Below, one piece after another: positions 1 to 64,000 of a stretch of 64,000 bases of DNA. Every line of letters begins with the position of its first letter. Position 1 is the first letter of the stretch. A model generated the notes under the pieces. That model was not told the origin of the DNA, made no database searches, and was given only the letters and a program-made list of their open reading frames with translations. The DNA is taken from contig JAMXFF010000026.1 of assembly GCA_025370845.1 (NCBI GenBank), positions 1 to 64,000 of the forward strand, read 5' to 3'. This stretch comes from Laspinema palackyanum D2a (lineage in GTDB: Bacteria; Cyanobacteriota; Cyanobacteriia; Cyanobacteriales; Laspinemataceae). Made by a program: the position numbers and the translations under genes.

Positions 1-4
1 CAAG

Positions 5-583
5 TCACTCAACAAGATATTCGCAATTGGTTTGCTCATTGTTGCTACTGTACCTCATGAGTCCGGGAACCGCTATAAGATAACTTCGGGTGAAGTCAGC
101 CAGAGGGGTAATATTGGGGAAGCCTCCTACATTATCAACAAAATCCAGACTAAGCGTCGCATTAGCAATGGTTCCACCCTGGACAGGAATCACCAGATTG
201 TTGAGGCTTAATTGTGTAACCTGATCGGTAGTACCCGTTGCATTTTGTAAGCTTTGACTGACAAAGGGATAAGGTAAAACACTAATGGGTTCACGGATCA
301 GTTCAACTGATACTGCATCCGTTTTTCCGGCCAATCCCAATATTTCGGCATTATTAAAAATCGCTGCCGTCAAATTCTTGCTAATATTTTCATAGAACTC
401 ATTAGGATTGGGGTAATTGTTCAGAAAGGATTTAGCGAAGTTAGTCACGGGGACAATATTAGCAAAGTTTGTCACTCCGTTAGCTGGCTTGATGTTAATG
501 ATAACATCGTTCACTATTCCGCCTTGAACGGGCATAAAAACATCTTCCAGTTCAATGCGTTGAATTTGGTCTAAAATCAGCAT
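5..583 (-). CDS. Unknown protein with an internal duplication
   Basis: I do not recognise this 192-residue protein. It has no signal peptide, membrane segment or cofactor motif that I can see. Two parts resemble each other: residues 12-58 and 127-174 both run hydrophobic strand, 'PVQGG', an alternating strand, then a 'P(V/L)(T/A)(N/D)F' helix start and a Tyr/Pro end. The middle (about 60-112) has 'NEFYENISKNLTAAIF' and a VSVELI strand ending in PYPF. Such a two-repeat layout occurs in tunnelling-fold (urate oxidase/PTPS-like) proteins, but that link is only a guess. It is complete, with its stop codon five bases from the window edge, so the gene downstream is not visible. Confidence 0.6.
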   Translation of the reverse strand: MLILDQIQRIELEDVFMPVQGGIVNDVIINIKPANGVTNFANIVPVTNFAKSFLNNYPNPNEFYENISKNLTAAIFNNAEILGLAGKTDAVSVELIREPISVLPYPFVSQSLQNATGTTDQVTQLSLNNLVIPVQGGTIANATLSLDFVDNVGGFPNITPLADFTRSYLIAVPGLMRYSSNNEQTNCEYLVE

Positions 584-943
584 AAAGTTAATTGAGTGTG
601 CATGACTTGTACTAGATTATTATCACAAGTTAACACATCTGTCAAGATGCCAAATATAGTTTTTTTGTTGAAAACTAATAATTTTTTGTACGCCTAAACT
701 TCTTGACCAATAAGGTTAGGTCATGGTAAGATTATAAACCGTTTTTTAGGGCTGAGTACAATGCCAACTCTATGCACTGGCCATTAGCCAATTCATTCCA
801 CCTGTTAGGTAAAATCGACTACACTTTTAAGACGAGTACAAAATATGGGTGTCATAAACATAATAAAAGTCTCGACTCTAAAGGCTTTCATATTTTATAC
901 GCCACCTTTCGGTTCCGTTATATAGTCCCATAACTATGGGAAC
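584..943. other. Gene-free AT-rich stretch
   Basis: This is the upstream region of the leftmost gene. It is AT-rich with several poly-T runs and no frame that looks coding. It presumably holds the promoter of that gene, but I see no clear -35/-10 pair. Confidence 0.4.
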
Positions 944-1108
944 CGCTATAGCGCTCTTTTGTCACTTCAAGTCGAGCAAAATCTGTAACCTTTTTCAGAT
1001 TAAGGTAGGGGTGTCTATGCGGAAAGCGATCGCCAGATTGGACATCGAGCATGACTTCCATCGATTGCCTACGATTTTTAGGGCCCTAAAGTCACAAAAG
1101 AGCGATAG
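944..1108. repeat. MITE-like element with terminal inverted repeats
   Basis: The left end (about 946-968, core CGCTCTTTTGTCACTT) is the inverted complement, with few mismatches, of the right end (1087-1108, core AAGTCACAAAAGAGCG). The 165 bp between them encode nothing plausible; a 63-codon open frame there has no supporting signal. The left end holds the TATAGCG motif also found at the ends of the element at 18820-18950. A transposon-derived miniature element is the simplest reading. I cannot define target-site duplications with certainty. Confidence 0.5.
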
Positions 1109-1123
1109 AGAAAACCAAACCCC

Positions 1124-2077
1124 CTAATGGACCCCCGGGGCTAATTGAATCCCGGTATTAATGAATTTAGCAATCCAAAACTCTAAGTCCGGATTTCCCA
1201 GAGTGTTTTGAACTTGCGCGCGGATTTGTTCTGCTTTTTCCCGGGAGTCGGTGAGGGCAAATACGGTGGGTCCAGAACCGGACATCAGGGTTCCTAAAAC
1301 ATCAAATTGTTCAAAGGTTTGCCGCAGTTTTAACACTTGAGGATATTCCGGCAAGACGACTTTTTCTAAGTCATTATGTAGACATTCTACCACTTTCATC
1401 TCATCCCGAAGGGCGATCGCCTTGACAATGGGCCCGGAATGGACGCGCTTTTGTCTAGCAGCTAAATCCGTGGATTCTCGAACGTAGCTACTGCCAAATT
1501 GTTGCCGATAGGTTTGATACGCCCAAGCGGTAGACACCCCTAAACTGCGATATTTTGCCAGAATTACATACAATCCTTCTAAATCCGGCAGGGGTTCGAG
1601 TTCGTTTCCCCGTCCCGTTGCCAAGGCGGTCCCTCCGGTGATACAAAAGGGAATATCCGAACCCAGTTGACTGGCTAAATCTTGTAATTCCGGTTGGGTT
1701 AAACCGAGGTCCCAGAGCATTTCCAAACCCACTAAAACGGCGGCAGCATTGCTGGAACCCCCAGCTAATCCGGCAGCGACGGGAATCTGTTTGTCGATGA
1801 AGATATCGGCACCGCCATATTGCTCAAACGCATTGGGATAGGTGGTTTTGAGGAGTTCTGCGGCGCGGTAGGCGAGGTTGGTGCGATCGCAAGGCACCTC
1901 CGGATGTTGGCAGTGGATCCGAAAGTCCTCGGTGCCATTGGCGCGAATCTCGACGCGATCGCCTAAGTCGATGCTTTGCAGGACCATTGACAATTCGTGA
2001 TACCCATCGGGGCGATCGCCGATAATTTCCAGATATAGATTGATTTTAGCCGGTGCAATCAAAGAATAAGAGCGCAT
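1124..2077 (-). CDS. ispE: 4-diphosphocytidyl-2-C-methyl-D-erythritol kinase
   Basis: IspE phosphorylates CDP-methylerythritol with ATP in the cytosol. This is the fourth step of the MEP pathway, which supplies precursors for carotenoids, the phytol tail of chlorophyll and quinones. The 317 residues fit the family. The GHMP-kinase signature is complete: PAKINLYLEI at 9-18 with the substrate-side Lys11, the glycine-rich ATP loop PVAAGLAGGSSNAAA at 99-113, catalytic Asp141 in GSDIPF, and the C-terminal GSGPTVFAL motif near 275. It starts 8 bp after rsmA ends, so the two are very likely cotranscribed, a common bacterial arrangement. The ATG at 2077 is well placed because SYSLIAPAKINL is the usual N-terminus. 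Confidence 0.95.
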   Translation of the reverse strand: MRSYSLIAPAKINLYLEIIGDRPDGYHELSMVLQSIDLGDRVEIRANGTEDFRIHCQHPEVPCDRTNLAYRAAELLKTTYPNAFEQYGGADIFIDKQIPVAAGLAGGSSNAAAVLVGLEMLWDLGLTQPELQDLASQLGSDIPFCITGGTALATGRGNELEPLPDLEGLYVILAKYRSLGVSTAWAYQTYRQQFGSSYVRESTDLAARQKRVHSGPIVKAIALRDEMKVVECLHNDLEKVVLPEYPQVLKLRQTFEQFDVLGTLMSGSGPTVFALTDSREKAEQIRAQVQNTLGNPDLEFWIAKFINTGIQLAPGVH

Positions 2078-2085
2078 GGGGGTAT

Positions 2086-2925
2086 TTAAGGGGTGACGGA
2101 AGGTTCTAGGTTTAATAGGTTACTTAAAGCCACCCACTGCGACACGCTAAGGTCTTCGGCACGCACTTGGGGGTTAATGTTTAATTGTTCCAGAAACTGG
2201 GTCAATTGATCGCGATCAATGAGTCCTTTTAAATTATTTCGTAACATTTTGCGCTTGCTGGAAAACCCGACTTTGACTAATGTCTCTAACCACCGGGGGC
2301 GATCGGCGGGAATGGCTAAGGGGCGCGGCGACAATCGGACCACCGCAGAATCGACTTTCGGCGCGGGGTAAAAGGCTTTCGCCGGAACGGTACAGATATA
2401 TTCGCACTCGGCGACATACTGCACTCGCACAGATAATGCCCCATAAGTGCGGGATCCGGGTGCGGCATTGATCCGTTCTGCCACTTCTTTTTGAATCAGT
2501 AGGACGACGGACTGATAGGCAATTTGGGGTGGGTGGGAAATGGTGCCGAGGAGTTTTTCTAAAATGGGGCCGGTAATATTATAGGGAATATTGGCAACGA
2601 CTTTATTGGGATGGTGAAACAGTTCCGGAGTTTGGGTTAAGACGGACTCTAAATCCAGGTCCAAAAAGTCCGCGCATAAGAGTAAGAAATTCGGGATATC
2701 CCCCAATTTTTTGGCGAGTTTTTGGGACAAATTGCGGTCAATTTCTACGGCAACCACAGATTCAGCCCGGGAGAGTAACTGGCGCGTGAGGATGCCGGTC
2801 CCGGGGCCAATCTCTAGGATGCGATCGCCGGGAGATAATGCCGCCGCGTTGACAATTTCATTGAGGGCTTTATCGCTTTGCAGCCAGTGTTGAGCAAATT
2901 GTTTTCGAGGATAAGGCGAGGGCAT
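2086..2925 (-). CDS. rsmA: 16S rRNA adenine N6,N6-dimethyltransferase
   Basis: RsmA (KsgA) dimethylates the two adjacent adenines in the 3' terminal hairpin of 16S rRNA during late small-subunit assembly. With the ATG at 2925 the protein has 279 residues. I chose this start because MPSPYPRKQFAQHWL is the conserved N-terminus; the open frame runs 47 codons further upstream, but that part is unlike the family. SAM motif I, EIGPGTGILT, lies at 38-47; the acidic motif II is AVEIDR and the catalytic motif IV is NIPYNIT. The C-terminal helical domain ends in the usual 'RAEDLSVSQWVALSNLL'. It is the first gene of the rsmA-ispE pair and divergent from the rhodanese gene. Confidence 0.95.
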   Translation of the reverse strand: MPSPYPRKQFAQHWLQSDKALNEIVNAAALSPGDRILEIGPGTGILTRQLLSRAESVVAVEIDRNLSQKLAKKLGDIPNFLLLCADFLDLDLESVLTQTPELFHHPNKVVANIPYNITGPILEKLLGTISHPPQIAYQSVVLLIQKEVAERINAAPGSRTYGALSVRVQYVAECEYICTVPAKAFYPAPKVDSAVVRLSPRPLAIPADRPRWLETLVKVGFSSKRKMLRNNLKGLIDRDQLTQFLEQLNINPQVRAEDLSVSQWVALSNLLNLEPSVTP

Positions 2926-3185
2926 TGGATTCAGGGGTGGGTTCGGTGAAACGTTTAGCTTTTTTATTGTACCGGGTTTTGGACCGAAAAATTGCCCTCT
3001 TTCTCCAGGAAGATTTGCAGTTATTTCTTGAGGAGGAAATTTTGAGGATTTGCGCGGGATACCCATTTTCCTCCACCTATAAAGAAAGAGATTAAAAACG
3101 TTCTACCTTAAGGGAGAGGAAGATTAGAGTAAAAGTTACTAAAGTTTACATAGCGTGTAAAACACCATAAGGATATAGAATTATC

Positions 3186-3695
3186 ATGGCAAATTTAGCA
3201 GACAACATCAAACAAGTCAAAGAAACTCTACCGAATATTACCCCGACTCCACCGGATTTAAAACCCCAGGTGACCCCTGGAGAACTCAAGTCTCGTCTGG
3301 AATGGGGAGAACCCGGTTTAACCATTATTGATGTGCGCGATCGCGAATCATTCAACTACGAACGCATCACGGGCGCGATCTCTATGCCGATGGAAAACCT
3401 CGCCGAAACTGTTAGCTCCAGCTTAGAATTTAAGCGGGACATCTATCTATACAGTGACAGCGACGAGCACACCAAACAAGCTGCCAGTGAACTACGCAGC
3501 GGTGGCTTTATTAACGTTGCTGAAATTAAAGGGGGTTTACCCGCTTGGAAAGCGATCGGCGGTCCTACCGAAGGGATTATTTCCGTGGAAGGTCCTTCCG
3601 GTCCTAGTTCCGTTAAGAAAAGCGAAAGTAACGTGGCTGCTCGTGTCGGCAAGCAAGGCGATTTAGAAGCCAAAAAATCTCAACAACATCGCTAG
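3186..3695 (+). CDS. Rhodanese-like domain protein without the catalytic cysteine
   Basis: The 169-residue protein has one rhodanese domain at about 29-128. It contains the CH2A-type IIDVRDRESF strand at 47-56, the ITGAISMP segment, and the GG(L/I)PAW motif near 116-121. In active rhodaneses the loop after the IYVY strand begins with a cysteine that carries the persulfide. Here the loop reads YSDSDEHT at 89-96, with Ser90 in that place, and the protein contains no cysteine at all. It therefore cannot be a sulfurtransferase by the known mechanism and is more likely a binding or regulatory domain. The basic tail from about 145 looks disordered. The start ATG lies 260 bp from the divergent rsmA start. 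Confidence 0.85.
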   Translation: MANLADNIKQVKETLPNITPTPPDLKPQVTPGELKSRLEWGEPGLTIIDVRDRESFNYERITGAISMPMENLAETVSSSLEFKRDIYLYSDSDEHTKQAASELRSGGFINVAEIKGGLPAWKAIGGPTEGIISVEGPSGPSSVKKSESNVAARVGKQGDLEAKKSQQHR

Positions 3696-3761
3696 ACTTA
3701 AGTTCTCAAGTCTGCGATAGATCCGGGTCAGGATTTACGCAATATTTAACATGACCCTGTA

Positions 3762-3795
3762 AATGTAGAGGCGATTCGCGAATCGCCTCTACATT
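3762..3795. repeat. 34-bp perfect palindrome
   Basis: The sequence centred on ATTCGCGAAT reads identically on both strands over 34 bp, with arms AATGTAGAGGCGATTCG. It lies 66 bp after the rhodanese stop and before the convergent hydrolase gene, where it could act as a bidirectional transcription block. A related, imperfect copy lies at 56083-56125, so it belongs to a dispersed repeat family. Confidence 0.8.
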
Positions 3796-3860
3796 ATTTA
3801 AGGTATATGTTCAAACGTTGCATCAGTCTTACTCTGGCGTTTTTATGGCGGTTTTTCAGA

Positions 3861-4793
3861 CTACTGAGCGATCGCAGGTAAGGAGTCCAGATTAACGACT
3901 TTCCAGGTACTTGCTAACGCCTCAGCAATCGCACCTGTAATAAAGTTATCGCTCCAATAGGCGATATGAGACAAAGGATTCCAACTGGTTAATAAATTCC
4001 CCACATTCACCGGCCAATCTGTCGTTACAACCTGTTCATATTCAGGACTCAGAGATTTGAGCGGATAGGAAATAATATCATTGGGGTCATAAAAATTAAC
4101 CCATTCCCCGACTAAATTGGGATGGTAATTCGTTAACTGCTTCGCCGGAACCTGGATGGGACGGTCAAACTTTTGATGCAAACTCCACAAGGCGATCGGG
4201 CTTCCGAGACTATAAAATAAAGTTAAGGTTTCTCCGCGTTCTAATGGGGTATTTTCCATCTGATTCCTCACGGATTCAGGCATCAGCACTTTACTCCCCC
4301 GGGTCCGCGTAAATTCCTGAAGATCATAAAAGTAATTGCTGGCGATCACCGTACCCAGACTATGAGCAATGGTGCAAAGGGGGGCGGTGGGACCCGCTTT
4401 TTGCGCTAAAGTTCGCAGACTTTCTGCAACCCTGCCATGAATCCCATCATACAGACGCCGATCGCGTTCCGAAGTGACTTGATAGGCGATCGTATCTCCC
4501 AAAACATTGATGAAAAAAAACCGCAACCATTCAAACCGCAAATTCTCTCCCTTCACTTTGTCCCAAAGTTCTCGTTGTTCCGGTTGTAGCAGCGGTGCCC
4601 AATAAATATATTCAAAGACTAATCGCGATTCAGCTTCTTCTGAAGAAATTCCCAACTGCTGGGCAAATTTTTCAATAAGTTGACGGGATAACTTACTAAA
4701 ATATTCCGGTTTTTCTAACTTCCCTTCATCCACATCTGGATCTCCTGACCCCATACCATGAATGACGGCAACGGCTATTTTTTGAACTGACAT
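3861..4793 (-). CDS. Alpha/beta-hydrolase fold protein
   Basis: This 310-residue soluble protein has the two sequence signs of a serine hydrolase. These are an oxyanion-hole motif IHGMGSG at 11-17 right after the first strand, and a nucleophile elbow AHSLGT at 143-148 with Ser145. A charged, Trp-rich insertion (about 60-120) probably forms a lid. A later 'YDPNDIISYP' segment could supply the acid residue and 'NPLSHIAYW' the histidine. No signal peptide is visible, so it is cytoplasmic. The substrate cannot be deduced, and lipase, esterase or thioesterase activity are all possible. It stands alone, with a palindrome on each side. Confidence 0.75.
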   Translation of the reverse strand: MSVQKIAVAVIHGMGSGDPDVDEGKLEKPEYFSKLSRQLIEKFAQQLGISSEEAESRLVFEYIYWAPLLQPEQRELWDKVKGENLRFEWLRFFFINVLGDTIAYQVTSERDRRLYDGIHGRVAESLRTLAQKAGPTAPLCTIAHSLGTVIASNYFYDLQEFTRTRGSKVLMPESVRNQMENTPLERGETLTLFYSLGSPIALWSLHQKFDRPIQVPAKQLTNYHPNLVGEWVNFYDPNDIISYPLKSLSPEYEQVVTTDWPVNVGNLLTSWNPLSHIAYWSDNFITGAIAEALASTWKVVNLDSLPAIAQ

Positions 4794-4922
4794 GATGCTA
4801 ACCCTTTTAAAAAAATTGGCAAACTTTTCCCTATCATAAATCCCTGCGCCGTTCTCGACTGACTCCTGTAGGCTTAATCATGACAATCCGGGATGGGAAC
4901 GGCACCCAACGCCCAGATTTTA

Positions 4923-4989
4923 TCAAACCTGACCCCTGAAGGGGTCACTACAAACGGTTCGTAGTGACCCCTTCAGGGGTCAGGTTTGA
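4923..4989. repeat. Long hairpin repeat (family 'GTAGTGAC/CTTCAGGAG'), copy A
   Basis: A 29-nt arm beginning TCAAACCTGACCCC is followed by a 9-nt loop and its exact complement. The hairpin sits between the starts and ends of the hydrolase and debranching-enzyme genes. Three further members of the family occur at 7075-7125, 9085-9152 and 13854-13923. This copy has the most perfect stem and could stop transcription coming from the debranching-enzyme gene. Confidence 0.85.
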
Positions 4990-5013
4990 CCGAGATGATT
5001 ATCTCACGATCGC

Positions 5014-7032
5014 TTACTCTTCAATCTTTAATTCAGCCACAACCCGCAGCACTTCCGCCACCGTCCAAGCTTGCGCGAAAGCCCCCGTCGGTGTCATCGG
5101 CGCATCTCCGTCAAAAATCTCACTCAGATTACCCATACAAGCTTCTAACAAATGATTAGCAAGGGGTCTAAGGAATGTAGCCGCAGTTTTCGGGTCCTTC
5201 GTGACGCGCAGATAGGCGGAAATATAAGGTCCAATCAGCCATCCCCAAACGGTTCCCTGATGGTACGCGCCATCCCGTTCTAGCAGCGTTCCCCCGTAAT
5301 GTCCGATATAGTTGGGGTCCGTCGCCGCTAAACTCCGCAATCCGTAAGAGGTGAGTAGCGATCGCCCACAAACCTCAACTAGCGATCGTTGTCGTTTCCC
5401 CGGTAATGGACTATGGGGTAAAGATACGGCAAAAATCTGATTCGGGCGCAAGGATGCATCATTGCCATTGGCTGTATCAATGACATCGTAACAATATCCC
5501 AACTCATCATTCCAGAACCGCTCAAATCCCGCTAGGGTGCGATCGCCTAACTTCTGATATTCCCCCTCGGGCTTTCCTAACTTCCGGGCAAACTCCGTCA
5601 TGGTTCGCAAGGCATTATACCACAACGCATTCACCTCCACAGCCTTACCCTGACGCGGAGTAACCACCCATTCGCCCACTTTCGCATCCATCCAAGTCAG
5701 TTGCACTCCCAGTTCCCCGGCATACAGCAATCCATCCGCCTGATCCATCTGAATCTGATATCTTGTACCTTGTTGATGCCAGTGGATAATCTCTCTCAAC
5801 ACCGGCCATAATTGTTTCAGCAGCTTTTTATCTTTTGTAGCCTGATAGTAAGCCCGGATAGCCTGAAAATACCACAGGGTCGCATCAACGGTATTATAAT
5901 CTGGGGTTTCTCCGTGATCCGGAAACCGATTGGGTAACATTCCCTGATCCACATATTGGGCAAAGGTTTGGAGAATCAATTTCCCAATCTGCGGACGTCC
6001 GGTACAAAGGGTTAAACCGGGTAAGGCGATCGCCATGTCTCGTCCCCAATCCCCAAACCAAGGATATCCGGCAATAATGGTTTTGCCATCGGGATTGTCC
6101 AGGTAAGGGCGATCGACAATAAAGCGATCGGCAGCCAACACAAGCTGCTGCACCCACTCCGGGGATTTTCGGGACAACTGATAATCCTTGCCTTTTTTAC
6201 CTTTCAATCCTTTCCCTTTGAGGGCGCGTTTGATTAACTGTTGATCCAACTGCCGACGAGATTGCAAAGCACGTTCTACCCCTAAACTGGCATGGGAGTC
6301 CGTACTCACTGCGATCGCCAAAGATTGTCCCGGTTGTAACTCACCCTGAATGGTTGCCACTTGCAGTAAATCTTCCAGGCAGTCCCCTCCGCGACTCTTT
6401 TCCACCGCCAAATCAAACCCATAATGCCACTGATGCGCCGGACTAACTGCGCCTCCAACGGCATACAAATAGAAGGGAACCGCCCCAGGAAAGGCCGTAA
6501 TACATAGACCCGACTTCACCGATTCCACCTGCATCAACCGGCTATTTCCCTGGGTCATATAATGGCGATCGCGATAGGTTGCAAACCCTTTCATCGTCAA
6601 AGTAATCGGCAAACTGGACCGGCGTAGGGTATAAAAAATATAGGTCGTATTTTCCCCCTGCGGCATCCAAATCCGCTTTTCTAACAACGCATCCCCAAAC
6701 CCATAACTCCACACCGGAATAGAACCCTCTAAATGAAAGCGTTCCAGAACAAGATATCCTTCGGGTTCTACCGTTCCATCCGCCCATCGATTTGTAAACA
6801 GAGGATAATCTTCATTCCCATAACTCGCCACTTCATCTAGTTTAGAAAACATCAAAGTATGACCTAAAGGCGGATGAAGTGCCGCCATCAATAATCCATG
6901 ATAGCGCCGTGTCAGCAGTCCAGCCACAGTACCGGAGGCATAGCTGCCGGTCCCATTTGTGACCAGCCATTCGCGAGATTCAGCAGTTGCCAACTCGCCA
7001 CACAATTCTCGACCCAGTTCACTTTTAAGCAT
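5014..7032 (-). CDS. Glycogen debranching enzyme (amylo-alpha-1,6-glucosidase type)
   Basis: The enzyme removes alpha-1,6 branch stubs during glycogen breakdown in the cytosol. The N-terminal domain begins with the family's EWLVTNGTGSYASGTVAG motif, followed by RRYHGLL. The C-terminal (alpha/alpha)6 barrel carries YPWFGDWGRDMAIALPGL near residue 335, where the first catalytic acid is expected, and the late motif HQGTVWGWLIGPYI. I chose the ATG at 7032 (672 residues) because GGAAG precedes it and the MLKSELGREL start fits. The 35 further open codons upstream run through a palindromic repeat and are unlikely to be protein. Confidence 0.9.
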   Translation of the reverse strand: MLKSELGRELCGELATAESREWLVTNGTGSYASGTVAGLLTRRYHGLLMAALHPPLGHTLMFSKLDEVASYGNEDYPLFTNRWADGTVEPEGYLVLERFHLEGSIPVWSYGFGDALLEKRIWMPQGENTTYIFYTLRRSSLPITLTMKGFATYRDRHYMTQGNSRLMQVESVKSGLCITAFPGAVPFYLYAVGGAVSPAHQWHYGFDLAVEKSRGGDCLEDLLQVATIQGELQPGQSLAIAVSTDSHASLGVERALQSRRQLDQQLIKRALKGKGLKGKKGKDYQLSRKSPEWVQQLVLAADRFIVDRPYLDNPDGKTIIAGYPWFGDWGRDMAIALPGLTLCTGRPQIGKLILQTFAQYVDQGMLPNRFPDHGETPDYNTVDATLWYFQAIRAYYQATKDKKLLKQLWPVLREIIHWHQQGTRYQIQMDQADGLLYAGELGVQLTWMDAKVGEWVVTPRQGKAVEVNALWYNALRTMTEFARKLGKPEGEYQKLGDRTLAGFERFWNDELGYCYDVIDTANGNDASLRPNQIFAVSLPHSPLPGKRQRSLVEVCGRSLLTSYGLRSLAATDPNYIGHYGGTLLERDGAYHQGTVWGWLIGPYISAYLRVTKDPKTAATFLRPLANHLLEACMGNLSEIFDGDAPMTPTGAFAQAWTVAEVLRVVAELKIEE

Positions 7033-7074
7033 AATTTTCTTCCGTTGGTTTAGTTCTCCTCTGGTGGATAAGGC

Positions 7075-7125
7075 AACCCCTGAAGGGGTTACTACAAACG
7101 TTCGTAGTGACTCCTTCACCGAGTC
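7075..7125. repeat. Hairpin repeat of the GTAGTGAC family, copy B
   Basis: It holds the inner palindrome AACCCCTGAAGGGGTT, then ACTAC-AAACGTTC-GTAGT, then ACTCCTTCACCGAGT. The outer arm is degenerate compared with copy A. It lies just upstream of the debranching-enzyme start, within its leader. Confidence 0.8.
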
Positions 7126-7264
7126 TTCTTTATCCAATTACCTTGATAGGGCTAGTCTTAATATCCTGCCCCGAAAAGTCGGGTTATCTTCCCCAATTTT
7201 TGTTATTTAATCATCTGTCCCCTCAACAAATGGGAGAAAATTATTCGGGACTTGTCCCCTCGGT

Positions 7265-7729
7265 TCATCCTTCCGCAGAAACGGGAGTTGTTACAGAGTC
7301 CGATGATTTGGGGAAAAACTTTTCCGTGACCCCAGCGGTAACCAAATGAGATAACAATCCCATCGGACCGGCAAACAAGCATAACAGCAGGGAATGAGTC
7401 GTCCAAACCCCGGTTTGCTGTCCTTGCCAGTACATCCAGCGACCTACAAACAAGTCCATGACTAAATAATGAACCCACCCCGTAGCGGCAGCCCCTTCAT
7501 TGCCAAAAAATCGGGCAATATCTGCCAGAGTGGGATTAGACATGGATTGGGCTGTTTCTGCATCGACTTGTCCGAAAAATAGATAAATATACAAGAGGGC
7601 GAGGGGGACAAAGGGTAGATAGGATTCCATCACCTTGCGGCTGACTCCCCAATTGGGTAAGACAATCATCAAGAACCAGAAGGGCAAGACAAAGAGGTTA
7701 CCGGCATTAAACAAAAGTTCGAGGTTCAT
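7265..7729 (-). CDS. ABA4-like membrane protein (DUF4281)
   Basis: The 154-residue protein has four hydrophobic segments (about 1-26, 35-52, 85-100 and 107-130) and the pattern of the ABA4-like family, including the WVHYLVMDLFVGRWMYWQ segment. In plants ABA4 is needed for neoxanthin synthesis. In cyanobacteria the role is not established, though a link to carotenoid or thylakoid metabolism is often suggested. The gene stands alone and is divergent from the 31-residue membrane protein gene at 7926. Confidence 0.75.
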   Translation of the reverse strand: MNLELLFNAGNLFVLPFWFLMIVLPNWGVSRKVMESYLPFVPLALLYIYLFFGQVDAETAQSMSNPTLADIARFFGNEGAAATGWVHYLVMDLFVGRWMYWQGQQTGVWTTHSLLLCLFAGPMGLLSHLVTAGVTEKFFPKSSDSVTTPVSAEG

Positions 7730-7925
7730 GGTTTGCTGTTTTTTCTCTCAATTTGACAAAATGTTACAATAAAACCACGGCCGCACAAAATCTAGCGGGA
7801 GAAGTTTGGAGGGGCAATCCCCGGGGGTTGCCTCGGACAAAGGGTTCGGTGCATCGAGGCAAGCCGTGCTAAGATCAGCGAAAACTACCGCTTAACGGTC
7901 CCTATCCAATCCCAGGAGAACTCTG

Positions 7926-8021
7926 ATGACTGTTCATGATTTATTAATGCTTGTGCTGTTACTTTCCCCCGGTTTAGCGCTTTCTGCCTTGGTGATGGTC
8001 GCTTTTGCGGCTGGGGGTTGA
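7926..8021 (+). CDS. 31-residue single-helix membrane protein
   Basis: The frame begins MTVHDLLMLVLLLSPG and ends MVAFAAGG, one transmembrane helix with a short N-terminus. Three things support it. A Shine-Dalgarno sequence (GGAG) lies 7 nt before the ATG, the stop is followed within 20 bp by a strong terminator, and it has its own divergent intergenic space. Length and composition resemble the tiny subunits of photosynthetic or NDH-1 complexes (PetN, PsbM, NdhP and similar). I cannot match it to one of them, so the association is inference. Confidence 0.7.
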   Translation: MTVHDLLMLVLLLSPGLALSALVMVAFAAGG

Positions 8022-8037
8022 GTTCCGGTAAATGCCA

Positions 8038-8070
8038 TAGAGACGCGATTAATTGCGTCTCTATTTTTTT
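8038..8070 (+). terminator. Rho-independent terminator
   Basis: The 9-bp stem TAGAGACGC / GCGTCTCTA with an 8-nt loop is followed directly by seven T residues. It ends transcription of the 31-residue membrane protein gene. Confidence 0.85.
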
Positions 8071-8597
8071 CGCCAGGGGAATTTCCAGGGGAGAAAACGG
8101 TTCTACTCTAAAATAGAATCCTCCCGTTTTACGGTTCTCACAAGCCACCCTTTGAGATCTGCCTCTGGGGAAGAGGTGACTCCTTTGAACCCGGGGCGAT
8201 CGCCCAGGATAAGATTACCTTAAAGACATTTTGTATCCTCCGTTACAACTTTTGAATCAAGCCCAGGCAAACAACGAAGAACATCGTTTTTTTAGGGTGC
8301 AGTCTGGTCTTAAAGTTGAGGACAAACCGACAACTGATTTGGCTGGAACTCATTTCTGACAAGGTTTCTAGCCCCACATTCACCTGATTCCTACTCCCCT
8401 TCTCCGGGGAAATGTTAATTTTTGTAAAAAGCCGTTTTAGGGGTTCCCATTTTGACCAAAGCGTGCTAATATGTCTGTCGAGAGTGAATTCGGTAGTAGC
8501 GTTTGTTTCTGGTATTGAGTAGGTATTTCCCTTTTCGTATTGGCAGCTTCTCTCCGAAATCTCAAACTCTACAATTCGTGAATTTTGGAGACATCCC
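8071..8597. other. Gene-free leader region of the RNA-binding protein gene
   Basis: No coding frame on either strand is convincing; a 118-codon frame on the minus strand has no ribosome-binding site and odd composition. The stretch probably holds the promoter and a long 5' leader of the RRM gene. Long leaders are known for cold-responsive cyanobacterial rbp genes. A TGCTAATAT element near 8465-8472 could be an extended -10, but no -35 box sits at normal distance. Confidence 0.45.
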
Positions 8598-8912
8598 ATG
8601 TCTATTTATGTAGGCAACCTTTCTTACGACGTAACTCAAGAAGATTTAAGTGCTGTTTTTGCCGAATATGGTTCGGTTCAGCGAGTTCATCTTCCCACAG
8701 ACCGCGAAACAGGCCGTCCTCGCGGCTTTGCCTTTGTGGAAATGAAGAGTGAGACTGAAGAAGCTGCGGCAATTGAAGCACTGGATGGTGCAGAATGGAT
8801 GGGTCGCGATATGAAGGTCAACAAAGCCAAACCCCGGGAAACCCGGAGTTCCTTCGGTGGCGGAGGCGGCGGTGGTCGTCGCAACAGCAACTTTTCTTCT
8901 AACCGTTACTAA
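8598..8912 (+). CDS. RRM-type RNA-binding protein with glycine-rich tail
   Basis: The 104-residue cytoplasmic protein consists of a single RNA-recognition motif (residues 2-80) with both signatures, RNP2 as IYVGNL at 3-8 and RNP1 as RGFAFVEM near 43-50. A short Gly/Arg tail ([10 protein letters not shown]) and a basic Ser/Asn end follow. These cyanobacterial proteins resemble plant glycine-rich RNA-binding proteins. Several are cold-induced or deliver mRNAs to thylakoids, and the tailed type is the cold-linked one. Translation starts at an ATG 9 nt after GGAG. The gene is monocistronic, with a 16-bp hairpin about 50 bp after the stop. Confidence 0.92.
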
Positions 8913-8961
8913 TCCAGGCGATCGCATCACACAGCAATTCAACCCTTTGAATTTTATCTGA

Positions 8962-8997
8962 AAACGCTGAGGCACTTGATGAAGTGCCTCAGCGTTT
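8962..8997 (+). terminator. 16-bp perfect hairpin, probable terminator
   Basis: AAACGCTGAGGCACTT is followed by GATG and its exact complement. The T-tract afterwards is short, so it may terminate weakly or protect the 3' end of the rbp transcript. Confidence 0.7.
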
Positions 8998-9324
8998 CCT
9001 GTGCTTGTGAGATGTATAGCGATTCTTTCTTGGAGGAATTGGAGCCTCTTGCTCCCTAGGGGAATTATAAAATATAAATTCTCCAACCGTTTGTAGTGAC
9101 TCCTTCAGGAGTCCTCTTTAAAGAAACCCCTGAAGGGGTTACTACGAAAATTTGGAGGGGGGACGTTGAACATTTTAGCGGTTTTATTTTTTGGAGTTCC
9201 CTAGCTGTAATTTTGATTTTCTTTTTCAGATCATTTTAAAAAATGGTCGCGGCTGATTTCTTGGGACAAACCCAGTCCTTTGTCGGTAAAAATCAGAAAT
9301 CAGCCCGGAAAAAAGCGGGATGAA
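8998..9324. other. Gene-free stretch with repeats
   Basis: It holds a TATAGCGATTC...GCTCCC segment (9015-9058) resembling the left half of the element at 18820-18950, then hairpin repeat copy C. A GATTTCTT / AAGAAATC-like inverted pair lies near 9250-9305. No gene is visible. Confidence 0.4.
9085..9152. repeat. Hairpin repeat of the GTAGTGAC family, copy C
   Basis: Two inner palindromes, ACTCCTTCAGGAGT and AACCCCTGAAGGGGTT, are bracketed by GTAGTG and ACTAC arms. It is closest in sequence to copy D at 13854-13923. Confidence 0.85.
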
Positions 9325-9729
9325 TTAGGGTTTTTCAGCAGCGATCGCCAGTTTTGCCCCTTCAATGCGACGCACCCGATCCATGACTTCCACCACCTGT
9401 CCATGTTCAACGGCTTTATCCGCTTTTAACACCACCACCGAAACAGGTTCTGCCTTCATGCGATCGCGCACCGCTTGCTCTAAATCCTCCAGAGTGACTG
9501 CCTGTTCATCCAGCATCAGCACTCCCTCAGCATCAATAGAAACCGTTAATTTCACCGTCTCCGTTTGCGCTGCCGCCGTAGAAGCTTGAGGCAAATTCAC
9601 CGGCAATCCTTCGGATTTCGATAAAAACATCGAAGAAATGATAAAAAACGCCAAAATACTAAAAATGACGTCAATCATCGGGACAATATTAATCTGAGCT
9701 TGAGTTTCCGGTTCATCGGGTAGACGCAT
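9325..9729 (-). CDS. exbD: ExbD/TolR-type biopolymer transport protein
   Basis: With the ATG at 9729 the protein has 134 residues. It has a short cytoplasmic N-terminus, one membrane helix (about 17-37, INIVPMIDVIFSILAFFIIS) with the conserved proton-carrying Asp of the NIVPMIDV motif, and a periplasmic domain. ExbD works with ExbB as a proton-driven motor that energises TonB-dependent outer-membrane uptake. The chosen start has GAGGAG 9 nt upstream and overlaps the end of exbB by 17 bp, which points to translational coupling. An upstream ATG at 9756 is possible. No tonB gene is in the window. Confidence 0.9.
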   Translation of the reverse strand: MRLPDEPETQAQINIVPMIDVIFSILAFFIISSMFLSKSEGLPVNLPQASTAAAQTETVKLTVSIDAEGVLMLDEQAVTLEDLEQAVRDRMKAEPVSVVVLKADKAVEHGQVVEVMDRVRRIEGAKLAIAAEKP

Positions 9730-10363
9730 ACTTTTGTTCTCCTCGGTCTCTTTCATAACGATGACGATAGAGTAACTCAAGTTGACCCCCAACTTCTTGA
9801 ATTAACGCAATCTGTCGCACATAAAAACTGCGAAACGTATTGGCAAACAGCAGGGTAAAAATTGCTACCACTAATCCCATCACCGTAGAAACGAGGGCCT
9901 CGCTAATCCCACCCGTTACCCCGGTGGTATCGCTACCTCCCACATCCCCGAGTCTCAGGGAGCCAAACGATTGCATCAAGCCTAAAATCGTTCCTAATAA
10001 CCCCAATAAAGGGGCGACATTAATAATCGTCTCAAACACTGTATTGAAGCGCTTGAGCAGAGGAAATTCCGCCTGGGCCGCACTTTCGAGTGCCAATCGA
10101 AACTCTTCCGGATTGGGGTCATCTAACGCCAGTGCCTCTAAAAAAATTCGGGCGACTGGTAAATCTGCATTCAGTTGCAGCTTTTTCATCGCCAGATCGG
10201 GGTCTTGGCGGTAGAGTTGCAAGACTTCTCGGACCATTCTCCCCTGGCGGCGATTCACCCGAAACCAGAAGAATAGACGCTCTGCAATCAGCGCTAATGC
10301 CAGAATTGAAGCAATCAGGAGCGGTACCGAGACTATCCCGCCCGCAGCCATTAAATTACCCAT
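9713..10363 (-). CDS. exbB: ExbB/TolQ/MotA-type proton channel protein
   Basis: The 216-residue inner-membrane protein has three helices: residues about 7-27, a pair in the NVAPLLGLLGTILGLMQSF region, and SEALVSTVMGLVVAIFTLLF. This is the MotA/TolQ/ExbB signature. It forms the proton-conducting pentamer around ExbD. I prefer the ATG at 10363, which has AGGAA 10 nt upstream; a GTG at 10387 would add eight residues. It is the first gene of the exbB-exbD pair. In cyanobacteria this pair often supports iron uptake. The window also carries an iron-type porin at 50 kb, but it is too far away to link them. Confidence 0.9.
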   Translation of the reverse strand: MGNLMAAGGIVSVPLLIASILALALIAERLFFWFRVNRRQGRMVREVLQLYRQDPDLAMKKLQLNADLPVARIFLEALALDDPNPEEFRLALESAAQAEFPLLKRFNTVFETIINVAPLLGLLGTILGLMQSFGSLRLGDVGGSDTTGVTGGISEALVSTVMGLVVAIFTLLFANTFRSFYVRQIALIQEVGGQLELLYRHRYERDRGEQKYASTR

Positions 10364-10735
10364 GTCGTTTACGTTCCTAGAACCCACAACAGAGACCCTG
10401 GCGGGTCCTGATGCTGTTATTTGATAAAGATTCTCAAAAAGCCTATATCAAATTTAGAGAGTTTGTCAAGAGGGTTTGTAAAATTGAGGAGAAAGAAACC
10501 GAAGAGGGTTGATATCAAGTCAGGGAGAGGAGTTTGAAGCGATCGCCAGGTCGTCCCAGCTTGTTTCCCCGGTTTAAAATTATTGCAACTTAGCCCCAGT
10601 TATTGCAACTGCCCCTGAGAAGCGCTTCCCTGGAACCCTGCTCAAACCCCTCAGTCTGTGCCAGAATAAAACAGGCGATCGCCTCATGGGGCATCCCTGC
10701 TCCTGGACTATCGACAAGATAGGGAGATTCACGCT
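10364..10735. other. Intergenic region between exbB and the paralogue pair
   Basis: It is a divergent promoter region of 372 bp. It contains HIP1 sites and no convincing frame or hairpin. Confidence 0.35.
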
Positions 10736-11446
10736 GTGCGACCGGACCTCAAAGACTTGCCCATTCCCAAAACTGAACTCAAACGATTGAGTGGTTTGGA
10801 TATTGAAGCGGTTAACCACTTTTCTATCCCCACTCTACTCAGTTTAGATCCCGGACCCGATTCACCGGGGTTAATTCGGTATTTACCCTTTCTGGTTGCC
10901 TTTGCAGTCGGGTTAACCTATCCCGTGGCGATCGCAATTTTAAATCTCACCTTTCCCTTCGAGTGGTTATTCCTAAGTACCCAACTGGTTTTAGGATTTT
11001 TTCTCACAAAACTGGTCCAGTTTTTCTGGGTGAAAAAGCACGTCGGCCAATCTCTCCCGGGATTGTTGCATGAAGTGGAACGATTTAATGATATCATCCG
11101 CGTCATTGATATCAACGATCGCCTCGAAGAAGTGGGAAATCCCGACGTTCATTTACGCGATCGTGAACAAGTGCTTGAAGCCCTTCAATTAACCAAAGAA
11201 GATTTAATTCGCGCCTTAAGAACCGAACGAATCCTCCGCAAACATCAAACCTTCATCGCCCGAAATCCCGAAATTTTTGCCAACAATTTGACGGCTTTAG
11301 CCGCCTTGCAAGTCACTGACAAAGCCAGCGAACATGGACGCCTGCTCAATGAAGCCTTGCAAATTGCCCTCAGTGCGAATCAGGAAATCGGCAAATTATC
11401 CCAGAGAACCCCATCCCCTTCTCCTCATAGTCCCGATTCCACCTAA
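10736..11446 (+). CDS. Two-helix membrane protein, tandem paralogue 1
   Basis: I do not recognise the family. The 236-residue protein starts at GTG with GGGAG 9 nt upstream. Residues 1-50 are soluble and contain the phrase DLKDLPIPKTELKRLSGL. Two membrane helices span about 51-70 and 77-97. The rest is a charged alpha-helical cytoplasmic domain ending in NPEIFANNLTALAALQV and GRLLNEALQIAL. The next gene has the same layout, and their C-terminal halves are about two-thirds identical by eye. This copy has a Ser/Pro tail that the second lacks. Products are likely inner- or thylakoid-membrane proteins, perhaps forming a hetero-oligomer. Confidence 0.75.
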   Translation: MRPDLKDLPIPKTELKRLSGLDIEAVNHFSIPTLLSLDPGPDSPGLIRYLPFLVAFAVGLTYPVAIAILNLTFPFEWLFLSTQLVLGFFLTKLVQFFWVKKHVGQSLPGLLHEVERFNDIIRVIDINDRLEEVGNPDVHLRDREQVLEALQLTKEDLIRALRTERILRKHQTFIARNPEIFANNLTALAALQVTDKASEHGRLLNEALQIALSANQEIGKLSQRTPSPSPHSPDST

Positions 11447-11578
11447 AACCATCTGACATCCGGTAGAGAAAATTAATCCCTAGGTTTGTTAAGATAGCGA
11501 CCAGTCCAAGGGTACTCTGAGCTAATCACCCTGACTGAGATGAGCAAGTGGCAATTCTATCCATAGGAGCATCAAACC

Positions 11579-12298
11579 GTGCGACGAGATTTACAAGGCT
11601 TAGAAATTAGCAGAGGAGAACTCAGACGCCTCAGTGGGGTGTCTGTAGACGAATTAATTCGACCTTCGACGATGGAAAATCCTAACAGAAGGTCAAATTT
11701 TTTATATAAAGAGACGTTACTCATTAGTTGTTTAACCATTATTTTATTTATCGCTCTTTTAGCCCTCGGCGATTGGATTGCCTGGGAAATTAGAGGAGTT
11801 CCCCTAGATTTAGCGTTTAATAATGCACCATCCTGGATTGTATTGGGAACCCTAGCGAGTACCACCTGCCTCAGTGCGATCGCCACCCGGTTTATGTGGC
11901 TGAAAAATAACACCCGGAAGGGGGATTCTCTTCTGGGGCTTCTGGATGATGTGGAAAATTATAATGATTTAATTAAGGCGATCGAACTCAATGACTCCCT
12001 GGAAGATGTGGGAAATCCAGGAGTTCGACTCTCCAACCGCGATGACATCATTGATGCGTTGAAACTCACCCGCCAAGATTTAATTCGCGCCTTAAGAACG
12101 GAACGAATTTTAAGAGAAAACCGCAATTTTATCGAACGCAATCCTGAATTGTTTGCCAATAACTTAAATGCGATCGAAGCCTTGCAAGTCAGCGACAAAG
12201 CCAGCGAACGAGGACGATTGCTCAATGAAGCTTTGCAGATTGCCTTAAACACCCAAGGAGAACTCAGAAAATTGCAAGATAGACGGCATCATTATTAA
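11579..12298 (+). CDS. Two-helix membrane protein, tandem paralogue 2
   Basis: The 239-residue protein begins at GTG with AGGAG 9 nt upstream and reads RRDLQGLEISRGELRRLSGV, parallel to the upstream paralogue. Two helices follow at about 39-62 and 82-101. The cytoplasmic domain shares LLG/LLD-DVENYNDLI, NDSLEDVGNPGVRL, LTRQDLIRALRTERILR and the GRLLNEALQIAL ending with it. The membrane parts have diverged far more than the helical domain. This suggests the soluble domain carries the conserved function and is the interaction surface. The 132-bp gap between the two genes is compatible with one transcript or with separate promoters. Confidence 0.75.
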   Translation: MRRDLQGLEISRGELRRLSGVSVDELIRPSTMENPNRRSNFLYKETLLISCLTIILFIALLALGDWIAWEIRGVPLDLAFNNAPSWIVLGTLASTTCLSAIATRFMWLKNNTRKGDSLLGLLDDVENYNDLIKAIELNDSLEDVGNPGVRLSNRDDIIDALKLTRQDLIRALRTERILRENRNFIERNPELFANNLNAIEALQVSDKASERGRLLNEALQIALNTQGELRKLQDRRHHY

Positions 12299-12481
12299 CA
12301 GTTTTTAAATACAGATCCAAGAGATTTGCCATCTCAAACCCGTGTGTTTGGGGTGTTTTTGGGCCGATCGCGTGGGAGGGTGTCGCCAACTTTCTCCCCA
12401 AATTGCATCCAGATGGGGTTGAATTGCGATCGCCCGTTCCCCCAAGATGAGAAAATGGCAACAATCGCGTCAAAACTAACC

Positions 12482-13828
12482 ATGAACACTCAACCAAAAA
12501 TTATCGTTCTCGATGACGATCCTACGGGTTCCCAAACCGTCCACAGTTGCCTGTTGCTGACTCAGTGGGATGTAGAAACCTTGCGCCTAGGGTTGCGCGA
12601 GGAAGTCCCCATCTTCTTCGTTCTCACTAATACGCGATCGCTGACCCCAGATCAAGCCGATGCCACCACTCGCGTTGTCTGCCAGAACCTCAAGCAAGCA
12701 CTCGCGGCAGAAAATATCTCAGACTTCCTGGTTGTCAGTCGTTCCGACTCCACCCTACGGGGACATTATCCCATCGAAACCGATGCGATCGCCGAAGAAC
12801 TCGGTCCCTTTGACGCACATTTCCTCGTCCCCGCCTTCTTTGAAGGGGGACGCATCACCAAAAATAGTACCCATTATCTAATCATTGATGGGGTAGAAAC
12901 TCCGGTTCATGAAACCGAATTTGCTAAAGATTCGGTATTCGGATATCAATATAGTTATCTTCCCGATTATGTGGCAGAAAAAACCAAGGGACGTATTCCT
13001 GCCACAGAAGTTGACTGCTTTTTACTCTCGGATTTGCGTTCATCTGAAACCCGCACAAATTCTTCTCTTCAAGAACGGTTAATGCAGTTATCAGGTAACC
13101 GTTGTTGTGCCGTGGATGCAGAAATTCAAGCGGATTTAGATTCTTTTGCTGCGGAGGCGATCGCCGCTGCCAGTCAAGGGAAACGCTTCCTCTTTCGGAG
13201 TGCCGCCAGTCTTCTGACTTCCCTGGCAAATCTCGGACCCCAACCCGTTCCCGCCACGGACATGGGTCAATTTGTGCGAGAAGCAAAACCCGGGGCTATT
13301 ATTGTCGGTTCTCACGTCAAAAAAACCACCCAACAATTAGAACGACTCCTGTTAGAAACTTCTGTCACAGGCATTGAAATTGATGTCTCTCATTTACTCG
13401 AAGACTCACCCACCCAACGGGAAAAATTATTACAAACCATTCTGAATCAAGTCCAGCAAGCGCACCAGGCGGGAAATACTCCCGTAGTTTATACCAGTCG
13501 CCAAGAACTCGCTTTCCCTGATGTTCAAACCCGCTTAGAATTTGGCGTAGCCGTTTCTGCCTTATTAATGGATGTTGTGCGCGGTTTGCCCAAAGATATC
13601 GGATTTTTAATTAGCAAGGGAGGGATTACCTCCAATGATGTTTTAAGTACCGGATTAGCCTTAACCAGCGCCCGTCTTCTCGGTCAAATTATTGCCGGAT
13701 GTTCGATGGTCCAAACTCCAGAAAATCATCCATTATTTCCAAATTTACCCGTGGTTTTATTTCCCGGTAATGTCGGCGATGCCGATGGATTAGTGACGGT
13801 TTACCAGCGACTTACTCATGCTGCTTAG
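12482..13828 (+). CDS. Four-carbon acid sugar kinase family protein (DUF1537)
   Basis: The 448-residue protein belongs to the DUF1537/OtnK kinase family, whose tested members phosphorylate threonate or erythronate. The N-terminal domain opens with IVLDDDPTGSQTVHSC, the family's substrate-side signature, and has VSRSDSTLRGHYP near 88-100. The C-terminal nucleotide-binding domain has the glycine-rich SKGGITSNDVLS motif and an FPGNVGD segment. I place the start at the ATG at 12482 because the family normally begins a few residues before the DDDPTGS motif; the in-frame ATG at 12455 is an alternative. No dehydrogenase or aldolase partner lies nearby, so the pathway is unclear. Confidence 0.82.
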   Translation: MNTQPKIIVLDDDPTGSQTVHSCLLLTQWDVETLRLGLREEVPIFFVLTNTRSLTPDQADATTRVVCQNLKQALAAENISDFLVVSRSDSTLRGHYPIETDAIAEELGPFDAHFLVPAFFEGGRITKNSTHYLIIDGVETPVHETEFAKDSVFGYQYSYLPDYVAEKTKGRIPATEVDCFLLSDLRSSETRTNSSLQERLMQLSGNRCCAVDAEIQADLDSFAAEAIAAASQGKRFLFRSAASLLTSLANLGPQPVPATDMGQFVREAKPGAIIVGSHVKKTTQQLERLLLETSVTGIEIDVSHLLEDSPTQREKLLQTILNQVQQAHQAGNTPVVYTSRQELAFPDVQTRLEFGVAVSALLMDVVRGLPKDIGFLISKGGITSNDVLSTGLALTSARLLGQIIAGCSMVQTPENHPLFPNLPVVLFPGNVGDADGLVTVYQRLTHAA

Positions 13829-13853
13829 GAAACTCCAAAAAATAAAACCTCCA

Positions 13854-13923
13854 AAACGTTCGTAGTGACTCCTTCAGGAGTCATCTGAAAAGTAACCCCT
13901 GAAGGGGTTACTACCAACGTTTG
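13854..13923. repeat. Hairpin repeat of the GTAGTGAC family, copy D
   Basis: The arms AAACGTTCGTAGTGAC and GTTACTACCAACGTTT enclose the two inner palindromes ACTCCTTCAGGAGT and AACCCCTGAAGGGGTT. It lies 26 bp after the DUF1537 stop and may serve as a 3' structure. Confidence 0.85.
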
Positions 13924-14051
13924 AATAATTTATTTGTTGCAATCCCTTTAGCGGTAAATAACGATTGGAGTTCTCAGATTAATGACTGCCGGGGAGTGAA
14001 ATTTCCGGCGGTTCATCCTATGTTTTTTGCATTGTCTACTCTTTCATTTCT

Positions 14052-15821
14052 ATGAATCGAATTCAGGTAATTTCTCCAACTCAATCAGGACAAAAAGCTG
14101 CATCTCTCTATCAAGAAGCTCAGAGGCATCTCCAGCAAGGGAATTCCCACCAGGCAATATCAATTTTTCAGGAAAGCATCAAACTCCAGCCGGATTTTGC
14201 CCTCAGCTACCAAGGATTAGGGCAAATTTGGCGATCGCAAGGCAAACTGTCCCCGTCTCTGCGATGTTATCTGAAAGCCCTAGAACTTCAACCGGCTTTA
14301 ATTTCAGCAGATTTTTTCCTGGATTTAGGCAGTGAATTTGCTGAATACAACCAGATAGATGAGGCAATAATATGTTATAATCAAGCTTTAAAAATTGACC
14401 AGAACCATACAAAATCTTACTTAAATCTGGGGGTGATGTGGCGAAAAAAGGGGGAGTTAAGCAAAGCGATCTCCTTATATCAAAAAGCCCTAGTATTGCA
14501 GCCCAACTTACATTCTGCCTATTTTAACTTAGGCAATGTTTTCCTAGAACAAAACCGTCTGGATGAGGCAATTGTTGCCTATCTTGAAACCTTACTGATC
14601 CAGCCAGATTTTGAAGTAGCTTATCAAAATTTAGGACAAGCCTTAATGCGAAAAAATCGCATAGAAGAGGGTTTAGCCTGTGGGATTCATCTTATCACAG
14701 ACTCCCTACTGACCGAGTTTATCCCCTCTGTCTGTGATGGGACTATCTCATCGAAATTTACCACTTACCGCTATAGTAAATTTATAGAAATTAATCTCAA
14801 AAGTTCAATCAAACTCTTGCCACCTAAAACCTATGATAGCAGCCTTCATTCCTCTTTTAATTGGCAGGTTTATCGCAATCCCGAAACCTTCGTCACCTGG
14901 ATTCCTTCCGGACGCGCTTGGGGGGATTCCTACTCCACGGCAGTGATCAACTCCGAGGGTCGTTTCCTAGATGAACTCTGTCAAGGCAGCGTCTCAACCC
15001 TAGCCATTTCCGAAAAATTACCCCCAGCCACTCCCATAGCAGGAACGACCGCCTTTTTATCCGTGCGAGGAGGCAACACTTACTATCATTGGATGGCGGA
15101 TTTATTGCCCAGGTTAAAGTTATTACAGTTGTCAGGGATTAAAATAGACGAAATTGATTTTTTTGTAGTAAATAGCTGCCATTTAACCTTTCAACGACAA
15201 ACCTTAAACCTGCTGGGAATTCCGACTCACAAAATCATCCAAAATTCTCAAAACCCCCATATCAAAGCCCCAAACTTAATCGTTCCCTCCTTACCCGGAG
15301 ACGTGGGATTAATGTCTCCCTGGACTTGCCAGTTTCTCCGAGAGGCATTTTTAGATAAAGCAGCAACCCAGGGACTACAGACCCCAGCACGAATCTATAT
15401 CAGTCGTCGCCATGCCAGTTATCGCCGCATCCTCAATGAAGAGGAAACGATCGCCCGATTATCCCCCTACGGTTTCGTTCCCATTGTCCTAGAATCCCTA
15501 TCATTTCTGGAACAAGTCGCCTTATTTGCCAATGCTAAAGCCATTATCGCCCCTCATGGGGCCGGATTAACCAATACAGTTTTTTGCAATTCCAAAACTC
15601 AACTGATAGAAATTTTCTCCCCAGATATGGTGTCAGTGAACTACTGGGTCGTTAGCAATATTATCGGCTTAGATTATGCTTATTTAATCGGAGAAAGCTT
15701 AGATGAGTATAAAACTCCCACATCAATCCCAAGACGGTATTACAATCATCCCCTCTACGAAGATATAGTGGTCAATCTCGATTCCTTGGTACATCTGATG
15801 CACTTTTCAGGAATGATTTAG
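14052..15821 (+). CDS. TPR protein with GT61-family (DUF563) glycosyltransferase domain
   Basis: The 589-residue protein has about five TPR units in residues 15-215, with typical signatures such as SYLNLGVMWRKKGELSKAI and SAYFNLGNVFLEQNRLDEAI. A GT61-type domain fills the rest. Its motifs are RGGNTYYHWMADLLPRL near 342, YISRRHASYRR near 455 and APHGAGLTN near 500. GT61 enzymes transfer sugars such as xylose or GlcNAc. In bacteria they are often tied to surface polysaccharide or protein glycosylation, with the TPR part binding a partner. There is no signal peptide. The gene stands alone. Confidence 0.85.
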   Translation: MNRIQVISPTQSGQKAASLYQEAQRHLQQGNSHQAISIFQESIKLQPDFALSYQGLGQIWRSQGKLSPSLRCYLKALELQPALISADFFLDLGSEFAEYNQIDEAIICYNQALKIDQNHTKSYLNLGVMWRKKGELSKAISLYQKALVLQPNLHSAYFNLGNVFLEQNRLDEAIVAYLETLLIQPDFEVAYQNLGQALMRKNRIEEGLACGIHLITDSLLTEFIPSVCDGTISSKFTTYRYSKFIEINLKSSIKLLPPKTYDSSLHSSFNWQVYRNPETFVTWIPSGRAWGDSYSTAVINSEGRFLDELCQGSVSTLAISEKLPPATPIAGTTAFLSVRGGNTYYHWMADLLPRLKLLQLSGIKIDEIDFFVVNSCHLTFQRQTLNLLGIPTHKIIQNSQNPHIKAPNLIVPSLPGDVGLMSPWTCQFLREAFLDKAATQGLQTPARIYISRRHASYRRILNEEETIARLSPYGFVPIVLESLSFLEQVALFANAKAIIAPHGAGLTNTVFCNSKTQLIEIFSPDMVSVNYWVVSNIIGLDYAYLIGESLDEYKTPTSIPRRYYNHPLYEDIVVNLDSLVHLMHFSGMI

Positions 15822-16002
15822 AACTGCAACCCTAAAGGCTGCCACAGGACCCATTGCTCAGGGTGACCCCAATCCGTGGCGATCGCCCCCAGGGAGAGCC
15901 ACCCCAGAATCCCAGACCGCTTAAGTCCCGTCAAATATGTTAAAATCCATGCGGATCAAAAGTACAATCCCATTCACGGGATGGCAATAGGCAATATTTG
16001 GC

Positions 16003-16944
16003 ATGAGTTCTGATACGTCACTCTCTCCTATCGAATCAACCGAATCAACCGTTCCCCAGGAGGATCTGGCTGCCAACGCGGACCAGTCCATCCGGTCTGA
16101 ACAGGTAGAGTCAAAAGAAACCCCTGCCGAGTCCACCGTTTCCGAACAGGTAGAACCCAACGAAACCGAACCCGAAGCGATTTCCGAGCTCAAGGCGATC
16201 GCCCCGAATGCACAAGTTCGGTTTAAAACCCAAGAGGACGGCACCCTGTTACTCCTATTGCCCAACGAAAGTAGCAGTAACGATGCCAATGCCACAACCC
16301 AGGTGACTTGGACCGAAATTTTGCAACAGATTCGGCAGCGCCTAAATGCAGGCGATCGCTTTTGGCAAGCAGACACCTCGGTGCAGTTAATCGCCCAGGA
16401 CCGCTTATTAGATGGTAGACAACTCCAGGCGATCGCCGAAGCACTAAGCGAATCCAAACTGAAACTAGAACGCATCGAAACCTCTCGCCGTCAAACCGCC
16501 GTAGCTGCCGTCACCGCCGGATACTCCGTGGAACAACGCACCACGGTTACTCCTTTTAATCCCAACCCCATCGCCACGGGAAAAGCCCTCGCCGAACCCC
16601 TCTATCTGGAAACCACCGTGCGATCGGGCGTTGACATTCGACATCCGGGTAACGTCGTCCTCGTCGGCGATGTCAACCCAGGCGGATCGATCATTGCTGA
16701 TGGAGATATTTTAGTTTGGGGACGGTTGCGCGGACTGGCTCAAGCCGGTGCCAATGGTAACGAGCAATGCATCGTCATGGCACTCCAAATGGAACCCACC
16801 CAAATTCGGATCGCCGACTGGGTAGCGCGAGCACCGGAACCCCTCCCTGACTTTTATCCCGAAGTCGCCTACGTCTCTCCCGAAGGCATCCGCATTGCCA
16901 AAGCCGCTGATTTTTCTAAAGCCCAGTTGGAACTAAAATCCTAA
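16003..16944 (+). CDS. minC: Septum site-determining protein MinC
   Basis: MinC blocks FtsZ ring formation away from mid-cell. The 313-residue protein has a long acidic, probably disordered start (1-70, rich in Glu, Ser, Thr and Pro) not found in short MinC proteins. The N-terminal FtsZ-acting domain spans about 70-155, and after a linker the C-terminal beta-helix lies at about 195-300. There the motifs RSGVDIRHPGNVVLVGDVN, GGSIIADGDILVWGRLRGLA and the DWVA end are clear; this domain binds MinD. It is the first gene of minC-minD-minE, with 173 bp before minD. Confidence 0.93.
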   Translation: MSSDTSLSPIESTESTVPQEDLAANADQSIRSEQVESKETPAESTVSEQVEPNETEPEAISELKAIAPNAQVRFKTQEDGTLLLLLPNESSSNDANATTQVTWTEILQQIRQRLNAGDRFWQADTSVQLIAQDRLLDGRQLQAIAEALSESKLKLERIETSRRQTAVAAVTAGYSVEQRTTVTPFNPNPIATGKALAEPLYLETTVRSGVDIRHPGNVVLVGDVNPGGSIIADGDILVWGRLRGLAQAGANGNEQCIVMALQMEPTQIRIADWVARAPEPLPDFYPEVAYVSPEGIRIAKAADFSKAQLELKS

Positions 16945-17117
16945 GCGATCGCATTCCACTCAACCAAGGGTTCCGCGATCGTGCTAAATTAAATCGGCTC
17001 GTTCGATCATGACAGCCTTCCAAAAGGTCCGTCGCTTTGCCTCTCTTCCTTAGATCCGGGAGAGTCAGACATACCAACCGATCCAATAGCAGTTAGTTGT
17101 AGAGTCGTCTTCATTAC

Positions 17118-17915
17118 ATGAGTCGCATTATAGTCGTCACATCGGGTAAAGGGGGAGTGGGCAAAACCACCACCACAGCCAATCTAGGTATGGCTCTAGC
17201 AAAACGGGGCCGCAACGTTGCTGTCGTGGATGCCGATTTCGGCCTACGAAATTTAGACTTGCTTCTGGGATTGGAAAACCGGATCGTCTACACTGCCGTC
17301 GAGGTGCTCGCCGGTCAATGTCGGTTAGAGCAGGCATTAGTCAAAGATAAGCGGCAGCCCAAACTCTCATTGTTACCGGCAGCCCAAAACCGCATGAAAG
17401 ATGTGGTTACCGCCGATCAGATGAAGCAAATTGTCGCTCAATTAGTCGGAAAGTATGACTACATTGTGATCGACTCTCCCGCTGGGATTGAGATGGGCTT
17501 TCAAAATGCGATCGCCGCCGCCACCGAAGCCATCATCGTCACCACCCCTGAAATCGCCGCCGTTCGCGATGCTGACCGCGTGGTAGGCTTGCTCGAAGCC
17601 AATGGAGTTAAGAAAATTAACCTCATTGTCAACCGCATCAAACCTGCAATGGTCGAAGCTAATGATATGATGTCCGTCGAAGACGTTCAGGAAATTCTCG
17701 CCGTTAGCCTCCTCGGGGTCATTCCCGACGATGAACGAGTGATTGTTTCCACCAATCGCGGTGAACCCTTAGTATTAGCGGATCAGCCCTCCGTCGCTGG
17801 AGTTGCCTTCGACAACATTGCTCGCCGCTTAGAAGGTGAAAAGGTTGATTTTCTCGATATGCGCGTTCCTCAAGAGAACTTTTTTAGCCGTCTGCGGAAA
17901 CGGATTTTCGGGTAA
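17118..17915 (+). CDS. minD: Septum site-determining ATPase MinD
   Basis: MinD is a membrane-cycling ATPase that recruits MinC and is released by MinE. The 265 residues include the deviant Walker A GKGGVGKTT at 10-18 with the signature Lys11, the VVDADFGLRNLD switch I region at 37-48, the DSPAGIE switch II motif near 120-126, and the C-terminal amphipathic membrane helix FFSRLRKRIFG. It lies between minC and minE in the usual order. Confidence 0.97.
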   Translation: MSRIIVVTSGKGGVGKTTTTANLGMALAKRGRNVAVVDADFGLRNLDLLLGLENRIVYTAVEVLAGQCRLEQALVKDKRQPKLSLLPAAQNRMKDVVTADQMKQIVAQLVGKYDYIVIDSPAGIEMGFQNAIAAATEAIIVTTPEIAAVRDADRVVGLLEANGVKKINLIVNRIKPAMVEANDMMSVEDVQEILAVSLLGVIPDDERVIVSTNRGEPLVLADQPSVAGVAFDNIARRLEGEKVDFLDMRVPQENFFSRLRKRIFG

Positions 17916-17948
17916 GATAATGTAAGGCTCTACCACACCCCAAGCACC

Positions 17949-18335
17949 ATGATTAGCGAACTTATCGAAAGACTTTTCCCTCGAACTGGCGATGACAATA
18001 GTCGTGAGGAGGTCAAGCGTCGTCTGAAACTGGTGCTGGCTCATGATCGCGCTGACCTCGACCCGGATACCGTCGAGGCAATGCGAAAGGAAATACTCCA
18101 AGTGGTCTCTCGCTACGTCGAACTCGACCTGGAAGGGTTAGATATTTCCCTGGAAAACAACCAGCGTGCCACAGCCTTAATTGCTAATCTCCCCATCCGC
18201 AGAGTCAAAGAGGAAAACTCATCCCCCCCACCCCCCCCATCTCCCGAATCCCCCCCATCTCCCGAATCCCCCCCATCTCCCGAATCCCCCCCATCTCCCG
18301 AATCTACCCTATCCCCCGAATCTACCCCCTCCTAA
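17949..18335 (+). CDS. minE: Cell division topological specificity factor MinE with a repeat tail
   Basis: MinE stimulates MinD ATPase and drives the Min oscillation. Residues 1-88 form a complete MinE, with the N-terminal membrane-targeting helix ISELIERLF, the MinD-contact segment [13 protein letters not shown] at 22-34 and the dimerisation beta domain to IANLPIRR. The remaining 40 residues are a Pro/Ser/Glu tail made of PPSPES units (96-119), then degenerate TLSPES and TPS. Typical cyanobacterial MinE proteins end near residue 95-100. The tail must be disordered and its role is unknown. A terminator follows at 18384. Confidence 0.95.
18234..18323 (+). repeat. 18-bp tandem repeats in the minE 3' end
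   Basis: Four copies of an 18-bp unit (CCCCCATCTCCCGAATCC, allowing for phase) encode PPSPES four times; a fifth, degenerate unit encodes TLSPES. The near-identity of the DNA copies indicates recent slippage expansion, and the number probably varies between strains. Confidence 0.9.
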
Positions 18336-18383
18336 TCCCCACCTCTCCCTATTCCAATGGGCGATCGCATCCCCCTCCCAGTT

Positions 18384-18412
18384 GGCCTCTTTATAGAGAC
18401 CCGCTTTTTTTT
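18384..18412 (+). terminator. Terminator of the min operon
   Basis: The stem GGCCTCT / AGAGACC (one mismatch) with a TTAT loop is followed by eight T residues, about 50 bp after the minE stop. Confidence 0.75.
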
Positions 18413-18552
18413 AGTCTCTATCCGCAGGATTCATCATTCTCTATCTTCTTCCCATCCTGTTAGCTTCTAATCACAGTCTTGACCCAAATCCTCCCCTCCC
18501 AAATTCCCCTGATAGAGCGCCTCTAGCAGCAGTCTGATCCGAGAATTGAGGA

Positions 18553-18571
18553 GTGGGAGCATCTTGCTCCC
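18553..18571 (+). repeat. Solo GTGGGAGCATCTTGCTCCC arm
   Basis: This 19-bp sequence is identical to the left hairpin arm inside the element at 18820-18950, about 310 bp away. It is itself an imperfect palindrome. Confidence 0.7.
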
Positions 18572-18819
18572 TCCTCCTACTGTCACAGTCTTTACCCAAC
18601 TTCGCACCGAATTAGGATAAAAACCTGGGTTCTTGTCCGAGTCCCCTCATCCTGTAGCAATGCTCCAAAAGCGGATTCAGTCTCGGCATGGAGATTTAAC
18701 CCGATTTGAACTCAGCAAAACCAATCCATTCAGGCCAGCATTGGGTAGGCTTCTTCTCTCAACTTTAAACGAATTTCAGCCTGACCTCTAGGATCCGGTG
18801 GATTCATAAATCACCAACC

Positions 18820-18950
18820 TATAGCGACTCTCTCTCAATCATTCTGAGAAGAAAATTAAGCAGTGGGAGCATCTTGCTCCCTACTGCTAATTGGGAGCAA
18901 GATGCTCCCACGGACAAAAATGTAAGCCAATAACAGCGGGAATCGCTATA
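18820..18950. repeat. MITE-like element with a strong internal hairpin
   Basis: The ends are TATAGCGACT and AATCGCTATA, inverted copies with one mismatch. The middle holds a hairpin with two perfect 19-nt arms (GTGGGAGCATCTTGCTCCC at 18863-18881 and its complement at 18893-18911). A degenerate relative of the left part occurs at 9015-9058. It encodes nothing. Confidence 0.65.
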
Positions 18951-20023
18951 TTGAGGGCTAAAACTCAATCAAAATTGGCCTCAGTTCTATTGAGTTGAGA
19001 GGACCATCCCAAATCCGAGTGACAAAAGGTTTTTAAAAGTGGCCACAGGGTAGGTGAGCATTGTTTCTATAGCTACCCTCTTTTCCCTTTAAGGTAAGCC
19101 TATTTAATCCACAGACAGTTCTCAACAACATCCTTAAACCCTCCCCTTTTTATTTCTCGTCTTACCCGGATTTTTTAAAGATTCTGTGAAGACTTTAAAT
19201 CACCCCTTCGATGGACATAGGTGGACATTAAACTCAGCCGGGGCAATTCCCACAGGCCCTGTCCTTCATTTTGTAAAGTTTTGATGTTGCTATTATATTT
19301 TTTCTGTAAAGTTAAGACCGAAAAACTCTCGGGGGCAACTCCGTATTTTTACGGTAATATGAAGAAAAGTAAACTTTTCCAGACTATTTTTTTCTTTTCC
19401 TTAAAAGGACACTCCCTCAAAGCCTTCTCAATCCAGGGTTTGAACTGAAATCCCTCAAGTGGGGATAGTTTAAGTTACGATCAAGGTGGGAAACAATTCA
19501 CCCAACCTTTAATTCTCAATCTCAATCCACAAAGGGTGTGTCAACAGGTATCCCAGGTTTCTGTGAGTTGCCACACATACTATCTGATGCTTCCACTTTT
19601 ACTGTCTACCTGGCTCCTGATGGGTTTGGGGGTAGATGAACCCAACATCAAACTCTGCTGGTCCGATTGGCATCAACCCCAACTGGATCACCCGTCATCT
19701 TCTCATCAGTACATCGAAGAACCGATTTCTTCCCACTATCGCGGCAGTGCTAGGGATCGCGATTAACTCGCCTGTTTTGCCCCCTTTCGGTCTCGTTCAG
19801 TCAAGTCTCACTGTCAAAAAACCCACAGGTTAACCCCCTCCCCCACCACTGGCCACCTCTCTAAATCGGGAGGCTTAGAATCGGGTTACCCCGACCTTAG
19901 CCCCGGTGATAACTCGGTCAAGCCAGCTAACTTTTTGGATTCTTAAATTTTCAGTAGATCTATTGAGTTTGAGGTACACTAAAATTAACCCAAATTTGAG
20001 TTATCTATTCCCCCCATCCCAGC

Positions 20024-20902
20024 ATGAATCTTTACCGAAACTTTACAATTGGAGCAGCACTAACATCAGCCGCTGCGATCGCTTTCTTTAGCCCCTCGGC
20101 TATAGCGTTTACGATTACCCCCACTAACAATACCCAAACTTTGCTGGAGGCACTGCTTGGCCAAACCTATGGATTGAGTAATTTCTCAATGGATGTTACC
20201 AAAAATTCCCAAGCAATGGGTTTATTTGGAAATGACCCCTTTGGCTTAGGTTCAGGCATCGTCCTCAGTACGGGTAAGGTCAGCCAAATACCAGGCTACA
20301 ATGCCGTAGATGGCGGACTCATCCCCCAGAATTATTATCCTAACGACCTGAGTACCCCGTTTATCAGTCCCACAACCTCTGACTCGGTTTCTCTACAAAT
20401 TAGCTTTGATGCTGACCAAACCGCTAGTAAGTTATTCTTTCAATATGTGTTTGGGTCTGAGGAATTTGTAGAATTTGGAGGGAGTAAATTCAATGATTCC
20501 TTTGAATTGTTACTCAACGGGACCAATCTCGCCAAACTGAGTGATGGTAAAACTGTAACCATTACCAATCTGGTACCTGACCCGAAGGGGGATTTTCACC
20601 CGGACTATATCAACAATCCGGCTGGATCTAGCATCCCCACTAAACTAGATGGCTTTACCCGAACCCTGACCTTTGAGGGACTACTTGTGCAAAATACCCG
20701 AAATATCCTCACGATTAATATCAAAGATGTCGGGGATGGCCGACTGGATTCTGCGGTGTTCTTGAAAGGGGGGTCTTTGGGAACGGCCCTACCCCCGGAC
20801 CCAGAAAAAGTTCCGGAACCCGGTTTGGCGATCGCCACCTTGGTTATGGGAGGTCTAATCCTCCGCAAGGGTCGCAAATCCTCCTCCCGTTCCCGGGACT
20901 AA
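20024..20902 (+). CDS. Choice-of-anchor L domain PEP-CTERM exported protein
   Basis: The 292-residue protein has a Sec signal peptide (1-28, cleaved near AIA-F). A choice-of-anchor L type beta-sandwich domain follows, with GLGSGIVLSTGKV near 75-88, the hallmark FQYVFGSEEFVEF near 140-152 and a late DGRLDSAVFLKGG. The C-terminal sorting signal consists of VPEPG, a hydrophobic helix and an RKGRKSSSRSR end. PEP-CTERM signals are processed by exosortase (EpsH/CrtA type) and mark surface or matrix proteins. No exosortase is in the window. It stands alone between two gene-poor stretches. Confidence 0.85.
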   Translation: MNLYRNFTIGAALTSAAAIAFFSPSAIAFTITPTNNTQTLLEALLGQTYGLSNFSMDVTKNSQAMGLFGNDPFGLGSGIVLSTGKVSQIPGYNAVDGGLIPQNYYPNDLSTPFISPTTSDSVSLQISFDADQTASKLFFQYVFGSEEFVEFGGSKFNDSFELLLNGTNLAKLSDGKTVTITNLVPDPKGDFHPDYINNPAGSSIPTKLDGFTRTLTFEGLLVQNTRNILTINIKDVGDGRLDSAVFLKGGSLGTALPPDPEKVPEPGLAIATLVMGGLILRKGRKSSSRSRD

Positions 20903-22829
<1,927 letters not shown>

Positions 22830-22933
22830 TTGCACTAACGCGCGCTCTTGCTAGTGGTTAATAACCGTTAGACGCTATTAACCATTAGCTCGGGTCAATT
22901 CGCGAGTAACTCTTGACAATTGAAAACTGGAAT

Positions 22934-23341
22934 ATGACATTAACGGTTCGCGTGATTTCCCCAGATAAAACGGTCTGGGACTCTAAGGCTGAGGAAGTGA
23001 TTCTGCCAAGTACCACAGGACAACTGGGTATTCTCAGCGAACACGCTCCTTTGCTAACTGCCCTCGATGTGGGTGTAATGCGGGTTCGTGCCGATAAAGA
23101 GTGGGTGGCGATCGCCCTGATGGGTGGTTTTGCTGAAGTGGAGCAAAACGAAGTCACTATCCTGGTTAACGGCGCTGAACAGGGCGACAAAATTAACCTA
23201 GAAGAAGCTAAAAAAGCTTATTCAGAAGCAGAAACCCGTCTGAATAGCTCAACCACGGGTAGCCGTCAAGAGCAAATTCAGGCCAAACAAGCCCTCAAAC
23301 GAGCCAGAGCTCGGGTCCAAGCCGCAGGCGGCATGGTTTAA
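22934..23341 (+). CDS. atpC: ATP synthase F1 subunit epsilon
   Basis: The 135-residue protein is the central-stalk subunit that couples rotation and inhibits wasteful ATP hydrolysis. The N-terminal beta-sandwich begins [20 protein letters not shown] and contains [13 protein letters not shown]. The C-terminal helical hairpin is the Ala/Lys/Arg-rich region from about 88, ending in [15 protein letters not shown]. The start is the ATG at 22934, because homologues begin with MTLTVRV; a TTG seven codons upstream is less likely. It is atpE in chloroplast-style naming. Confidence 0.96.
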
Positions 23342-23378
23342 CAGGTTAACGGTTTAACTGATTCAATCAAAATCGATT

Positions 23379-23430
23379 GGGGTGAAGGCGGCAACAGTCA
23401 TGACTGGCTGCTTCACCCTTCACCTTTTTT
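23379..23430 (+). terminator. Terminator of atpD-atpC
   Basis: A GGGTGAAG / CTTCACCC stem with an inner CAGTCATGACTG palindrome is followed by a short CTTCACC and six T residues, 40 bp after the atpC stop. Confidence 0.8.
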
Positions 23431-23454
23431 ATCCCCTAAATTTTATCCCCTAAA

Positions 23455-23760
23455 TTAGACTCCCACAAGGTCGAGTAAAGGCTGAATCGTCTCCCAAGTC
23501 AGTCCTTGCTCAATATAGTCGGGGTTTTCTGGATTTAAGGGGCTTTTGATGCGATCGATTTTAATGATTTTACCGGAGTCGGGTAAGATGGGCACATCGG
23601 GGTCGAAAGCCGTGGGACGGGTTAAAGAACTGGAAAATCCCTTGAAAATTGTAATTTCATCCAGTTCTTGATCAATTTCTGCCGTCACGAGCAAGACTTC
23701 CTGGGGACATTTTTGAGTATATTTTTCGAGGCGTTGGCCCTGGGAGAGAGTGATTGCCAT
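23455..23760 (-). CDS. Small conserved-looking cyanobacterial protein
   Basis: I do not recognise this 101-residue protein with certainty. It is acidic and soluble, without signal peptide. It has an N-terminal basic helix (QRLEKYTQKCPQEVLLV), a beta-rich middle (EITIFKGFSSSLTRPTAFDPDVP) and a closing amphipathic helix. It is convergent with atpC across a terminator and is separated from the next minus-strand gene by 150 bp. Confidence 0.7.
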   Translation of the reverse strand: MAITLSQGQRLEKYTQKCPQEVLLVTAEIDQELDEITIFKGFSSSLTRPTAFDPDVPILPDSGKIIKIDRIKSPLNPENPDYIEQGLTWETIQPLLDLVGV

Positions 23761-23910
23761 CGTTCAAGTATCAGTCTCGTTTAATATCAGTGCGGATTTC
23801 AGAATAATCTGGGGTGAGTTGAAGTGGCGATCGCGCCTGAATTGAGGGAACTAGATTAGCAGGCGATCGCCGCTTCAGCTAAAAATAAGTCAAGAAGATC
23901 CCAAACAGCA

Positions 23911-24510
23911 TTATTGACCCGTTGCCGATCGCCCTTGCTTACCCAGACGAATCAGGACAAAGTAAGCAAAACAAACTACATAAATGACTAAACCCACCAG
24001 TCCCCAAAATCCTAATAAACCGGGGTCGCCATTGGGATGTAAAATTTCTTTAAAACCCCAGGGGGGATCAAGCCAAACTCGGCAGGAAGCGTTATTTAGG
24101 AGTGCAGATTGACTAGAGAAAGCACAGCCTAAAAAGGGGATTTGAATTAAAGTGCCGATTGCCATATAAATGGAAATCGCCCAACGCCAGGAGGTAAAGA
24201 CCAGCTTTAACGGAGATTGGGGGCGATCGTCCAAATCTTCATTGAGATCGACCCAAAACCACAGAGAAAGCGGAATCAAAAAGCGAGCCACGAACGCCGA
24301 AACAAAGCTCAGAGGTAGAGCACCAATCATCAGATAGACCGTAATGGCAAGTAAGCTTGAAACCCGCCAATAAATCATTAATAACCGCTGAATTGAATCG
24401 GCATTCTGAGTCAAAGACCAGATCAGGAGAATCAGCGGTAGGATTACTGTAAATAAGACAGCTAGTCGGTAATCCATCCAGACTAGCGGTTGAAACCAAG
24501 GTTGCTCCAT
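23911..24510 (-). CDS. DUF3177 family membrane protein
   Basis: The 199-residue protein has five or six membrane helices (about 12-32, 39-57, 59-85, 105-122 and 165-190). It fits the cyanobacterial DUF3177 family, whose N-terminus reads WFQPLVWMDYRLAVLFTV. No function is established. I prefer the ATG at 24510; an in-frame ATG at 24528 would add six residues. Confidence 0.75.
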   Translation of the reverse strand: MEQPWFQPLVWMDYRLAVLFTVILPLILLIWSLTQNADSIQRLLMIYWRVSSLLAITVYLMIGALPLSFVSAFVARFLIPLSLWFWVDLNEDLDDRPQSPLKLVFTSWRWAISIYMAIGTLIQIPFLGCAFSSQSALLNNASCRVWLDPPWGFKEILHPNGDPGLLGFWGLVGLVIYVVCFAYFVLIRLGKQGRSATGQ

Positions 24511-24602
24511 TGTGGATTTGATGACCATCGAACGTTAGCATTGTACCGTTGGTCCATAGACGACCCCGGGCGATCGGCTATTTTTAACACCAACAAGCAG
24601 AA

Positions 24603-24637
24603 GCAACTGGACCCTCTAGCTAGAGAGTTCCAGTTGC
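24603..24637 (-). terminator. Hairpin downstream of cp12
   Basis: GCAACTGGA...TTCCAGTTGC with an inner CTCTAG/CTAGAG pair forms a 16-bp stem. Read on the minus strand it lies 67 bp after the cp12 stop and is followed by a TTCTGCTTGTTGG stretch, a weak T-tract. Confidence 0.6.
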
Positions 24638-24703
24638 CAAAAAAAGAAATTGCAATCGAGGTTAAAGCCCTTTATCCAGAGTTATTCCCTTGCAAACCCT
24701 CAT

Positions 24704-24925
24704 TTATTCATCATAGATCCGGCATTCAGCAGCATCCGGGTTGTCATCACAATATTTCTCTAACGAGCTCTTGGGTTTTTGTTGGCGCTGATGGGCCGCT
24801 TCTGCTTGCACTTCTTCAACCGCATCCCAGGCGGCAGCACACTCTTGGGAGTTAGATCCACTGGTGTCGCAGACAGCGCGGGCATTTTCAAGCTCTTGTT
24901 CGATTTGTTCTTTGATATTGCTCAT
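24704..24925 (-). CDS. cp12: Calvin cycle regulatory protein CP12
   Basis: CP12 is a small disordered protein that, when oxidised, ties GAPDH and phosphoribulokinase into an inactive complex in the dark. The 73 residues carry both redox cysteine pairs (ARAVCDTSGSNSQECAAAW and LEKYCDDNPDAAECRIYDE), the core AWDAVEE motif and the C-terminal tail that enters the GAPDH active site. The start is the ATG at 24925; 20 more open codons upstream are unlike CP12. Confidence 0.96.
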   Translation of the reverse strand: MSNIKEQIEQELENARAVCDTSGSNSQECAAAWDAVEEVQAEAAHQRQQKPKSSLEKYCDDNPDAAECRIYDE

Positions 24926-25377
24926 AGCTTTTGTTTTCTCAACAACTTTGGCACTTTTGGCACTATATTCAAGGTTTCCGCTCAATCTTAGCGCTAACTT
25001 CTTTGAGTGGGTCTAGTAGAGGGCACGGGGCCAAGAGGGGACCACAGAAGGGGCCTGGTTTGGACAGAACGCTAATTTCTTTTACCAGAGATACAGGAAA
25101 CCCGGGCTGAGGCATTGTATCCGTTGTTATTTTTTAAGATTCTGTGGTCTTACCCGTTCCCCCCTCAGTAGATACTCTACTGTCTGATTCCCTAGAAATG
25201 TTAAATTATTTTAACACAAGCCTCGATAGCCTTGCGGATCTGGGCTTGGAGGGGGCGATCGCCAGAGGACAGTTGGTTCATGTAGCCGCTTTAGGGCAGT
25301 TGGCCCCCCAAAATCAGCTAAAAAATAAATATCTTTAACACTCAAAGTTTTAGCACTCTCTCAAAAAGGTGGAACCC
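24926..25377. other. Divergent promoter region between cp12 and the FIST gene
   Basis: 452 bp without a credible gene. A 64-codon frame at 25144 starts at GTG without a ribosome-binding site and has no motif. Promoters for both neighbours should lie here. Confidence 0.4.
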
Positions 25378-26610
25378 GTGGCAGACCAGATGAAGTGGGC
25401 CAATGCATTGTCAACCCGTCCTTCATTGGAAGGGGCGGTATTCGAGGTCGTAGAGCGATCGCAGCAGCTATTATCAGCCCCAGCCGATCTTGGCTTTGTA
25501 TTTATTTCCTCCGCTTTTGCCAGCGAATATTCGCGGCTGATGCCCTTACTACAAGAGCGATTAGGGGTGCCCGTTCTGATTGGCTGTTCCGGTAGCGGCA
25601 TTATTGGCATGGATGGACAAGACGTTGCCAGAGAACTGGAAGAACAGCCCGCCTTGAGTCTAACCTTAGCCTGTTTGCCCGGGGTCAAAGTCGAAGCCTT
25701 TCATCTGGATGGGGAAGAACTGCCGGATTTGGATAGTCCTCCCGATGCCTGGGTGGAGGCCATTGGGGTCCCCGCGAGCAGTCACCCCCACTTTGTCATT
25801 CTGGCTGATCCGTTTACGTCAAAAATTAATGACTTATTGCAGGGGTTAGATTTTGCTTACCCCGGCTCGGCTAAAGTCGGGGGATTAGCCAGTGGGGGAG
25901 CGATGGGAAACACAATGGCATTATTTAGCGGCGATCGCCTTTATCGAGAAGGGGCCGTGGGCGTGGCCTTGAGTGGCAATATTGTCCTAGAAACCATTGT
26001 CGCTCAAGGTTGTAAACCGATTGGGCATCCTTTTACCGTCAAAGAGTGTGAGCGGAATATTCTCTTGGCCCTGGATGACGGTCCCTGCGGTTCAGGGGTA
26101 TCTCAGAGACCCTTAGAAGCCCTCAAAACCGTGATTGAAAGCCTGAGCGAATCAGACCGACAATTGGCCCAGCATTCCTTGTTTATTGGCATTGCCCGAA
26201 ATGAATTTAAAGAGGAATTGGAACAGGGGGACTTTTTAATCCGCAACGTGTTGGGAGTGGACCCTAGAGAAGGAGCCATTGCCGTGGGCGATCGCCTCCG
26301 TCCCGGCCAGCGCATCCAGTTCCACCTCCGGGATGCCCAAACCTCTGCTGAAGACCTAGAAATGCTCCTGCAACGGTATCAAAGTAGTTTTTCCGCTTCA
26401 AATTCTTCCGTGGGAGCATTAATGTTTGCCTGTCTCGGGCGCGGTGAACAACTCTATGGTGAGCCTGATTTTGACTCTCGTCTGTTTAGGCAATATGTCG
26501 GGAACATCCCCGTGAGTGGCTTTTTTTGCAACGGTGAAATTGGCCCAGTGGGGGGTGGAACCTTCCTTCATGGATATACGTCCGTATTTGGAATATGTCA
26601 CCCGCTCTAA
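25378..26610 (+). CDS. FIST domain sensor protein
   Basis: FIST domains are predicted ligand-sensing modules, proposed to bind small molecules such as amino acids. The 410-residue protein has FIST N at about 25-215 (strands such as LGFVFISSAFASEYSRLMPLL, GCSGSGIIGM) and FIST C at about 230-375 (HSLFIGIARNEF, GDFLIRNVLGVDPREGAIAVGD). The closing motif is VSGFFCNGEIGPVGGGTFLHGYTSVFG. It carries no kinase or output domain, so it probably acts through a partner. I chose the GTG at 25378 (reading MADQMKWANAL), with GGTGG upstream. A GTG three codons earlier and an ATG at 25390 are alternatives. Confidence 0.88.
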   Translation: MADQMKWANALSTRPSLEGAVFEVVERSQQLLSAPADLGFVFISSAFASEYSRLMPLLQERLGVPVLIGCSGSGIIGMDGQDVARELEEQPALSLTLACLPGVKVEAFHLDGEELPDLDSPPDAWVEAIGVPASSHPHFVILADPFTSKINDLLQGLDFAYPGSAKVGGLASGGAMGNTMALFSGDRLYREGAVGVALSGNIVLETIVAQGCKPIGHPFTVKECERNILLALDDGPCGSGVSQRPLEALKTVIESLSESDRQLAQHSLFIGIARNEFKEELEQGDFLIRNVLGVDPREGAIAVGDRLRPGQRIQFHLRDAQTSAEDLEMLLQRYQSSFSASNSSVGALMFACLGRGEQLYGEPDFDSRLFRQYVGNIPVSGFFCNGEIGPVGGGTFLHGYTSVFGICHPL

Positions 26611-27232
26611 AATCTGTCGATTAACTGAGTGTTCGCTCACCCGTTAGGGGAAACGCCATTGCAGTTATCGATTTCTTGAATGCTGACTGGGGCTGACCGT
26701 TATTGCCTTCCTTCAAGGGAGGCCAATTCTGGCCATTGGAGCAATTCTTTCACCTCTTTTCTAAAGTCAAGTTGGGAAATTAAGCGCAGGAAACGGTTTA
26801 GACACCATTTGGGTGGGAGTTTTTACTTTTTTAATTCTCTATACTAGGGCTAAAAAAAAGAAAACCCACCTAAATTTACGGAGAGTTGAGGAGACAAAAA
26901 TTAACAAAAAATTTCAGGTTCAAAAAGAACATTGGGTCGATTCGTTTTGTGCTATGTTAGCGATTAGCAGATAAAAATTCTGCTTTCAGATTCGTCTAGG
27001 CAACCCGCATTGATCCGGGAGTTTAAGTTTAAAAAAATAAAAAAACTCTAGGATTGGCATCCATGTATTGGATGTCGGGCTTTTCTTTCCCATCCATCCC
27101 ATTCTGTGCTCCCATTCTGTGGATTTGTCTGCCAACCCCTGCCTTTTTAATCCAAACCTGGGGGGGGGTGAAACCGATTCCAAGACAAACCAATTGGGAA
27201 ACAAATGAGCAAGTTTCCTCATCGAAAATTTT
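26611..27232. other. Gene-free stretch
   Basis: 622 bp with AT-rich parts and no supported frame. A C-run/G-run mix near 27160 and a 20-bp T-rich track near 26820-26860 are the only notable points. It should contain the promoter of the following two-gene unit. Confidence 0.4.
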
Positions 27233-28243
27233 ATGAAGATTTGCCCTGTCCAACCTGCGATACTCGCGATCGCATTATTAGGACCCCTCGGATGGACCAC
27301 AGGCGCGATCGCGCAAACTCTAAGCCCCTTAGACCTTGACGCTCCCACCGAGGACTGTCAAGCCTGCTTACTCGATCGCCTGACAACTCCCTCCCTGGGT
27401 TTCCCCCTTGCTCCCAATCATACCGAATCATCCTGGACCGATCCGGAGATGATTTCCCAAACCCCAACTAATTCCACGGCCCAAAACGTCAGAGCGCAGA
27501 CCCAGCAACTTCAGCAGCGCCTACAAACCCTGCAAGAAGTGCCACTGCAACAAATCTATCTCGGCGCACCGGGAACCAGTTCCAATACCCCCACCGCTTA
27601 TGGGGGAAGCTTTGGCACCGTGGGAGTTGGCTTTAGCTATCAACAACGAACCCGGTACACCGACGAAAGCGATGGCACCACCGGACTCGTCATGAGTTTT
27701 GGAGATCCCCAGAACCTCGTCGGGTTGGATGTCGGGGTCACCCTGTTGGACTTATCCAGCATCAACGATCGCGGAGGGTTTGGCGAACGCGGCTCCTTTA
27801 ACTTCAAAGCGCACCGGGCCTTTCCCGGTGATTTGGGCGTCGCTGTTGGACTGGAAAACGCCTTAATCTGGGGCTTTTCCGATGCCGATACCAGCGTTTA
27901 TGGAGTCGTCAGCAAGCGATTCCGCCTGAGCGAAAATAGCCAAGACCCCTTTAGCCGACTCTCCGTCTCTGCTGGAGTCGGAAACGGACGCTTTCGCACC
28001 GAAGACCAAGTGCAAGACGACGAAGGGAGCATCGGCGTATTTGGTAGCGTTGCCGTGCAAGTCATCCCCCCGGTCAGCGTTTTCACCGAATGGACCGGCC
28101 AAGACTTAAACATTGGTGCATCAGTCCTGCCTTTTCGCAACTTCCCCATTGTTATTACTCCAACCCTCAGCGACATCACCGGAACCGCTGGTGATGGCAC
28201 TCGCTTTACGTTAGGTGTTGGCTACGGAATGTCCTTTTTTTAA
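27233..28243 (+). CDS. Exported protein, probable outer-membrane beta-barrel
   Basis: The 336-residue protein has a signal peptide (1-28, ending GAIAQ). A Cys-x2-Cys pair (DCQACLLD) and a Gln-rich coiled segment (QTQQLQQRLQTLQ) near 90 follow. From about 120 it runs as glycine-rich alternating strands such as GGSFGTVGVGFSYQQR and FTLGVGYGMSFF. The terminal phenylalanine and alternating pattern fit an outer-membrane barrel or a porin-like surface protein. I do not recognise a family. Its stop is 21 bp from the next start, so the two are probably cotranscribed. Confidence 0.7.
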   Translation: MKICPVQPAILAIALLGPLGWTTGAIAQTLSPLDLDAPTEDCQACLLDRLTTPSLGFPLAPNHTESSWTDPEMISQTPTNSTAQNVRAQTQQLQQRLQTLQEVPLQQIYLGAPGTSSNTPTAYGGSFGTVGVGFSYQQRTRYTDESDGTTGLVMSFGDPQNLVGLDVGVTLLDLSSINDRGGFGERGSFNFKAHRAFPGDLGVAVGLENALIWGFSDADTSVYGVVSKRFRLSENSQDPFSRLSVSAGVGNGRFRTEDQVQDDEGSIGVFGSVAVQVIPPVSVFTEWTGQDLNIGASVLPFRNFPIVITPTLSDITGTAGDGTRFTLGVGYGMSFF

Positions 28244-28264
28244 CCCAAATTCAGGAGGGTGAAC

Positions 28265-29956
28265 GTGAAAATTCTCTATTTCTTACTCAAAACCGGTTTG
28301 TTTCTAAGTCTGCCTCTAGGGTTTTCCCTAGCAGCGACTCTGATTGCGCCGAGTTCAGTCCAAGCACAAACGAATCAATCTGATATTGGCGGCGGGAGTG
28401 GAAATGCCAGCACCATAATCAATGGCAACTCCAATATCAAAGTCATCACCACCATTATTACCAACCAATCCGATAGTACCGGGGGAGTCATTGGCGGCGG
28501 GGGTACGATTATTCGAGAAATTACCATCTCGATTACCCGAATTTTAATCGACGGCAGTTTGAGCAACCTTTCTCCATTTCCAACCCCTACCCCCCCTGGG
28601 CAAAGCACCGGCACCCCAACGGCAACGCCCACACCCCCAACCCCAACGCCACCTCCGACTATCGAACAGGTTTCTACCCCGGAACCGGCACCTGTTCTGG
28701 AATCTGCGGTTCCTGAACCAACCCCTCAACCGCCACTGCCGACCGCCCAACAGCCAGAACCCCAACAATCTGCTCCCGTTTCCACGAATCAATCGGATTC
28801 AACCGGAAATACTCCCACACCAGCCCCTCTCCCCGGAGCAGGAGGGCCCCAAAACCCCGCGATTCAAGTTCTGGAAATACCCTTAGGACCTCAACGGTTT
28901 GTCATGCTGGTGCCTCCAGGTAACAATGGACGGGGCAATGCTTTCGGGACTCTAGTTGCATTAGCCAACTTAGGCGAAAGAGCTCCCATGCGCCTGTTAG
29001 GACGTTGGACCTGGGGTAGCTGGGGCGGAATGCTGGTCCGCATCGGCAATCAACGTATGTTTATTAGCCTCGCCGGGATTTCTCCGGGTTCCTCTGAAAA
29101 TAACCCTGTGTTACCTGGTGGCATGGAAGATGGAGCCTTTAGTTTCGTAGGCGTCGTCACTGGGGCGTGGGTTGACCCTCCGGTTGCGGAAGGATTCCGC
29201 TACACCATGAACTCGGATTCTCTGTTTACGGAGATTCAAGATTTCCCCACAGGTTTCCCCAATCCGTTTACCGTCTCCGTCAATGGTCAAGAACTGGGTG
29301 AATTTGGTCCTGGGGACTCGGTAGATTTTACCCAGTTTCCCGGCGGTGGCGTCAAAGAGTTTACCATCACGGGTTTAACGCCCTTAGTCGATCCAGAAAA
29401 TCCCATTGCTTTCCCCTTGAAAGTTGGGTTTAATACCGAAACTGCTGATTTTACAATGGGTGCGATTCTCGATCCCGAAGCGGTGGCGTTCTATGAGGAA
29501 AATCCCGTCGGACCGCAACCGTTCACCTTTAATATCCTCAGCGATGGCGGACAGATGGAAGTCGTCCCAGCTTCTACATCGGAAGTCTTGCGCGAAAATG
29601 CCGATCGCGTTGCTCAGGGAATTGAGGATTCCAGCAAACGTCAGCAGTTCTTAACCACTGTCGCAGCGGTTGAAACCGATTTGAACAAATTATCCTCTAC
29701 CTTCCAAACTTTACTCCCGGTTGGTGGTGGACTAAATGCCACGGGATTAAATCCATCCATGAGTTCAGTGGCAAATCTGCGTCAGTCCCTCCCCTTGTTA
29801 CTGGAACAGTTGGGTACTCTCTCGGATAATGCTTCTGAATCTGAGGCAATGGCGATCGCCAATATGATCAACGAAGTCGAAGGCATGACCAGCTTGCTTG
29901 AAGCGGTTACCCCAATGCTGTCTCAGATGCGAGAGTCCCTTGCTATTGCTCGCTAG
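28265..29956 (+). CDS. Exported protein with proline-rich linker
   Basis: The 563-residue protein has a signal peptide (1-35, ending VQAQ). An Asn/Ile-rich stretch contains two TNQSD repeats (TNQSDIGGGSG, TNQSDSTGGVIGGG). A Thr/Pro/Glu-rich linker spans about 100-190 (TPTATPTPPTPTPPP) and ends in a third TNQSDSTG. A globular part of about 350 residues follows, ending in helical repeats (RQSLPLLLEQLGTLSDNASESEAMAIANMI). I recognise no enzyme motif. The GTG at 28265 has AGGAGG 6 nt upstream and is better placed than the GTG two codons earlier. With the preceding gene it forms an exported pair, perhaps an envelope structure. Confidence 0.7.
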   Translation: MKILYFLLKTGLFLSLPLGFSLAATLIAPSSVQAQTNQSDIGGGSGNASTIINGNSNIKVITTIITNQSDSTGGVIGGGGTIIREITISITRILIDGSLSNLSPFPTPTPPGQSTGTPTATPTPPTPTPPPTIEQVSTPEPAPVLESAVPEPTPQPPLPTAQQPEPQQSAPVSTNQSDSTGNTPTPAPLPGAGGPQNPAIQVLEIPLGPQRFVMLVPPGNNGRGNAFGTLVALANLGERAPMRLLGRWTWGSWGGMLVRIGNQRMFISLAGISPGSSENNPVLPGGMEDGAFSFVGVVTGAWVDPPVAEGFRYTMNSDSLFTEIQDFPTGFPNPFTVSVNGQELGEFGPGDSVDFTQFPGGGVKEFTITGLTPLVDPENPIAFPLKVGFNTETADFTMGAILDPEAVAFYEENPVGPQPFTFNILSDGGQMEVVPASTSEVLRENADRVAQGIEDSSKRQQFLTTVAAVETDLNKLSSTFQTLLPVGGGLNATGLNPSMSSVANLRQSLPLLLEQLGTLSDNASESEAMAIANMINEVEGMTSLLEAVTPMLSQMRESLAIAR

Positions 29957-30006
29957 GACAAGAAACTAGGTTTCTGTACCAGAAACACAGGATTCTAGGG
30001 TTAACG

Positions 30007-30056
30007 AATCCGCCGATGAACTGCTTTTCCTTAAAAAGTGGGTTCATTGGCGGATT
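30007..30056. terminator. Bidirectional hairpin between convergent genes
   Basis: AATCCGCCGATGAAC and GTTCATTGGCGGATT are inverted complements with one mismatch, 20 nt apart, followed by TTGTG. It sits between two convergent genes. Confidence 0.65.
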
Positions 30057-30119
30057 TTGTGTAGATAGGGAAAATTTCCCGTATCTCTACAGAATTTAGG
30101 GTCTAATTGGTATTTTGAG

Positions 30120-31286
30120 TCAGGCTGATTTCGATAAGACTAGGGTCCCGTGGTTGTCCATTCCCACAAGTTTTGGGGAACCGGCCCGATCGCCATTGTG
30201 GGAATTTCCCCCGGCACTAAAGGTCTGAAAATAGCGCCGGACCTGGGGTGGAAACTCGGGAAAATCAAAACTGCCATCTCCACAAGCAATATCCGCCCAG
30301 AAATAGCGTAAAGTTGGGGCGAGAATCTCCGCTTGAGACTGGGGTAAATTGAGCGGGGAGGCCATAAGCAACTGCATCATAAACCGATGAGAGCGATCGC
30401 CCATCCACTCTCGCGACAGTTCCAGCAATTGCGGCCATCCCGGGACCGACTCAATCCGATGGGTGCAAATATCTAAACAATGCTGACCCTCGATATTCGT
30501 GCGATAGTGAAACACTCGGTAGGGGTGAGGATGACTGACCAAAGAACCCGTCGTGATATCATAGATGCCCGGGTCCGAGGCGACATCCTGGACGTGCAAA
30601 TGTCCCGTTAACACAATCTGTACCCCTGCCTCCTGCAACATTTCCACCAGAGTGGGTGCATTGTCTAACATATACCTCCGTCCCATCGCGTGTTGGGATT
30701 GTCCCGGTAAATGTTCTAAAACATTATGGTGAATCATCACCATCACCTGTTCATCTGGAGTAACCTGCTCCAATACCCCTTGCAGCCATCGCAATTGCTG
30801 TAAATCCATCCGCCCGAGTTGCTTGCCATTTTCGTCAAATTGGTTAGAATTAAGACCAATGAGGCGGACTCCAGGTAAGACTTCATGGCTGTAGTAAAGT
30901 TGCTCGGGATTTTGATAACCGAATTGACGATAATAATAGGGAAAATCAGCCAGACCAATAGACTTTTTATCTGCGATCGCCACCGGCACATCATGATTTC
31001 CGGGAATCACATAAGCAGGAAATGGCAATTTTGTCAAGCGGTCTGCTAACCATTCATGATTAGCGGGTTCTCCATGCTGAGTTAAATCCCCAGGTAGGAG
31101 TAAAAAATCAAGATCCAGTTGAGCTAAATGGGCCAAGGCAGCTTCTAAAGCCGGGATACTCACTTCAACCAAATGAAACCGGCTGGGGTGATCTAAAATC
31201 GTTTCCCGAACAGCAACGTGCGGATCGCTGATCACGGCAAATTTAAAATCTCGCACTGTTTTCTTGTCCAAAAATTTCCCAGTCAT
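30120..31286 (-). CDS. Calcineurin-like metallophosphoesterase
   Basis: The 388-residue protein contains every block of the two-metal phosphoesterase site: SDPHVAV at 20-26, LLPGDLTQHGEP near 62-73, GNHDVP near 96-101, MVMIHHNVLEHL near 183, and the GHLHVQD pair of histidines near 228. The layout resembles CpdA-type cyclic-nucleotide phosphodiesterases, but the extra C-terminal 120 residues are not typical, so the substrate is uncertain. There is no signal peptide. Confidence 0.85.
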   Translation of the reverse strand: MTGKFLDKKTVRDFKFAVISDPHVAVRETILDHPSRFHLVEVSIPALEAALAHLAQLDLDFLLLPGDLTQHGEPANHEWLADRLTKLPFPAYVIPGNHDVPVAIADKKSIGLADFPYYYRQFGYQNPEQLYYSHEVLPGVRLIGLNSNQFDENGKQLGRMDLQQLRWLQGVLEQVTPDEQVMVMIHHNVLEHLPGQSQHAMGRRYMLDNAPTLVEMLQEAGVQIVLTGHLHVQDVASDPGIYDITTGSLVSHPHPYRVFHYRTNIEGQHCLDICTHRIESVPGWPQLLELSREWMGDRSHRFMMQLLMASPLNLPQSQAEILAPTLRYFWADIACGDGSFDFPEFPPQVRRYFQTFSAGGNSHNGDRAGSPKLVGMDNHGTLVLSKSA

Positions 31287-31496
31287 AAGTTATAAAATAA
31301 AAAACACAGAGTTGAAAAATAGAGGAATCAAAAAATGGCTATCACTTTCCCAGGGGATTGACCTCTAATTCAGGTTGTTAAGGACCCTTAAAATTCGGAT
31401 TCCCAGGCCCAATTTTGTTGTTTTCCCCTGGGTTTGATAGCCTCCAAGAGGAACTCAACTGGAGTTTAAACTGTATTTAGTTTACCAAGGAAAGCA

Positions 31497-33098
31497 ATGA
31501 GTGACGCTGAAAATCCCACCAACAATAACCCAGAACCGATCGCACCCCCGGAATTGAGCCAGATAGAACCGGCGTCTCAACCGAGCGATCCCATCCTCAA
31601 CCCGGAGATATCCCCCACGGATTTAGGATCAGAAGAAGACTGGGAAACGGTAGAATTTCCCAATGCCATCAGTATTGATGCCTTATTGATAAATAGTGAA
31701 GAAGAAGAAAAACTCAGCGCCGAGATCCTCAGCCGGACTGAATCCATTGGGGAGGCGATCGCCCGCATCAATGCCCCCTCTGTTTCTTCAGCAGCGTCAC
31801 CAGAAGCGGTACTTTTAGAACAACTGCAACAGGAAAACTTGGAACTCGATGGCAGAGTTGAACAACTCGAAACCCTGCTGCATGAATGTAGACAATCCTT
31901 ACAACAACAGCGATCGCAAGCCTTAGATCGCCAAAAACTCTTAGACCGGCGTACCCTGGAGCTCAAAAGTATCACTGGACAAATCGAGCATTTGTCTGAA
32001 CATATCCAATCGGCGACCCAACAAATCCAACAGCAGCAACAACAAATCGCCGCCCTAGGGACTCAACTACAAACCAGCCAAGAAATTAGAGCGAAACTGG
32101 AACGGGAATGCGCCCTCACCCAGCAACGCTATCACGAACAGTCCCAGATTTTAGTTCAAACCCAAACCACCTGTCAGGACCTGCGAGCTCGCCTGCATCG
32201 CCAGCAACGCCACACCTTGCAATTTAAAGCGGCCCTGGAAAAATGTATTGAGACCCCCTTAGAAAAAGCCACTGCGATCGCCTCCCTGCGGCAGTCCACC
32301 CTAGAAGAACCCCAGGATATGGTCGAAACGGGCGCAAAAGAAGCGATCGCCAACCCGAATCCCGCCAACACCACCCTATTCCCGAAAGCGGACCCCATCA
32401 AACCTTGGTCCATTGCGGATTCCGATTCACCCGAACCCAGGCAGCAACCCATCCCCGAAGTCAAATCTGGGCCAGACTTATCCAAAATTCGCCTGCCTTT
32501 GTCCGTCAAAGCAGAGCATTTGCAACCCTTTCCGTCCCATATTCCAACCCAGGAACCTATCCCAGATCAACCTTCTACTCGCAACGAAACCCCGTCCAAA
32601 GACTCGGACAATGAGCAACCCGTCTGGGAAGATTTAGACTCATTGATTGAGAAGCCTCATTTAGAACCCAAACGCGATCGCCCAGTGATTTTGGCCCCAG
32701 CGACTTCTGCCTTATCCCTGCATATCCCCTCCGTCCCCGTGGTGTCTCCCTTAACCGACAGAATAGGCGATCGGGCTACCGACTCCAGCAGCAAGGGTTC
32801 TCAAACCCCGGCCCCTGTTCAACCCGAACCCCTACTCACCGGCAATAGCGAGGTGCAACTGTTGTTACAAGCTAAAGCCTTCTCGGAACAATCCCAAAGC
32901 AATAGTTCCCCCCCCCTCCAATTACCCGGGGAATCCCCTAAAACGGGGCAGGAACAGGCCAATTTAGGGTCTAATACCGCCGGAGGGTCAAACGAATCCA
33001 GTTGGCCTGCACCTGTCGTCTATCCCGTGCGATCGGCCCAGAAAAAACGCAACTCCTTCTCAGCGGTAGAATTACCCAGTTTCTCCAATAAAAAATAA
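31497..33098 (+). CDS. Coiled-coil protein with disordered tail
   Basis: The 533-residue protein is not a family I recognise. Residues 1-60 are acidic and Pro-rich. Residues about 100-250 form a long Gln/Leu-rich coiled coil with heptads such as LEQLQQENLELDGRVEQLET and IQQQQQQIAALGTQL. The rest is Pro/Ser/Glu-rich and probably disordered. No membrane helix or signal peptide is present. The last 16 codons are repeated, in frame but after the stop, 102 bp downstream. A structural or polar-organising role is possible but not shown. Confidence 0.7.
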   Translation: MSDAENPTNNNPEPIAPPELSQIEPASQPSDPILNPEISPTDLGSEEDWETVEFPNAISIDALLINSEEEEKLSAEILSRTESIGEAIARINAPSVSSAASPEAVLLEQLQQENLELDGRVEQLETLLHECRQSLQQQRSQALDRQKLLDRRTLELKSITGQIEHLSEHIQSATQQIQQQQQQIAALGTQLQTSQEIRAKLERECALTQQRYHEQSQILVQTQTTCQDLRARLHRQQRHTLQFKAALEKCIETPLEKATAIASLRQSTLEEPQDMVETGAKEAIANPNPANTTLFPKADPIKPWSIADSDSPEPRQQPIPEVKSGPDLSKIRLPLSVKAEHLQPFPSHIPTQEPIPDQPSTRNETPSKDSDNEQPVWEDLDSLIEKPHLEPKRDRPVILAPATSALSLHIPSVPVVSPLTDRIGDRATDSSSKGSQTPAPVQPEPLLTGNSEVQLLLQAKAFSEQSQSNSSPPLQLPGESPKTGQEQANLGSNTAGGSNESSWPAPVVYPVRSAQKKRNSFSAVELPSFSNKK

Positions 33099-33254
33099 AC
33101 TACACCTCCGGTCCCCTCCCCTGTGTCTTGGGGAGGGTTAGGGTGGGGTCCTCACTCCTTCTCAGCAGCAGAATTACCGAGTTTCTCGAATAAAAAATAA
33201 ACTGCACCTCCGGTCCCCTCCCCTTAGCAAGGGGAGGGTTAGGGTGGGGTCCTC
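33052..33254. repeat. Tandem duplication of about 102 bp over a gene end
   Basis: The segment 33052-33153 (end of the coiled-coil gene plus 55 bp) is repeated at 33154-33254 with about 90 percent identity by eye. Each copy contains ATTCTC-like SFSA.ELPSFSNKK codons, the stop, and the CACCTCCGGTCCCCTCCCC repeat arm. Confidence 0.85.
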
Positions 33255-33483
33255 CTGACATGGCCAAGCCATGTCAGGAAGAAGTATTCCGTGGAGGGTG
33301 TCGGCGGTGAAGTGACGATCGCCACGTCACGAAGAAGAGGTTTCCCCACCCTCCATACAGGCGCGATCGCTGTAAAGAGTTACGCGCAGTCGGCGGTAAG
33401 CGGAGCTATCCCGTAGGGAATCGCCACCTCAGAAGAACCCCACCCTAGCCCTCCCCTTGCCAAGGGGAGGGGACCGGAGGTGC
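33204..33483. mobile_element. MITE-like palindromic element, copy 1
   Basis: The ends are inverted repeats of about 50 bp. The left reads GCACCTCCGGTCCCCTCCCC, then AAGGGGAGGGTTAGGGTGGGGT; the right is its complement up to CCGGAGGTGC. Inside are a TGACATGG/CCATGTCA hairpin and a GGTAAGCGGAGCTATCCCGTAGGGAATCGCC block. The second copy at 54313-54587 has the same ends, with the internal blocks in reversed order. It encodes nothing and needs a transposase in trans if mobile. Confidence 0.8.
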
Positions 33484-33490
33484 TCAACCT

Positions 33491-35578
33491 TCACCCACTC
33501 ACCCCTTCTTCTACGGTTGGATTTTTTTTGCCCAGATTCCAGCGTTTTAACTCACCCTGTGGGCGTCCCAGTCCATCAGTTAGGGCATAACTTTTAGCCA
33601 GTAACCACAGCCATAACCCTGGAAATCGAGGTTCTAATCCCGGTTGAATAGTGCGAACAAATCCAGGCAACCAACCCAACACCCAACCGAGTAGAGAAAT
33701 CAGGGTAAAGTACAAATAACTGCCCACCCAGCGCAGCAAATCTTTTGGTCCCGCTAATTCCCAAATCCACAACAACAGGGACGGGTTTTGCCAAGCGGCT
33801 TTGAGTGCGAGTCGATGAAAGGTCAGCCAGTCTACACGGTCTTTAATAAACGTATCAGCCACAGGTCCCGGTTCATTGGCTAATACCCCAAAAAATGTAT
33901 TCAACATCGAGTTAATCCGTTCGGGGGGTAAGAACCGACCCGTGGGTACCATCATCCCTTTAGAAAACAGCCAAGTTACGGCAACATTGCTTTGAAAGGC
34001 ACGAATTTGGTTTAAGTGGCGCGACTCCAATAAATCATGTTTGAGGGCAGTATCTAGCAGGGTAGTTAACCGCGCCATATTGCGAACTAGGGAACCAAAT
34101 CCAGTGAAGACTAAGGGAGATTGTAAAGAGGCGGCATCCCCGATCGCAATCAAGCGATCAACGGCCACCCGGCGATCGTGACTTGCCACACTAAAATATC
34201 CGGGAATATAGCCAAAAGTAGCTTTTTTCCACTCTAGGCGATCGACATCGCACCGTCGATACTCCGGCAGAATGGTAAAAAAGTCCTCATACATTTCTAA
34301 TAACGAACCGGGGTTATCGGGGTGAACCTGATGGTAATGGAACAAATAAAAGGTGAGTTCTGAACCTGCTGCTGGGAATAACTCCCAAATCAGTTGTCGT
34401 CCCCGGGAAATATCCCCATGACTGTTGAGCACATCTCCATATTGGGAATCCCAGACTCCCGGTTCAAACCCATCGGCAATCACCGCACCCACCGTGGGAC
34501 AGACACTATCAAAGGTGCGACTGCCATTGAGTTGCCATGCGATCGGGGAAGCCGTTCCCATTGCATCCACCAACAGGCGACCCCCAGCCACTCGGTCCTC
34601 CCCCGTCGGGAGATGTTTTGCCTTGACCACTGCTTGCTGGGGTTCAATTTCAGCCGTGAGAAATTCCGTCTCATCCCAAATTTCTCCCCCCGCTTCCCGG
34701 AGTTTTGTGCCACAAAGTTTCAGCAGTTTTTCCGCATCGATCGCAATATTCAGAACCGTAGGCGTATGGAGAATGGCTGCTTTGCATTGGGGGGGGTTAT
34801 TGGCATCAAAGAATTTATGAAACCCATTTTTATATTCACAAGCAATCACACTTTCAAATTCTGCCGGAGTAAATAAACCCAAGTCAATCAAATTTTGAAA
34901 TTCACCCCGGGAAATATTCCATTCCCGGTTCATCCGACCAAACGGTAAACGTTCCAACAGCAGGACCCGATACCCCAGTCGCGCCATGACTGCGGCATGA
35001 ATCACACCCAAGGCCCCGCCAATGTAAATTAAATCGTAGGGGGGAGGGGTTAAAGATTCACTTTGGGGTTTTTGAAACAGCACCTGTTTGGGTTGTTGGG
35101 GATTGCGAACACCTTCGCGCCACCGTTGTTCCCACCAGTAGACTCGTTTGAGGTCGTATTCTCCGTTGGGAATTTTTTGAAAGTATTTAGCCGTGAGGGG
35201 GTAGTCTGAGGCTAATGCTTCAAAGATAGTTTGGTTGGATAAGTCGATTTCCGGGGGTTCAGGATAGTGGCAGGGAAACCGATCTCTGATTTGGCGAGTC
35301 AACCGGGCTATGATTTGTTTTTCCCCGGCAATGGGTCGTTGCGACCATCGGAAAACTTTCAGGTAGGCGGTTCTCTGAACCGTCCAGGTAAAGATAGACA
35401 GTTCCGGCGGATCTCCCGGTTCCGTGGCGGATGAGTTCAGTTCTTGACAAAATTCGATTCTTATGCCATCACGGGTAAGGAGTTTTTTTCCGAGGTCTGG
35501 AGTAAAGTCCTGGTGCAACCAAGTCCGAACGGCTGCGATATCCGGTGTGGGAACTTCTAAATAGAGGATTTCTTTCAT
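33491..35578 (-). CDS. FAD-dependent oxidoreductase of the CruA/CruP lycopene cyclase type
   Basis: The 695-residue protein has an unusual N-terminal domain (1-175) and a flavoprotein core. The core has a Rossmann start YDLIYIGGALGVIHAAVMARLGYRVLL at 181-207, then the LPFGRMNREWNISRGEFQNL segment typical of CruA and CruP, and a later FAD block RLIAIGDAASLQSPLVFTGFG. The C-terminal 100 residues carry two hydrophobic helices (YLYFTLISLLGWVLGWLPGF). CruA makes gamma-carotene from lycopene in some cyanobacteria. CruP limits oxidative damage and has little cyclase activity. I cannot separate the two by eye, so no symbol is given. Confidence 0.7.
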   Translation of the reverse strand: MKEILYLEVPTPDIAAVRTWLHQDFTPDLGKKLLTRDGIRIEFCQELNSSATEPGDPPELSIFTWTVQRTAYLKVFRWSQRPIAGEKQIIARLTRQIRDRFPCHYPEPPEIDLSNQTIFEALASDYPLTAKYFQKIPNGEYDLKRVYWWEQRWREGVRNPQQPKQVLFQKPQSESLTPPPYDLIYIGGALGVIHAAVMARLGYRVLLLERLPFGRMNREWNISRGEFQNLIDLGLFTPAEFESVIACEYKNGFHKFFDANNPPQCKAAILHTPTVLNIAIDAEKLLKLCGTKLREAGGEIWDETEFLTAEIEPQQAVVKAKHLPTGEDRVAGGRLLVDAMGTASPIAWQLNGSRTFDSVCPTVGAVIADGFEPGVWDSQYGDVLNSHGDISRGRQLIWELFPAAGSELTFYLFHYHQVHPDNPGSLLEMYEDFFTILPEYRRCDVDRLEWKKATFGYIPGYFSVASHDRRVAVDRLIAIGDAASLQSPLVFTGFGSLVRNMARLTTLLDTALKHDLLESRHLNQIRAFQSNVAVTWLFSKGMMVPTGRFLPPERINSMLNTFFGVLANEPGPVADTFIKDRVDWLTFHRLALKAAWQNPSLLLWIWELAGPKDLLRWVGSYLYFTLISLLGWVLGWLPGFVRTIQPGLEPRFPGLWLWLLAKSYALTDGLGRPQGELKRWNLGKKNPTVEEGVSG

Positions 35579-35619
35579 GATCAGCGATATTTACTCCGAT
35601 AAATCGGCTAAAAATAGGG

Positions 35620-35647
35620 TTGACAAGGGGGAAAAGTGCGCTAAGAT
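35620..35647 (+). promoter_or_regulatory. Sigma-70-like promoter
   Basis: TTGACA at 35620-35625 and TAAGAT at 35642-35647 are 16 bp apart and read toward the small gene at 35731. It is the clearest consensus pair in the window. Confidence 0.6.
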
Positions 35648-35730
35648 TCCGGTTACAGAATTAAAATTCCTTAAAAAAAGTTAAGAAACTCATCCTATTG
35701 ATTGATACCCAGGAGATCTGCGGATTAACC

Positions 35731-35964
35731 ATGAATTATCCCATTCCCACGAGTCCACAAGAACTGGTTGCGCTGCGGCAACAGCCCATTGATGAAGAAT
35801 TAGTGGCATCAGCGATCGCGGGGGTGATAAAAATCGCACGAGCACAGGGGAAGTCCTTGGAGGAAGTGACGGCAGAAGTTTTAGCCGACGACTCGCTACT
35901 CGACTTACATCAGCGACGGTGGCTGAGTGAATTAGTCTCTCAAGCCTGGGATAGTTTAGGGTAG
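35731..35964 (+). CDS. Small unknown soluble protein
   Basis: This 77-residue protein is acidic and mostly helical, with the pattern ELVALRQQPIDEELVASAIA followed by a helix-turn-helix-sized segment (SLEEVTAEVLADDSLLD...RRWLSELV). I do not recognise it. The ATG at 35731 is preferred, although AGGAG lies 15 nt upstream; a TTG at 35698 is the alternative. A good promoter at 35620 supports it as a gene. Confidence 0.6.
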   Translation: MNYPIPTSPQELVALRQQPIDEELVASAIAGVIKIARAQGKSLEEVTAEVLADDSLLDLHQRRWLSELVSQAWDSLG

Positions 35965-36289
35965 CGAGAAATAGCGCCCACCCTTACCCTATTCTAGGTC
36001 GCAGGATGACCAAGGGTCTCCCCCATCCGATTCGGGATGTCTAGCGGGTGGACCCTGATGCTTGCCGTTTCCCCTGTTCTCGCCCTAGCCTTCTTCAAGG
36101 ATTGTAATCCGTTAGAATAGCTGACTCTAGTTGATTGAACAGACTTCTGGGTTCGGTGTCAACTGCAACCCGCTAGAGTTCTACAGAATACCCGCGATCG
36201 CAGCACAAGGGCGATCGCGGGTATAATTTCATCCCCCATTCAGCATAAAATCATCTCCAGTTCATTCGTTCATTAGACAAGATCCGAAC
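35965..36289. other. Intergenic region before the TRAP genes
   Basis: 325 bp without a gene. Near its end, 36188-36224, a 14-bp stem ATACCCGCGATCGC with a 9-nt loop is built from two HIP1-like sites. It could end the upstream transcript. Confidence 0.5.
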
Positions 36290-36844
36290 TTGGATAAACT
36301 ATTACGCCTATCCACCCTGATCGATCGCCTGAATGAATATATCGGACGGTTCATGAGTTGGCTGGTCCTCCTGATGGTCCTCGTTGGCGTCTGGAACGTC
36401 ATCGGTCGCTATCTCGGACGTGCAGTGGGTCAAAATTTGACCTCCAATGCCCTAATTGAAACCCAATGGTATATTTTCGACCTGATTTTCCTCTTAGGTG
36501 CAGCTTATGCACTCAAACATGACGAGCACGTTCGAGTTGATGTTTTTTATAGCAGTTGGTCACCCAAACGGAAAGCCTTATTAGACTTAATCGGCACCCT
36601 GTTATTCCTGATTCCCTTCTCGATTTTGGTGATATTTTTCTCCTGGAATACCATCGCCGCATCTTGGGCGATCGGTGAAATTTCCCCAGATCCAGGAGGA
36701 TTACCCCGCTACCCCATTAAAACCGTTATTCTAATCAGCTTCTTCCTGCTCATTCTCCAAGGAATTTCCGAAGCGATTAAAAAGTTTGCTATTTTTAAAG
36801 GCTGGCTACCCCCCCACGAGGAACGTCATGAATCTGAGCTATGA
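36290..36844 (+). CDS. TRAP transporter small permease subunit (DctQ type)
   Basis: The 184-residue inner-membrane protein has four helices (about 21-40, 62-82, 100-125 and 145-165) and the DctQ family arrangement, including the DEHVRVDVFY motif. It pairs with the large permease in a sodium-driven, receptor-dependent uptake system. The frame starts at TTG. Its end overlaps the next gene by 17 bp, so the two are translated together. The substrate is unknown; 2-oxo acids or sulfonates are typical for the family. Confidence 0.88.
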   Translation: MDKLLRLSTLIDRLNEYIGRFMSWLVLLMVLVGVWNVIGRYLGRAVGQNLTSNALIETQWYIFDLIFLLGAAYALKHDEHVRVDVFYSSWSPKRKALLDLIGTLLFLIPFSILVIFFSWNTIAASWAIGEISPDPGGLPRYPIKTVILISFFLLILQGISEAIKKFAIFKGWLPPHEERHESEL

Positions 36845-38168
36845 CTATCAATGGCTAGGCCCTGCCATGTTTGCCGGTGCCTTAGTCCTCTTATCCTTTG
36901 GCTATCCCGTCGCCTTTTCTCTCGGTGGCGTCGCCATCATATTTGGGCTAATCGGGATGGCTTTAGGTGTTTTTGATCCAGTCCTGTTAAATGCGATGCC
37001 CTTGCGAATCTTTGGCATCATGGAAAACTATACCCTCCTCGCCATCCCCTACTTTATCTTTATGGGGGCGATGCTGGAAAAATCCGGCATTGCCGAAAAC
37101 CTATTAGAAACAATGGGGATTCTGTTCGGGCGTTTGCGGGGGGGATTAGCCCTAGCCGTCGTCTTAGTTGGGGCATTATTAGCCGCCACCACCGGAGTTG
37201 TGGCTGCAACCGTCGTAGCGATGGGATTAATTTCCCTGCCGATTATGTTGCGATATGGCTATAACAAACAACTGGCAACCGGGGTCATCGCCGCCTCGGG
37301 AACTCTTGGACAAATTATCCCCCCCTCCGTTGTATTAGTGGTCCTTGGGGATCAGTTAGGAATTTCCGTGGGGGATTTATTTATCGGGTCATTAATCCCC
37401 GGATTAATGATGGCCGGGGCTTTTGCCTTGCACGTCGTTATCATTGCCTTTTTGCGGCCTGACTTAGCCCCCGCATTGCCCGCAGAAGTTCGCACTATGA
37501 CCGGGACAAAATTATTGATTCGGGTCGTCACCGTCATGATTCCCCCGACCCTATTAATTTTACTCGTTCTCGGTAGCATCTTCTTTGGAATTGCCACCCC
37601 CACTGAAGCCGGGGCCGTCGGTGCATTGGGTGCAGTCGTCCTAGGCGCAGCCAACCGCCGACTCAGTTGGGCATCCGTCCAAAGGGTCTGTGACATCACC
37701 CTCCGGACCACCACAATGGTGATGTTCATCCTCATTGGTTCTACCGCATTTAGCCTAATTTTCCGAGGCTTACATGGGGATAGTTTTATGTTTGATTTAC
37801 TCACCAACCTGCCTGGGCAAACCACTGGCTTTTTGTTGGTCAGTATGCTGACGGTTTTCATCCTGGGGTTCTTTATCGATTTTTTTGAAATTGCATTTAT
37901 TGTAGTTCCCCTATTTGTCCCCGTCGCCCAAACATTAGGCTTAGATTTAGTCTGGTTTGGAGTAATTTTAGGCGCAAATCTCCAAACCTCTTTTCTAACT
38001 CCCCCCTTTGGGTTTGCCTTATTTTATCTCAGAGGCATCGCACCACCGGAAGTCACCACGGGAGATATTTATCGCGGGGTCATACCGTTTATTTTGATTC
38101 AGATTTTTGTCTTGATTCTATTGATTGTCTTTCCGGGGATTGTGAACTTTTTACCCTCTCTCTCTTAA
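36828..38168 (+). CDS. TRAP transporter large permease subunit (DctM type)
   Basis: The 446-residue protein has about 12 hydrophobic segments and the DctM signatures, such as YTLLAIPYFIFMGAML, SGTLGQIIPPSVVLVVLGDQ with the paired prolines, and LTPPFGFALFYLRG. It is the ion-coupled channel of the transporter. The ATG at 36828 has GAGGA upstream and overlaps dctQ. No DctP solute receptor is found next to it, which leaves the transporter incomplete in this window. Confidence 0.9.
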   Translation: MNLSYDYQWLGPAMFAGALVLLSFGYPVAFSLGGVAIIFGLIGMALGVFDPVLLNAMPLRIFGIMENYTLLAIPYFIFMGAMLEKSGIAENLLETMGILFGRLRGGLALAVVLVGALLAATTGVVAATVVAMGLISLPIMLRYGYNKQLATGVIAASGTLGQIIPPSVVLVVLGDQLGISVGDLFIGSLIPGLMMAGAFALHVVIIAFLRPDLAPALPAEVRTMTGTKLLIRVVTVMIPPTLLILLVLGSIFFGIATPTEAGAVGALGAVVLGAANRRLSWASVQRVCDITLRTTTMVMFILIGSTAFSLIFRGLHGDSFMFDLLTNLPGQTTGFLLVSMLTVFILGFFIDFFEIAFIVVPLFVPVAQTLGLDLVWFGVILGANLQTSFLTPPFGFALFYLRGIAPPEVTTGDIYRGVIPFILIQIFVLILLIVFPGIVNFLPSLS

Positions 38169-38190
38169 CCTGTTATCTTGAACTGGAGGG

Positions 38191-38219
38191 CGCAAAAAAA
38201 CACCCCCCAAGGGGTGTTT
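38191..38219 (-). terminator. Terminator of the DUF4278 gene
   Basis: AAACACCCC-CCAA-GGGGTGTTT is a 9-bp stem. Read leftward it is followed by seven T residues, so it terminates the minus-strand gene ending at 38268. It may also slow transcripts from the TRAP operon. Confidence 0.8.
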
Positions 38220-38267
38220 AAAACTGTTAAAGATAAAGATTGCTGAATCTAGTTCAGAAATCTTTGA

Positions 38268-38726
38268 TTAACTTAAGGAAACGGAACTGCGGGAATAGGA
38301 AGCTCGAAAAGTCGGATGAACTTTGCCTTGGATGCGATTCCAGTAGTTGGAAATATCGGCAGATAGTCCCACTTCAGCGGCCACTCGACCCAGCATCGCC
38401 TGTTGACGTTTCTTGATAGCAAGGCCATTGCAAAGGGTCAAAGCCCGAGCTTTTTCTTCTAAATTCGCTACCCATAATTGATCCACAGGTGCGGTGGGAA
38501 TGCAGGCGGGAGTCTCGTAGCTTTCTTTAACAACTACCTCGGCAGTGCCTGTAGAATAGGTGGCACCGCGATACATCAGTTCAGCCGGTAGTTCTTCCAT
38601 CGGATGCGTTAGAGCATTGTTCAGGCGCCAGTGTACGCCCCGATATTGACCTGTCAGTTCCAGGGGGTTGTTCGGGGTGGGAACGGGGCTGGGTTCATAG
38701 CTAATCCCACGATAGGTAAGTTTCAT
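38268..38726 (-). CDS. DUF4278 domain protein
   Basis: The 152-residue protein has two copies of the DUF4278 motif, MKLTYRGISYE at 1-11 and ELMYRGATYSTG near 48-59. Between them is the conserved YRGVHWRL at 28-35. The C-terminal part is helical and basic. DUF4278 proteins are common in cyanobacteria and have no assigned function. A terminator follows. Confidence 0.85.
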   Translation of the reverse strand: MKLTYRGISYEPSPVPTPNNPLELTGQYRGVHWRLNNALTHPMEELPAELMYRGATYSTGTAEVVVKESYETPACIPTAPVDQLWVANLEEKARALTLCNGLAIKKRQQAMLGRVAAEVGLSADISNYWNRIQGKVHPTFRASYSRSSVSLS

Positions 38727-39067
38727 GCGCGTCTTCTACTCCTAAAACAGTGTCGTGATTGAGTAAGCCGCGTTCCTTCGGGACAACTCCCTACTTCCGT
38801 CCCTGCCGGGGACCTAATAATCAGGTAGTTCGCAAAGCCGGTAGAGATGAACGTATCAATAATTTCTGTATTAATTTTTACAGTTTTGCAAGTCTGTGTC
38901 AAGTATTTCAGGATACCTTTACAAAACTTGACGAGACCCGGGAGGGGGAACAAATCACCCCGGGCGGAATTAACGGCTTATCCGGTTAATTCCCCGTTGT
39001 TCATCCGCAAAAAAGACACCCTTGGCAGGTGTCTTTTTTTGACGGGAATCGAAGCGACTCAGACTAA
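38727..39067. other. Intergenic region
   Basis: 341 bp that should contain the promoter of the DUF4278 gene and, at its right end, a strong hairpin. I see no gene. Confidence 0.4.
39010..39040 (-). terminator. Strong terminator hairpin
   Basis: AAAAAAGACACC-CTTGGCA-GGTGTCTTTTTT is a 12-bp stem ending in a T-tract on both strands. It lies 28 bp after the stop of the 40-residue protein gene, so terminating that transcript is its likely job. Confidence 0.85.
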
Positions 39068-39190
39068 TTAGTGCGCTGATCCGTTCCCGTGATAGTTATC
39101 AGAATCGTAGAAGCCGTTTTTCGTCCCAAAAAACAGGCAGGATACGATAAAAACAATGCTCAGAATTGGCAGAATTAATTTGATATCCAT
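39068..39190 (-). CDS. 40-residue single-helix membrane protein
   Basis: The frame encodes a hydrophobic helix (MDIKLILPILSIVFIVSCLF) followed by a short soluble tail, FGTKNGFYDSDNYHGNGSAH. A GGAAA stretch precedes the ATG and a strong terminator follows the stop. The sharp helix-plus-tail architecture and the polar, Gly/Asn/His-rich tail are like small subunits of thylakoid complexes. I cannot name it. It is divergent from the glycosylase gene at 39221. Confidence 0.75.
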   Translation of the reverse strand: MDIKLILPILSIVFIVSCLFFGTKNGFYDSDNYHGNGSAH

Positions 39191-39220
39191 AAATTTCCAG
39201 TAACAACAAAACCAGGATGA

Positions 39221-39826
39221 ATGAAACCAAGCATGACTATTGTAGAACCTGAATGGCTGGCCCGTCCATCTACGGAAGTCGCACCGGCTTTAATCGGTTG
39301 CGCTTTAGTCCGGCAATTGCCTGATGGTCAACGAATTCGGGGGACAATCGTAGAAACGGAAGCCTACGGACCGGGAGATCCAGCCAGTCATGCCTCCCGA
39401 GGCCGCACCCTGCGTAATCAGGCGATGTTTGGGCCACCAGGAACGATTTATGTCTATCTGATTTATGGGATGTACCACTGCTTTAATATTGTCACCGATC
39501 GCCCTGGGGTTGCCAGTGCAGTCCTGATTCGCGCCTTACAACTGGATATCATGCCCCCCGGGTTCCAGACGAAGGAAAAATTAGCTCGGATTGCCGCAGG
39601 ACCCGGTAAACTCTGTCGCACCCTGCAAATCGATCGCACTTTGAACGATCGCCCCTTGCAGCCTGGGGGTCCCCTGTGGTTAGAACATCAGACTCCAGAA
39701 TTTCAGCAGCAGTTAGACCAGGGGACCCTTAGCATAGTTCAAACCAACCGGATTGGGATTTCCGTGGGAACCGACTTGCTTTGGCGTTGGTACTTGGCCA
39801 ACAGTCCGGCCATCTCAAAACCTTAA
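39221..39826 (+). CDS. DNA-3-methyladenine glycosylase (AAG/MPG type)
   Basis: This base-excision repair enzyme removes alkylated purines. The 201 residues show RGTIVETEAYGPGDPASHASRG with the catalytic Glu (residue 46 or near), GTIYVYLIYGMYHCFNIV, and the RIAAGPGKLC(R/K)TL motif of the DNA-binding face. The ATG at 39221 follows AGGATGA with short spacing; the ATG four codons later is also possible. It lies next to a probable inserted gene. Confidence 0.92.
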   Translation: MKPSMTIVEPEWLARPSTEVAPALIGCALVRQLPDGQRIRGTIVETEAYGPGDPASHASRGRTLRNQAMFGPPGTIYVYLIYGMYHCFNIVTDRPGVASAVLIRALQLDIMPPGFQTKEKLARIAAGPGKLCRTLQIDRTLNDRPLQPGGPLWLEHQTPEFQQQLDQGTLSIVQTNRIGISVGTDLLWRWYLANSPAISKP

Positions 39827-39838
39827 AGATTTTAGGGA

Positions 39839-39872
39839 GTTTCCATTCCACTAATTTCCCCCGGGAGTGGGG
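39839..39872 (+). repeat. Direct repeat flanking the GC-rich gene, left copy
   Basis: The core AATTTCCCCCGGGAGTGGGG at 39853-39872 matches 40295-40314 with one mismatch, and TTTCCA lies at the same distance upstream in both copies. The pair brackets the SnoaL-like gene. Confidence 0.75.
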
Positions 39873-39889
39873 CGCGCCTGTGGGTGGAG

Positions 39890-40264
39890 TCAGGCCGAGA
39901 ACAAGGGGGCCGCATCCACGTAGATGCGGTAGCCGAAGATCTTCTCGCCGCGCATCTCGAACACACAGCAAAACGGGATGGGGTCCAAGACCTGAGCGCC
40001 CCTCTTGGTGTAGGTCACGTAGCCCTCAAGGATCTCGGTATCCCCCGCTTTGTACGCCTGAAGAAAGTCGTGTTGGATGCCGTCGATCATCTCGAAGAAC
40101 GCCGTCACGGCTTGGAACACCTCGGCCTGCCCGGTCGCGGGCGGGTTGTTGCCGAAGCGGAAGTAGCCGTCGGGGGTGAAGAACTGGACGAAGCCGTCTG
40201 TGTTCTTGCTATCGACGTTGCTGAACAACTGGAGCATCCATTCGGGGATCGAATTGTTGGTCAT
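39890..40264 (-). CDS. SnoaL-like (NTF2-fold) protein, probably acquired
   Basis: The 124-residue protein has the SnoaL/NTF2 pattern: an N-terminal helix with WMLQLFSNVDSKN, 'FVQFFTPDGYFRFGNNPPATG', a middle helix and a sheet ending in KIFGYRIYVDAAPLF. Such proteins bind small hydrophobic molecules or act as isomerases or cyclases, so the role is open. Nearly all its codons end in G or C, and HIP1 sites are absent. This contrasts sharply with all neighbours. Direct repeats lie on both sides, suggesting horizontal acquisition. The gene appears intact. Confidence 0.8.
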   Translation of the reverse strand: MTNNSIPEWMLQLFSNVDSKNTDGFVQFFTPDGYFRFGNNPPATGQAEVFQAVTAFFEMIDGIQHDFLQAYKAGDTEILEGYVTYTKRGAQVLDPIPFCCVFEMRGEKIFGYRIYVDAAPLFSA

Positions 40265-40280
40265 CGGGTCCTACCATACA

Positions 40281-40314
40281 CTTTCCAACGAATTAATTTC
40301 CCCAGGGAGTGGGG
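40281..40314 (+). repeat. Direct repeat flanking the GC-rich gene, right copy
   Basis: AATTTCCCCAGGGAGTGGGG at 40295-40314 is the partner of 39853-39872, 442 bp apart. Both lie outside the GC-rich sequence. Confidence 0.75.
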
Positions 40315-40383
40315 AGAGGTCTTATTGTAAACCTTGTCTCAAGTCGGTTTTCTAAATTAGCCCGACCAGGGTGCGGGTTGAGC

Positions 40384-40926
40384 TTAAATATCCAAGGGTT
40401 CTCCGCGCTCAGTAAATTCCACCGTCTCAATCTGCCACTGGGGATTTTCCGTTAAGGTTCTCTCCAGACTGTCGAAGAGGGAAAACCGCTCACAGCTAGA
40501 CAGGGAGACAAATTGCCGTTCAGAATTTGGATCCGCCCGCAGATCCACCGTGGCAACTCCCGTGGTGTTATCCACGGTGACCCGATACCCGACGATATCA
40601 AAATCCACTGTCCCGGCATTTTGGATGACTTCACCCACTGCCGCTTCAATCGGGCGATCGCTGGGAACCGACACCGTTTGCGGCAGCAATTCTTGACACT
40701 GGGGGTCCGCTTCGTAAATCGTTACGTTCGCCATCGCCACGGACTGGGGTTGTTGGGTCTCCGGAGAAACCGCCCCATTGGAGGGGGATGAGGGCATCCC
40801 CGGGTCCGTGGTGGTGGGTGGCGTCCCACACCCCGTCACGGACAATAACATCACAAGAGTGATGCCAATGATCGGCTGGGATATATATTTTTTGAGGATA
40901 GAATTCGAGTGAAAAACTTCTTGCAT
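40384..40926 (-). CDS. GerMN domain lipoprotein
   Basis: With the ATG at 40926 the protein has 180 residues. A basic start and a hydrophobic signal end in a lipobox VTGC (Cys33), so it is a lipoprotein. A Pro/Thr/Ser linker follows, then a GerMN domain from about 72 ([18 protein letters not shown] ... [12 protein letters not shown]). GerMN domains occur in spore germination proteins and in envelope lipoproteins of non-sporulating bacteria. An AGG lies 8 nt upstream, inside the pyrB coding sequence. The two start codons overlap. Confidence 0.82.
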
Positions 40927-41917
40927 GGCTACTACCTGGACTCGCCGCCACATAATTTCTTTGGCTGATTTTGTTTCTTCAGAATACGATACGGTGCTGC
41001 AAACTGCCGCTAGTTTTGGGGAGGTCCTCTCCCGACGGATGAAAAAAGTGCCGACTCTGCAAGGGCAGGTGGTGGCTAATTTATTCTTTGAACCCTCAAC
41101 CCGCACCCGCAGCAGTTTTGAACTGGCAGCGAAACGACTTTCCGCAGATACCTTGAATTTTGCCCCCGGGTCCTCTTCCCTGACGAAAGGGGAGACGATT
41201 TTGGATACTGCCAAGACTTATTTGGCAATGGGAACGGATTTGATGGTGATTCGCCATCGGGAGGCGGGAGTTCCCCAGGCGATCGCCACGGAAATGGACC
41301 GACTGGGCTCCCGGGTGGGGGTCCTGAATGCCGGAGATGGGCAACATGAACATCCCTCCCAAGGATTGCTGGATTTGTTTACTATTTGCTCCCTGCTGGA
41401 TCGGGACCGCCCTCGCCTGGAACTGCTGCAGGGTAAAAAAATTGCGATCGTTGGGGATATTCTACATTCGCGGGTGGCGCGATCGAATATTTGGAGTCTG
41501 ACAGCAGCTACAGGGGCTGAACTGCATCTGGCGGGACCTCCCACCCTTTTGCCCCAACTGTTTGCAGATATGGGAGTGGGCAGAATTGGTCAGTTATCCT
41601 TACATTGGACTGTAGAAGAAGCCCTGGAAAATGCCGATTTTGTGATGACCCTGCGATTACAAAAAGAGCGGATGAGCCAGCATCTGTTGCCCAGTTTGCG
41701 GGAGTATCATCAGCATTATGGCATTACTCGCGATCGCCTCAAACTCTGTAATCCGAATGTCAAAATTTTACATCCGGGTCCCGTGAATCGAGGGGTAGAA
41801 ATCAGTTCTGACCTGATGGATGACCCCCAGTTTAGCCTAATTTCTCAACAAGTGACCTCTGGGGTGGCGGTTCGGATGGCGTTGCTCTATCTGATGGGGG
41901 GCGGCAAGGTTCAGTAG
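40925..41917 (+). CDS. pyrB: Aspartate carbamoyltransferase catalytic subunit
   Basis: PyrB condenses carbamoyl phosphate and aspartate in the first committed step of pyrimidine synthesis. The 330 residues carry the carbamoyl-phosphate motif [18 protein letters not shown] near 57-74, the [18 protein letters not shown] segment near 138-155, the aspartate-loop [11 protein letters not shown] near 284 and the end [11 protein letters not shown]. The start [16 protein letters not shown] fits homologues. Its ATG overlaps the divergent lipoprotein ATG by two bases. Confidence 0.96.
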
Positions 41918-41975
41918 AATGGACCTGGGGAATTTTAAAATGAGGGGTAACTGACCCTAAGAAATTGCATCAACC

Positions 41976-42470
41976 ATGACCAACCCAACGTTATCAACCC
42001 CGGTCCCGGATGCGATCGCCTCCCCAAATGGCGATCGCTTTGCTCTGACTTTCGCCCCGTTATCCCTAGAGGAAGTTTATGCTCTGGCTGATGACCCAGG
42101 CAATGGGGCGGTAGTCGTCATGAGTGGGATGGTTCGCAATCAAACCGATGGGAAACCCGTGGTTGCCCTGGAGTATCAAGCTTACGCACCAATGGCGGTG
42201 GCGATTTTTCAACAAATTGCTGCCTCGATTCGGTCCAATTGGCCCGAGGTGAAGCGGGTGGTGATCTTTCATCGGACTGGGCGCTTACAGATTGGCGAAA
42301 TTAGTGTCTTAGTGGCAGTAGGTTCTCCCCATCGCCGGGAAGCCTTTGAAGCCTGTCAGAATGCGATCGATACCCTCAAGCACAACGCCCCCATCTGGAA
42401 AAAAGAACATTGGGCTGATGGTTCTAGTTCTTGGGTCAGTATTGGGGCTTGTGAAACCGATGAGAAGTAA
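41976..42470 (+). CDS. moaE: Molybdopterin synthase catalytic subunit
   Basis: MoaE makes molybdopterin by transferring sulfur from the MoaD thiocarboxylate to precursor Z (cPMP). The 164-residue protein has an extra 25-residue leader, then the FAPLSLEEVYALADDPGNGAVVVMSG domain start. The catalytic and binding motifs are HRTGRLQIGEISVLVAVGSPHR with the His-Arg pair and IWKKEHW with the active-site lysines near 140. It lies 58 bp after pyrB. No moaD is in the window. Confidence 0.95.
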   Translation: MTNPTLSTPVPDAIASPNGDRFALTFAPLSLEEVYALADDPGNGAVVVMSGMVRNQTDGKPVVALEYQAYAPMAVAIFQQIAASIRSNWPEVKRVVIFHRTGRLQIGEISVLVAVGSPHRREAFEACQNAIDTLKHNAPIWKKEHWADGSSSWVSIGACETDEK

Positions 42471-43007
42471 GCAGAACTCCGGTTGTTCAGAGGGGACAGA
42501 AGCGATCGCCGTTTGGGATCGGGGTTTTCCCGGATAAAGGGTACAGAAGCGATCGCTCAACATTAAGAACCCGGGGAAACAATTGACTGGTTCACGAGTC
42601 TTGCACTCCATAGAGACAAAGCCAAAAGTGCCACTCACCCAACTCCCGGAAACGGGAACTTTTGCTAGGATAAAAGCGTCTCCAGTACCTGGAATGTTAT
42701 AGCACTCATTCCAACGCCATCAGCACCCTTTCACACTGGAAGGGGCTTCGGGCAATCATCCGGAACTTAAACGCTGAGAGTGCAAATCATGCCGTTACCG
42801 GGTAAACAGTTAATGAATACCCCCGTAATTCTGATGATGTGAAAGTCTGAATTGCCAGACTCGTCTAAAAGGCGGACATCACGGTAGCGGTCGGCAAAAA
42901 AAGCACCGAAGGGTTTCGGAGAGTTCCAGGGGATTATGATTTATCCAGGAAAAAAACTCTCCACATTCTCGCCGTAAATGACGGGGTTTCCGACCCGTTT
43001 TTAATAG
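42471..43007. other. Gene-free region before the sigma factor gene
   Basis: 537 bp without a plausible gene. It must contain the sigma gene promoter. I see no clear consensus and cannot tell whether the sigma factor recognises its own promoter here. Confidence 0.4.
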
Positions 43008-43664
43008 ATGAGTTACACTCCTTCTACATCCTGGCAAACGGGTGAGGCCACTAATTCTCAAGCCTCAGTGCAACCAGATAAACTGTCAAATTACGATTTA
43101 GTCCTGCGCTGTCAGGAGGGCCTGAGCCCTGACCGTTCTGCGTTTGCTGAACTGCTACGCCGTTATCAGTCTCATGTGGATAAAATTTTGTACCACTTGG
43201 CTCCTGATTGGCAAGACCGGGCAGATTTAGCACAGGAAGTTTGGATTCGGGTTTACCGGAATGTCAAACGGTTAAACGATCCGGTTAAATTCCGGGGTTG
43301 GTTGAGCCGAATTGCCACCAATTTGTTCTACGATGAGCTCAGGAAGCGCAAGCGGGTGCGCGACCCCCTCTCTTTAGATGCCCCTCGGATGTTAGAAGAT
43401 GGGCAAATGGATTGGGAAATAGCTGCGGATGAACCCGGTCCCGAAGATGACTTGACGACCCGCGAATTTTACGACCAATTACGCGCCGCGATCGCTGATT
43501 TACCTGAAGTATTCCGCACGACTATTGTCTTGCGGGAAATTGAAGGATTAGCTTACGAAGAAATTGCTGAAATTACCGGCGTTTCTCTCGGCACTGTAAA
43601 ATCCCGAATTGCCCGCGCCCGTCAGCGTCTGCAAGTTCAACTTCAAAGTTATTTGGACAGTTAG
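43008..43664 (+). CDS. sigG: ECF RNA polymerase sigma factor (SigG/RpoE type)
   Basis: The 218-residue protein is a group-4 sigma factor. Region 2 lies at about 45-115, with DRADLAQEVWIRVYRNVKRL and the RGWLSRIATNLFYDELRKRKR core-binding and -10 parts. Region 4 lies at about 155-212, with LPEVFRTTIVLREIEGLAYEE and the helix-turn-helix IAEITGVSLGTVKSRIARAR. The next gene encodes a membrane-bound anti-sigma-like protein, as ECF factors usually have. The symbol follows the SigG position in other cyanobacteria and is an inference. Confidence 0.9.
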   Translation: MSYTPSTSWQTGEATNSQASVQPDKLSNYDLVLRCQEGLSPDRSAFAELLRRYQSHVDKILYHLAPDWQDRADLAQEVWIRVYRNVKRLNDPVKFRGWLSRIATNLFYDELRKRKRVRDPLSLDAPRMLEDGQMDWEIAADEPGPEDDLTTREFYDQLRAAIADLPEVFRTTIVLREIEGLAYEEIAEITGVSLGTVKSRIARARQRLQVQLQSYLDS

Positions 43665-43830
43665 GCGTCGGGTTGCGGTGTTTTAAACGCCTGTTTCTCA
43701 TGTAACTTAACGTTGTATTTCTCAACGTTAGACGCCCAATCTATTCAGATATGATTATTACTAAACAATCTTGCAGTTGTGATTATTATTCAGGGTGCAT
43801 TATCCAGTTTGATTTGGTGGTGGTGTTGAC

Positions 43831-45816
43831 ATGAATCCTAACTATGAATCCCATCACGCTCCCCAAAAACCAGCCCTAGGGGGTTCACGATTTTTTAACT
43901 TAACCGATCGCAATCAGCCAATGGCACTATGGAATTCCGTGACCCCAGATTCAGCCCACCTCGACGATGATCTCAGCGCCGATCAATTTGAATTACTCAG
44001 CGCTTACCTCGACGGTGAAGTAACTGACACCGAACGTCAGCAAGTTGAGGGCTGGCTAGAAAATGATGGCTCACTCCGAGACTTACATTCGAGACTCTTA
44101 ACCCTGCATCACGGATGGACTTCGCTCCCGGCACCGCCGGAGAGCCAGCCTGTAGATGCCTTGCTCAAGGGTGTTTTTAGTCGCCTTGACGAAATCGAAC
44201 AACAAGAATCTTTCACCGCCATCGTTACGGATCACACGGTTGCCGCTATTTCTGCCGATCGCGTTGAGTTGCTGAGTGCTTACCTCGATGGTGAGGTTTC
44301 TGAAACGGAACGTCAGCAAGTGGAAACTTGGCTCTCCACTAATGCCTCACTCCGAGACTTACATTCGAGACTCTTATCCCTGCATCAGGGATGGACCTCG
44401 CTCCCAGCACCGTCAGAGGTACAACCTGTCGATTCCTTGCTCAATGGCGTCTTTAGTCGCCTTGACGAAATCGAACAACAAGAAGCCGTCACGCTTTTTG
44501 TTGCCGATCGCCCGGTTGCTGCGATTCCTGTAGATCGATTTGAGTTACTCAGTGCTTACCTCGATGGTGAGGTGACTGAAACTGAACATCAGCAAGTCGA
44601 AGCTTGGCTCTCTAGTGATCCTTCATTCCGAGACTTACATTCGAGACTCTTATCCCTGCATCAGGAATTCGTCTCCCTCCCGGCACCCCCAGAAGCACAA
44701 CCTGTTGATGCCTTGCTCAGTGCAGTCTTTAGTCGGATTGACGACATCGCACAACCAGAAGCCGTCACGCCTCTGGTTGGCGATCGCGCGGTTGCTGCGA
44801 TTCCTGCAGATAGATTTGAGTTGCTCAGTGCCTATCTCGATGGTGAGACAACACAGACTGAATCGGAACAAGTTGAAAGCTGGCTCTCCAGTGATGCGGC
44901 ACTCCGTCAGGTCTATGCGGGACTCTTAACCCTGCGTCAGGAATTAGTTTCCCTCCCGGCACCGTTGGAGGCGCAACCTGTAGATGCCTTGCTCAGTGCG
45001 GTCTTTAGTCGGATTGACGACATCGCACAACCAGAAGCCGTCACGCATCGGGTGGGCGATCGCTCCGTTGCTGCGATTCCTGCGAAGCAATTTGAGTTAC
45101 TCAGTGCCTACCTCGATGGTGAGGCAACTCATGCTGAATCTCAGGTGGTGGAAAGTTTGCTCTCCAGTGATGCCACATTCAGACAGGTCCATTCGAGACT
45201 CTTAAACCTCCGTCAGGAATTAGTTTCCCTCCCGGCACCGTTGGAGGCACAACCTCTTGATGCTTTACTCACTGGGGTCTTTAGTCGCATTGATCAACTC
45301 GAACAATTGGAAGCTAAAATTCCGATGGTTTGTGAAGGAGAAAATGTGGCAATTGCTGCGGGACGCTTTGAATTGGTCAGTGCTTATATCGATGGTGAAG
45401 CAACTCAGAGCGAACGTCGTCAGGTTCAAGAGTGGCTCGATCGCGATCCCGAGGTGAAACGCCTGTATTTGAACTTGATTAAACTGCGTGAAAGTGTGCA
45501 AGTTTTGCCAGTTCCTGCGCCGGTGCAACCTGTGCAAGAAACAGTCCAGAACTTGTTCCGACGCCTCGATCGCCAGCGTCAGCGGCGGGTTTTATGGGGT
45601 GGGGTGGCGATCGCTGCCTTGATGTTAGCAGGGCTATCGAGCCTCATCTTCCGCGATCGCTCCTACAGCCCTCAAATGGCAACAGTCCCAGCAGAAACCC
45701 AAACGCCTTCCGAACGCTTGATGATTGCCTTAAATGGTTCAGTGGTCGAAATTCCGGAAGCTCCGGAAGCCACCGAACCCAAACCCATTGAATCCCGCGC
45801 TCTGTTTGTGGAATGA
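43831..45816 (+). CDS. Membrane protein with six anti-sigma-like modules
   Basis: The 661-residue protein has six repeats of exactly 92 residues, starting at 53, 145, 237, 329, 421 and 513. Each opens with (F/V)EL(L/V)SAY(L/I)DGE(V/A/T), continues with a WL..D...R..H..LL.L helix pair, and ends with LPAP..(A/S)QPVDALL..VFSRIDD(I/L). This opening matches the anti-sigma N-terminal fold, but the zinc-binding HxxxCxxC motif is absent. One membrane helix follows at about 587-607, with a 50-residue C-terminal tail beyond. It lies 167 bp after the ECF sigma gene, so binding that sigma factor is the natural inference. The frame continues beyond the stop. Confidence 0.88.
   Translation: MNPNYESHHAPQKPALGGSRFFNLTDRNQPMALWNSVTPDSAHLDDDLSADQFELLSAYLDGEVTDTERQQVEGWLENDGSLRDLHSRLLTLHHGWTSLPAPPESQPVDALLKGVFSRLDEIEQQESFTAIVTDHTVAAISADRVELLSAYLDGEVSETERQQVETWLSTNASLRDLHSRLLSLHQGWTSLPAPSEVQPVDSLLNGVFSRLDEIEQQEAVTLFVADRPVAAIPVDRFELLSAYLDGEVTETEHQQVEAWLSSDPSFRDLHSRLLSLHQEFVSLPAPPEAQPVDALLSAVFSRIDDIAQPEAVTPLVGDRAVAAIPADRFELLSAYLDGETTQTESEQVESWLSSDAALRQVYAGLLTLRQELVSLPAPLEAQPVDALLSAVFSRIDDIAQPEAVTHRVGDRSVAAIPAKQFELLSAYLDGEATHAESQVVESLLSSDATFRQVHSRLLNLRQELVSLPAPLEAQPLDALLTGVFSRIDQLEQLEAKIPMVCEGENVAIAAGRFELVSAYIDGEATQSERRQVQEWLDRDPEVKRLYLNLIKLRESVQVLPVPAPVQPVQETVQNLFRRLDRQRQRRVLWGGVAIAALMLAGLSSLIFRDRSYSPQMATVPAETQTPSERLMIALNGSVVEIPEAPEATEPKPIESRALFVE
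43987..45642 (+). repeat. Six 276-bp coding repeats
   Basis: Units begin at 43987, 44263, 44539, 44815, 45091 and 45367 with no insertion or deletion between them. The most alike units by eye are 1 with 2, and 4 with 5. The sixth differs most. The repeats imply expansion by unequal recombination from a one-module ancestor. Confidence 0.9.
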
Positions 45817-45885
45817 TGGGATGCGCTCAATCGGTTGAATGAGGTGTTTCCGCCGGACGATCAGCATCACGAATCTGAAGGTTAA
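45817..45885 (+). pseudogene. In-frame extension after the TGA of the six-module protein
   Basis: Immediately after TGA (45814-45816) the same frame stays open for 22 codons to a TAA at 45883-45885. It encodes WDALNRLNEVFPPDDQHHES and EG, with a composition like the tail before it. This looks like the original C-terminus cut off by a nonsense change, or read through. Loss of a tail is less likely to hurt function, because the six modules and helix are intact. Confidence 0.55.
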
Positions 45886-47376
45886 TTCTGAAGTGGATTA
45901 CCCCAGGGATCAGGTCTCGTTGATGTGAAATGGGCAAAGATAATACAAAAATATCCAGAGATTGGGTGAAAAGAACAAATAAAACGGGTGTTCCCATCGG
46001 CGATCGCCCATAGCTAGAGCTACTCCCTTCTTGAAAGGATGAGGCTCGATCTAGCTATGGGCTTTTGCTTGAAACCCTCTATACCACCCCTAAATCCCAG
46101 GGAACATTCCGCAGGGCCAAAAAACCCCCAGAATTTGTAGGAACAATTTGATAAAAGATACTGACCCGAATGATTGAAACTCGTTATAGCTCCGGTTTCT
46201 TCCCCTGTCTAAGCGGCTGGATATTTTTTGTAGCACCGTCAAACCAGAAGAGTTTTCCCTAGAGTTAGACCCTAGAGTTAGAAAGGAATCCGATAGGAGA
46301 AACGGAATTATTTATCTAGGCTATCCGTACAATTTCGGAACCCATTTTTGGGATGAATCTGAGGGATGAAAGCCCAAAAGTGAGGGTGAAAACTGAAGTG
46401 CTAATTCCTACGAGATTTTAGGATACGGATAAGAGAGTGCGTCAGAACAGGAAAGGTTAGAAACCGGGTTTCTTTACCCAGTCTCGACCCATTCGCCACC
46501 AACGAGGACCAGAAAGCCAGTTTCCGGTCCTCTGAATTGAAGAAGCCCGAATTAATCCCCTAAAGCATCGGTTCAGCCATTATAAAAAACCTGTCTTAAC
46601 TCTGTCTTGAGCAGCGATGAAGGGTTTTTTCTCCGTAATTTCACGGAACCCCTAGCGATCCCCAAACCCGAAGTCTCAACCGACTAATCCGGGTCAATGG
46701 AATCCCGAGCCTGGGAATATTCCCTGAGAGATTTACCCTCTGTAGATAAAACTTTACCCAATTTTTATTCTTCCTGCTTCTGGGTTCATTGGTCCTTGCC
46801 CGGTCCGGTTATATAATTTTTTTAGATGGAATCCATAGAGCAGTAACTTTACTAAAGATTTACACACATTTCCCTGTTATATAGGGAACAATAGGATTGA
46901 TATCATATCAATGACTTTATGGCATCCCCCTTTAGAGATAAGCTCTAAATGGGAATTGCACCGATTGTAGATGCTCTACAGGGGATGACGATCGTCGATC
47001 TGGAATCTCATACTGTAAAGAAAGCGAAACCCTTACAGAGGTTTTCCGTCTTCGAGCAGGTAGGGGGGGAGTTTAGGGGTGAGTGGCTTTCGAGATCGTC
47101 CGGTTTTGGAGGGCTGGAGAGTCATAGAGTCATCGAAGCATAACCCGTCTGAGTCTGAGTTACCCGGTTACATCCAGCAGTTTAGAAACCCTTCCTCGCC
47201 GATAGAGCAATCACTCTGGCGATCGCGATTATTCCCTCGCGAACCAATTTTTTGAGGGGGCTTCATAAAAGTTAACCTCCGGTTGAGGGAGACTGGAGAA
47301 ATTGAGGGGTGAAATTCCGGATAATTTTGAAGCATTTAAACGTCATTCTATTTAGTCTATAACAGGAGAGGAACCC
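45886..47376. other. 1.5-kb gene-poor stretch with hairpins
   Basis: I find no supported gene. At 46006-46062 GCCCATAGCTAGAG pairs with CTAGCTATGGGC and is followed by TTTT, a possible terminator of the sigma operon or an sRNA end. Near 46870-46888 TTCCCT/AGGGAA forms a short hairpin. A 17-bp palindrome lies at 46896-46912. The last 100 bp hold a good ribosome-binding site, GGAGAGG, before the next gene. A 64-codon frame at 46949 has no support. Confidence 0.45.
46896..46912. promoter_or_regulatory. 17-bp perfect palindrome, possible operator
   Basis: ATTGATAT-C-ATATCAAT is a perfect odd-length palindrome with half-sites of eight bases. It sits 465 bp before the first COP23 gene. A dimeric regulator site is possible, but nothing identifies a binder. 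Confidence 0.35.
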
Positions 47377-47922
47377 ATGAATCTTAAACAGCTATTACAA
47401 GTCGCGATCGCTGGGGTTGTAGCAATCTCTGTTCCCCTGATCAGCGCCCAAAAATCTGTAGCCCAGTCGGGAGCACCTTTGAGTTCCTTTCAGTGTCAGA
47501 TTTCTGCGGATCAACTCTTCGTCACCCTAGCGGTTCGCCAAAATGGACAGGTGTCTGACCCCATGATCGTCTGGAAAACCGAGGAATTTAGTGGTGCAGG
47601 ATACACCCCGGAACGCCGCTGTACAGAAGTCACGAACCGTCTCAATTCCTTGTTACAAGAAAATAACCAGAGTTTACAGGGACTGTACATGACCGCTGGA
47701 TTAGTTAATGGTGAGGCGGTCCTCTGTGCCGTTAGCAGCACCCGAGCCGGTTGTAATACCAGAAATGTCCTGTTTACCCTCAACCATGCCAACCGTCGCA
47801 ACCCCAGCCAAATGTTAAGAAATCTGGCAAGTGCGGGGGTTGTGGGTAGTGGGAACGCGATTCAAGAGTCCGGAGGACAACCCTACGTTGATTTAGATAT
47901 CTTAGTCAATCAACTTTTCTAA
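47377..47922 (+). CDS. COP23 domain exported protein 1
   Basis: The 181-residue protein has a signal peptide (1-30, ending SVAQS). The COP23 domain begins FQCQISADQLFVTLAVRQ. It contains PMIVWKTEEFSGAGYTPERRCTEVTNRLN, a GLYMTAGLVNGEAVLCAV strand and GCNTRNVLFTL. The four cysteines suggest two disulfides. COP23 was found as a circadian-oscillating membrane-associated protein in Cyanothece; the function is not known. The ATG has GGAGAGG 5-6 nt upstream. It is followed 113 bp later by a paralogue. Confidence 0.85.
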   Translation: MNLKQLLQVAIAGVVAISVPLISAQKSVAQSGAPLSSFQCQISADQLFVTLAVRQNGQVSDPMIVWKTEEFSGAGYTPERRCTEVTNRLNSLLQENNQSLQGLYMTAGLVNGEAVLCAVSSTRAGCNTRNVLFTLNHANRRNPSQMLRNLASAGVVGSGNAIQESGGQPYVDLDILVNQLF

Positions 47923-48035
47923 TCCTCCTATTCTTGGAACTTGTACAAAGTATTTTGCTGGAAATCGCCGAGGCTTGGCGAGCTGGAATGGCAAGATTTC
48001 AGTGGATTGGTCCAGTCAGGAAAGAGAACCAAATT

Positions 48036-48569
48036 ATGAGTCTGAAAAAAATGGGCCGATGGGTTGCAGCCCTTTTACTGGCAACCCCAGGAGGTTTACT
48101 CCTATCCCCCAGCAGTATGGCGTCATCCCCCACTTCAGTGGTGTCTTTTGAATGCCAGCCCTCGGATAACTTTTATACGATTCGAGCGGTCCGAACCGAT
48201 GGTTCTGTCTCAGAGTCGATGATTTCTTGGAAAAATCAAGACTATCGCAGTTCCGATGAATCTCTGGCAACCTGTCAGCAGGTGTCAAACCAACTGAATG
48301 CGGTGTTGCGTAATAATGGCAACAGCCTGAGTGGGTTATATCTCACCGTTGGACGAGTCAATGGGGAGATGGTCGTTTGTGCCGTGAATGGCACTGATGT
48401 CGGCTGCAATCGCCAGAATATTTTGTTTGCCTTCAATGGCAATAACCGCGCTGAACCCGGTAGATTGTTGGCGGGATTGCTCGGGACGGATAGCTTAATT
48501 AACCTAGTCGTAGTGGGGAATTTGCTGCAGGATTTTTCCCCCCTGCCTACGCTAATTTCGACCGGGTAG
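48036..48569 (+). CDS. COP23 domain exported protein 2
   Basis: The 177-residue protein has a signal peptide (1-30). Its domain FECQPSDNFYTIRAVRTDGSV parallels the upstream protein, with MISWKNQDYRSSDESLATCQ replacing the TPERRC stretch, then GLYLTVGRVNGEMVVCAV and GCNRQNILFAF. The four cysteines are kept. I chose the ATG at 48036, with AGGAAAGAG upstream; longer forms include unlikely residues. Confidence 0.82.
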   Translation: MSLKKMGRWVAALLLATPGGLLLSPSSMASSPTSVVSFECQPSDNFYTIRAVRTDGSVSESMISWKNQDYRSSDESLATCQQVSNQLNAVLRNNGNSLSGLYLTVGRVNGEMVVCAVNGTDVGCNRQNILFAFNGNNRAEPGRLLAGLLGTDSLINLVVVGNLLQDFSPLPTLISTG

Positions 48570-48973
48570 TGGAGATTCTGTTTGAACCCCAAGGAGAAAA
48601 AAAGTGAGGAAAGCGTATGAGCTTTATCCAGATAGCCCGCGATTTGTGCGGAACGCGGCGCGATCGCCAAGCTTTGCACCGCCCGATCGCGCCGGTTGGT
48701 CACTCCTTGAGAGTGCCTATTTGTAAATAACCTAGAGAGAGGCGAAACTTTCTCTAGGTTTTTTATTCAGAAAAATAGAGAGAAAATATCAAAGGTTACC
48801 GGAGCAATTCACGCTCTCGGCAGATCCCCTCACCAAAGCGCTATCATCCTTCAGGTTCCCCCCGGATTAAAATTCCTGTGCCGGGGTCTAACCTATCAGG
48901 AAAACATGGGCTTGAAGGGTTAAAAATTCTCCCGTCAAACCGCTCGATTCAAAACTCTATATTATCCATTTTT
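48570..48973. other. Intergenic region before the protease gene
   Basis: 404 bp. Besides the terminator at 48729 and a HIP1 cluster near 48660, I see no feature. An open frame from the GTG at 48878 leads into the protease, but its first 32 codons look non-coding. Confidence 0.4.
48729..48765 (+). terminator. Terminator of the COP23 pair
   Basis: AACCTAGAGA / TCTCTAGGTT with a 12-nt loop and a five-T tail forms a clear intrinsic terminator, about 160 bp after the second COP23 stop. Confidence 0.8.
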
Positions 48974-49966
48974 ATGCTATTATTTGGTCGATTTCCGACT
49001 TATTTGTTCGCCACAACTGGCGCTGTGGCGATCGCCTTGGCGCTGCGGATGAACCTGGCCCTCCCCCTGGTGGCGAGTCGCTCCTTAGATCCGGAACAGG
49101 TGAATGCGATCGCCTCCCAAACTACGGTGATTATTGCCCAAGGTTTACAAGAAGGAGACATCGAAGCCCGCCAAGAATGGAATCCAGGATCTGGGGTGAT
49201 TGTCGCCCGGGATGGCAATACTTACTCCGTCTTAACCGCCCTCCATGTCGTCAGAACCCGCGAAGTGGTTTATGGGGTCAGGACCAGTGACGGCAAAGTG
49301 CATCAAGTAGATGATGTGGAGACCCAAAGTAATATTATTCCCCTGGGAGAAGAACTAGGGGAATTCGGCGAGACGATTGAGGGACTCGATCTGGCGATCG
49401 TCACCTTTACCAGCGCTCAAGACTATCCCATTGCAGTGATGGAAGACTCCCCCCACATCGATCGCGGTGCACCTGTCTATATCTCCGGTTGGCCCAATCC
49501 GGAAGACGAAAGCGCCCGCCGAGTCCGCGAGTTCCGAGAGGGAAATCTTACGGACATTGCCAATCCTCCCTCGGATGATGGGGGATACAGCTTGCTCTAT
49601 ACCAATGAGACAAAGCGGGGGATGAGCGGAGGACCCGTTTTTAACCAAGAGGGCGAGTTAGTCGGCATTCACGGACGGGGACGCGCTCAGGAAGACCGCT
49701 ATTGTGTCGATCCTGAGTTAAGCCAAAACAATAGTTGCGGGATCCAAACCCTGCATTTTATCGATCGCGTTCAACGGGAGCAACTGGCCCTCTCCTTTGC
49801 AGAACCTCCCGTGGATCCAGAGGTGATCGCCCACGGGATGACCAATATGGAACAGGCGGACACGATTGAAGATATTTATAAAGATTTTACTTTCTTGCGA
49901 TCGCTCCTACGGGATGGCCCCTCTGGGGGTTGCTCCAGCCTCTTACTGGGAGAACCTTGCAACTGA
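48974..49966 (+). CDS. Trypsin-like serine protease, exported
   Basis: With the ATG at 48974 the protein has 330 residues, including an N-terminal hydrophobic segment that works as signal or anchor (3-31). The trypsin/HtrA-like domain has its full triad: His91 in LTALHVV, Asp139 in LDLAIV and Ser218 in GMSGGPVF. There is no PDZ domain. The C-terminal part contains VDPELSQNNSCGIQ and ends in a Cys-rich tail (GGCSSLLLGEPC). Such proteins are often TPR-linked surface proteases in cyanobacteria. The porin start lies 131 bp downstream. Confidence 0.85.
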   Translation: MLLFGRFPTYLFATTGAVAIALALRMNLALPLVASRSLDPEQVNAIASQTTVIIAQGLQEGDIEARQEWNPGSGVIVARDGNTYSVLTALHVVRTREVVYGVRTSDGKVHQVDDVETQSNIIPLGEELGEFGETIEGLDLAIVTFTSAQDYPIAVMEDSPHIDRGAPVYISGWPNPEDESARRVREFREGNLTDIANPPSDDGGYSLLYTNETKRGMSGGPVFNQEGELVGIHGRGRAQEDRYCVDPELSQNNSCGIQTLHFIDRVQREQLALSFAEPPVDPEVIAHGMTNMEQADTIEDIYKDFTFLRSLLRDGPSGGCSSLLLGEPCN

Positions 49967-50097
49967 GACGCCCGACATTTCCCCATTTGGGGACTGCTTC
50001 CGAGAGAATGAGATGGGAAACACCCTACCCCCTTTCCTCCCTTTATGTGGCATTTTATCCCAGAGACCTTATCCACCGCTTGTTTTATCTGACTCGC

Positions 50098-51990
50098 ATG
50101 AAAACCGCTATTGCTGGTGTTGTCGTCTTTCTCGTCACGTTGCCCTCCATGAGGGCGATCGCTTCTCCTGCCTTGACGCTTAGGGGAGAACCCTCCCAGG
50201 CAGAGGACTGGCAACTGATTGAACCTACAAAAGAAAGTCCCAACGCCCTAGCACACAGCCGCACCCTGAAGGGTGGGGCTAAACAGACGAAGCCTGCCTA
50301 CGCAGGCTCATTGAGAAAACAGGTCTTTGATACCCGGATTTGGGAGCAACTCCCCCTCTTGGGGGATTTTGGGATTCCTTCCCCGGACGATGTTTCGGAT
50401 TCCCCGAGGAATAAGCCCCCGGTTCTCTTGTCTCAAGACTATCCAAATCCACCCATATCCGAGCAGTCGTCTCCTGTCAACGGGACTTTAGACAATCGGG
50501 ACCCGCTTTTCCCCCTCTCTCAGGGACTTCTGGATGGGGATCCAATGGCTCAAACGACCTCAGTCTCCCAACTTTCCGATGTGCAACCCACGGACTGGGC
50601 ATTTCAAGCCCTCCAATCCTTGGTTGAGCGATACCGTTGTATTCAAGGCTATCCGGACGGGACTTTTCGAGGCGATCGGGCTTTAACCCGCTATGAGTTT
50701 GCTGCCGGGTTGAATGCCTGCCTGGAACGGATAAATGAGCAGATCGCCAGTGCAGGGGAAGTGATTTCTGGCGATGATTTAACGGCCCTCGAACAATTGC
50801 AACGGGAATTTGCCGCAGAGTTGGCGACGTTACAAGGGCGGGTGGACAATTTAGAGGTGCGAACCGCTGAATTAGAGTCGCAACAATTTTCTCCCACGGC
50901 AGTGTTGGGGGGAGAAGCAATTTTTGCTTTAACCGGAGGAAGTGGGGGAGAACCCCCGGGAGAGGGAGAGAATAATCTGGTGTTTTCTTATCTCGCTCGC
51001 GTCGGGGTGGTGGCTTCTTTTACGGGGAGAGATCGACTCCGACTAGAGTTATCTTCGGGGAATTTTAGCGATCGCGGTTTTGCCAATCCGGAGTCTTTTA
51101 ATACGGATATGGCTTTGCTGTCTTATCAAGGGGGATTTGGCGATCGCCTAGTCTTGGATAAGTTAGAATATCGTTTTGCTGTAACGGATCGCGCGGTGGT
51201 TACGTTACGTCCGGTTGGCTTTAGTTTAAGTAGTGTTCTCACGGCTAACTCCGGCTATTTTGATGCCGGTCGAGGTGCTCTGTCCCGGTTTGCGGAAGCG
51301 AGTCCGATTTTTAAAATTGGCAGTCTTGATGCCGGTGCTGGGGTGGATTGGTTACTCAGCGATCGCGTGAGATTACAGGCAGCTTATGGCACGCGCAATA
51401 GTAGCAGTCTGATAGAAGGCGGTGGGTTTGTCGGTGGTGATCATAGTGCGACGGGGATACAACTGCTACTCAAACCTACTAATACTGCGATCGCAGGGTT
51501 AACCTATGTGAATGCTTACGCTAAAGATGGCCGACTGGATACTTTTACCGGCAGCTTTCTGGCAGATACCGCAGGGATTATGGATGAACCGGCTCAGATT
51601 AATGCGATCGGGGGTTCCCTGCAATGGCGCTTTCATCCTAACCTCACTTTTGGTACCTGGGGAGCCTGGATATTCACCAACTCCACCGTCTCCGATGCTT
51701 CTGCCACCACCACCACCTACCTCTTTTCCCTAGGATATTCCGACCCCTTCGGCAGACCCGGGGACTTGCTCGCCTTGCTCGTTGGTCAACCCCCGAAATT
51801 AGTGGATGGGACTGATTTATTTTTAGGGGAAGACCCGGATACCTCTCTCCATTTTGAAACCTTTTATCGCTGGCGAGTCAGCGATCGCATTTCCATTACC
51901 CCGGGCATTATGTACATCACCAATCCCGAACATAATGCTAATAATGAAGATATTTTTATCGGCACCATTCGCACCACCTTCCGCTTTTAG
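50098..51990 (+). CDS. Iron uptake porin (SLH plus OprB-type barrel)
   Basis: The 630-residue outer-membrane protein starts at the ATG at 50098, a signal peptide (1-23, ending AIAS). Residues 24-155 are a linker. The SLH domain at 158-210 (LSDVQPTDWAFQALQSLVER ... GYPDGTFRGDRALTRYEFAAGL) anchors it to the cell wall. A coiled coil at 225-262 follows, then an OprB-like barrel to the terminal TFRF. This architecture is the cyanobacterial iron-uptake porin group. A hairpin repeat is embedded in the linker. The small gene after it begins 14 bp from its stop. Confidence 0.9.
   Translation: MKTAIAGVVVFLVTLPSMRAIASPALTLRGEPSQAEDWQLIEPTKESPNALAHSRTLKGGAKQTKPAYAGSLRKQVFDTRIWEQLPLLGDFGIPSPDDVSDSPRNKPPVLLSQDYPNPPISEQSSPVNGTLDNRDPLFPLSQGLLDGDPMAQTTSVSQLSDVQPTDWAFQALQSLVERYRCIQGYPDGTFRGDRALTRYEFAAGLNACLERINEQIASAGEVISGDDLTALEQLQREFAAELATLQGRVDNLEVRTAELESQQFSPTAVLGGEAIFALTGGSGGEPPGEGENNLVFSYLARVGVVASFTGRDRLRLELSSGNFSDRGFANPESFNTDMALLSYQGGFGDRLVLDKLEYRFAVTDRAVVTLRPVGFSLSSVLTANSGYFDAGRGALSRFAEASPIFKIGSLDAGAGVDWLLSDRVRLQAAYGTRNSSSLIEGGGFVGGDHSATGIQLLLKPTNTAIAGLTYVNAYAKDGRLDTFTGSFLADTAGIMDEPAQINAIGGSLQWRFHPNLTFGTWGAWIFTNSTVSDASATTTTYLFSLGYSDPFGRPGDLLALLVGQPPKLVDGTDLFLGEDPDTSLHFETFYRWRVSDRISITPGIMYITNPEHNANNEDIFIGTIRTTFRF
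50263..50308 (+). repeat. Palindromic repeats inside the porin coding sequence
   Basis: ACCCTGAAGGGT at 50263-50274 and AGCCTGC-CTAC-GCAGGCT at 50291-50308 encode the linker residues TLKGGAKQTKPAYAGS. They look like intergenic repeat sequence translated in frame, consistent with insertion into the unconstrained linker. Confidence 0.55.
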
Positions 51991-52003
51991 GAGACTTCTA
52001 CCC

Positions 52004-52405
52004 ATGTCTGAACCCGTTTCTAAATTCATCCTCTCCCTGACTGTATTCCCCATCCTGTTGGGACTCCTTTCATCCGCCAAGGTCATCGCCCAAGAACCCG
52101 AACCCTGTTTAGTCGAAGCGAGACCCGGGACCAGTCCGGTTCCCGCTTGTCCCCCCAGACTCCGCACCCCCATTCAACCCACTTTTTCCGAAGAGGAAAG
52201 ACGCGGATTTGAACAGCGCGGATTTGACAATTTTTTACGGGATGCCCTGAATGGGAATAGTGACCCGATCGGTGGCGGAACGATTGGTGGGGCTGTGGAA
52301 AGTGATGCCGGACTCGCACCGATTTCTCCTGAAGTTCGGGGGATTGGCCCGACTTTTGACCCGACTGATGTGATTATTCCTCGCGGTGGGGTGAGGGGTC
52401 GATGA
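52004..52405 (+). CDS. Small exported protein downstream of the porin
   Basis: The 133-residue protein has a signal peptide (1-29, ending VIAQE). The mature part is Pro/Gly-rich and has 'PCLVEARPGTSPVPACPP' with two cysteines, a helix EEERRGFEQRGFDNFL and a Gly-rich end. I recognise no family. Its AGGAG overlaps the porin stop codon and lies 11 nt before the ATG, so it is cotranslated. A periplasmic partner of the porin is a reasonable inference. Confidence 0.7.
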   Translation: MSEPVSKFILSLTVFPILLGLLSSAKVIAQEPEPCLVEARPGTSPVPACPPRLRTPIQPTFSEEERRGFEQRGFDNFLRDALNGNSDPIGGGTIGGAVESDAGLAPISPEVRGIGPTFDPTDVIIPRGGVRGR

Positions 52406-52707
52406 GATTTATAACCACTGATTTCACTGATTTTCACTGATTGTTGCAAAATTTTACAAAATTTTCTTTAAAAAAGGGAAATCCTATTGACAGGGGGGAT
52501 TGACTCTGATAAATTTTTATTTATAATGGGAGGCTTTGCAAAAATTTTATTGGAGTCAATATTTCTATTATGAATATGATATTGTATTCCGTCAAGAATT
52601 GCAACCCCCCCCACGTGGAATTTTTGGCGGCACGTTCCGGTGGAGGTGAGGATGAAGGGAAAGCCGGGATCTGCTCACCCCTTCATCGGGAGAACAATCA
52701 ATGTTTA
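52406..52707. other. Intergenic region, AT-rich
   Basis: 302 bp with repeated AAAATTTT motifs near 52445-52470 and no gene. It separates two convergent transcripts and may contain their ends, but no clear terminator is seen. Confidence 0.4.
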
Positions 52708-54219
52708 CTATCCCAAAAATAGAGTATAAGCGGGATTTTTATTTTCATCCCAATAGCGATATCCGACATTATCGAGAAATGCCTGCCATTCCTGCATTTC
52801 TTCGGGCGGGACTTGCATTCCTACGACAATGCGCCCGTAATCTGACCCATTGTTCCGGTAGTGGAACAAACTGATATTCCAGTTGCGACTCATGTGGCCG
52901 ACGAATTTCATTAAAGCACCGGGTCGTTCGGGAAATTCAAAGCGGTAGAGTAATTCATTATGGGCGAGGGGGGAATGTCCTCCGACCATGTGCCGGAGAT
53001 GTAACTTAGTGAGCTCATCATCGGTGAGGTCGAGGGTTTTGAATCCATTGGCCTCAAAGGTTTCTACCATGTTGGCGGCATCGGCGCGGTTGGCAATTTG
53101 CATTCCGACGAAGATATGGGCTTCTTTTTGGTCGGCGATGCGATAGTTAAATTCTGTGAGATTTCGTCTCCCGATACAGTCGCCAAATTTGCGGAGACTT
53201 CCCGGTTCTTCGGGAATGGTGACGGCAAAGATTGCTTCGCGACGTTCCCCAAATTCCGCACGTTCGGCGACGAAGCGGAGGCGATCGAAGTTCATGTTGG
53301 CACCGCAGGCAACGGCAATTAAGGTTTCGCCTTGGATGCCTTCTCGTTCGACATAGGCTTTTGCACCGGCGATCGCCAAGGCACCGGCGGGTTCTACAAT
53401 CGATCGCGTATCTTCAAACACATCCTTAATCGCCGCACAAGTATCATCAGTGCCGACGAGGATAATATCATCTACATATTGTTGACACAACCGGAAGGTT
53501 TCTTCCCCAACTTCTCGAACTGCTACCCCATCAGCAAATAATCCCACTTGAGATAAGCGCACGCGATGTCCCGCTTGCAGGGATTGGGACATGGCATCGG
53601 CATCGATGGGTTCAACGCCAATAATCTTAATTTCTGGACGTAAGCGCTTGACATAGGCGGCAATTCCCGAAATCAAACCACCCCCCCCGATCGCCACAAA
53701 AATGGCATGAATCGGTTTCTGATGTTGCCGTAAAATTTCCATGCCAATGGTTCCCTGTCCCGCAATCACATGAGGGTCATCAAAGGGATGAATAAAAGTT
53801 AATCCTTTTTCCGCCTCCAATTCCCGGGCATAAGCATAAGCATCATCATAAGTATCCCCATGCAACACCACCACTCCCCCACGGGATTTGACCGCATCCA
53901 CCTTGACTTGAGGCGTTGTCACCGGCATCACGATAATCGCCTGAGTTCCTAGACGGGAGGCACCGAGGGCGACCCCTTGAGCATGGTTACCTGCGGAAGC
54001 GGCAATCACCCCTTTTGCCAGGAGGTCCGGCGGCAGTTGCGCCATTTTGTTGTATGCACCCCGCAATTTAAAGGAAAACACGGACTGCATATCTTCCCGT
54101 TTGAGCAGGAGTTGATTATCCAGTCGGGCGGAGAGATTGGGGGCATACTCTAGGGGCGTTTCTTGGGCAACATCGTAGACACGGGCGGTCAGGATTTGGA
54201 CCAGGTAATCGCAATACAT
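52708..54219 (-). CDS. ilvA: Threonine ammonia-lyase, biosynthetic
   Basis: IlvA deaminates threonine to 2-oxobutanoate in the first step of isoleucine synthesis. The 503 residues include the PLP lysine in SFKLRGAYNKM (Lys51), the SAGNHAQGVALGA segment near 75-87, and the phosphate-binding GGGGLISG near 182. The C-terminal part from about 325 has two ACT-like regulatory domains (EEPGSLRKFGDCIGRRNLTEF and ERPGALMKFVGHMSRNWNISL), where isoleucine and valine bind. The length fits the regulated biosynthetic form. Confidence 0.96.
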   Translation of the reverse strand: MYCDYLVQILTARVYDVAQETPLEYAPNLSARLDNQLLLKREDMQSVFSFKLRGAYNKMAQLPPDLLAKGVIAASAGNHAQGVALGASRLGTQAIIVMPVTTPQVKVDAVKSRGGVVVLHGDTYDDAYAYARELEAEKGLTFIHPFDDPHVIAGQGTIGMEILRQHQKPIHAIFVAIGGGGLISGIAAYVKRLRPEIKIIGVEPIDADAMSQSLQAGHRVRLSQVGLFADGVAVREVGEETFRLCQQYVDDIILVGTDDTCAAIKDVFEDTRSIVEPAGALAIAGAKAYVEREGIQGETLIAVACGANMNFDRLRFVAERAEFGERREAIFAVTIPEEPGSLRKFGDCIGRRNLTEFNYRIADQKEAHIFVGMQIANRADAANMVETFEANGFKTLDLTDDELTKLHLRHMVGGHSPLAHNELLYRFEFPERPGALMKFVGHMSRNWNISLFHYRNNGSDYGRIVVGMQVPPEEMQEWQAFLDNVGYRYWDENKNPAYTLFLG

Positions 54220-54312
54220 GGGGTCAGGGGGGTTGGTAAAAACGGGATAGTCTTTTATTTTACGCTACGGGGGTGACCCCTCTTTACAAGAGTAGGTTTT
54301 TTACGCTTAACT

Positions 54313-54587
54313 GCACCTCCGGTTCCCTCCCCTTGGCAAGGGGAGGGTTAGGGTGGGGTCCTCTTGAGGTGGCAAAGCCACTTCACGCACTCTTAGAGGC
54401 GATTCCCTACGGGATAGCTCCGCTTACCGCGCCTGTATGGAGCCGGATGCCAATCTCTTTCTTCGGGAGGTGCTTAAGCGGCTCCCGAGGACCCTTTACC
54501 CACCCATTCCTCGTGACATGGCTTTGCCATGTCACGGGAACCCCACCCTAACCCTCCCCTTGCCAAGGGGAGGGGACCGGAGATTAA
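54313..54587. mobile_element. MITE-like palindromic element, copy 2
   Basis: The left arm (GCACCTCCGGTTCCCTCCCC then AAGGGGAGGGTTAGGGTGGGGT) and the right arm (complement ending ACCGGAG) match copy 1 at 33204-33483. Compared with copy 1, the GACATGGC/GCCATGTC hairpin is at the other end and the CTACGGGATAGCTCCGCTTACCGC block is inverted. A second hairpin, GAGGTGGC/GCCACTTC, is near the left end. It lies upstream of the Tudor-knot gene and fills most of that intergenic region (54220-54668). Confidence 0.8.
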
Positions 54588-54668
54588 GTTTCCCTAAAGA
54601 AACCGGCCATTTTGTAGGGGAAAAGCTATGATTGCAGACAACCTTTTTTATGGTGAGGATTCCGAATT

Positions 54669-55943
54669 GTGGATAAGTCCATTATTCAGTTAGTTGACGA
54701 GCTACCTACTGATAACATTACGGTAAAAGTGTTAAAGGCATTGGATTATTTGATGCCCGGGCAGTGGGATAATTTAGTTGGTTTTGACCAGAGTATCCGA
54801 GCCATTACTGGAGAAAGTGACCCCCAGGTTATACAAAAGATTCGCGATCGGGCTGTGGCTTTGTATCATGACCCGAACCCGGGCTATCAAACCGCTATCA
54901 AACTCTATCAGACGGTTGACCGCGCTGATGCAGCGTTAGCCACGGCAGCTTTAGCGAACAAGGTGGGAGAAAAAATCAGCTTTCTGTCATTTTTGAATAC
55001 AATGACGCCGAAAGCAGATACAACCCAAACTATTGATTTATTGCTGAAAGTTGTTGTAGAACTGATTGCCTACTGCAAACTGAATGGGTTGCCCAATCCT
55101 AATCCTCAACAATTTGCCGCTGCCTTGGCAAATAACTATCAAGATGCGGCCTTGATGCGGATGATGGCATTAGTTTGTATTGATGGCGTCTTGCCTCTTG
55201 GCCCTAATTTCCTGGGTAAAATTCACGAAGTGATGACCGGAACAGAGGGGAATATCATCACGGGAAATCCTGTATTTGTAGCGGTGAATAATTTTATTCC
55301 CGGAAATAGTCCCTCGGATAAAGTGGGATTTATTAATCAGGGTTTTGAGGCAGTAGAAGGGTGGATGAATAACCTGGTGGCTAAAACCGGGGTGACGCCT
55401 CAATCGATTGTGCAAGGTTTGGGTCAATTCATCCAGATTGCCGATGATAATTTAGACTTTGTGGCAGCATTTTTAGACCAAACGACCAATTACTACGAAC
55501 ATACCGGGATTCAAACTGTAGCCCGAAAATTGATTTTGGATGCTCAGAGTTCGGCTAATTTAGGGGAACTCCCCGCAGCATCGGGAAAAATTTCGTCGGG
55601 GTATGCGGTGGGTCAAACGGTAGAAGTTTGGGATGGAGAGGATGAGGATTGGTATGAGGCAACGATTCTCAAAATTAAGGAGGATGAATACTTTGTTCAT
55701 TATGTGGGGTATGGTTCCTCTGATGATGATTGGGTAGAAGAAGAAGATGTGCGCGATCGCAATTATTCGCCCACCGATGACTATGATTATGCGATCGGTC
55801 AAAAGGTGAAAGTGTGGGATGAGGATGAGGAGGAATGGTACACCGCCATCATCCAGCAAGTTAAACGGAAAAAATGTTTTGTGCATTATCTCGATTATGA
55901 TTCGTCTTATGATGAATGGGTGGATAATGATGAACTCAGTTAA
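54669..55943 (+). CDS. Protein with two C-terminal Tudor-knot/chromo-barrel domains
   Basis: The 424-residue protein has an alpha-helical N-terminal part (about 1-300) that I do not recognise, with helical repeats such as LNTMTPKADTTQTIDLLL. Two similar barrel domains follow at about 312-362 and 375-424. Each reads G(Q)x(V/K)xVWDxxxxxWY(E/T)A, then K...(Y/C)FVHY(V/L)xY.SS.D(D/E)WV. This is the Tudor-knot/chromo-barrel pattern, known mainly from eukaryotic chromatin proteins such as MOF and MRG15. Nucleic-acid or peptide binding is the usual role. The GTG start has GAGGA upstream. The domain is acidic here, which argues against DNA binding. Confidence 0.75.
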   Translation: MDKSIIQLVDELPTDNITVKVLKALDYLMPGQWDNLVGFDQSIRAITGESDPQVIQKIRDRAVALYHDPNPGYQTAIKLYQTVDRADAALATAALANKVGEKISFLSFLNTMTPKADTTQTIDLLLKVVVELIAYCKLNGLPNPNPQQFAAALANNYQDAALMRMMALVCIDGVLPLGPNFLGKIHEVMTGTEGNIITGNPVFVAVNNFIPGNSPSDKVGFINQGFEAVEGWMNNLVAKTGVTPQSIVQGLGQFIQIADDNLDFVAAFLDQTTNYYEHTGIQTVARKLILDAQSSANLGELPAASGKISSGYAVGQTVEVWDGEDEDWYEATILKIKEDEYFVHYVGYGSSDDDWVEEEDVRDRNYSPTDDYDYAIGQKVKVWDEDEEEWYTAIIQQVKRKKCFVHYLDYDSSYDEWVDNDELS

Positions 55944-56389
55944 AAGATTGCACGGAGGAATGGGGTAGAGAGACTCAATACCCTGGAAAGTCAATTTCCC
56001 ATAACATCTAGCGTCAAGGTGGGTTGAGCAAGTATCACCCCCCTTGTTTTTATTCAAACTTACGCAATCTTTCAAATCCAAACCTCAATGTAGAGGCGAT
56101 TCGCTTGCTTGCCGCTACATTGAGGGATGACTGGGGTGTTGTGTGCCGGGTTGAGAGAGCGGAAGGACCCGTTTATCTGGTTTCAGCCTTCTCTCTTGAC
56201 GGATGTGATGGTCTCTGGGATAATTAGAGGCGATCGCCACTGGGGACAGTCAGGGGCGATCGCGCTCACATCTTACCGAATCGGGATTCCCTAAACTTGA
56301 TGATTGAGCGCGACTGTTCTCTCCACCTAGAGGGAATCGTCTCTTGGAATTATCCCGAGCTTACAAAGAACAGGAAAAAAGTGAATTTT
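55944..56389. other. Intergenic region with a palindrome
   Basis: 446 bp without a supported gene. It contains the hairpin at 56083-56125 and several HIP1 sites. A frame open from 56297 leads into the next gene, but the ATG at 56390 is better. Confidence 0.4.
56083..56125. repeat. Imperfect palindrome related to 3762-3795
   Basis: CCTCAATGTAG pairs with CTACATTGAGG, with GAGGCGATTCGC in the left interior as in the perfect palindrome at 3762. The loop half has drifted. Confidence 0.65.
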
Positions 56390-57157
56390 ATGGTACAATC
56401 TTCTGCGGATAAAAAATTACCTTTATTAAATAAAATCCCTGACCCTCTCAAAACCTTGATCAACAAAATCAGGGACGAGCATTACTCAGAGCTTTATGAA
56501 CCAGAGGCCGATGAAACAGCCTGCTTAGACGATGCGCTAAACGACATTTTAAATGTTTTTCAAAACCAAGGGAAGACCTTATGTCACCTTCGATATGTCT
56601 GGGTAGCCTTGATTTTGGCGTTAGTAGTTGAGCCAACAGTAGAATTTTATCAGCCGCAAAATGACTTTACAAAGTCTACTTTAGAATTGATAGAGCGTTG
56701 GATATTTTCGCAGATTGACTCGGATTTATCCTCGAAACAGTTACATTTTGAATTACAGCACGAAATTGAAAGCTGGGACGAGATTCTTTCCGAACCTATT
56801 AATCCGGCCCAAAAGGGAGGGATAGCCAATTTCCAAATTATTTCTGAATCCAAAGATGTTTTTAAAAATGCCATTCGGGCGCTAGAGCGGGAGCAAGCGA
56901 AAGAAGCAACGTTACAAATTTTAAGAGATTGTCTAGCCGGATATGCGATTTCTCCGGGTTCTTCGGGACGACGGGATTTATTTGAGTGGTGGTTATTAGA
57001 GGTAGTTCCAGCTAGTTGGTATTTATTATCTCCCCGGGCGCTTTATGTAGGAGAAGGGGTAGAAAATCCAGAAGAATTCCAGATAGAGCGAATCAAAAAA
57101 CTTCAAGAAATCAGTAGTCAAGTGAGGTCTATTTTTACCAAAAATTCTAGTACATAG
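56390..57157 (+). CDS. Unknown soluble protein
   Basis: With the ATG at 56390 the protein has 255 residues. It is acidic to neutral and mostly helical, with a single hydrophobic stretch (LRYVWVALILALVVEPTVEF) that may be buried rather than membrane-spanning. I recognise no domain. Features are a DETACLDDALNDIL helix and a SSGRRDLFEWWLLEVVPASWYLL segment rich in Trp. It is flanked by repeat-containing regions and the CHAT cluster. Confidence 0.6.
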   Translation: MVQSSADKKLPLLNKIPDPLKTLINKIRDEHYSELYEPEADETACLDDALNDILNVFQNQGKTLCHLRYVWVALILALVVEPTVEFYQPQNDFTKSTLELIERWIFSQIDSDLSSKQLHFELQHEIESWDEILSEPINPAQKGGIANFQIISESKDVFKNAIRALEREQAKEATLQILRDCLAGYAISPGSSGRRDLFEWWLLEVVPASWYLLSPRALYVGEGVENPEEFQIERIKKLQEISSQVRSIFTKNSST

Positions 57158-57311
57158 ACTGTGGGAACTGGATTGATTGATGCTTAGGATTGTTTAGGCG
57201 ATCGCCCTTTGCCAACCTGAGAGCGATCGCAACTATCCTGAAGTCACCACCGCCTCACAACTGCCTTCTCGAATTAAACACCATCTAAACCTCCAGGCGA
57301 TCGCCATGTCT

Positions 57312-59783
57312 CTACCGACTCGCCGATTCGCCAATCAGGGTAAATGCTCCCCACAGTTTCACATCAGGATACTGTTGCATCGTTGCCAGCATCGCTTGTC
57401 GCAAAGCTACCGCCCGATCGCCAGTTTGGGGGAGCACCCGGTAAAACTCCTGCATCAATTCTGCGGTTGCCTGATCGTCGGTTTGCCATAACGAGACGAT
57501 CACACTTTCAGCACCGGCACCGATGACGGCGCGAGATAATCCAATAATGCCATCGCCGGTAATGCTTCCTCCACCTGTACTGCAAGCACTCAACACCACC
57601 AAACCGGCATTTAACTCCAACCCGATAATTTCTTCAGAAGTGAGCAATCCGTCATCGCGATCGCTCGGTGCCAAGGCGATCGCCCCCAACAAACCCGACT
57701 CACTAAAATCATCCAGAAACCCGTGGGTTGCCAGATGGACAATGCCAGCAGAACCAATCCGTTCTACCACCACCGTCTCGGTTGCCTCACGTCCGATTAA
57801 CGGTTGAGTATTCAGCATCGCCGCAATTGCCAGCGCTTCTTGTTCCGCCGCCGGTAAATTCTCTAATCCTTTTGGTTCTTCTCCCGCGTTTCTTGCAAAA
57901 ATCGGCATCACGGGATTACCCACCACTAAAGCACCTGCGGTTTCCCTGGGGCGATCGCCTTTCGCTTTTCGAGCAAGTTGCAAAACTTGAATCCCGGGGG
58001 ATGTGAGAATTGTATGTTTTTCGATTAAGTAGCGATCGTTCTCATCAATCAGCGCGGGGAACGGCACAAAAAATAACTCATTATGGGGAATAAATATCAC
58101 CTTTTCTTCGGGATTTTGGGGAAGTAAATCCGCAATTGGTGCTATCAATAATTCGTGCAGTTTCTTGAAGTGTTTCGGGTAAATTTTCCTCTCAGAAATG
58201 CTGGGCTGTGTTTCTGTGATAAAAGAACGACTGCCTCGCACCAATGCGGTTAATAGCGTTTCCGAGGATGCGTCGGTTTCCTCACTGACTAAAAACGGGA
58301 CTAAATTATCACGAAATTCTTCTAACTGGCTTAAATCTACTTCCCGAAACGTGATTTCACCTGTGGGTTTTACCACCCAAATGAACAAAGCAGAATTTTT
58401 AGCAGCATTATCTACCACAATTGAATATTCAACCAAAGTCGCATTTTGCTCTGCTGCGACTTGCTGAATATCTTGAATTGTGGGGGGAGGAATTTGGCGA
58501 TCGCTAAATTCTTGCACCGCTTCGGGAGAAAGCCGTTTAGCCATTAATTCCACAAAAGCCCGAGCGCGACCTCTTTCTGCCACGGTTAATGCTTGTTCGG
58601 GTTGATTTTGGGCAATTAATGCTTTTTGCAGCACTCCATAAGTATGCCGATATTTATCAAAAATGGAGACTTTATTGATATCGCTCAATCCCGGACGTAA
58701 GGATTCTAAAACATCAATGCCTGCATATAACGTTTCCGTCGCTTCCCGAAGTTTTCCTGCTTCAAATAACGCGACGCCTTTATTATTGAGCGTGACAGCT
58801 ATTCCCGCTCGATTGCCGATATTTTTGCGAATCTCTAAGGCGCGCTCATAGAAGTCCAAAGCTTGAGCATAGTCCCCCATCAGTCGATGAACTGAACCCA
58901 AATTGTTGAACGCTTGTCCGATAGAATCTACCTCTCCAAGCTCAGTCATGATTGCCAATCCTTGCTGATAGGCTTGGATTGCTTGAGGATAATCGGCTAA
59001 TTTTTCATAAATTGCGCCGATATTAATCCAGGTTTGACCGATTCCTAGAGCATCTTCTACTTCGGAGGCGATCGCCAAACTTTTCTGGTAAAATTCCAGG
59101 GATTGGGAAAATTCCCCAAGCGCATCATAGGCGGCTCCAATATTGGCCAAAGCGATACCCATTGCAAACCGATCGCCCTCTTCCTCAAACAGGGATAGAG
59201 CATTTTCAAATGAAGTCAATGCCTTTTTCGGTTGTCCTAACTGTCTGTAAAGTTCTCCCATATTGGTGAGAATTACTGCTTCTCCATATCGTTCCTGTTC
59301 CCCTTGGAGAATTGGCAAGGCTTGCTGATAGAAATCGAGGGCTTGGGGATAGTCGGATAGAGATTGATAAACCGTACCGAAATTGACTAGAGTTTGTCCG
59401 ATTCCCGAGGTATCATTAATGTCTTGACGCAGGGTGAAGGCTTGGTTTAGAAATTCCAACGCTTGGGGATAGTCACCCACAATGCGATAAATGACAGCAA
59501 TATCATTTAAAATCACCCCTTCAAGTTGGCGATCGCCAGATTGAAGCGCCAGTGCCAAAGCTCGCTCAAACGTCGCCAGCGCCTCCTGAAACTGTCCGCG
59601 ATCGGTTTGTTCATAACCGAGTTCATACAGTTGCAGCGCTTCTTCAGCGAGACTTTCTCCCCCAGTTTGTGCCAATACCGGCAACCCTCCAACTTGAGGG
59701 GAAAGAAATTTGATAAACTGGATTTCACCCAGAAGAATCAACCCAACCAGGACAAAGCAGGACGAGATATTTTTTAGACGCAT
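57312..59783 (-). CDS. TPR and CHAT domain protease, exported
   Basis: The 823-residue protein begins at the ATG at 59783 with a hydrophobic signal or anchor (about 4-35). About eight TPR units follow (about 45-345), such as VYQSLSDYPQALDFYQQAL. From about 500 a caspase-like CHAT domain starts. It has the catalytic pair His687 in IVHLATHGFLDD and Cys734 in LSACSTGGG. CHAT proteases (clan CD) act in cyanobacterial cell-death or signalling pathways and can be type III-E CRISPR partners. Here the TPRs probably bind the trigger. The 37 open codons upstream of 59783 run antisense through heptad repeats and are not used. Confidence 0.88.
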   Translation of the reverse strand: MRLKNISSCFVLVGLILLGEIQFIKFLSPQVGGLPVLAQTGGESLAEEALQLYELGYEQTDRGQFQEALATFERALALALQSGDRQLEGVILNDIAVIYRIVGDYPQALEFLNQAFTLRQDINDTSGIGQTLVNFGTVYQSLSDYPQALDFYQQALPILQGEQERYGEAVILTNMGELYRQLGQPKKALTSFENALSLFEEEGDRFAMGIALANIGAAYDALGEFSQSLEFYQKSLAIASEVEDALGIGQTWINIGAIYEKLADYPQAIQAYQQGLAIMTELGEVDSIGQAFNNLGSVHRLMGDYAQALDFYERALEIRKNIGNRAGIAVTLNNKGVALFEAGKLREATETLYAGIDVLESLRPGLSDINKVSIFDKYRHTYGVLQKALIAQNQPEQALTVAERGRARAFVELMAKRLSPEAVQEFSDRQIPPPTIQDIQQVAAEQNATLVEYSIVVDNAAKNSALFIWVVKPTGEITFREVDLSQLEEFRDNLVPFLVSEETDASSETLLTALVRGSRSFITETQPSISERKIYPKHFKKLHELLIAPIADLLPQNPEEKVIFIPHNELFFVPFPALIDENDRYLIEKHTILTSPGIQVLQLARKAKGDRPRETAGALVVGNPVMPIFARNAGEEPKGLENLPAAEQEALAIAAMLNTQPLIGREATETVVVERIGSAGIVHLATHGFLDDFSESGLLGAIALAPSDRDDGLLTSEEIIGLELNAGLVVLSACSTGGGSITGDGIIGLSRAVIGAGAESVIVSLWQTDDQATAELMQEFYRVLPQTGDRAVALRQAMLATMQQYPDVKLWGAFTLIGESASR

Positions 59784-59835
59784 TTGATCCATAGAAAACA
59801 AAGAATAGGCGACAGGGGAAGAGGCAAGCGTTAAC

Positions 59836-59890
59836 AAATGAAAAATGACAAATGACCAACCACCAATGACCAACAACCAACTACAATCCC
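59836..59890 (+). repeat. Heptameric tandem repeats (STRR), copy 1
   Basis: AAAATGACAAATGACCAACC and further ATGACCA-type heptads lie between the divergent CHAT and sigma-like genes. They run into the start of the latter, so its first residues are repeat-encoded. Confidence 0.75.
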
Positions 59891-60507
59891 TCATTCAGGA
59901 GACTTGTCGTCACCCTCCCCAAACCGTCGAACGCCAGCGAGGATTGACTCAACTGTACCGGCTGATTGTCAAATCAGGCAAGCTTTGGCGAGAATATACT
60001 CCCTATTATGAAGAAGCGTGGCAACAAACATGGCTGTATTTTTGCCTGAATCTCTGTGAAGCAACTACCGCTAAAGACAAATATGACTCTGATCGCAGCA
60101 GCATCACCACTTGGCTCAATTTTTATCTCAAGCAGCGACTCAAAGATCGTGCCATCAAAGCGCAACACCAGAAAAATCAACTGGTTTCAGCATCACAATC
60201 TGTCGATGACGACGACACCCTCACGTTTTTGGATAGGTTTGAGGGCCCTCGGGATATCCCCCCAATACTCCAAGCGACTCGGGAATGGGTGGAAACTGAC
60301 CCCGACGGAGAATTGCAGCGGATCCACATTCGAGGTCGAAAAGATGTCACCTGTCAAGTGTTAATTCGGCGACGCTTACCCCCAGAAACCTCCTGGGAGG
60401 AACTTTCCGTAGAATTAGATGTGCCGGTTTCGACCCTCAGCAACTTTTATCAGAAAAAGTGTATGCCTCAATTGCGTAAATTTGGCGAATCCGAAGGATA
60501 TCTATGA
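59845..60507 (+). CDS. Sigma-70-like regulatory protein of the CHAT locus
   Basis: The 220-residue protein resembles a degenerate sigma-70 factor. Residues 15-110 show a region-2-like stretch (TPYYEEAWQQTWLYFCLNL ... SSITTWLNFYLKQRLKDRAI). Residues 175-215 show a region-4-like helix-turn-helix (SWEELSVELDVPVSTLSNFY). Homologous cyanobacterial clusters place such a gene before DUF1822. The first residues (MTNDQPPMTNNQ) are encoded by heptads, so the second ATG (59866) could equally be the start. It is not a normal housekeeping sigma factor. Confidence 0.72.
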   Translation: MTNDQPPMTNNQLQSLIQETCRHPPQTVERQRGLTQLYRLIVKSGKLWREYTPYYEEAWQQTWLYFCLNLCEATTAKDKYDSDRSSITTWLNFYLKQRLKDRAIKAQHQKNQLVSASQSVDDDDTLTFLDRFEGPRDIPPILQATREWVETDPDGELQRIHIRGRKDVTCQVLIRRRLPPETSWEELSVELDVPVSTLSNFYQKKCMPQLRKFGESEGYL

Positions 60508-60552
60508 AGGGGAGCAGATGAGTTGTGGGTGGTTGGTGGTCCTTCGTCGTTT

Positions 60553-60594
60553 GACTAAGGACAAATAACAAATGACTAAGGACAAATAACAAAT
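60553..60594 (+). repeat. Two exact 21-bp tandem repeats
   Basis: GACTAAGGACAAATAACAAAT occurs twice without a gap. The second copy ends inside the ATG of the DUF1822 gene (60593-60595), leaving no space for a normal ribosome-binding site. Confidence 0.9.
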
Positions 60595-61561
60595 GAAAAG
60601 TAACCAAATTCCAGAATTAGAAATTTTTACCATACCGATGTTGATTGCTGGAACTTCGCGCCGCCTTGCGAAGCAGTTTGCACTTGAACAACTGAATCGG
60701 CAGAAAGCTGAACAAGTTTATTTTAATACTCTGGCTGTTTGCGTGGTGAAGGATTATTTGGAATGGATGGGAATTGCTACCGAAGTGAGTGCGGCAGAAA
60801 GTTGGAATGCGATCGCTCGTTTAGGAAGCAATGTTGCTGATTTACCTGTGACGGGATTGGGACGGATCGAATGTCGTCCGATGCGAGAACATGAACCCAC
60901 TTGTCACATTCCCCCGGAAGTTTGGTGCGATCGCCTTGGGTATGTGGTGGTAGAAATCCAAGACTCCCTGAAGGAAGCAAATATTGTGGGATTCATCAAC
61001 CGGATTGATTCCCAACAGTTACCTCTGAATCAGTTACAACCGATTGAAACTTTGCTGACAACCTTGGCAGAGTTGCGCCTTGAGGTTTCCGCTAACAATG
61101 CGATCGCCTCCCACTCTCCTGTGGTGTTACTCAGTCAATGGTTGCAAGGTTCTTTTACCGAGTCTTGGCAATCATTTCAAGCCATTTTTGGGGAAGAAAC
61201 ACTCGCTTATCATTTCCGAAATTCTCCCCGAGAAGGGGATGGGGGAGTGGAACGCGCAACACTGATAGACTTGGAAATGCAGTTTGCCACCCAAGCGGTG
61301 GTGTTGTTGGTGGCACTCACCCCAGAAGGCGATCGCATTGCCGTGAGAGTCCGACTCTATCCCCCCGATGGAGAAACTTATTTACCGCCAAATCTGAAAT
61401 TGGCATTGCTGTCGCCAGAGGGGGAGGTTCTCCAAGACGTGCGATCGCGCCGCCAGGATAACTACATCCAACTTCCCCGCTTTACGGGTGAACCCGGAGA
61501 ACGGTTTTCTATCCAAGTTGCGCTAGAAAATGCCACAATTGTTGAACAGTTTGAAATTTAA
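60593..61561 (+). CDS. DUF1822 family protein
   Basis: The 322-residue protein shows the family pattern KAEQVYFNTLAVCVVKDYL near 39-57, VSAAESWNAIARLGSNVADL near 63-84, LGRIECRPM near 90 and a C-terminal beta-rich part with LPRFTGEPGERFSIQVALEN. DUF1822 is a cyanobacterial family of unknown function, typically found beside CHASE2-CHAT proteins and a sigma-like protein, exactly as here. It has no signal peptide or helix and is probably cytoplasmic. Its stop is 12 bp before the next start. Confidence 0.88.
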   Translation: MKSNQIPELEIFTIPMLIAGTSRRLAKQFALEQLNRQKAEQVYFNTLAVCVVKDYLEWMGIATEVSAAESWNAIARLGSNVADLPVTGLGRIECRPMREHEPTCHIPPEVWCDRLGYVVVEIQDSLKEANIVGFINRIDSQQLPLNQLQPIETLLTTLAELRLEVSANNAIASHSPVVLLSQWLQGSFTESWQSFQAIFGEETLAYHFRNSPREGDGGVERATLIDLEMQFATQAVVLLVALTPEGDRIAVRVRLYPPDGETYLPPNLKLALLSPEGEVLQDVRSRRQDNYIQLPRFTGEPGERFSIQVALENATIVEQFEI

Positions 61562-61573
61562 TCCGGTTTTTCC

Positions 61574-63856
61574 TTGTCAAAAGTAGTTGTAATCAATCTG
61601 GGATATGGCAATTTGCTCGGTGGGTTCCCCAATGTTACCGCGCTGCTTTGGGAACCGGAAAATCCGCGTCCGCTGAAATTCATCGGTGCTTTACCTCCTG
61701 CGACGGAATTAGATGCCATTTATCGGCGATGGCAACTGATTTATCAAGCGCTTTATCGCAGTCCCGGATGGCGTCCTCGTATCAAAATCGAGCGGGAAGA
61801 TATTACCAATGTTTCTCAAGTTGAGTTTGCGGATATTTGCGGTAAATATGTTCAACTGATTGATGAATGGTTGAATGCTGAAGAATTTAGAAATATTGAT
61901 CGCCAGTTGCGATCGCATCTCCACCATTCCGATGAAATCCAAGTGATTCTGGAAACCGATGACGATCGCCTGCGTCATTTACCCTGGCATTTCTGGAAAT
62001 TTTTGTCCGATTATCCCAAAGCAGAACTGGCGCTGAGTGCGCCTCAATATCAACGGGTGGAAAAATCTCATCACAGAGAGCAGATGAGAATTTTAGCGAT
62101 TTTGGGAGATAGCAATGGTATTGATATCGCCGATGATCGCTCTACTTTGTCCGAACTTTCCGATGCAGAAACGGTGTTTTTGGTGGAACCCTCCCGTCAG
62201 GAGGTGGATGAACAGTTGTGGGACGATCGCGGTTGGGATATTTTATTTTTTGCGGGTCATAGTGAAAGTCAAGAAGAGGGAAATCGAGGATTACTCGCTA
62301 TCAATCCCAGGGATAAAATTGGTATTTCTCATCTGAAATCAGCCCTGAAAACGGCAATTGCTCGTGGATTGCAGTTGGCTATTTTTAATTCTTGCGATGG
62401 GTTGGGATTAGCCAAAGAACTGGCGGATTTACAAATTCCTCACATTATTGTTATGCGAGAATCCGTTGCCGATGGGGTGGCGCACCTATTTTTGGTAAAT
62501 TTTGTTAAAGCATTTTCTAGCGGTTCTTCCTTTTATTTAGCAGTGAGACAAGCGCGGGAACGGTTGCAAGGATTAGAAGATCAATTTCCTTGTGCGAGTT
62601 GGTTGCCAGTGATCTGTCAAAATCCTGCCGAAGTTCCAATGCAGTGGCGATCGCAACCTGTAGTAAAACCTCAGCAATCCTCTAAAGTTCGCGATCGCTG
62701 GGTGGGGTTCATCCCTTTGGCAGTCATCTTGATTCTGATTTTGATCCGCCAGTTGGGACTATTGGAAGGATGGGAACTCAAAGCGTATGACCACTTCCTG
62801 CGATCGCGTCCTCCGGAACCCCCAGACTCGCGGATTTTAATCGTGGAAATTACCGAATCCGATATACAATTGAAGGAAGAATATCCGATTTCCGATGCCA
62901 CATTAACCCAACTGTTGCAACAATTAGAACGGCATCAACCACGAGCAGTCGGATTAACCCTCTATCGAGATTTACCCGTTCCTCCGGGTCATGGGGAATT
63001 AAGAGTTCAGATGCAGCAGCAATCGAATCTGTTTGCTGTCTGTAGCTTTGAGAAATCCAATGGAGGACAAGTGCGATCGCCTGTCGGAATCCCCAGCAAC
63101 CAATTAGGATTTGATGATGTACTCATCGATCCAGATGGCGTGTTGCGTCGGCATCTGTTGTTTATGAAACAGCAACCAGAATGTCAAACTGGCAGTTCTT
63201 TGAGCTTTCAACTAGCTAGAGAATATCTCAAAACTGAAAACATTGAACCCCAAATGCCAACAGATAGCAGAATTGAGCTAGGAAAAGCTATCTTTAACCC
63301 GATGAAACCGAATACGGGAGGATATAAAACCCTGGGAACGGGAGGCTGGTATATGATGTTAAATTATCGTTCTTTTCCCATTGCCCAAACTCTCACCTTG
63401 ACCGAAGTATTAAATGGAGAATTTAACCCCAATTTGGTGAAAGACCGAATTGTTCTCATCGGGTTGACCAGTAAAGTCAACGCTAAAGCTTTTTTCACCC
63501 CCTACCGCGTCGGCAAATCTCCCTCGGAAAAAGTACCCGGAGTCCTGATCCAAGCCCAGAAAGTGAGTGAGATTCTCAGTGCAGCATTGGACGGGCGTCC
63601 GATGATGAGAGTATGGAGTGGGTGGGGAGAAGTGATCTGGATTGGACTGTGGTCAGGGGTAGGAAGTGCGATCGCCTGGTGCATTCGAGGGAGACTCCGC
63701 AGGGTCAGTGCTATCCCCCTGGCGATCGCACTTCTCTATCTCCTCTGCTATCTGCTATTCCTCCAAAGCACCTGGGTTCCCCTCATCCCCCCAGCATTGG
63801 CATTAGTCATTAGTCATTTGTCGTTTGTCCTTTCTCAAGGGACTAAAGACAAGTGA
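61574..63856 (+). CDS. CHAT-CHASE2 membrane protein
   Basis: The 760-residue protein has a caspase-like CHAT domain first (about 1-355), with the catalytic dyad His229 in FFAGHSES and Cys274 in FNSCDGLG. A membrane helix lies at about 378-391. A CHASE2 extracytoplasmic sensor domain (about 395-650) begins AYDHFLRSRPPEPPDSRILIVEITESDI. Two or three membrane helices follow (about 670-750). The sensor outside and protease inside suggest that a signal changes proteolysis. The TTG start lacks an evident ribosome-binding site, so it may be coupled to DUF1822. The last 18 residues (VISHLSFVLSQGTKDK) come from heptad repeats. Confidence 0.88.
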   Translation: MSKVVVINLGYGNLLGGFPNVTALLWEPENPRPLKFIGALPPATELDAIYRRWQLIYQALYRSPGWRPRIKIEREDITNVSQVEFADICGKYVQLIDEWLNAEEFRNIDRQLRSHLHHSDEIQVILETDDDRLRHLPWHFWKFLSDYPKAELALSAPQYQRVEKSHHREQMRILAILGDSNGIDIADDRSTLSELSDAETVFLVEPSRQEVDEQLWDDRGWDILFFAGHSESQEEGNRGLLAINPRDKIGISHLKSALKTAIARGLQLAIFNSCDGLGLAKELADLQIPHIIVMRESVADGVAHLFLVNFVKAFSSGSSFYLAVRQARERLQGLEDQFPCASWLPVICQNPAEVPMQWRSQPVVKPQQSSKVRDRWVGFIPLAVILILILIRQLGLLEGWELKAYDHFLRSRPPEPPDSRILIVEITESDIQLKEEYPISDATLTQLLQQLERHQPRAVGLTLYRDLPVPPGHGELRVQMQQQSNLFAVCSFEKSNGGQVRSPVGIPSNQLGFDDVLIDPDGVLRRHLLFMKQQPECQTGSSLSFQLAREYLKTENIEPQMPTDSRIELGKAIFNPMKPNTGGYKTLGTGGWYMMLNYRSFPIAQTLTLTEVLNGEFNPNLVKDRIVLIGLTSKVNAKAFFTPYRVGKSPSEKVPGVLIQAQKVSEILSAALDGRPMMRVWSGWGEVIWIGLWSGVGSAIAWCIRGRLRRVSAIPLAIALLYLLCYLLFLQSTWVPLIPPALALVISHLSFVLSQGTKDK

Positions 63857-63889
63857 CCAAAGACCAACGACCAAAAACAATTGACAACT
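63801..63889 (+). repeat. Heptameric repeats (STRR), copy 2, inverted pair
   Basis: CATTAGT, CATTAGT, CATTTGT, CGTTTGT and CCTTTCT run one way at 63801-63835. GACTAAA, GACAAGT, GACCAAA, GACCAAC and GACCAAA run the other way at 63841-63875. The two arms can form a hairpin. The left arm is coding for the CHASE2 protein's end; the right arm holds its stop codon and lies between genes. Confidence 0.8.
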
Positions 63890-63956
63890 TTGCGTAAATT
63901 TATCCCTAAACTGCGATAGGTAAACAGAATGTCAACTTGTATGGAGGAGTAGAACC

Positions 63957-64000
63957 TTGTCACATCCTTTGGGGAAACCATCGAACCTGGCGAAATTGCC
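63957..64000 (+). CDS. Start of a further gene (partial)
   Basis: A TTG at 63957 with AGGAG 7 nt upstream opens MSHPLGKPSNLAKL, cut by the window edge. Nothing can be said of its function. Its position suggests it belongs to the cluster, as an additional cyanobacterial gene often follows CHASE2-CHAT. Confidence 0.45.
   Translation, partial: MSHPLGKPSNLAKL

Follow-up and report, generated by a model that had tools for sequence, protein, structure and literature searches.

Anti-sigma factors are usually viewed as one-to-one partners of the sigma factors that they hold, and a chain carrying several anti-sigma domains ties this stoichiometry to domain count. The window analysed here, a 64-kb stretch of DNA from the cyanobacterium Laspinema palackyanum D2a (contig JAMXFF010000026.1, positions 1 to 64,000), encodes an ECF sigma factor followed by a membrane protein built of six repeated modules. 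This locus raises the question of whether each module is an anti-sigma domain in its own right and, if so, what six of them on a single membrane anchor would do.

Architecture of the locus

The features of the two genes are as follows.

43008..43664, + strand: sigG, an ECF (group 4) sigma factor of 218 aa with Sigma70_r2 and Sigma70_r4_2 matches
43831..45816, + strand: expanded sapG, 661 aa, with six predicted anti-sigma modules ahead of a single membrane helix and a predicted periplasmic tail
43960..44235, + strand: module 1, aa 44-135, 92-aa period, zf-HC2 24.5 bits alone
44236..44511, + strand: module 2, aa 136-227, 92-aa period, zf-HC2 27.6 bits alone
44512..44787, + strand: module 3, aa 228-319, 92-aa period, zf-HC2 24.5 bits alone
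44788..45063, + strand: module 4, aa 320-411, best RseA_N stretch at 330-369, profile A1 E 6.1e-32
45064..45339, + strand: module 5, aa 412-503, 92-aa period, profile A1 E 4.6e-29
45340..45591, + strand: module 6, membrane-proximal, the orthologue of the single module of ordinary SapG, profile A1 E 9.6e-36
45592..45648, + strand: predicted membrane helix, aa 588-606, by hydropathy
45649..45813, + strand: 55-aa tail, expected in the periplasm, with the C-terminal end ESRALFVE

Both genes lie on the forward strand, with 166 bp between the end of sigG and the start of sapG, and much of what an earlier note on this DNA had described holds, including the position of the array directly behind an ECF sigma gene; the open reading frame ends at 45816 rather than at 45885, as had been given there. 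The modules begin at aa 44, 136, 228, 320, 412, and 504, in steps of exactly 92 aa (276 nt), and the 276-bp repeat is recovered by TRF at 4.8 copies with a score of 1392, which bears out the six modules and the exact period of the earlier description. The helix-1 motif ELLSAYLDGE, previously ascribed to all six, is present in modules 1-5 and reads ELVSAYIDGE in module 6. At the protein level, modules 1-5 share 53-77% mutual identity (68-77% between adjacent pairs), and module 6 is 34-39% identical to them. Identity among modules 1-5 drops as distance along the array grows, as expected from unequal crossing-over.

The protein has one strong hydrophobic segment, at aa 588-606 (Kyte-Doolittle 1.98), in agreement with the single membrane helix noted before. 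Lysine and arginine are richer on its N-terminal side, with six residues within 20 positions as against two on the C-terminal side, and an N-terminus-in topology is therefore expected. The whole protein contains a single cysteine, and HxxxCxxC, the motif of zinc-binding anti-sigma (ZAS) factors, is absent, as had been observed.

An expanded member of the SigG-SapG pair

Gene order and homology both point to the 661-aa gene being sapG, whose product accompanies SigG in cyanobacteria and normally has a single module; we take the name from the gene order and the description of the pair in PMC2758279. According to that report, sigG and sapG are cotranscribed in PCC 7002 and their products interact in yeast, while in N. 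punctiforme SapG is reported to control SigG (PMC12329169) and SigG has been linked to envelope repair (PMC6495340). The Laspinema protein resembles SapG of PCC 7002 and Nostoc punctiforme in lying behind sigG, in having a SapG-type module, and in having one membrane helix. The suggestion of a wholly undescribed system thus gives way to a known pair (PMC2758279) of which one member has expanded.

A homologue of the 661-aa query was found in all 59 genomes searched, its own included, and outside the genus these homologues mostly have one module. The best matches in most one-module genomes span approximately aa 505-655, and in the module tree described below the last Laspinema module (module 6) clusters with single modules from its family, as well as with the last module of G009 (97/80). 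We surveyed the loci of the best 80 of 376 relatives, drawn from named genomes. In 79/80 of these loci, the sapG homologue is preceded by a SigG-like reading frame that ends no more than 1.5 kb before it, the exception (L110) starting at a contig end within the array. One-module homologues encoded away from sigma genes, which the earlier note had named as evidence against the pairing, were not seen among the best 80. Module counting in homologues, also suggested there, gave one module in 74/80 of these loci, with proteins of 154-233 aa (script-chosen starts) as compared with six modules and 661 aa in Laspinema, and more than one in L064, L065, L066, L084, L090, and L110. One module is usual, not defining, for SapG, and counts from one to at least seven occur.

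We also considered whether the intergenic gap compensates for the array and rejected the idea, given that one-module relatives have gaps as short as 14 bp and as long as 423 bp, most of them about 80-175. A plasmid search returned no match.

Modules as anti-sigma domains

Profile searches, which the earlier note had proposed as a check, place the modules among anti-sigma domains. The Pfam model zf-HC2 matches the 661-aa protein at E 3.7e-30 (six stretches at a limit of E 1) and RseA_N at E 3.1e-14; DUF4880 (two stretches) and DUF3567 (one stretch) also match, and other Pfam names do so without any individually passing stretch. In the profile search of the genome, modules 1-3 pass the zf-HC2 cut-off alone (3/6 modules), with 24.5-27.6 bits individually, similar to the 24.1 and 25.6 bits of two one-module SapG proteins. 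Anti-sigma models of NCBIfam match five stretches, all below their curated cut-offs. Our own module profile (profile A1; 28 rows, six of them from the 661-aa protein) found 21 matches among PDB sequences, in which the sole anti-sigma factor was MucA (E 1.1), ranking behind unrelated helical proteins (e.g. lectin neck, 5.4e-7). By hhalign, the modules align with RseA/MucA at a probability of 69%, covering helices 1-3 only.

RseA and MucA each have one cytoplasmic domain followed by one membrane helix. The array shares with RseA of Escherichia coli and with MucA the LSA-xx-DGE helix-1 motif and the absence of the zinc motif, whereas identity between RseA and the modules is approximately 21-23%, and RseA/MucA have a single anti-sigma domain and a periplasmic part unlike that of the SapG array. 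The zf-HC2 or class I domain family (ChrR, RsrA, RsiW, and RskA) likewise matches by profile and differs in HxxxCxxC, which the modules lack; to our knowledge, its familiar members carry one domain per chain. The missing zinc ligands, noted previously, are unremarkable, since approximately 44% of class I anti-sigma factors are reported to lack the motif (PMC7406223).

Residues at the sigma interface are well kept. In a coevolution study of ECF sigma and class I anti-sigma factors, S7 and D11 of RseA are described as helix-1 interface positions, D11 contacting R178 of RpoE and the D11H change abolishing RseA activity (PMC7406223). When RseA is aligned with the six modules and two single modules, its S7, A8, D11, G12, and E13 do not vary, and the serine and aspartate equivalent to S7 and D11 are kept in 39/39 extra modules from all five array lineages; the pattern that selected these 39 permitted S/T and D/E/N, and the counts obtained by profile for the genomes concerned agree. 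In 6/6 Laspinema, the SigG segment aligned with RpoE R178 reads RARQ, and the RpoE numbering in this comparison depends on a three-residue offset applied to chain 1or7_A; relatives of SigG in the PDB include SigE, SigW, RpoE, and others. All six modules also have a (V/L)FxR(L/I)D segment at the place expected for helix 4, which would bind sigma2. By these alignments, helices 1-3 with equivalents of RseA S7 and D11 appear to be present in every module.

Conservation extends beyond the motif. Among 50 single modules, 32 columns are at least 90% conserved, in the motif columns partly because these rows were found by motif pattern, and the corresponding cells are kept at 83% in 15 Laspinema extra modules and at 84% in seven from Oscillatoria, against 28% and 39%, respectively, in the remaining 47 columns. 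Some SapG-conserved letters are lost, at columns 3, 5, 19, and 46 in most Laspinema extras and at columns 3, 9, 32, and 41 in those of Oscillatoria, and in the first of the two G009 modules most of helix 4, the part that binds sigma2, is missing, as read from the alignment. By its sequence, each module qualifies as a SapG-type anti-sigma domain.

Distribution, origin, and turnover of the arrays

To place the array in a wider context, we scored up to 14 first-look candidates per genome in samples of 386 genomes across the phylum and 388 across the order. Profile A1 matched 128/386 genomes of the phylum sample at E 1e-8, and more than one module was found in two of these 128, this genome and G159. 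Within the order, at least 376/388 genomes matched and at least 14 have arrays, belonging to five lineages: Laspinema with 5-6 modules, the Oscillatoria PCC 10802 group with at least seven, and three others with three, two, and two. All eight Laspinema genomes carry the array, with six modules in G000, G002, G004, G006, and G007, five in G005, and arrays broken off at contig ends in G001 and G003. Elsewhere, G462 has at least seven modules, G451 at least five spread over two contigs, G058 three, and G159 and G009 two each; the second module of G484 is cut off by a contig end. Four genomes with two matches on separate contigs (G478, G541, G544, and G548) were excluded from the array count. Whole-family searches gave a match in 8/8 genomes of the PCC 10802 family, 13/14 of the G159 family, and 14/14 of Laspinema's family, and no further arrays in these three. 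SapG arrays, which occur in some filamentous cyanobacteria, are a genuine but uncommon layout within an anti-sigma family already known. We found no description of multi-domain or tandem anti-sigma factors, judging by titles, abstract openings, and term counts with most subscription papers outside the scope; this is weak evidence for novelty, and our own count concerns cyanobacteria.

The module tree comprises 130 modules and 72 columns, with G001, G003, and G006 left out and a bootstrap that had not settled. In it, the extra modules of Laspinema form one clade (100/99) on a branch of 0.68, those of the PCC 10802 group form their own (100/99), and the G058 (91/83) and G159 (100/95) pairs are placed apart. 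The first G009 module sits on a branch of 1.49 beside a Spirulina single module, a placement that is unsure. Repeat periods also differ, being 92 aa in Laspinema, 83-84 in the PCC 10802 group and G058, and 67-68 in G009 and G159. These clades and differing periods favour separate multiplication in the array lineages; AU tests (72/130 rows) do not reject a shared origin, whether the Laspinema and Oscillatoria extras (p 0.335) or those of Oscillatoria and G058 (p 0.356) are joined as one clade, and homogenisation within genomes could also yield lineage-specific clades of extra modules. Within Laspinema, module 1 and the last module each form a clade of their own (100/100 for both), and inner modules are near-identical within single genomes, sharing 94% of nucleotides in G005 and 91% in both G002 and G004. 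These comparisons show the inner Laspinema copies to be homogenised while copy number changes.

Proposed function of the array

We propose that the six-module SapG acts as a polyvalent SigG buffer, with one module per SigG and release by proteolysis on envelope stress, a reading to which we assign a probability of about 0.58. That several sigma factors sit on one membrane protein, as the earlier note had supposed, is the most economical reading of modules that score as anti-sigma domains. Each module would hold one SigG, up to six per membrane-anchored SapG, and a single membrane helix and periplasmic sensor tail would serve all six holding sites. Envelope stress would lead to cutting of the periplasmic tail and, by analogy, to intramembrane cleavage by a site-2 protease, and the destruction of one chain would free up to six SigG together, or sequentially from module 6 backwards. 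We infer from RseA biology that site-2-type proteases would cut SapG; Peptidase_M50 (site-2-type) has seven matches in the genome, some of them two per gene, and is present in 14/14 control genomes. The consequence would be a greater holding capacity per sigG-sapG transcript and per sensor, with a burst of release and no steeper equilibrium switch.

A toy model illustrates this distinction. With independent sites, free SigG is by construction equal for 60 one-site chains and 10 six-site chains (5.233), and the ultrasensitive release switch that had been envisaged does not follow from stringing such sites together. With chain turnover, the Fano factor of site number is 6.0-6.5 for six-site chains against 0.9-1.1, approximately six-fold higher, and episodes of high SigG are commoner. 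The array would thus raise capacity and coarse-grain release without steepening the response. Such a design lets holding capacity and sensor number vary separately, and one SapG may store several SigG and let all go at once on breakdown. The natural chains of one, two, three, five, six, and at least seven modules, encoded next to the SigG genes of related cyanobacteria, form a series for the effects of site number on noise and threshold in sigma control. The broader view, that SapG arrays are polyvalent sigma sponges with burst or ordered release, whose copy number (two to at least seven) is an evolvable dial raised independently by lineages, is more tentative, and we hold it at slightly below even odds.

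An alternative that we regard as unlikely, though the strongest of those considered, is that module 6 alone holds SigG and that modules 1-5 arose incidentally, through slippage or unequal crossing-over, and are tolerated or serve only as a spacer. In its favour is the distribution of constraint, which we estimated by a counting method (mean of 10 pairs from five species, 200 codon resamples). Omega is lowest in module 6 (0.09; 0.04-0.18) and the C-terminus (0.08; 0.03-0.18) and higher in modules 1-5 (0.35, 0.17, 0.25, 0.30, and 0.20; pooled 0.25), the single-module values being rough because homogenised inner modules blur orthology. The homogenisation of inner modules, their variable copy number, and the loss of some SapG-conserved letters would also fit such an incidental origin. 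However, the pooled omega of modules 1-5 is far below 1 (0.20-0.30), which indicates that they are under purifying selection, the serine and aspartate of the sigma4 interface persist in all 39 extra modules, and the array is kept in 8/8 Laspinema genomes and paralleled in four other lineages. The faster evolution of modules 1-5 relative to module 6, together with the lost letters, may mean that they bind less tightly or bind something else. Overall, there is good sequence evidence that all six modules are kept functional.

Less probable still is that modules 1-5 bind ECF sigma factors other than SigG, with SapG serving as a multi-sigma hub. The Laspinema extras do form a single diverged clade, and the genome has three other SigG matches (24-32% identity, one with an internal stop), yet modules 1-5 are alike, retain most of the columns conserved in SapG, and show no sign of division into types for particular partners. 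A close second copy of SigG was not found in the genome at E 0.001, the next match being 32% identical, and SigG itself is nearly constant (0-3 residue differences in five comparisons). That the array is an assembly artefact is very improbable, since, despite arrays meeting contig ends in G001, G003, G451, and G484 and a stretch of N and frame changes in the PCC 10802 array, intact six-module arrays with an exact 276-nt period are present in five genomes, and in G004 in three contigs.

Candidate control elements upstream of sigG

The polyvalent buffer would be produced from a locus preceded by two further features.

42655..42682, + strand: candidate SigG-type promoter, GGAACTT-N16-GTC, upstream of sigG
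42984..42996, + strand: terminator-like hairpin and T-run, just 5' of the sigG start codon

Within Laspinema, GGAACTT of the candidate promoter is kept in 8/8 sequences and GTC in 7/8. More widely, GGAACTT-N14-19-GTC occurs upstream of sigG in 46/79 loci from the best 80 of 376 relatives, where mononucleotide shuffles give 0.42 on average, and an RpoE-like start of sigG has been reported in PCC 6803 (PMC2758279). The candidate promoter suggests that the sigG-sapG operon may activate itself, with SapG providing negative feedback. Strict promoter patterns had no match in the 64-kb window, and GGAACTT-N15-16-GTCWWA had none in the genome, sigG itself included, where the site reads GTCTCC. The sigG leader gave no support for a conserved RNA fold, with 2/103 pairs changed on both sides and an unfavourable covariation term; around sigG and sapG, the only Rfam match was at chance level (E 0.5, under the gathering threshold). 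The terminator-like hairpin with its T-run is kept in 8/8 Laspinema.

Conservation of the SapG C-terminus

The last residues of SapG, the predicted anti-sigma membrane protein, were compared with SapG ends in other loci.

45790-45813 (+), C-terminal end of SapG

The motif RAL(F/I)(V/I)E closes all seven distinct array SapG proteins scored, that is, those with more than one module, and was found by script in 4 of 122 distinct ends of one-module homologues, an association with arrays that is confounded by ancestry because the motif is common to related genomes. Five further one-module ends, from sapG loci of other genomes, were read by eye: the motif is present in L193, L194, L196, and L198 and absent in L182, while L195, whose end was not readable, was left out of this set. 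This ending could serve as a protease signal or a PDZ-type signal. Among the arrays, that of Oscillatoria sp. PCC 10802 (locus L172, about nt 1520-3600) holds at least seven modules, a count that is a lower bound because the array is interrupted by a stretch of N and by shifts of reading frame.

Noncoding regions and neighboring elements

The gap between sigG and sapG (43665-43830) falls within a stretch whose column identity, compared among six genomes of Laspinema, averages 95%, exceeding that of orthologous modules 1-5 (mean 85-89%).

42655-43007, leader region of sigG

Compared with most loci that carry the promoter-like site, Laspinema sigG has approximately 290 nt of additional leader between site and gene. 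This leader region has a mean column identity of 88% in eight genomes and an MFE z of -4.2, and a terminator-like hairpin precedes the sigG start codon; covariation in the leader gave no support for RNA structure.

Elsewhere in the window, two further elements were recorded, the first being the sole Rfam match over the gathering score in the whole window.

38767-38855 (-), glutamine riboswitch (RF01739; Rfam, 45.6 bits)
47377-48569, two COP23-type (circadian oscillating protein) genes side by side, downstream of sapG
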